This document shows, one piece after another, positions 1-23,916 of a stretch of DNA of 23,916 bases. Within the stretch, counting starts at the first letter, position 1, and every line of letters starts with the position of its first letter. Origin of the DNA: Desulfuromonas sp. SDB (GTDB lineage: Bacteria > SDB-A); the NCBI GenBank assembly GCA_001412365.1, contig LKUE01000263.1, positions 1 to 23,916 on the forward strand, read 5' to 3'. The position numbers and the translations under genes are program-made. Below the pieces are notes generated by a model that was not told the origin of the DNA, ran no database searches, and saw only the letters and a list, made by a program, of their open reading frames with translations.

Positions 1-1
1 T

Positions 2-115
2 TTGAAAAAGCAAAAAATAAAAGTGATTGTAGAAAAAACAGCAGCCGCAGTAACCACTTTCTGTAAACTATCTCCTGAACATAATAAAGCAGGAGCATTT
101 CATTTGACATGCTGA
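2..115 (+). CDS. 3' end of an unidentified gene (5' end outside window)
   Basis: A reading frame is open from the left edge and closes with TGA at 113-115. The 37 visible residues are basic and then mixed, ending in Phe-His-Leu-Thr-Cys. Its last seven bases overlap the ATG of the following DUF362 gene, a typical arrangement for translationally coupled genes, and the AGGAG ahead of that gene lies inside this frame. I do not recognise the family from so short a tail and assign no function. The other forward frame starting at base 1 closes by base 66. The overlap with the next gene is the main reason to think this is real coding sequence. Confidence 0.45.
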   Translation: MKKQKIKVIVEKTAAAVTTFCKLSPEHNKAGAFHLTC

Positions 116-1248
116 AACCCAGGCACCAAGTGGGGGTATATCATACCCCTGATTATTTTTCAGTGGATAAATCCCTGGAATTACTAATTAAGGATTGGGG
201 GGGAGAAGATCAAATTTTTCCAAAAAATTCTACAGTTCTATTAAAGGTAAATTTACTATTTGCCTACCGTCCTGAACAAGCCTGCACCACCCACCCCAAA
301 TTAGTGGAGAGTATTGCCCGGAAATTAATCAAACGTAACAACCGGGTTCTCATAGGGGACAGCCCGGGGGGATGGATATCCCTAAGCACTATGGACAAAA
401 TTTTTACGGTTACCGGGATGAAGAAAGCCGCGATAAATTCAGGAGCTGAATTAATCAGTTTTGACCAGGGAGTAAAACAATATTCAATTCCCCGGGCAGC
501 CAAGTTATTTCAGATAAAATTAACCGATATCATGGAAAAAGTTGATTTCATCATTTCAATCCCCAAACTAAAAACCCATGGTTTAACCTTGCTTACCGGA
601 GCAGTAAAACTTAACTACGGATTCATACCAGGAAGTTTAAAAGGAGAACTTCACGTAAGATTTCCTGATTTCCGTGATTTTGCCGATGTAATTTTAGACC
701 TCAGTGAAGTTTGCCCTTCCGATTTAATCATTGTTGATGCAATACAGTCTATGGAGGGAAATGGACCAGCGGGAGGTACGCCAATCAACACCAGCCTTTT
801 AGTGGGCGGAGTTAACCCCCTGGAGGTTGATTACATCCTGGCAAAAATCATGGGATACACCAATCCTCTGGAAATACCATTTCTTCAACAAGCCCGGCAG
901 AGAAAGTTGCTTAATCCTGAAAAAATAAAACTTCAACTCAGGACAGATTCATGGATTTATCCTGATTTTAAAAAAATAACCAAGCCCGGATTATTTCTTC
1001 CTCCTCACCTCTCCCGGATGCTGCTTAAAATTGCGGGGACAAAGGTGGTGTTTAATTTAGACAAGTGCCAGCACTGCAACCGCTGTATTTTTTCCTGTCC
1101 AGCTAAAGCCCTAGCCAAGGGACCAACTATTGACCGCAGAAAATGTATTTCCTGTTTCTGTTGTCAGGAAAACTGCCAGTATAGTGCAATCTACAGTGAA
1201 AAACCCTGGCTGGGAAAAGTACTGGAAAAGATATGGGGGAATGCTTAA
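109..1248 (+). CDS. DUF362 domain protein with C-terminal 2x[4Fe-4S] ferredoxin domain
   Basis: This 379-residue protein has a DUF362 domain (about residues 40-245) followed by a bacterial-type ferredoxin domain. DUF362 hallmarks are the GDSPGG turn at 83-88, PKLKTH at 152-157 and EGNGPAGG at 216-223. The ferredoxin part has two CxxCxxCxxxC sets: Cys320/323/326/330 and Cys346/349/352/356, so two [4Fe-4S] clusters are expected. No signal peptide or membrane segment is evident, so it is probably cytoplasmic. AGGAG at 91-95 lies 13 bases before the ATG, which is long; coupling to the overlapping upstream frame may help initiation. The ammonia-lyase gene follows after 37 bases on the same strand. 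DUF362 proteins occur widely in anaerobes without a settled biochemical role; electron transfer is inferred from the clusters only. Confidence 0.9.
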   Translation: MLKPRHQVGVYHTPDYFSVDKSLELLIKDWGGEDQIFPKNSTVLLKVNLLFAYRPEQACTTHPKLVESIARKLIKRNNRVLIGDSPGGWISLSTMDKIFTVTGMKKAAINSGAELISFDQGVKQYSIPRAAKLFQIKLTDIMEKVDFIISIPKLKTHGLTLLTGAVKLNYGFIPGSLKGELHVRFPDFRDFADVILDLSEVCPSDLIIVDAIQSMEGNGPAGGTPINTSLLVGGVNPLEVDYILAKIMGYTNPLEIPFLQQARQRKLLNPEKIKLQLRTDSWIYPDFKKITKPGLFLPPHLSRMLLKIAGTKVVFNLDKCQHCNRCIFSCPAKALAKGPTIDRRKCISCFCCQENCQYSAIYSEKPWLGKVLEKIWGNA

Positions 1249-1285
1249 AATTTAATCTTTCATTAACCCTACCACAGGAGATTAT

Positions 1286-2800
1286 ATGGATAAAGTTGTA
1301 ATAACCGGACAAGACACCACCATTGAAGAGGTAATTGCGGTCGGCTGTAATTATGCTAAAGTGGAAATTTCTCCCCAGGCGTTACAAAAGATTAATCAAT
1401 CCCGGAATACGGTGGAAACTCTGTTGAAATCCGATAAATCTTATTACGGTATAAATACAGGGTTTGGTTCTCTGGCGGAGAAGAAAATTCCTCCGGATCA
1501 AGTAACTCAACTTCAGAAAAATTTAGTTCTTTCACACGCCACCGGAGTAGGTCCAATCCTCCCAGAAAAAGTTTCCCGTCTGATGATGTTCTTAAGGGCA
1601 GTAGTGATGGCTAAAGGGTATTCAGGGGTACGGGTAGAGGTCGTGCAAAGATTGATGGATATGCTGAACAATAACGTCCATCCGGTGATTCCAGCGTTCG
1701 GATCAGTGGGGGCTTCCGGGGATCTTGCTCCTCTAGCCCATCTTTCCCTTACCCTGATTGGAGAGGGGGAAGTAATGTGGGAGGGAAACCGCATCCCCAC
1801 TAACCAGTACTTTAGAAAACAAAATCTAAAACCCCTGGAACTTCAAGCCAAAGAAGGACTAGCCCTGCTCAACGGAACTCAGTACATGACTGCCCTGGCT
1901 GTTTTAGCAATTATTAACACTGAACGGCTAATCCAGGCAGCGGATTTAGCAGGGGCATTAACCTTAGAAGCGCTGGATGGTATCCCTGATGCTTTTGATC
2001 ACCGTATCCATCAACTCCGTCAACACCCCGGTCAAATTGAAACCGCCCAGCATATTCGAAAACTTATTGATGGAAGTAAATTAATATATTCTCCATCTCC
2101 CCCTAAACGGGTGCAGGATCCTTACTCTCTACGCTGTCTTCCTCAGGTACATGGAACAGTTAGAGACACCTTGAATTATCTAAAATCCGTAGTCAGCCGG
2201 GAAATAAATGCAGTCACCGATAATCCATTGATCTTTTCCGAGCAGCAGGAAATACTTTCTGGAGGAAATTTTCACGGTCAGCCTATTGCCATTATTATGG
2301 ATCTTCTTTGCTTGGGTCTGGCTAATCTGGGAGGGATATCTGAGAGGAGAATTGATCTCCTTCTGGATTGGCACCGCAGCGGACTTCCTCCCTTTTTGAC
2401 CTCCAATCCAGGAGTGGAATCCGGTTACATGATTGCCCATCTGACTGCAGTTTCCCTGCTTAATATTTTAAAAACAAATTCCTGCCCTTCCAGTTCTGAT
2501 TCCGTTCCCACATCAACAGGCAGAGAAGATCATATCAGTTTTGGATCCAATGCCGCCTGGAAGGCGTATCAATCAACTGATCATCTGTCTAAAGTGCTGG
2601 GGGTAGAGCTTTTAGCGGCATTAAGAGCTATAGATCTGAGAAAGGTAAAAGATAATTTAGGAATACTTACAGGTAAAGCCTACCAGTTGATAAGAAAAAA
2701 AATACCTTTTTATCCTTCCGACCAGATATTAAGCGGTAAAATCAATAAAATTAGCGAGATTATTTTGAAAGGAGAACTTTTTCAAATTTATTCCAGTTAA
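1286..2800 (+). CDS. hutH: Histidine ammonia-lyase (MIO enzyme)
   Basis: This enzyme should remove ammonia from L-histidine to give urocanate using the self-made MIO electrophile. The 504-residue length is normal for the family. Numbering runs almost in step with the well-studied Pseudomonas putida enzyme: YGINTGFG with Tyr54, His84 in LSHATGVG (a histidine-selective position), the MIO triad Ala143-Ser144-Gly145 in GSVGASGDLAPL, Asn196 in LLNGTQ, Gln277 and Tyr280, Arg283, NFHGQP at 328-333, and Glu414 in REDHISFG. AGGAG at 1276-1280 supports the ATG at 1286. It probably shares a transcript with the DUF362 gene upstream. The rest of the histidine pathway (urocanase and later steps) is not in this window. 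A tyrosine or phenylalanine lyase is possible, but His84 and Glu414 favour histidine. Confidence 0.93.
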   Translation: MDKVVITGQDTTIEEVIAVGCNYAKVEISPQALQKINQSRNTVETLLKSDKSYYGINTGFGSLAEKKIPPDQVTQLQKNLVLSHATGVGPILPEKVSRLMMFLRAVVMAKGYSGVRVEVVQRLMDMLNNNVHPVIPAFGSVGASGDLAPLAHLSLTLIGEGEVMWEGNRIPTNQYFRKQNLKPLELQAKEGLALLNGTQYMTALAVLAIINTERLIQAADLAGALTLEALDGIPDAFDHRIHQLRQHPGQIETAQHIRKLIDGSKLIYSPSPPKRVQDPYSLRCLPQVHGTVRDTLNYLKSVVSREINAVTDNPLIFSEQQEILSGGNFHGQPIAIIMDLLCLGLANLGGISERRIDLLLDWHRSGLPPFLTSNPGVESGYMIAHLTAVSLLNILKTNSCPSSSDSVPTSTGREDHISFGSNAAWKAYQSTDHLSKVLGVELLAALRAIDLRKVKDNLGILTGKAYQLIRKKIPFYPSDQILSGKINKISEIILKGELFQIYSS

Positions 2801-2810
2801 AATTAAATTC

Positions 2811-3041
2811 TCATCTTGCTAAAGCTTTGTCAATTGCCGGTTTATTGAAACCGATAATGATTTTGCCGTTGATATCAACCACGGGTACACCGGTTTGTCC
2901 GCTTCTTCTAATCATTTCCTGAGCAGATTTTGGATCCCTGGAAACATCCACTTCCTTAAATTTTACCTGTTTCTGTTGTAGATACATTTTAACCGACCGG
3001 CAATAAGAACAAGCAGGAGTTGTGTATATTTTAACATTCAT
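2811..3041 (-). CDS. Small glutaredoxin-like (YruB/NrdH-type) thiol-disulfide protein
   Basis: This 76-residue protein is a minimal thioredoxin fold. It begins with a beta strand (KIYTTP), then the redox motif Cys11-Ser-Tyr-Cys14, and later TGVPVV with the cis-proline that packs against the active site. The size and N-terminus match small glutaredoxin-like proteins common in anaerobes, which reduce disulfides or carry electrons to reductases. GGAGGT lies five bases before the ATG. It lies downstream of the divergent ammonia-lyase on the same strand (75-base gap) and converges on hutH, with only ten bases between the two stop codons. It has a plausible promoter of its own. Its partner cannot be told from sequence; a link to the Cys-containing lyase next door is speculative. 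Confidence 0.88.
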   Translation of the reverse strand: MNVKIYTTPACSYCRSVKMYLQQKQVKFKEVDVSRDPKSAQEMIRRSGQTGVPVVDINGKIIIGFNKPAIDKALAR

Positions 3042-3063
3042 ATTTACCTCCGTTTAATCAGAA

Positions 3064-3091
3064 AATATATTCAGTTTTTTCGGTCTGACAA
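3064..3091 (-). promoter_or_regulatory. Candidate sigma-70-type promoter for the glutaredoxin-like gene
   Basis: Read on the minus strand, TTGTCA (3091-3086) is followed after 16 bases by TATATT (3069-3064). The predicted start of transcription, near 3057, gives a leader of about 16 bases that includes the GGAGGT site. The boxes match the sigma-70 consensus at five of six positions each. This would allow the glutaredoxin-like gene to be expressed independently of the lyase upstream. Confidence 0.4.
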
Positions 3092-3116
3092 GGTGGTGAT
3101 GATATTAATTATATAG

Positions 3117-4640
3117 CTATTCTAATTCCCCTACCTCTTTTTCCACTTCCCGAAGAATTTCACAGCTTTTAACCAGCTTTTTCATGGCATTGTGATCATT
3201 GTACAGGGGTCTGTCCACATCTAAAAATTCAACATATTTTCTAATGATCTGTTTAGCTTTAGTTACTCCCTTGCCAAATTTGTAATCTCTAAAATCAAGT
3301 GCCTGGGCTGCAGCCATAAATTCAATTCCCAGAATTCCGTAAGCATTGTCCAGGATTTGAAAATTTTTAATAGCCGTATTCATTCCCATGGATACAAAGT
3401 CTTCCTGGTCAGCGGCGGCAGGGATAGATTGAATGGAAGCAGGCATGGAAAGGATGCGCTGTTCTACAATCTGCATATCTGCAGTATACTGGCTGAGCAT
3501 CAACCCCGAAAACATTCCCGCCCCCTTGGTTAGAAAAGCAGGTAAACCGACATTCAGAGCAGGATGATTAAGCCGGTTCATTCTTCTTTCACTCATCACA
3601 CTGACCATAGTAATGGCGGCTCCAGCCATATCCATAGGAAGACAAACCGGACTTCCTTGAAAATTTGCCCCGGATAACTGTAAATTTTCTTCAGGAAAGA
3701 ATACTGGATTATCTCCCACTCCGTTTAATTCAATTTCCACCTGGGACCGGGCAAAGGCCAAAGCATCATGGGCGGCTCCGATTACCTGGGGAGTTGACCT
3801 CATCGAATAAGCATCCTGTACTTTGCACTTCAATTTGCCTTCGGCAAGATCTCCTTCCTTAATTAATTTCTGAATGGCTCTAGCTGTCCGCATTGCTCCG
3901 GCAAAACCTCTAATTTGATGCAATTTTACAGTGTACGGTTTCATATTAGCCATCAACGCTTCCAAGGACATGGAGGCGGCTATTTCCGCCTGCTTCAACC
4001 AGTTGTTTGCATCATACAAAAACAATGCACTCATTGCAGTGAGAACATTGGAACCATTTATTGAAGCCAGTCCATCTCTGGCCATTAAACCAGGAATGGC
4101 TATTCCCGCTTTATCCATAGCTTCTTTTCCCGGCATCCGCTGCCCCTTGTAGAAAGCTTCCCCCTCTCCCATCAATAACAGCGCAATTTGGGACATGGGT
4201 GCTAAATCTCCGCAAGCTCCTACCGAACCTTTTTCACAAACCACCGGAGTAACTCCGGAGTTGAGCATATCCACCATGGTCTGAGCGATAACCGGGCGAT
4301 TGCCTGAATTTCCATGAGCAAGCACATTGATTCTTCCCAATATCGCTCCTCTCACCTGGTCAATAGGCATGGGTTCGCCTATTCCTGCGGCATGATTGTA
4401 TATCAAATATTTCTGAAAGTCTTTTATCTGCTCATCATTTAATACCACTTCGGAAAATTCCCCAATCCCGGTATTTACTCCGTACATTATCTCATGCGCT
4501 TCAATTTTCTTCTCCAGCATTGCCCTGCACTTTTTCATTCTCTCCACTGAATCTTTACTCAATTCTACTGGTTCATTTTCTCTGGCGACCTTAATTAAAT
4601 CTTCGATGGTCAAACCCGATCCCTTGATTACATAAGCCAT
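3117..4640 (-). CDS. Divergent HAL/PAL-family ammonia-lyase or aminomutase with Ala-Cys-Gly MIO triad
   Basis: This 507-residue protein belongs to the aromatic amino acid lyase family: Tyr53 in YGVNTGIG, His83 in YNHAAGIG, Asn195 in SINGSN, Gln275, Tyr278 and Arg281, and Glu413 in DQEDFVSMG. The cofactor triad is Ala142-Cys143-Gly144, read from GCT-TGC-GGA with TGC at 4214-4212, instead of Ala-Ser-Gly. A Ser-to-Cys mutant of P. putida HAL is known to mature to an active enzyme, so Cys need not abolish activity. Two further positions differ from classical HutH: the His after Gln-Glu-Asp is Phe414+1, and the Asn-Phe-His stretch is Asn-Phe-Gln (326-328). AAGGAG seven bases upstream supports the ATG. 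It faces hutH across a glutaredoxin-like gene and is clearly not a recent duplicate. The substrate is unknown; lyase on another amino acid or aminomutase are both possible. Confidence 0.88.
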   Translation of the reverse strand: MAYVIKGSGLTIEDLIKVARENEPVELSKDSVERMKKCRAMLEKKIEAHEIMYGVNTGIGEFSEVVLNDEQIKDFQKYLIYNHAAGIGEPMPIDQVRGAILGRINVLAHGNSGNRPVIAQTMVDMLNSGVTPVVCEKGSVGACGDLAPMSQIALLLMGEGEAFYKGQRMPGKEAMDKAGIAIPGLMARDGLASINGSNVLTAMSALFLYDANNWLKQAEIAASMSLEALMANMKPYTVKLHQIRGFAGAMRTARAIQKLIKEGDLAEGKLKCKVQDAYSMRSTPQVIGAAHDALAFARSQVEIELNGVGDNPVFFPEENLQLSGANFQGSPVCLPMDMAGAAITMVSVMSERRMNRLNHPALNVGLPAFLTKGAGMFSGLMLSQYTADMQIVEQRILSMPASIQSIPAAADQEDFVSMGMNTAIKNFQILDNAYGILGIEFMAAAQALDFRDYKFGKGVTKAKQIIRKYVEFLDVDRPLYNDHNAMKKLVKSCEILREVEKEVGELE

Positions 4641-4762
4641 GTATTACTCCTTAGAGTTATAGGTGGTGTTGGTTGGCTAAATTTAAACATGTTTTTATCT
4701 AAGTTTTAATTTACTGTACAAAATAAGTTACTCTTTTTTTCGGTGGTTGATAAAATATTGTT

Positions 4763-4779
4763 TTTAATATAACTTAACT
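4763..4779 (-). promoter_or_regulatory. Copy 1 of a 17-bp intergenic motif in the divergent lyase/transporter region
   Basis: The 158-base region 4641-4798 separates two divergent genes and holds no gene. Read on the minus strand, this 17-mer is AGTTAAGTTATATTAAA, identical to a site upstream of the tricorn peptidase at 12640-12656. It contains the -10-like TATATT and a TTAA-N6-TTAA symmetry that could bind a dimeric regulator. No good -35 box lies at the proper distance. On the plus strand, TTGATA (4747-4752) followed after 15 bases by TATAAC (4768-4773) is a weak promoter possibility for the transporter operon. Confidence 0.35.
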
Positions 4780-4798
4780 GATCTGTCGAGAAAATATT

Positions 4799-6226
4799 AT
4801 GAATAATAAACTGATGGATAAACAATCTGATTCAGAAAATTTAAACGCCTGGAAAATTTTCAAATTTTGGATACCCCTATCCATAACCTGGTTAATGATG
4901 GCTACAGAAGGTCCACTGGTGGCGGCAGTTATCGCCCGATTAGCTTTTCCCACCTATAATTTAGCCGCCTACGGAGTGGCTTTTGCTATTGCTCTTCTGG
5001 TGGAAGCCCCGGTAGTAATGATCATTTCCGCATCTACCGCTTTGGTCAAGGACCGTTGTTCCTATGTTAAACTCAGAAATTTTATTTTTCTTCTAATCCT
5101 GTTAGTTACCTTTATTCAGCTAGTGGTGGTAATTCCACCGGTTTTCAATTTTATCGCCCACCGCATAATTAAATTAGATCCCCGCATCAGCTCTCTAGCT
5201 CACCTGGCAACATTAATTATGCTCCCCTGGCCGGGATCTATCGGATATCGCCGGTTTTATCAAGGAATACTAATCGGTCACCAGCAAACCAGAAAAGTAG
5301 CCCTGGGCACTATCATCCGGCTAATTTCAATGTCCGCTACTGCTTTGATTTTATATAAATTTACTAATTTAAAGGGCGCTTACGTGGGGACCGCAGCGCT
5401 TTCTGCCGGAGTGAGCTTAGAAGCAGCCGCCACTAGATTTATGTCCAGAGAAATTCTCTCTAAGCTTAAACATAAATTTGTGGCTACTGCAGATTTCAGT
5501 TATTCTTTTTTAATTAAATTCTACTACCCACTAGCCTTAACCTCCTATTTGATCCTTGGAATTCATCCCCTGGTAACTTATTTTCTTTCTCAGGGCAGAC
5601 TTTCCATTGAATCACTGGCAATATTTCCGGTACTGAATTCCCTGGTATTCATTTTCCGGAGTTTTGGTTTTTCCTACCAGGAAGTAGGAATTGCATTACT
5701 GGGAAATGACTATAAAAATTATCAACCGCTAAAATCATTTGCGTTTAAACTGGGATTATCCACCACAGTGGCATTAGCCCTGGTGGCATTCACTCCGTTG
5801 AGTATGCTGTGGTTTCATTATGTATCTGGATTATCAGACATTTTGGCAAATCTGGCTATACTTCCATTATCTGTTTTGATTTTAATGCCTGCCCTGACCA
5901 CTTTGCTATCCTGGCAGAGATCATTTTTAGTAAAAGCAGGTTGCACTTATCCCATTACCATAGCCACCGGCTTGGAAGTTTTCATATTGATGTTAGTGTT
6001 GTATGTCGGAATTAACCTATGGGGGATGGTAGGCATAAATGCAGCAGCATTTGCTTTACTGCTGGGCAGAATATCTGCTAACATTTACCTGTTTATACCG
6101 TATTATAGAATAAAAAAGAGAAAGGATATAATTTCAGATAAGTTCGCTAAACTGCCTTCAATTATGAACTGGAGCAGAAGATTATATCATGGTAGAGTAA
6201 CTCCTTTAAAAACTAAAGGGCCCTGA
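4799..6226 (+). CDS. ANK/MATE-like multi-pass membrane transporter
   Basis: This 475-residue protein is very hydrophobic, with about twelve likely membrane segments and a basic C-terminal tail. The opening stretch (about residues 22-90: FWIPLSITW, EGPL, AAYGVAFA, then a charged loop near Lys-Asp-Arg) and the second half (KFYYPLAL near 240) resemble the ANKH/progressive ankylosis and MATE-like members of the MOP flippase superfamily, judged from memory of the family. ANKH moves anionic metabolites such as pyrophosphate, ATP or citrate across membranes; the bacterial substrate is unknown. It is first in a tight operon: its TGA is one base before the transketolase TTG. The ribosome site ahead of the ATG is weak (only GAG), so the start is less certain than for neighbours. 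Alternative: a polysaccharide-type flippase. Confidence 0.7.
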   Translation: MNNKLMDKQSDSENLNAWKIFKFWIPLSITWLMMATEGPLVAAVIARLAFPTYNLAAYGVAFAIALLVEAPVVMIISASTALVKDRCSYVKLRNFIFLLILLVTFIQLVVVIPPVFNFIAHRIIKLDPRISSLAHLATLIMLPWPGSIGYRRFYQGILIGHQQTRKVALGTIIRLISMSATALILYKFTNLKGAYVGTAALSAGVSLEAAATRFMSREILSKLKHKFVATADFSYSFLIKFYYPLALTSYLILGIHPLVTYFLSQGRLSIESLAIFPVLNSLVFIFRSFGFSYQEVGIALLGNDYKNYQPLKSFAFKLGLSTTVALALVAFTPLSMLWFHYVSGLSDILANLAILPLSVLILMPALTTLLSWQRSFLVKAGCTYPITIATGLEVFILMLVLYVGINLWGMVGINAAAFALLLGRISANIYLFIPYYRIKKRKDIISDKFAKLPSIMNWSRRLYHGRVTPLKTKGP

Positions 6227-6227
6227 T

Positions 6228-8255
6228 TTGCATAATAACTACGATCATATCTCCTGGAAATGTATAAATACAATCCGCTTTTTGGCAGTGGACAGCATTG
6301 AGCAAGCTGGTTCAGGTCATCCCGGAACCCCTTTAGGAGCAGCGCCGTTAATATTTATTTTATGGGATAAATTTATAAATCATAACCCTCAATTTCCTAA
6401 ATGGATCAACCGGGACCGGTTTATACTTTCCTGCGGCCATGCCTCCGCTATGCTTTACAGCACCTTACACCTTTACGGTTATCCAATAAGCACAGCTGAT
6501 TTAAAAAATTTCCGGCAACTGAACAGCATTACCCCTGGTCATCCTGAATATCCACTTACCCCTGGAGTTGAGATGACTACCGGTCCTTTAGGCCAGGGTT
6601 TTAGCCATGGGGTGGGAATTGCTTTAGCTGAAAATAATTTAAACTGCCGTCTAAAATCCGGCAACAAACCGGTCGTAGATCATTATACCTATGTGATGAT
6701 TTCAGATGGAGACATTCAGGAAGGGGTATCCAGTGAAGCAGCTAGTTTCGCCGGAAACCTGGGGTTGGGTAAATTGATCTGTCTTTACGACAATAATCAT
6801 ATCCAAATTGAAGGAAGTACTGATCTGGCTTTTAATGAAAATATCAGGGAAAGATTTGAAGCCTATGGATGGCAGGTGATCGGTCCCCTGGATGGATATA
6901 ATTTACAACTATTGGAAAATTCCATCAGAGAAGCTAAAAGTAATACCAGCCAGCCTTCCTTGCTTATATGCAATACCGTAATTGGCTGGGGAAGCCCCCT
7001 TCAGGGAACCGCGGCAGTACACGGTTCACCATTAGGTACGAAAAATACAGCCAAGACAAAATTATTTTATAACTGGCCCAGTGATGAGACTTTCTACGTG
7101 CCCCCGGAAGTATCCCGGCATTGTGATGAAGTTATTCAGCAGAGAAAAGAAGTTTACCTTAGATGGTTGAAAAATTTCCAATCATCCCCCCTCAAGTATA
7201 ACCAGTTATCCAAGAACCTGGAGTATTCATTTGATTTACCAGATGTAGATGATCAGCAGTATTTTTCTGAAAACAGTTTAAATAATAAGCCTCTATCCAC
7301 CAGGGTTTTATCCGGAAAAATTCTAAATTACTTTGCTCATAAAATTGACTTCATCATTGGAGGATCTGCGGACCTGGAGCCTAGTACCAAAACCCATTTA
7401 CAGGATTATGAAGATGTGGACAGTGATCACTGCGGCGGAAGTAATATCCATTTCGGAGTGAGAGAGCATGCCATGGGAGCAATAGCCGGAGGTATTGCCA
7501 TTCATGGAGGTTTACTCCCCTATACTGCAACTTTTCTGACATTTTCAGATTACATGAGACCTCCTATCCGGCTGGCGGCAATGATGGGATTAAAAGTAAT
7601 TTACATATTTACCCATGACAGCATTGGACTGGGAGAAGACGGTCCCACTCATCAACCTATAGAACATCTGATGAATTTAAGAGCGGTCCCCAACCTTACC
7701 CTGATAAGACCTGCAGATGAACCGGAAGTTTACTACGCCTGGAAAGCCGCTTTGTATTTTATCTCCGGTCCGGTAGCTTTAATCCTGTCCAGACAAAAAA
7801 TTCCCCGGTTAGACCGTTCCCTCTGCAGTTCAGGGGAGAACAGCCTGCAGGGAGGATATGTGTTATGGGAAAATTCCGATAGTCTCCCTCAGATAATACT
7901 GATGGGTACAGGTTCTGAACTGATAAAATGTTATCAAGCAGGATTGGAGTTAGCCCGGAGAAATATCCACACCAGGGTAGTATCCATTCCCAGCTGGGAA
8001 ATTTTTGATCAACAAAATATTAGTTATAAAAATTCAGTGTTACCACCTGAAGTGAAGTGCCGGATTTCAGTAGAAGCAGGACAAACTTTAGGTTGGGAGC
8101 ATTATGTGGGTTTAGATGGAGTTTCCATTGGCTTAAACTGTTTCGGCAAAAGTGCTCCCGGAGAAAAATTGTTTAAATATTATAATATTACTGTTGATCA
8201 CATCCTCGCCACTGCAATCGAACTTCTAAGTAAAACCGGAGGTTTACATGACTAA
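6228..8255 (+). CDS. tkt: Transketolase, full length
   Basis: Transketolase moves two-carbon units between sugar phosphates in the non-oxidative pentose phosphate pathway, using thiamine diphosphate and a divalent metal. The 675 residues cover all three domains. Visible landmarks are His31 in SGHPGTPLG, His71, the cofactor motif SDGDIQEG (159-166) ending at Asn189-Asn190, His265 in VHGSPLG, GGSADLEPS (378-386), the catalytic Glu413 in VREHAMG, and His463 and His475 in the THDSIGLGEDGPTHQP segment. The start is TTG, one base after the transporter stop. AAAGGG seven bases upstream supports it, and no in-frame ATG precedes essential sequence. The first Gly of the usual GDG is Ser here (SDG), a mild variation. 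The 3' end overlaps the PRPP synthetase gene by eight bases, indicating coupled translation. Confidence 0.96.
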   Translation: MHNNYDHISWKCINTIRFLAVDSIEQAGSGHPGTPLGAAPLIFILWDKFINHNPQFPKWINRDRFILSCGHASAMLYSTLHLYGYPISTADLKNFRQLNSITPGHPEYPLTPGVEMTTGPLGQGFSHGVGIALAENNLNCRLKSGNKPVVDHYTYVMISDGDIQEGVSSEAASFAGNLGLGKLICLYDNNHIQIEGSTDLAFNENIRERFEAYGWQVIGPLDGYNLQLLENSIREAKSNTSQPSLLICNTVIGWGSPLQGTAAVHGSPLGTKNTAKTKLFYNWPSDETFYVPPEVSRHCDEVIQQRKEVYLRWLKNFQSSPLKYNQLSKNLEYSFDLPDVDDQQYFSENSLNNKPLSTRVLSGKILNYFAHKIDFIIGGSADLEPSTKTHLQDYEDVDSDHCGGSNIHFGVREHAMGAIAGGIAIHGGLLPYTATFLTFSDYMRPPIRLAAMMGLKVIYIFTHDSIGLGEDGPTHQPIEHLMNLRAVPNLTLIRPADEPEVYYAWKAALYFISGPVALILSRQKIPRLDRSLCSSGENSLQGGYVLWENSDSLPQIILMGTGSELIKCYQAGLELARRNIHTRVVSIPSWEIFDQQNISYKNSVLPPEVKCRISVEAGQTLGWEHYVGLDGVSIGLNCFGKSAPGEKLFKYYNITVDHILATAIELLSKTGGLHD

Positions 8256-9378
8256 TACTGACCGTTATTCTCAACATTTCATTTCTCCCGAACAATTTGA
8301 TATAACCAAGAAAAAACCTCTGTTCGGGCCTAATGGATGGATACTATTTGTTGCTTGTAATTCAGGGATTCAATTAGGTCAGGATGTGAAAAATGAATAC
8401 CAGAGAATGCTCAAGGAAAACAACAGTGAGTTAAAAGAAGTTCCTCTGCTGGGCACAAACCAAAATCCAATAACTTCTATATTCGAGGATTCGGAAACTT
8501 GTCCGCGGTTAAGTTGTCATGTAGCCGGTTCAAATGCTTATGTTTTTCAGTGTGTCCACGAAAATATCAGCGGTAACTCCGTCAATGAAAACATACAGCA
8601 GCTTCTGCAGGTAATCAGAACATTAAGAGCTCACCGGGCTCAGACCATAACTGTGGTCACCCCATATGCTCCTTATTCCAGACAGGATAAACCTACTTTT
8701 ATGCAGAGAGAGGCAACTCATTTCCGTTTATTCGTGGACCAGTTGAAGATTTCGGGAGCAGACAATCACTTAACCTACCATCCCCATGCCCTCTCCCTGT
8801 ACGGTCTTTATGAGCCGGACATGAAAGTAATCGCCCTAAGTGGGCTAGATTTATTCATTGATGTTTTCAGCTTTCTGAAAAATCAGCCAAACACAGTAGT
8901 AGTTTCTACTGACTCAGGAGGAGCAAAATTTACCATTCATTATGCCGAGGCGATGAATTTATCTCATGCCATTGGAAATAAATTCAGAAGTAAAAAAGAT
9001 GAAACCCAGATGATTGGCATTATCGGGGATATGGAAAATAAGGAAAAAGCAATTATTACTGATGATGAAACGGTCACCGGATCTTCCTTTCTAAATGTGG
9101 TAAAAGCATTGCATCATAAATACGGAATTAAAGAAATATATGCAGCTATAACCCATATGAAAATCAGGAAGCATCATATCAGCAAGCTAATTGAAGCTCA
9201 TCAGCAGCACGGACTGGTCCAGCTTCATGTGACTGATTCAATCCCCCCCCTGGAAGAAATCAAACAATTAGATTTCATCCACATCCATAGCTTAGCCCAA
9301 AGATTTGCTTCCACTATTAATCGGCTGCACTACAATCAATCGGTTAGTGAAGTATTTTACGATTTAAAAAACAAATAA
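8248..9378 (+). CDS. prs: Long, divergent ribose-phosphate pyrophosphokinase (PRPP synthetase)
   Basis: PRPP synthetase converts ribose 5-phosphate and ATP to PRPP for nucleotide and histidine synthesis. Family signs are PYAPYSRQDKP with Arg145-Gln146-Asp147-Lys148 (ATP site), the following His-rich segment near 178, VSTDSGGAKF (219-228), Lys245 in GNKFRSKK (the usual flexible-loop lysine region), and the PRPP/ribose-5-phosphate loop TDDETVTGSS (271-280). At 376 residues it is some 60 longer than the classical enzyme of about 315, with an added N-terminal stretch. The loop TDDETVTGSS also differs from the usual VDDMIDTGGT. GGAGGT at 8238-8243, inside the transketolase gene, supports the ATG. 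The placement directly after transketolase fits ribose 5-phosphate supply. A related phosphoribosyltransferase-fold protein without kinase activity cannot be excluded. Confidence 0.85.
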   Translation: MTNTDRYSQHFISPEQFDITKKKPLFGPNGWILFVACNSGIQLGQDVKNEYQRMLKENNSELKEVPLLGTNQNPITSIFEDSETCPRLSCHVAGSNAYVFQCVHENISGNSVNENIQQLLQVIRTLRAHRAQTITVVTPYAPYSRQDKPTFMQREATHFRLFVDQLKISGADNHLTYHPHALSLYGLYEPDMKVIALSGLDLFIDVFSFLKNQPNTVVVSTDSGGAKFTIHYAEAMNLSHAIGNKFRSKKDETQMIGIIGDMENKEKAIITDDETVTGSSFLNVVKALHHKYGIKEIYAAITHMKIRKHHISKLIEAHQQHGLVQLHVTDSIPPLEEIKQLDFIHIHSLAQRFASTINRLHYNQSVSEVFYDLKNK

Positions 9379-9382
9379 TTTA

Positions 9383-12300
9383 TCAAGGCAATGTTTTCTT
9401 TGGTTTTTTACTGAAATCTGGCTTCAACGATTGATTTTTGTCAATTTCCTTTAACACTTCTTCAATTGCCCTGTCTAATTGGGGATCAATATTTTGATTA
9501 TATTGTTGAGGGGTTATATCCACCTCAATATCCGGATCAGTTCCATAATTTTCAACTCCCCAGCCCACATCTTTAAACCAGAATGAAAATTCAGGCTGAG
9601 TGGTTATGGTTCCGTCAACCAGCCAATTTCTAGGCCAAATTCCAATAACTCCTCCCCAGGTTCTTCTTCCAATTAATTTGCCCAGTTTCATCAATTTAAA
9701 CGAATGACTGAAAATATCTCCATCCGACCCTGCATGCTCATTGGTAAGAGCCACCATGGGACCGTGCACCGACTCATCAGGATAGGGAGAGTAACCCATC
9801 CATCGGGTCAAATCATAACCCAATCTTTTTCTGGCTAATTTTTCAAGCAATAGACATGAAACATGACCCCCCCCATTGTAACGTACATCTACAATTAAAC
9901 CGGGATAATCAAATTCAGCAAGAAAATAGCGGTGAAATTCAGCATATCCCTGGGGTCCCATATCCGGAACATGAATATAACCTACCTGATTATCTGTTTT
10001 TTGATGCACATATTCCCGGTTTTTCTCCACCCATTGCCTATACCGGAGGGGGGTTTCAGAATCAATAGTATGAACCGTAACCTCTCTCCGTTTGCTTCCG
10101 TCCGCATTGCTAATCTGAATGTTCACTTCATTGTGGGGATAATTAATCAATGTCCGGTAGGGATTCATCTGTACGTCCAGTTTCTTCCCCGCCACCTTAT
10201 GCAGCAACATTCCCTCGGTTAAATTTACCCCCGGGCGTTTTAAAGGATGGGGATGCTGATCTGCCCATGAATCTGCATTGATAATGCTGATTATCCGATA
10301 AGCATCTGCCTGTTCATCGTATTCAAAATCTGCTCCTAAAAAACCTATCCGGTACTGAGGTTTAGGGCGGTAATCACCTCCGAATTCATAGGCATGAGAA
10401 GTTCCCAGTTCTCCCTGCATTTCCCAGATCAGATCAGAAAATTCACTTCGAGAGGCAATTCTGTCCACTAAGGGGAAATAACGGTCATAAATTTTTTCCC
10501 AGTCAATATTGGACATATCCTCAACCCAGTAATATTCTCTCTGCAATCTCCACGCTTCCTTAAACATCTGTTTCCATTCCGCCAAGGGATCCACGGAAAC
10601 CTTGATCCGGGACAAATCTATCCATCCGCTTTCCCGATTGTAGTTTGACTTATCTTGTTTTACCGCATCAGGCTCCATTTCCGTAGAAAGAACTCTGAGT
10701 TTTGAACCTGACTGAATTAAAATAGCACTTCGATCTGCAGATAAAATAAAATCGGATATATGCTCAGAAAACACTTTTTTCTCTAATTTTTTTAAATCAT
10801 ATTTCCATAACCTCGCCTTGGCGGGCGGAGTTATTTGTTCCCTGTCTCTATGTAGGGATCCCTCCACATCAACTTCTGATATAAAAATAGCTTTATCGGT
10901 AATCTGTATGTTTTGATAGATGGATTCATCAAAGGGAACCGGGATTACCCTTTCTGTAATTTTATTTAAATCAATTTCTACAGGTTTTTCATTTTCCTCT
11001 TTTTCAGATTTATCTTCATCAGGTTTAAATCCCCTGGGTTCAGGGATAAAGGGAGAGGTAGTTTCCTCTTGCAGAGTTACCATATAAGGTTTCATCCCTT
11101 TAGGAAAATTTAAATCAAAGTGCAATTGATCATAAACTGGATTGAATATACGGTAGGACAGGAAAAATAAATATTTACCCTGAGGATCAAAAACAGGATT
11201 TACATCATGAAGAACCGGCGCAGTAACCGGCCAGGTTTTATGTTGACCTATTTTCCAAACTTTGATTATAGATTGATGATGTTTTACCGCAAAGGAATAG
11301 GCAACCCATTGACCGTGGGGCGACCAATCAAAACCACCAATTGGTCTATATTTGCTTTGATCAATAACTTCCATCTTCTGTTTTTCCAGATCAATCCAGA
11401 TAATTTCATGCCGGTGGTTGGAAAGAATTATTTGATCAGCAACAGGTGATACTTTTATCTGACCAGGTCTTCCCACATCTAAATTTTCCAATCGAGTTAT
11501 CTTTTGATTTAAACTTAAATCGGCAATTTCCAATCGTTCAAGGTTATCACGGTCACTCATGTATACCATTCTTTTACCGTCGTTTAGAAATCTAACCAGG
11601 CGAACCCGATGCCCTTGCTGCTCATTTAACTGTTGTACTGCCCCTTCCCAGTTTCCCATGACAAATGCCTGCCCCCGGGTAATTAAAGACAGCATACTAC
11701 CCTGCTTATTTAAATCGTAATCTTCCAGATATTTTTCAGGATCAACAAATTTTCTGCTGCGCTGTATATATGAGCTTCGGTACTCAATAGAAATATTATC
11801 GAGTTTGTTTTCTTTCACCTTCAGCAAGTAGATATCCGCACCGTGGTGATACACAATGTTCTCTCCGTCTGAATTAGCATAACGGGCGTAATAATGCTGA
11901 TGTTTGGTATGCTGTTTGAGGTCAGAACCATCAGTCAGGCAGGACCAGATATTTCCTATTCCATCATGATCAGAAATAAAATATATTCTATCCCCAATCC
12001 ACATAGGGGTAGCTAAGTTACCATTTAATTCAATCAGTTTTTCAAAGTTATCATCAGGTCCGATATCAATCCAAATTTCACCAGCAGTACCCCCCTTATA
12101 TCGTTTCCATCTCGCCGGGTCTCCGGTATTCCTTCCAATAACCACTCCCTGGGGATTGAAATCAATACTCCGGGCTGGTCCATAAGGTAGTTTTTTTACT
12201 TGATTTCCTTGCAAATCAACAGAATAAAGCCAGAATGATTTTCTAAACGGCTGCTCCCAGGTGCTGGCAAAAACTACTTCTGCTCCTTTCCACCCCACCA

Positions 12301-12577
12301 CATAACTGAATGCTCCTAAATAGGTTAATCTTCTGGAAATTCCGCCTTCCTGGGGAATTACATAAATTTCAGTAATCCCCTCCTCTCTTCCTGTAAAAGC
12401 GATCCACTTTCCGTCAGGGGAATAACTTAAATGACTGACTTCTCCCAGGTTAGTTGTCAATCTGCAGGCAGTTCCGCCTTGGATATCCACTTTCCAAATA
12501 TCATCTTCAGCAACAAAAGCAATTTGAGAATTTTTAACCGTGGGAAAACGATAATATCCATTTGATTTATTTTTCAA
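9383..12577 (-). CDS. Tricorn-type protease (S41 family with beta-propellers and PDZ)
   Basis: Tricorn trims peptides left by larger proteases. The 1064 residues show the full family layout: a TolB/WD-like propeller (about 10-300, with SPDGKWIAF-type blades), a second propeller (about 310-640), then core, PDZ and second core domains. Catalytic residues match the archaeal enzyme in kind and spacing: Ser727-His728 in ELGTSHAY, the nucleophile Ser951 followed by Asp952 in AGSDGD, and Glu1009 in VENYGTDPDIEV; the Ser-to-Glu interval of 58 equals that in Thermoplasma. No signal peptide is visible, so it should be cytoplasmic. The start is TTG with AGGAGGA at 12588-12582 just upstream. It ends in tandem stops TGA-TAA, four bases from the converging PRPP synthetase gene. 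It follows TldE on the same strand, after 137 bases. Confidence 0.93.
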   Translation of the reverse strand: MKNKSNGYYRFPTVKNSQIAFVAEDDIWKVDIQGGTACRLTTNLGEVSHLSYSPDGKWIAFTGREEGITEIYVIPQEGGISRRLTYLGAFSYVVGWKGAEVVFASTWEQPFRKSFWLYSVDLQGNQVKKLPYGPARSIDFNPQGVVIGRNTGDPARWKRYKGGTAGEIWIDIGPDDNFEKLIELNGNLATPMWIGDRIYFISDHDGIGNIWSCLTDGSDLKQHTKHQHYYARYANSDGENIVYHHGADIYLLKVKENKLDNISIEYRSSYIQRSRKFVDPEKYLEDYDLNKQGSMLSLITRGQAFVMGNWEGAVQQLNEQQGHRVRLVRFLNDGKRMVYMSDRDNLERLEIADLSLNQKITRLENLDVGRPGQIKVSPVADQIILSNHRHEIIWIDLEKQKMEVIDQSKYRPIGGFDWSPHGQWVAYSFAVKHHQSIIKVWKIGQHKTWPVTAPVLHDVNPVFDPQGKYLFFLSYRIFNPVYDQLHFDLNFPKGMKPYMVTLQEETTSPFIPEPRGFKPDEDKSEKEENEKPVEIDLNKITERVIPVPFDESIYQNIQITDKAIFISEVDVEGSLHRDREQITPPAKARLWKYDLKKLEKKVFSEHISDFILSADRSAILIQSGSKLRVLSTEMEPDAVKQDKSNYNRESGWIDLSRIKVSVDPLAEWKQMFKEAWRLQREYYWVEDMSNIDWEKIYDRYFPLVDRIASRSEFSDLIWEMQGELGTSHAYEFGGDYRPKPQYRIGFLGADFEYDEQADAYRIISIINADSWADQHPHPLKRPGVNLTEGMLLHKVAGKKLDVQMNPYRTLINYPHNEVNIQISNADGSKRREVTVHTIDSETPLRYRQWVEKNREYVHQKTDNQVGYIHVPDMGPQGYAEFHRYFLAEFDYPGLIVDVRYNGGGHVSCLLLEKLARKRLGYDLTRWMGYSPYPDESVHGPMVALTNEHAGSDGDIFSHSFKLMKLGKLIGRRTWGGVIGIWPRNWLVDGTITTQPEFSFWFKDVGWGVENYGTDPDIEVDITPQQYNQNIDPQLDRAIEEVLKEIDKNQSLKPDFSKKPKKTLP

Positions 12578-12639
12578 TTCTTCCTCCTATGCTTCTATAA
12601 AAACAATAATATTAATCCCAAGATATAAACTTTTACACC

Positions 12640-12656
12640 TTTAATATAACTTAACT
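12640..12656 (-). promoter_or_regulatory. Copy 2 of the 17-bp intergenic motif, upstream of the tricorn gene
   Basis: The minus-strand sequence AGTTAAGTTATATTAAA lies 62 bases before the tricorn start and is identical to the copy at 4763-4779, in the same orientation relative to a minus-strand gene. It may include a -10 box (TATATT) or be an operator with TTAA half-sites; no clear -35 box is visible. It lies in the 137-base gap between tldE and the tricorn gene, which carries no gene. Confidence 0.35.
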
Positions 12657-12674
12657 TTACTTATATTTAAATAC

Positions 12675-12692
12675 TAAGCTTTATATAGCTTA
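12675..12692. repeat. Short inverted repeat between tldE and the tricorn gene
   Basis: TAAGCT (12675-12680) and AGCTTA (12687-12692) are perfect inverted copies separated by TTATAT. The arms are short and AT-rich, so this is more likely an operator-like site or chance than a terminator; no T-run follows it on either strand. Confidence 0.25.
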
Positions 12693-12714
12693 ATCAACTA
12701 ACTATAAAACCCAG

Positions 12715-13944
12715 TTAGGTTTTTACTTCTGCTTTAAAAACAAAATATCCCTCAGGAAGTTCAGGAAAAAACCGGTCAGAGCTACAACCTATCCAATTTT
12801 CACCCAGTGCTGAAATAACATTGGTGGAAACAGATAAATTTTCAATCCTGCCCACAATATTTCCATCTTCCCATAGATAACTCTGTATGGTGGGAAAAGA
12901 ATAATCTCCCCTGGAAGTAATTTCTCCTCCAATGGAAGCAGTGATGAAAATTGCCTGGGAATAACCGGAAAGCAGCTGTTTAAGTGTTTTTTTCGAACTG
13001 CCCATGACCAGATAATTTGGTCTTATACTTACTCCGGAAAAGGGCGACCTGGATCCGTTTGCAGTTGAACTGGAATTGTACAGGTGGGCATTTTTTAAAT
13101 CGAAAAGAAGATTTTTCAACATTCCCTGTTCCACCAGCGCCAGCTTGGAATCACTTCTGCGCACCCCCTCTCCGTCAAACGGTCTTACCATATTATGATC
13201 AGGATCAAAGGTTTCATCAAATAGACAAAATTGTTCATGGAGCAGCTGCTGTCCTAATTTACCTGAAAACAGACTGGCTCCCTGATGGTAAAGGTCCGCA
13301 CTGAGAAAGGAGGCAATCTTCGCCTTAAAAGGGTGGGAAGATAACAGGATAACTGGATAAAAGCCTGATTTAATGTGTAAAGTATCTGAAAATTTTTTCA
13401 TTAAAATATCAGTTTGAGAAATAATTTCATCATGATCATAAAGCTTGCCATGAAAGAAAAGAGCAACCCCATCAATTATATTTATTGAGTCTTTTTGTTT
13501 GAACATTATATTTACATCATAAGAATAGTCCGAATAGATAAGATCCAGGTTTAAATTGGTGTTCATTGATTTAGTAGATTTTTTAAAGGAAATCTTTCCG
13601 CTGTAGATATAATCAGGATATTTACCAATCAGTGAATTCAATAACTTTTCAGTCAGGGCAACTATTTGTTCAGGAAGCAAATTTTTTTCAGCAATGTATT
13701 TGTAATGATCTTCCTGGGGAAAAACATAACTGTAGGGAATGGACAGGTTTTTTCTGGCTTTTTCAATTAAATCATGCTGTTTTATCTCTCCCACCCCTCC
13801 TGCCTGTCCTATTAATCCCTGGTTAAAAACCCTTATTCCCATATTAGTTATTGCCTTCTCCCTAACTCCTTTGATTTTGCTGCCTTTTATCTCCACCGAG
13901 ATTTCATTATCTTCGACTTTGGTTTTTTCAATAACTTCGCTCAT
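12715..13944 (-). CDS. tldE: TldE/PmbA-type partner subunit of the TldD metalloprotease
   Basis: This 409-residue protein is the non-metal-binding partner in the TldD/TldE heterodimer, which degrades or matures peptides in the cytoplasm. It has the common TldD/PmbA fold, with an N-terminal region containing QAGGVGEI, the central segment GEGVRRSDSKLALVEQG, and a C-terminal ENLSVSTNVISALGE segment. It lacks a His-Glu-x-x-x-His motif, as expected for the E subunit. The ATG (13944-13942) directly follows the tldD stop with no spacer, and GGAGGT sits in the last codons of tldD, so the two are translated together. A tricorn gene lies 137 bases downstream on the same strand. Sequence divergence from enterobacterial PmbA is considerable, so the substrate is not predictable. 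Confidence 0.9.
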   Translation of the reverse strand: MSEVIEKTKVEDNEISVEIKGSKIKGVREKAITNMGIRVFNQGLIGQAGGVGEIKQHDLIEKARKNLSIPYSYVFPQEDHYKYIAEKNLLPEQIVALTEKLLNSLIGKYPDYIYSGKISFKKSTKSMNTNLNLDLIYSDYSYDVNIMFKQKDSINIIDGVALFFHGKLYDHDEIISQTDILMKKFSDTLHIKSGFYPVILLSSHPFKAKIASFLSADLYHQGASLFSGKLGQQLLHEQFCLFDETFDPDHNMVRPFDGEGVRRSDSKLALVEQGMLKNLLFDLKNAHLYNSSSTANGSRSPFSGVSIRPNYLVMGSSKKTLKQLLSGYSQAIFITASIGGEITSRGDYSFPTIQSYLWEDGNIVGRIENLSVSTNVISALGENWIGCSSDRFFPELPEGYFVFKAEVKT

Positions 13945-15315
13945 CTAAGCCACCTCCATCTCTGCAACCAGCATTTTAGGCCCCCCGAATCCAACCCTTA
14001 ACGGCATTTGTTCCATTTTTCCACAACCGCCGAATTCCGCGGAGAAGTAAAGTTTGACCTTTGAGGATAAAGCTCTCACCCTGGATAATGTTTTAAAAAC
14101 ATTTCCGGTTACCACTGAAACATTTATTGGTTCTGATAATTTTCCAGATTTTATTGTATATGCAGTAAGGGGAGCAATGGAGAAGGTTGACAATCCCGTT
14201 CCTCCCTTAATCTGATCAATGTATATTCCTCCTGGTGCTTGATCAAGTAAATTATCGAAGGTTTCATCCCCCGAATCAATATAGGTATTGGTCATTCTTA
14301 CAATAGGCTGAAATTGAAAATCAACTGCTCTTCCATTTCCAGTGGGTTTTTCTTTTAATAAAGCTGCGGTTTCCACAGAATGTAATCTCCCCGAAAGAAC
14401 TCCATTCTTTACCAAATATGTTTTGTCCGCAGCAGTGCCCTCATCATCAAAAGGAGTATATCCTGAGGAGTCTTCGATACTGCCATCGTCAATTATTGAC
14501 AAAATATCCGAGCCCACCTTCTTTCCCATTTTCCATTCCTCCGCCATGGCTTTATCCCCTATCATAAAATCAGCTTCAGATTTATGCCCAAAGCTTTCAT
14601 GGGCAAAAACTCCTACTGCTAACTCACTGAAGATAACCGGATAAACCCCGGGCTGTATATGGGGAGCGGAAATAAAGTATTTCGACTTTTCCAGCTGTTC
14701 CGGAAAATTCCGGTATTCCTGTTGAAGCTGGTTGAAATTATTAGCGCCCCGGTTGTAATTTCCCCGGAATATTTCTTGATTTTTCTGAAGGTAATAATCA
14801 ACTCTCATCCCAAAAGAAGAAAAATCATAAATAAATTTTCTTCCCCGGGAAGATATAAATCCCCTCAAGCTATACCGGTCCCGGTAATGGACATTTCTTC
14901 GGGCAAGGTAAGTCTCTTCACTCAGAAGTTTATCTGTCTGACTGATGAAATTTCTCTTGGCAGTACCATCCACATTAACATTTCGGAAATTTGAAAATTT
15001 GATCAATTCAAAAAATCCATCTTTCTCAAAACAGATGTTTTCAAAATTGCCTCTGCTGAGTTTATCTAATGAACTTATTGCGTTTTTTATTTTATCCGGC
15101 AATTTATTTAAATCGGTAAAAGAATCGTAATACCAATTTCCATTTTTCAATACTCTGAGAAAAAAACCTTTCGATTTAATTGAGATATCCTCAACTGAAT
15201 GCCCGTTTTCCCAGCGGATGCTGCTGTTGTCATTTTTTTCTACCCGGAGGTCAGCATATTCAGCTGGAATATCGCTTAAATCTACTTTTTCTAGAATTTC
15301 TTTTATCTGCTCCAT
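13945..15315 (-). CDS. tldD: TldD-type zinc metalloprotease
   Basis: TldD is the catalytic subunit of the TldD/TldE peptidase. This 456-residue protein has His239-Glu240-Ser-Phe-Gly-His244 (the family's HExxxH) and, near the C-terminus, Cys431 in GGCGK, matching the third zinc ligand of the family. The classical motif continues His-Gly-Leu-Glu; here it is His-Lys-Ser-Glu, a divergent version. AGGAG before the ATG at 15315 fixes the start. It sits between a CYTH gene (30-base gap) and tldE (zero gap) in an apparent three-gene operon. In Escherichia coli TldD/E processes microcin B17 and affects CcdA; no such partner is seen here. General peptide turnover is the simplest reading, supported by the tricorn gene downstream. 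Confidence 0.94.
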   Translation of the reverse strand: MEQIKEILEKVDLSDIPAEYADLRVEKNDNSSIRWENGHSVEDISIKSKGFFLRVLKNGNWYYDSFTDLNKLPDKIKNAISSLDKLSRGNFENICFEKDGFFELIKFSNFRNVNVDGTAKRNFISQTDKLLSEETYLARRNVHYRDRYSLRGFISSRGRKFIYDFSSFGMRVDYYLQKNQEIFRGNYNRGANNFNQLQQEYRNFPEQLEKSKYFISAPHIQPGVYPVIFSELAVGVFAHESFGHKSEADFMIGDKAMAEEWKMGKKVGSDILSIIDDGSIEDSSGYTPFDDEGTAADKTYLVKNGVLSGRLHSVETAALLKEKPTGNGRAVDFQFQPIVRMTNTYIDSGDETFDNLLDQAPGGIYIDQIKGGTGLSTFSIAPLTAYTIKSGKLSEPINVSVVTGNVFKTLSRVRALSSKVKLYFSAEFGGCGKMEQMPLRVGFGGPKMLVAEMEVA

Positions 15316-15345
15316 TTACTTCTCCTGTGTATATTAAATATTCAC

Positions 15346-16005
15346 TTACTTTTCTTTCAGGTTATCTTGCTGTTTAATCAGCTTCTGCAATAATTCTGAT
15401 TTAGTTGTATGACTGGGCTGAAGCTTGAAATTCGGGTGTTTTTCAAGCTGAACAACTAAATTATCAGCATTTTCCACTTTCTGACCTGCATATAATTCCA
15501 GTTCCAATTCATAATCAATTAAATCCGGATAGAAAACCTCATCCAGACAGATTTGAGCAATATTCTTATAATCAAAGACCTGGCGGTTAACTTTGTAATT
15601 GCCCCAAATTACAAAATGCATATCGGCAGTTTTAAATTCATTGATCAGATACTTCTTGATGTCTTCAGATAAATCAGACAGATAAATTCCCCCTTTTTTT
15701 ACTTTTTCCACATCTTCCCTTTCTAGGGAAAATTCAATTTCAATTCTCCGGGCAAAGTTCAATCCATCAATTATTTGATTTTTCCCTTTTAAGCTGATCA
15801 AGTTTTGTTCAGGAGATATTCTCATTCTTAATATCAATTTTCTCTCTCTTAATTTAAAACCAGTAGTATCTAAAAGATAATTGGTCAATTTTTGACAAGT
15901 TTGCAGGGAATAGCTGTTTTTTAAGTATTCCAGAACCTGGTGGTAATTCGCCAGGCTGTTGATTTTATATTTGCATTCAACTTCTGAGGTTATATTTGTA
16001 TTCAT
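15346..16005 (-). CDS. CYTH-domain (triphosphate tunnel metalloenzyme) protein
   Basis: This 219-residue protein shows the CYTH fold: Glu8-x-Glu10-x-Lys12 (the ExExK signature) at the N-terminus, then YLLDTTGFKLRERKLILRMR-like strands, SLKGK, RRIEIEF, and a late acidic strand DYELELEL. These charged strands line the tunnel that binds triphosphates and metal in the family (thiamine triphosphatase, inorganic triphosphatase, class IV adenylate cyclase). Which substrate is used cannot be told. The ribosome site is weak. It is first in the CYTH-tldD-tldE operon and diverges from the ACT-domain gene. A functional link with the peptidase is not known; co-transcription is inferred from spacing of 30 bases. 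No signal peptide. Confidence 0.85.
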   Translation of the reverse strand: MNTNITSEVECKYKINSLANYHQVLEYLKNSYSLQTCQKLTNYLLDTTGFKLRERKLILRMRISPEQNLISLKGKNQIIDGLNFARRIEIEFSLEREDVEKVKKGGIYLSDLSEDIKKYLINEFKTADMHFVIWGNYKVNRQVFDYKNIAQICLDEVFYPDLIDYELELELYAGQKVENADNLVVQLEKHPNFKLQPSHTTKSELLQKLIKQQDNLKEK

Positions 16006-16030
16006 TTCAGCAATTTATTCTCTGTTTCAG

Positions 16031-16059
16031 TTGACTTAAGTATACAAGTTTCATAACAT
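16031..16059 (+). promoter_or_regulatory. Candidate promoter for the ACT/SGNH pair in a divergent intergenic region
   Basis: The gap 16006-16124 separates divergent genes. On the plus strand TTGACT (16031-16036) and TAACAT (16054-16059) are 17 bases apart, fitting sigma-70. An alternative is the extended -10 TGATACAAT at 16062-16070. On the minus strand TATACT (16044-16039), with TTGTAT 19 bases upstream, could serve the CYTH operon. The two directions would then overlap and could compete. Confidence 0.4.
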
Positions 16060-16124
16060 TTTGATACAATTTTAACGGGAAATTTAATTTTATTAAATAA
16101 TTAATTTCAACTAAAGGAATATTT

Positions 16125-16532
16125 ATGCTAATAAAATCAGGTTATCAATATACTGTATTTTTAGAACACAAGGTTGGTGCTTTAGCCAAAGTGGTGTGCA
16201 GATTAAAAAATGAAAATGTCAACATTTTGGCAGCTTCGGGCAGTGCTTCTGCTGATGGAGGAATACTGAGGATTGTTGTGGAAAGGGAAAACAGTCAACT
16301 GAAGAATATTTTCAAAAATATCGGTCTGTATCCGGTTAAAACTCCTATAATTGTAATTATGTTAACTAAGAATTCCAATCAGGATTTGGAATACGTGCTT
16401 TCTTATTTAGCTAAAAATAATATCAATTTACAATCTATTTTTTGGAGTGACTGCTCTCAAAACAAAGAATTATGTGTTGCCCTGATCCCGGATAGATTTG
16501 AAGAAGCCTGTATGCTTTTAGAGGAGTTGTGA
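16125..16532 (+). CDS. Double ACT-domain protein
   Basis: This 135-residue protein consists of two consecutive ACT-like units. The first (about residues 8-68) has the typical pattern of a strand, then Lys-Val-Gly-Ala-Leu-Ala-Lys-Val, a helix and Asn-Val-Asn-Ile, followed by a Gly-Gly-Ile-Leu-Arg-Ile strand. The second (about 74-135) repeats helix-NNINLQSIF-strand. Stand-alone ACT pairs usually sense amino acids or other small ligands. No enzyme or DNA-binding domain is attached. AAGGA sits a few bases before the ATG, downstream of a plausible promoter. The SGNH esterase gene starts 30 bases after its stop. The ligand and target are unknown; a role in regulating amino acid metabolism is inferred from the family. 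Confidence 0.85.
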   Translation: MLIKSGYQYTVFLEHKVGALAKVVCRLKNENVNILAASGSASADGGILRIVVERENSQLKNIFKNIGLYPVKTPIIVIMLTKNSNQDLEYVLSYLAKNNINLQSIFWSDCSQNKELCVALIPDRFEEACMLLEEL

Positions 16533-16561
16533 TATTTCAACAAGAAATTAAGGTTTAAACA

Positions 16562-17275
16562 ATGGTAATACTTTTAATTGGATTATTGCTTTGCAGAGCT
16601 GTATTCCTGCAACCCACGGTGACCTGGCAGGATGATGCCCATGGTTCCAAAACTTCTATTGAAAATAAAGTTATTTTGCTTATTGGCGATTCGATGATGG
16701 GAGGCGCTACTGGATATTTTCTTTCTGACAGCTTAAAAGCAGAAGGAGCGAGATCAGTAATTATTGATTTCCACACTTCTTCTGGTCTCTGCCGTCCTGA
16801 TTTCTTCAACTGGAATGACCAATTAAATACTCTTCTGTTTAATCATGATTTTGACATAGCCATGGTATTCATCGGAGCAAATGACAATCAGTCAATTCAC
16901 CGCTACACTGAAGGTTGGATAAGATACCACACCGACGAGTGGTATGATGAATACAATCAGAGAGTGGGCAATATCATGGATATGCTTTTAATTAAAGCTG
17001 ACCGGGTTTACTGGATAGGTCTTCCCAAAATGATAAATCCTGAATTTGACGAAGGCATAGTTGTTTTGAACAGCATCTATGAAGAGCAGGCAAGCTTACG
17101 CAACAACGTATTTTACATCTCATCATACGAATTATTTGATAATTTTAGCTCAGCCAGTTACTACCAGCCCCTGAATCCCACTTCCTCATCGCTAAGGGCA
17201 GAAGACGGATGCCATTTAACTGCTCGGGGAGCAAAGATACTGGTACAGAAAATTATTGAATTTATTAGCCAATAA
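16562..17275 (+). CDS. Membrane-anchored or secreted SGNH/GDSL-type hydrolase (DUF459-like)
   Basis: This 237-residue protein begins with a hydrophobic N-terminus (about residues 1-18), probably a signal peptide or membrane anchor, so the domain should act outside the cytoplasm. The SGNH blocks follow in order: Gly42-Asp43-Ser44 (GDSMMGG, nucleophile Ser), a Gly near 75, Asn107 in IGANDNQ, and Asp215-Gly-Cys-His218 in the last block (DxxH). Such enzymes cleave or transfer acyl groups on sugars or cell-wall polymers. The DUF459 resemblance is from memory and only tentative. AAGG before the ATG is modest. It lies 30 bases downstream of the ACT gene and converges on etfA. The exact substrate is unknown. 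Confidence 0.82.
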   Translation: MVILLIGLLLCRAVFLQPTVTWQDDAHGSKTSIENKVILLIGDSMMGGATGYFLSDSLKAEGARSVIIDFHTSSGLCRPDFFNWNDQLNTLLFNHDFDIAMVFIGANDNQSIHRYTEGWIRYHTDEWYDEYNQRVGNIMDMLLIKADRVYWIGLPKMINPEFDEGIVVLNSIYEEQASLRNNVFYISSYELFDNFSSASYYQPLNPTSSSLRAEDGCHLTARGAKILVQKIIEFISQ

Positions 17276-17278
17276 ATC

Positions 17279-17327
17279 TAACCAAAGAATCCAAGAAGCT
17301 GACCAAAAGAGGAGCAGGGATTGGTTA
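17279..17327. terminator. Weak hairpin between the convergent SGNH and etfA genes
   Basis: TAACCAAAGAATCC (17279-17292) can pair imperfectly with GGATTGGTTA (17318-17327), leaving a four-base bulge and a loop of about 25 bases. On the plus strand a T-rich stretch including TTTTTT follows within about ten bases. It overlaps the etfA stop. It may terminate the plus-strand transcript, but the stem is poor. Confidence 0.25.
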
Positions 17328-18524
17328 TTGTTGTCTTTTTTCTAAAGCCTTGATCATTTCCGGGACAACTTTAAACAAATCACCTATTATTGCATAATCG
17401 GCAACCTTTAAAATTGGAGCTTCCTGATCTTTATTTATAGCCACAATGCATTCTGAAGACTGCATCCCTACTAAGTGCTGAATTGCTCCGGATATTCCAA
17501 CCGCAACATACAATTTAGGAGCTACCGTCCTGCCTGTTTGTCCTACTTGATGGGCATGATCAATCCAACCATCATCAACCGGAGGGCGGGATGATCCTAC
17601 CGCTCCATTCAATAAATTTGCCAATTTTTCAATGAGAGTAAAATTATCCGGCGATTTTATTCCTCTTCCTCCGGAGACGATAATATCAGCATTGTCTAAG
17701 CGAACTTTAGATGTTGATTCTTTGATTAATTCAATGAATTTTACCGGATCTTCAACATTTTCCGGCCGAGTTTTTATCCTGATTACTTCTCCTTTTCGAT
17801 TATAATCAGGTTTCAACCTGCGCATTACCCTAGGTCTAACTGTAGCCATTTGAGGTCGGTTATGAGCAGTAAGGATAGTTGCCATTATGGAGCCACCCCA
17901 GGCAGGCCTGGTCTGCAACAAATGACGGTCAGGCATTTCCACGTCTAAACCGGTACAATCAGCAGTTAAACCAGTTTGAAATTTAACTGCCAACTTAGAT
18001 AGAAGCGGTCTTCCCTGTGAAGTAGAACCCGCTAAAATAATTTCAGGCAATTCATCCACCACCAGGTCATGCAATGCTCTAGCTCTAACCCCTACTAAGG
18101 GAATGTTCAATTCCTCATTTTCCACAATAATAACCCTGTCTGCTCCTGAAGCAATTAATTCCCGGACTTCCTGGTCGGTTGCTGGTCCTAAGTGCACTGC
18201 AGTTACCGGTTGTTTTAAATGGGTGGACAAACGAGTTGCTTTCCCCAGCAGTTCATAAGTAACTCTGGCAATTTCACCATCTTCTCTTTCCGCCACTACC
18301 ATTATTCCTCGATATTGATCGTAGTCTTCCTGTGCTTTTTGCGCCTGGTGGGTTCTCACTATTGCCCCGGTAGGACATTTGTCAATACAAATCCCGCAAA
18401 GGGTGCATTTATCTAAATTTATTTCAGGGAGGTTTTCCTCATTCATGGCAATAGCTGCCACTGGACATTCTTTTACACAAACCCCGCAGGAAACACATCT
18501 GTCTATTACAACTTTTATGCTCAT
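17325..18524 (-). CDS. etfA: Electron transfer flavoprotein alpha subunit with N-terminal 2x[4Fe-4S] domain
   Basis: EtfA pairs with EtfB to carry electrons between acyl-CoA dehydrogenase-type enzymes and other carriers. The 399 residues begin with a ferredoxin domain (Cys10/13/16/20 and Cys40/43/46/50). The ETF alpha domain follows (about 73-265), then the FAD-binding domain: SGGRG at 284-288, SSRPPVDDGW at 311-320, VGQTGRTVAPKLYVAVGISGAIQH at 327-350 in separate blocks, and a final ADYAIIGD. EtfA proteins with this Fe-S extension include the caffeyl-CoA and lactate dehydrogenase systems of Acetobacterium woodii, which bifurcate electrons with ferredoxin. AAGGAG before the ATG supports the start. 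It is last in the operon, 26 bases after etfB. The dehydrogenase partner is not in the window. Confidence 0.95.
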   Translation of the reverse strand: MSIKVVIDRCVSCGVCVKECPVAAIAMNEENLPEINLDKCTLCGICIDKCPTGAIVRTHQAQKAQEDYDQYRGIMVVAEREDGEIARVTYELLGKATRLSTHLKQPVTAVHLGPATDQEVRELIASGADRVIIVENEELNIPLVGVRARALHDLVVDELPEIILAGSTSQGRPLLSKLAVKFQTGLTADCTGLDVEMPDRHLLQTRPAWGGSIMATILTAHNRPQMATVRPRVMRRLKPDYNRKGEVIRIKTRPENVEDPVKFIELIKESTSKVRLDNADIIVSGGRGIKSPDNFTLIEKLANLLNGAVGSSRPPVDDGWIDHAHQVGQTGRTVAPKLYVAVGISGAIQHLVGMQSSECIVAINKDQEAPILKVADYAIIGDLFKVVPEMIKALEKRQQ

Positions 18525-18550
18525 GGAATCTCCTTTATGTTCATTTCAGG

Positions 18551-19339
18551 CTAGATGATATGTCTTTGACCGAGAATCTCCACCATTCTTTCCGCTTGCT
18601 GAGGAGGTTCACCTTCTATAAACAGCACCTCTCCCCCTACTTCAGGAGTGAAAATTTTAACCACCTGAGTAGGACTGCCCTTTAAACCAATTTTTTGGTA
18701 TTCTGCATCAATTTCTTCCGGGGTCCATACTGGAATTATTGCCTTCCTCGCCCTGGATTTATTTCTTAAAGACGGCATCCGGGGCTCTCCTATCCCCTTG
18801 CCAATAGATATCAATGCGGGAAGGGGCAAAAAGTAATAAAGATATCCTTCTTCAGTCATCGCTTTTATCTTCAGTTCATCCGGTTTAATTTCCACTATTC
18901 CATTAACATCGGTAACCAGGGGAAGATTTAAATGAGCGGCAATTCCTGGTCCTACTTGGGCAGTATCTCCGTCAATAGCCTGTCTTCCGGTGATAATCAA
19001 ATCAACATCTTTAATTTGATTAATTGCCTTGGATAGTACGTATGAGGTTGCCAGTGTATCTGATCCCGCAAAGTGCTTTGAACTTAATAAAATTGCATCA
19101 TCTACACCCATGGAAATGACTTCTTTAAGTGCTGCTTCAGCTTGAGGCGGCCCCATGGATATTGCAGTTACTTTGGTCTGGGGTAAATTATCTTTGATTT
19201 GCAAGGCAGCTTCTACTGCATAGAGATCAAAAGGATTGACTACTGCATCAACTCCTGTCCTGATAATTGTATAAGTTTCCGGATCCACTTTTGCCTGAGA
19301 TATGTCGGGAACTTGTTTTACACAAACTACAATTTTCAC
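18551..19339 (-). CDS. etfB: Electron transfer flavoprotein beta subunit
   Basis: The 262-residue beta subunit forms the ETF heterodimer with the next gene product. Visible family features are CVKQVPD at the N-terminus (residues 6-12), NPFDLYAVE at 35-43, and GRQAIDGDTAQVGPG at 118-132, the ETF-beta signature that contacts nucleotide. The GDTAQVGP form is usual in bifurcating-type ETFs, though that assignment needs alignment. The start is GTG, overlapping the rnc stop in GTGA (19339-19336), with a strong AAAGGAGGT inside the rnc coding end. Translation is therefore coupled to RNase III, which places the ETF genes in the fatty acid operon transcript. Length is normal. Confidence 0.95.
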   Translation of the reverse strand: MKIVVCVKQVPDISQAKVDPETYTIIRTGVDAVVNPFDLYAVEAALQIKDNLPQTKVTAISMGPPQAEAALKEVISMGVDDAILLSSKHFAGSDTLATSYVLSKAINQIKDVDLIITGRQAIDGDTAQVGPGIAAHLNLPLVTDVNGIVEIKPDELKIKAMTEEGYLYYFLPLPALISIGKGIGEPRMPSLRNKSRARKAIIPVWTPEEIDAEYQKIGLKGSPTQVVKIFTPEVGGEVLFIEGEPPQQAERMVEILGQRHII

Positions 19340-19989
19340 TTTACCTCCTTTATCATCAGTTCAGAAGTCAAGGCAGTTCTGGCTGCCTCCCTCTCCGCAA
19401 ATTTTATGGATTTACCAAAGCCCATTCCAATCTTTTGATGGTTAACTTTTACCGAAACATAAAAGGTTTTATCGTGATCAGGACCGAATTCCGCTTCCCG
19501 GATATAGACGGGGCAGTGGTGAAATCTTTTTTGAACTTCTTCCTGTAGTATTGATTTGTAATCAGTGAATACAGGTTTTGAAGCAAGCAGTGTTTTTAAA
19601 ATGAATTCTTTGGTGATCGCAATATCATTGGAAAGGTAAATTGCCGCCACCAGGGATTCATAAACATCCGCTCTAACTGACTGATTCACAATATTTTGAT
19701 TATCTGCGGATTGAATAAATGACTCCAGGTTTAGCTGTTCAAGGATGATTCCAAGATTTTCTCCGGAGACATAGGCATTTTTCAAGGAAGACAAATCTCC
19801 CTGCCGGTAATTTGGATATTTATGGTATAAATGTTCAGAAACTACGAAATCAATAATGGCATCGCCTAAAAACTCCAGGACTTCATAACTGTGTTGGTGA
19901 TCACAAGAACAATGAGTAAAGGCATCTTTTAAATATTCCGGTTTTACTTGGAGATTGAATTCTTTCTCCAAAAATTCAGATATATTCAT
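19336..19989 (-). CDS. rnc: Ribonuclease III
   Basis: RNase III cuts double-stranded RNA in rRNA and mRNA processing. The 217-residue protein has the catalytic signature YEVLEFLGDAI with Glu36, Glu39 and Asp43, and the second acidic pair Asp108 and Glu111 in RADVYESLVAAIYL. A double-stranded RNA binding domain follows (about 142-210), including DYKSILQEEVQKR and the final AEREAARTAL helix. The stretch before the signature (CSCDHQHSYE) departs from the usual His-Arg-Ser-Tyr-x-Asn-Glu pattern, and the protein is somewhat short. It starts four bases after the fabF stop with no clear ribosome site, so it probably depends on coupled translation. A fabF-rnc order is common in bacteria; the etfB overlap downstream is not. 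Confidence 0.94.
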   Translation of the reverse strand: MNISEFLEKEFNLQVKPEYLKDAFTHCSCDHQHSYEVLEFLGDAIIDFVVSEHLYHKYPNYRQGDLSSLKNAYVSGENLGIILEQLNLESFIQSADNQNIVNQSVRADVYESLVAAIYLSNDIAITKEFILKTLLASKPVFTDYKSILQEEVQKRFHHCPVYIREAEFGPDHDKTFYVSVKVNHQKIGMGFGKSIKFAEREAARTALTSELMIKEVK

Positions 19990-19993
19990 TTAA

Positions 19994-21232
19994 TCATTGA
20001 ACATATTTCTTTAAAGCAATGGAAATATTATGTCCTCCAAAGCCTAAAGAGTTGGAAAGCACGTAATTTAACTGCACTTCCCGGTTTTTGTCTTTAACGT
20101 AGTCTAAATCACAGTTGGGATCTTGTTCAATTATATTCTGAGTGGTGTGGACTAAATTATTCTGCATGCTTAAACATACATCCAATGCTTCAATGGCGGA
20201 AGCAGCTCCCAGTAAATGACCGGTCATGGATTTAGTAGAAACCACCGGAATTTCATAAGCTCTTTGCCCTAAAGCTAATTTTATTGCCGTGGTTTCCACC
20301 ACATCATTATAGGGGGTAGAAGTTCCATGAGCATTGACATAATCAACCTGCTCAGGAGTAATATCCGCATCCTCCATGGCTTTTATCATTGCAGAAGCAG
20401 GACCTTGTCCGGTTTCATCGGGAGCAGTGATATGATAAGCATCACAAGTTTGACCGGCTCCTGCTATCTCCGCATATATTTTTGCACCACGTTTCAAGGC
20501 ATGATTTAAACTTTCCAATATTAACACCGCCGCTCCTTCACTGACCACAAATCCATCCCGGTTGACGTCAAAAGGTCGGCTGGCGGTAGCAGGATCATCA
20601 TTACGGGTAGAAAGAGCTTTCATTACTGAAAATCCTCCAATAGACAGAGGGGTCACTGATGCTTCCGCTCCCCCTGCCACCATTACTTCGGCTTCTCCTC
20701 TTTCTATCAGTCTCATCGCTGAAATCAATCCATGTCCGGAAGAAGCACAGGCACTGGACACACTGTAATTAGGTCCTTTAAATCCATATTTTATGGCAAT
20801 TTGACCTGAAGCTATGTTTACAATCATCATAGGAATAAGAAAAGGAGAAATCTTTTTAGGTCCTTTTTGAACTAGAATGGTGTGCTGGTTCTCCAAGGTT
20901 TCAATTCCTCCTATCCCTGAAGCGATAAGTACTCCCACTCCGGACAAATCAAGTTCTGATAAGTTTAATCCGGCATCATTGATTGCTTCATCAGCTGAAC
21001 AGAGGGCAAGCTGGACATACCGGTCCATTCTTCTAATTTCTTTCCGGTCTAAGACGGTTAGAGGATCAAAATTCTTTACTTCTCCCGCAATTTTTACTGA
21101 AAAGTCAGTGGAATCAAATCTGGTTATCACTCCAATACCGTTTTTTCCCTGTACAAGCGCATTCCAGGTATCTACAACATTATTGCCCAATGGATTTACA
21201 GTGCCCAACCCCGTAATTACCACTCTATTCAT
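19994..21232 (-). CDS. fabF: Beta-ketoacyl-ACP synthase II
   Basis: FabF condenses acyl-ACP with malonyl-ACP in the elongation cycle of fatty acid synthesis. The 412 residues match the usual length. The catalytic triad is visible: Cys162 in SSACASSGHG, His302 in NAHGTSTPYND and His339 in KSMTGHLLGAASA, with Lys334 also in place. The C-terminus carries the SNSLGFGGHN-like glycine-rich turn. AAGGAG before the ATG supports the start. It is the first gene after the hairpin that follows acpP and is directly followed by rnc. Without a fabH in the operon, initiation must rely on another enzyme, unless this synthase or a distant fabH covers it. Confidence 0.96.
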   Translation of the reverse strand: MNRVVITGLGTVNPLGNNVVDTWNALVQGKNGIGVITRFDSTDFSVKIAGEVKNFDPLTVLDRKEIRRMDRYVQLALCSADEAINDAGLNLSELDLSGVGVLIASGIGGIETLENQHTILVQKGPKKISPFLIPMMIVNIASGQIAIKYGFKGPNYSVSSACASSGHGLISAMRLIERGEAEVMVAGGAEASVTPLSIGGFSVMKALSTRNDDPATASRPFDVNRDGFVVSEGAAVLILESLNHALKRGAKIYAEIAGAGQTCDAYHITAPDETGQGPASAMIKAMEDADITPEQVDYVNAHGTSTPYNDVVETTAIKLALGQRAYEIPVVSTKSMTGHLLGAASAIEALDVCLSMQNNLVHTTQNIIEQDPNCDLDYVKDKNREVQLNYVLSNSLGFGGHNISIALKKYVQ

Positions 21233-21302
21233 AAATTCTCCTTTTCAAAGTACTGGCGATTTCAGCTGAAAAATTAATTAAAGATAAAAAAATTATCCTG
21301 TT

Positions 21303-21334
21303 GAATAAAAGCTGGCCACAGCCAGCTTTTATTC
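21303..21334 (-). terminator. Perfect 14-bp hairpin between acpP and fabF
   Basis: The arms at 21303-21316 and 21321-21334 are exact inverted copies around a four-base loop (CACA on the plus strand). On the transcribed minus strand the stem starts inside the last acpP codons, covers its TAA, and ends in TTTTATTC, so part of a U-run lies in the descending arm. It lies 70 bases before fabF. It could be an attenuating terminator that favours acpP over downstream genes, an mRNA stabiliser or a processing site. Confidence 0.65.
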
Positions 21335-21622
21335 TTCTTCCTCCCCTGTATCCGTACCTTCAATTTCTTGCTTTTCAGATAAGACTTTTTCTAAATACTC
21401 CAGTGAATCTCCAACTGTAACCAGCTGTTCTGCACTTTCATCGGGTATGTCAATACCAAATTTTTCCTCTAAAGCCATAATTAATTCAACCAAATCCAAG
21501 GAATCTGCTCCCAGATCTTTAACATATTTTGCATCCAAGTTAACTTGTGCTTCATCAACTCCTAATCTTTCTACAATTATGTTTTTCAGTTCTTTTTCCA
21601 GTTGAGCTGAATCTGGTGACAT
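21329..21622 (-). CDS. acpP: Acyl carrier protein
   Basis: ACP carries growing acyl chains on a 4'-phosphopantetheine arm. The 97-residue protein has the four-helix ACP pattern and the prosthetic-group serine Ser41 in [11 protein letters not shown], followed by the acidic recognition helix and KFGIDIPDE. The ATG at 21622 is chosen because AAGGAGGT lies just before it; an in-frame TTG at 21643 would translate the ribosome site itself. The C-terminus runs about 15-20 residues beyond a typical ACP and ends in an acidic tail with a run of four Glu. The gene follows fabG by 24 bases, and the hairpin overlaps its stop. Confidence 0.96.
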
Positions 21623-21646
21623 TTTTACCTCCTTAATTTTCAAAAA

Positions 21647-22384
21647 TTACATTGCTAAGCCACCATCTACTCTGATAACTTCTCCAGTAATGTAAGATGC
21701 TTCATCACTTACCAAAAAAGAAACCAGATTGGCAACATCTTTAGCTTCACCAAATTTTCTGGCAGGAATATTATCCATATATGCCTGCTTTACTTTATCT
21801 GACAATTTATCGGTCATTTCGGACTGAATAAATCCCGGACAAATAGCGTTGACTGTAATTCCCCGGGAAGCAACTTCTTTTGCCGTAGATTTAGTTAAAC
21901 CAATTAATCCCGCCTTGGATGAGGAATAATTAGCTTGACCGGGATTGCCGAACAATCCTACCACTGAAGAGATATTGACAATTCTTCCCCATCTGTTTTT
22001 TATCATATTTCTAATTACTGCTTTGGTACATATAAAACTTCCGGTTAAATTAACCTCAATAACTTTTCTAAATTCCTGGTCAGTCATTTTCATTATTAAA
22101 TTATCTTTAGTAATTCCAGCATTATTTATTAATATATCAATTTTACGATCATCTTTGGTAATTTCATTGATCACTTCCTGAACTGCTTTCTGATCAGTAA
22201 TGTCCACTAAATAATAACTGCACTTCACTCCTTGTTGTTCTATTTCCCGGGCAGTTTGCTGGCATTCTTCTTCCAGCAAATCCCATAGGATTATGTTATT
22301 TTTTCTAGAAGCTAAAGCAAGCGCAATTTGTTTTCCAATGCCCCTGGCTCCTCCGGTGATAATGGCTTGTTTTAATTCATTCAT
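21647..22384 (-). CDS. fabG: 3-oxoacyl-ACP reductase
   Basis: FabG reduces 3-oxoacyl-ACP with NADPH. From the ATG at 22384 it is 245 residues, the family norm. It has the Rossmann glycine motif TGGARGIG (10-17), NNAG at 87-90, and the catalytic tetrad Asn112, Ser140, Tyr153 and Lys157 in the NISSVVG and YSSSK segments. The C-terminal ITGEVIRVDGG motif is present. An in-frame GTG at 22408 would add eight residues within the fabD end, but the ATG with GGGGAGA upstream is the better start. The ATG is one base after the fabD TGA, so translation is coupled. Confidence 0.96.
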   Translation of the reverse strand: MNELKQAIITGGARGIGKQIALALASRKNNIILWDLLEEECQQTAREIEQQGVKCSYYLVDITDQKAVQEVINEITKDDRKIDILINNAGITKDNLIMKMTDQEFRKVIEVNLTGSFICTKAVIRNMIKNRWGRIVNISSVVGLFGNPGQANYSSSKAGLIGLTKSTAKEVASRGITVNAICPGFIQSEMTDKLSDKVKQAYMDNIPARKFGEAKDVANLVSFLVSDEASYITGEVIRVDGGLAM

Positions 22385-22385
22385 T

Positions 22386-23318
22386 TCATTCTCCCCATGT
22401 TTTATCACTAGTTTGCTCTAAGCCATCCCTATCCGATATAGTGATGGTTTTAATATCTCGGGTAATTTTTCTGTTCATCCCTGCTAAAACAGGTTTAGGA
22501 GAAAACTCAACTGCTTTATCTATTCCTAATTCAGTGAATTTTTGAATTGTCTGAACCCATTTTACCGGTGAGGTCATCTGCATTTTCAACGCTTTTTTAA
22601 GCTGCTCTGCCTCAGTCAATGGTTCAGCCAATGCATTGCTTACCAAGGGAACCGAGCAGTTATTAAACTTAATATTCTCAAGATAACTGGAAAATTCACC
22701 AGCGGGTTTATCCATCAGAGGAGAATGAAAAGCCGCGGAGACTTCCAGCCATATTGCTCGCTTAGCTCCCTGTTGAGTACATAACTCTACTGCTTGTTCC
22801 ACCGCGTTCTGCTCTCCGCTGATAACTATTTGAGAAAGAGAATTATAGTTGGCGGGAACGACTACTCCTGAAACCTGCTGGCAAATTAAATCAATCTGCT
22901 CAGGGGAAAGTCCAATAATTGCTGCCATTTTTCCCGGAAATTCCTCCCCGGTATTACTCATCAATTCACCTCTAAATCTAACTGTTTTAAGACCCTGCTC
23001 AAAACTTAACACCCCTCCGGCTACCAACGCAGTGTACTCACCTAAGCTGTGTCCCGCCAAAATATCCGGCTGGGGATGGGTCAATCTGTACTGGGTGTAC
23101 AGTGCGTATCCCTGAAGCAACAAGGCAGGTTGAGCATTTTTTGACTCGGTTAATTCCTGGGGGGAACCATTGAACATGATTTCAGAAAGATCAACCTTGA
23201 GCAATTCATCAGCTTTTTTAAACAATTCCTTCACCTGGGGGATATGGTCATAGAGGTCCTTACCCATGCCTACAGTTTGCGCTCCCTGTCCTGCAAAAAT
23301 ATAAGCGATTTTACTCAT
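22386..23318 (-). CDS. fabD: Malonyl-CoA:ACP transacylase
   Basis: FabD moves malonyl groups from CoA to ACP. The 310-residue protein begins MSKIAYIFAGQGAQ, with the GQGAQ motif at 10-14, the nucleophile Ser91 in GHSLGEYTAL, Arg116 in the VRFRGELM segment and the catalytic His198 in AAFHSPLM. The ATG at 23318 is preferred over an upstream in-frame start (23363) because homologues begin at this point and AAGGAA lies upstream. Starting at 23363 would also overlap plsX by about 40 bases. It begins four bases after plsX ends, where most bacteria have fabH. Confidence 0.95.
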   Translation of the reverse strand: MSKIAYIFAGQGAQTVGMGKDLYDHIPQVKELFKKADELLKVDLSEIMFNGSPQELTESKNAQPALLLQGYALYTQYRLTHPQPDILAGHSLGEYTALVAGGVLSFEQGLKTVRFRGELMSNTGEEFPGKMAAIIGLSPEQIDLICQQVSGVVVPANYNSLSQIVISGEQNAVEQAVELCTQQGAKRAIWLEVSAAFHSPLMDKPAGEFSSYLENIKFNNCSVPLVSNALAEPLTEAEQLKKALKMQMTSPVKWVQTIQKFTELGIDKAVEFSPKPVLAGMNRKITRDIKTITISDRDGLEQTSDKTWGE

Positions 23319-23322
23319 AAAT

Positions 23323-23916
23323 TCAAATTCCTTCCATAAATTCGGCAATGCAATGCTGCACATCTTTTAGATATGTTTTTCTAACTGACTGTAAAGCATT
23401 TTTTATCGCATTTGCTGAAGATTTTCCATGACCAACAAAGACTACTCCGTTTACTCCTAACAGGGGAACTGCTCCATAAGCATCTGATGAAAACTTGTTT
23501 TTTATCTCCGAGGGCAATTTAACTGAACCTCCTGCCAGTTTTAAGATTACCTCCAGCATTCTTTCGCCAAATTTTAAAAGAATATTACCAATAAAACCAT
23601 CCGTAACCACTATATTTGTCTTTCCCAGCAGAATATCATCTCCCTCAATATTGCCCTGGTAATTTAAAGAACTGTTTTGAAAAAGTTTAGCTGCTTTTAA
23701 AATTTGTTCATTTCCCTTGGTGGGTTCTTCGCCAATAGAAAGAGTGCCAATTGTTGGTTTTTCTACATCCAGCAGTTTTGAATAGTAAATCGAGCCCATA
23801 ATCCCAAACTGAAATAAATTAACCGGTTTGCAATCAACATTTGCTCCCACATCAATTAACAGGGATGGCTCTTGCAATGTCGGCAAAAAACAAGCTAACG
23901 CCGGGCGGTGAATGTT
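23323..23916 (-). CDS. plsX: Phosphate acyltransferase PlsX, C-terminal part (gene cut by window edge)
   Basis: PlsX makes acyl-phosphate from acyl-ACP for phospholipid synthesis and is peripheral on the membrane. The frame is open to the right edge; 197 residues are visible, the last three fifths or so of the usual 330. The family motif HRPALA and the following LPT segment run into LLIDVGANVDCKP, then GIMGSIY, LSIGEEPTKGNE, NIEGDD and VTDGFIGNILLK. The C-terminus (SVRKTYLKDV) is normal. The gene is first of the visible fab operon; any genes or promoter upstream lie outside the window. Confidence 0.95.
   Translation of the reverse strand, partial: NIHRPALACFLPTLQEPSLLIDVGANVDCKPVNLFQFGIMGSIYYSKLLDVEKPTIGTLSIGEEPTKGNEQILKAAKLFQNSSLNYQGNIEGDDILLGKTNIVVTDGFIGNILLKFGERMLEVILKLAGGSVKLPSEIKNKFSSDAYGAVPLLGVNGVVFVGHGKSSANAIKNALQSVRKTYLKDVQHCIAEFMEGI

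Follow-up and report, generated by a model that had tools for sequence, protein, structure and literature searches.

Enzymes of the histidine ammonia-lyase (HAL) group build their methylidene-imidazolone (MIO) electrophile from an internal tripeptide: the triad cyclises, the ring carbonyl loses water and the serine side chain is eliminated as water. Serine and cysteine are the two residues able to yield MIO by beta-elimination. A gene in a 23,916-nucleotide stretch of DNA from Desulfuromonas sp. SDB (the window, meaning the whole stretch analysed) encodes a lyase with cysteine at the serine position, which raises the question of whether such a protein is a working histidase, an enzyme for another substrate or a homologue that forms no MIO. 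The Cys-type lyase belongs to a large conserved branch that is present in many bacteria and archaea without cultured representatives, and we put the probability that the gene codes for a naturally occurring histidine ammonia-lyase of the Cys type, with MIO made from Ala-Cys-Gly, at roughly 80%. From alignments, a structure model and genomic context we infer MIO formation, H2S loss, histidine as substrate and the reason for two HAL copies here.

The gene occupies positions 3117-4640 on the minus strand and encodes a 507-aa HutH homologue, recognised by PF00221, NF006871 and an AlphaFold2 model; its translation contains KGSVGACGDLAPMSQ. The triad Ala142-Cys143-Gly144 lies at 4209-4217 (minus strand) within the stretch GSVGACGDLAP, which reads GSVGASGDLAP in other lyases. 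Codon 143 is TGC at 4214-4212, as the initial annotation had claimed, and a motif search of the window, with a Cys triad match at 4204-4229 (minus strand), agrees. The source genome, a draft MAG, comprises 433 contigs (98.7% complete) and comes from a phylum represented by four genomes, all of one family. Both of its PF00221 genes are in the window. The second, at 1286-2800 (plus strand), is a canonical HutH with Ala-Ser-Gly (triad at 1712-1720, motif at 1700-1725; 631 bits against TIGR01225, cut-off 539) and is convergent with the Cys-type gene. The genome also encodes hutU (contig C383) and hutI (contig C32), so that the Cys-type gene and hutU lie on different contigs. Elsewhere in the window, a DUF362 protein with a C-terminal 4Fe-4S ferredoxin domain is encoded just upstream of the canonical HAL (109-1248, plus strand). 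A 475-aa protein (4799-6226, plus strand), hydrophobic by eye and unmatched in Pfam even at E = 1, ends one base before a transketolase frame (6228-8255), which precedes a phosphoribosylpyrophosphate-synthetase-like gene (8248-9378) and a 1064-aa frame (9383-12577, minus strand) resembling a tricorn-type protease with a beta-propeller and a C-terminal protease domain.

The Ala-Cys-Gly triad was initially thought to be rare, and this did not survive a wider survey. A contig scan with search peptides that left out residue 143 gave 546 confirmed related stretches, the best 80 of which share 80-84% identity; their MAGs carry the labels Bacteroidota, Chlorobiota, Aminicenantota, Zixiibacteriota, Fibrobacterota, Thermoplasmatota and Heimdallarchaeota, along with a small number of others. 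Position 143 is Cys (TGC/TGT) in 46 of these best 80 and Ser (TCN or AGY) in 34. With a pattern permitting TCN or TGY at codon 143, a sample of 386 genomes from across the bacterial families gave the Cys motif in 27 (19 family groups), and the motif occurs in 50 of 292 genomes sampled outward from the Thermoplasmatota archaeon G103, including most of its nearest relatives. These two surveys are motif searches that record presence and not an unbiased Cys:Ser ratio; the archaeal members were located through the Cys motif itself, and the 100% Cys among them should not be read as a frequency. Of the suggestion that the triad might prove common and already characterised, only the first half holds: no paper describing a natural Ala-Cys-Gly lyase was found in the literature searched, and a review of MIO enzyme evolution contains none of the words Ala-Ser-Gly, ASG, motif or cysteine (PMC9002059).

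After duplicate removal, the Cys-type protein belongs to a clade of 134 sequences with at least 53% identity to it; all remaining lyases have at most 42%, with none between. Position 143 in the clade is Cys in 99 sequences and Ser in 35, and nothing else, while the 55 lyases outside the clade all have Ser at the triad centre (two as Ser-Ser-Gly and one as Val-Ser-Gly). In these three outside homologues (L097, L105 and L098; Ser-Ser-Gly in G055 and G010, Val-Ser-Gly in G019) the Ala position varies and Ser is constant. In a tree built with column 143 left out, a branch with full support separates the clade from the other lyases. The expectation that Ala-Cys-Gly might mark a clade is thus borne out in that Cys is confined to one clade, but not in that the clade has 35 Ser members with repeated interchange: the best tree has 12 Ser/Cys changes, at least three of them forced by branches with at least 95% support, and smaller earlier trees have 11 and 10. 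Cys was probably the original state in the clade, with Ser regained several times, judging from the sequences at hand. All of the deepest splits in the clade have Cys, the root state is Cys with a probability of 0.99 under a two-state likelihood model, and one-way change needs 15 steps from Cys to Ser and 24 from Ser to Cys; these values come from a tree with many weak inner branches, some deep members found through the Cys motif and long outgroup branches. A single step separates TGY codons from either of the Ser codon boxes, and the Ser members use both boxes.

The active site is preserved around the variant residue. The alignment shows that the protein retains Tyr53, His83, Asn195, Gln275, Tyr278, Arg281, Phe327 and Glu413, which correspond to the HAL catalytic set Tyr53, His83, Asn195, Gln277, Tyr280, Arg283, Phe329 and Glu414 in P. 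putida numbering. The initial annotation had named all of these except Phe327 and had argued for a working enzyme rather than a decayed one; the residues are confirmed, and the view of a working enzyme is supported. Tyr53, His83, Asn195, Gln275, Tyr278, Arg281, Phe327, Ala142, Gly144 and Asp145 are invariant in the 109 clade members aligned, Cys and Ser alike, and Glu413 is present in 108 of them with one gap. The catalytic Tyr53 codon (4482-4484, minus strand) is invariant in the other HALs sampled as well. Two His residues are replaced, by Gln328 (3657-3659, minus strand; Gln in 109/109 clade members and in 0/55 other HALs) and Phe415 (3396-3398, minus strand; His in 50 of the 55 other HALs). 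The initial annotation had read these two residues as signs of an unusual pocket. They do differ from those of other HALs, but equally so in Ser members; they therefore do not go with Cys and are clade markers independent of it. Raw mutual information gave a Cys/Ser signal at positions 234-272 (e.g., R/L versus N at 257 and C versus L at 259). Independent-pair tests, with only three supported contrasts, gave no signal, and this co-variation is therefore treated as shared ancestry; among the 109 clade members, no residue tied to the Cys/Ser state was found after allowing for the tree.

In profile comparisons, the protein matches PF00221 with 524 bits (cut-off 27.3) over profile positions 1-465 of 466, and is filed as a variant of that superfamily because its triad is Ala-Cys-Gly and not the MIO-precursor Ala-Ser-Gly. 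It narrowly passes the broader HAL subfamily model NF006871 (525.9 bits, cut-off 524). The AlphaFold2 model (pLDDT 93) aligns with P. putida HAL (1b8f) over 499 residues with a Z score of 46.2 and an rmsd of 1.8; a tyrosine aminomutase scores as high in this comparison, so the fold alone carries no substrate information.

Genomic context points to histidine degradation. In three samples of genomes that have a clade member, urocanate hydratase (hutU) is encoded in 51/55, 18/19 and 29/30, and 32 of 39 genomes have hutI at or over the cut-off. Sixteen genomes in the first set have no other PF00221 gene (nine with the Cys and seven with the Ser form), and all 16 encode hutU. The Cys form is also the sole PF00221 gene in all 30 motif-picked genomes related to G103, two of which are shared with the set of 55; 29 of the 30 encode hutU, which lies within about 450 bases of the Cys HAL in 18, convergent or on one strand. 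This pairing, often as the only lyase beside hutU, further supports the view of a working enzyme, with evidence that comes mostly from MAGs. In locus L213 the HAL frame starts right at the end of the hutU frame and in L221 the two are 18 bases apart, on one strand in each case; the pair is convergent in L078, from a chromosome record (CP070724.1). Genomes G178 and G315 have canonical HAL, Cys-type HAL, hutU and hutI in succession on one strand with a few other genes between. Across the 386 bacterial genomes, hutU occurs in 24 of 27 with the Cys motif versus 123 of 359 others (Fisher p 2e-8, which is optimistic because the genomes are related). Two forms of urocanate hydratase were seen with TIGR01228, one of about 550-570 aa scoring 750-1000 bits and one of about 670-690 aa scoring 400-450 bits, and Cys-type HALs pair with both (G000:C383, G178, G594 and others). 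Histidyl-tRNA synthetase (hisS) lies near the clade HAL in 48 loci (including L003, L005, L010 and L061), mostly directly upstream on the same strand; 45 are from Bacteroidota and the others include Chlorobiota and one Heimdallarchaeota MAG. The neighbouring genes may share regulation by histidine. In some Bacteroidota the canonical HAL sits between hisS and the clade HAL. The other archaeal neighbours (pheT, glnS, tetraether lipid synthase, TPR proteins and aminotransferases) were seen to share no pathway.

The most serious alternative, though an unlikely one, is that members of the clade form MIO and act mainly on another imidazole or aromatic amino acid, leaving histidine to the canonical HutH where both exist. 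Such a division of labour would suit the coexistence of canonical and clade HALs, seen in this window as well as in numerous other genomes, the score of the Cys-type protein against the curated hutH equivalog TIGR01225 (499.2 bits, under the cut-off of 539.15) and the clade-specific changes S82N, H328Q, H415F, T197S and Q198N. The clade differs from other HALs at 16 otherwise conserved positions. It fits poorly with the sole-PF00221 genomes (16 and 30, with two in common), all but one of which encode hutU, often adjoining. Models for aminomutases, PAL and TAL are far from passed (score/cut-off of 358/501 for TIGR03832, 331/800 for TIGR04475, 195/519 for TIGR01226 and 325/700 for FlxA). The HAL substrate-binding residue His83 (4392-4394, minus strand) and Glu413 (3402-3404, minus strand; HAL Glu414) are kept throughout, and changes at the equivalent residues (H82L and E411D) abolish the activity of G. 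kaustophilus HAL (PMC11432326). Histidine is the likeliest substrate for the clade. In the window's own genome, which has a canonical HutH, the Cys-type copy could have another role.

A natural Cys-type histidase would most likely work as follows. The Ala142-Cys143-Gly144 loop would self-cyclise as in other HALs, and the side-chain sulfur of Cys143 would be lost by beta-elimination, as H2S instead of water, with the same MIO electrophile as the outcome. Together with the standard HAL residues, MIO would then remove ammonia from L-histidine, and the resulting urocanate may be processed further by the HutU and HutI encoded in the same genome. There is reportedly a laboratory precedent for this maturation, since Langer, Lieber and Retey are said to have found in 1994 that an engineered P. 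putida HAL with S143C matures to the fully active wild-type enzyme. The MIO-forming reading is preferred because only Ser and Cys occur at position 143 (n = 134), and a site that was losing MIO should drift to Ala, Gly or Thr. Repeated Ser/Cys interchange with unchanged catalytic residues suggests that the two forms are functionally equivalent, and Ser/Cys-only interchange, an unchanged active site and genomes in need of a histidase fit Cys-derived MIO and little else.

Two other views of the cysteine are harder to sustain. It is improbable that MIO formation in the clade is reversible or sulfide-responsive, making the enzyme a histidase switched by sulfide or redox state; in sulfidic, anoxic cells MIO might then exchange with a Cys or thiol-adduct state by gain or loss of H2S, and Ser forms might arise where such control is not needed. 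Also improbable is that Cys143 yields no MIO at all and that the protein works as a thiol enzyme or is a HAL homologue with a regulatory, non-catalytic role. The deviation from a tripeptide described as strictly conserved (PMC3903478) would be in line with the loss of MIO, but Cys alternates with Ser only, the Cys form can be the sole HAL beside hutU, and all catalytic residues are kept together with Asp145, a residue studied structurally in P. putida as D145A (1gk3). The maturation that is said to occur in the S143C mutant likewise counts against a protein without MIO. Purifying selection, which adds to the support for a working enzyme, is evident in close Cys-Cys pairs, with dN/dS of 0.02-0.06, similar to close Ser pairs; only close pairs were used because in distant high-GC pairs synonymous saturation and GC bias inflate the ratio over all pairs (up to 0.49). 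An error of sequencing or assembly might be suspected in a window from a draft MAG, as might a decaying pseudogene, but both are ruled out by the survey, with TGC or TGT in 99 distinct Cys sequences of one clade from independent assemblies, by the full-length open frame and by the low dN/dS.

The interest of these results rests with the clade, of which the protein described here is one of many members. Cys in a large bacterial and archaeal clade contrasts with the strictly conserved Ala-Ser-Gly of the literature (PMC3903478), and annotation motifs that require Ser will miss Cys-type enzymes. Judged on sequence, the clade would fill the histidine-degrading step of many uncultured lineages in which hutU occurs without canonical hutH. 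About a dozen Ser/Cys interchanges provide a ready natural experiment on MIO formation.

Among known systems, P. putida HutH (1b8f) and G. kaustophilus HAL share a whole-length fold and catalytic residues with the Cys-type lyase and, at the clade level, an association with hutU and hutI. The Cys-type lyase differs from them in having Ala-Cys-Gly for Ala-Ser-Gly, about 33% identity, a score under the TIGR01225 cut-off, and Asn82, Gln328 and Phe415 in place of Ser, His and His. The best PDB sequence match, the archaeal HAL of Thermoplasma acidophilum (7tqr; E 7e-88), has 34% identity and falls outside the Cys clade; its deposited chain has a modified triad residue (X in the alignment). MIO aminomutases such as the Pantoea phenylalanine aminomutase AdmH belong to the same superfamily, but the Cys-type lyase scores far under the aminomutase cut-offs. 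AdmH has a natural triad change to Thr-Ser-Gly, which is at the Ala position and keeps the precursor Ser. The engineered P. putida S143C has the same Cys at the MIO serine, as a laboratory mutant, whereas the Cys of the clade is natural, widespread and probably ancestral.
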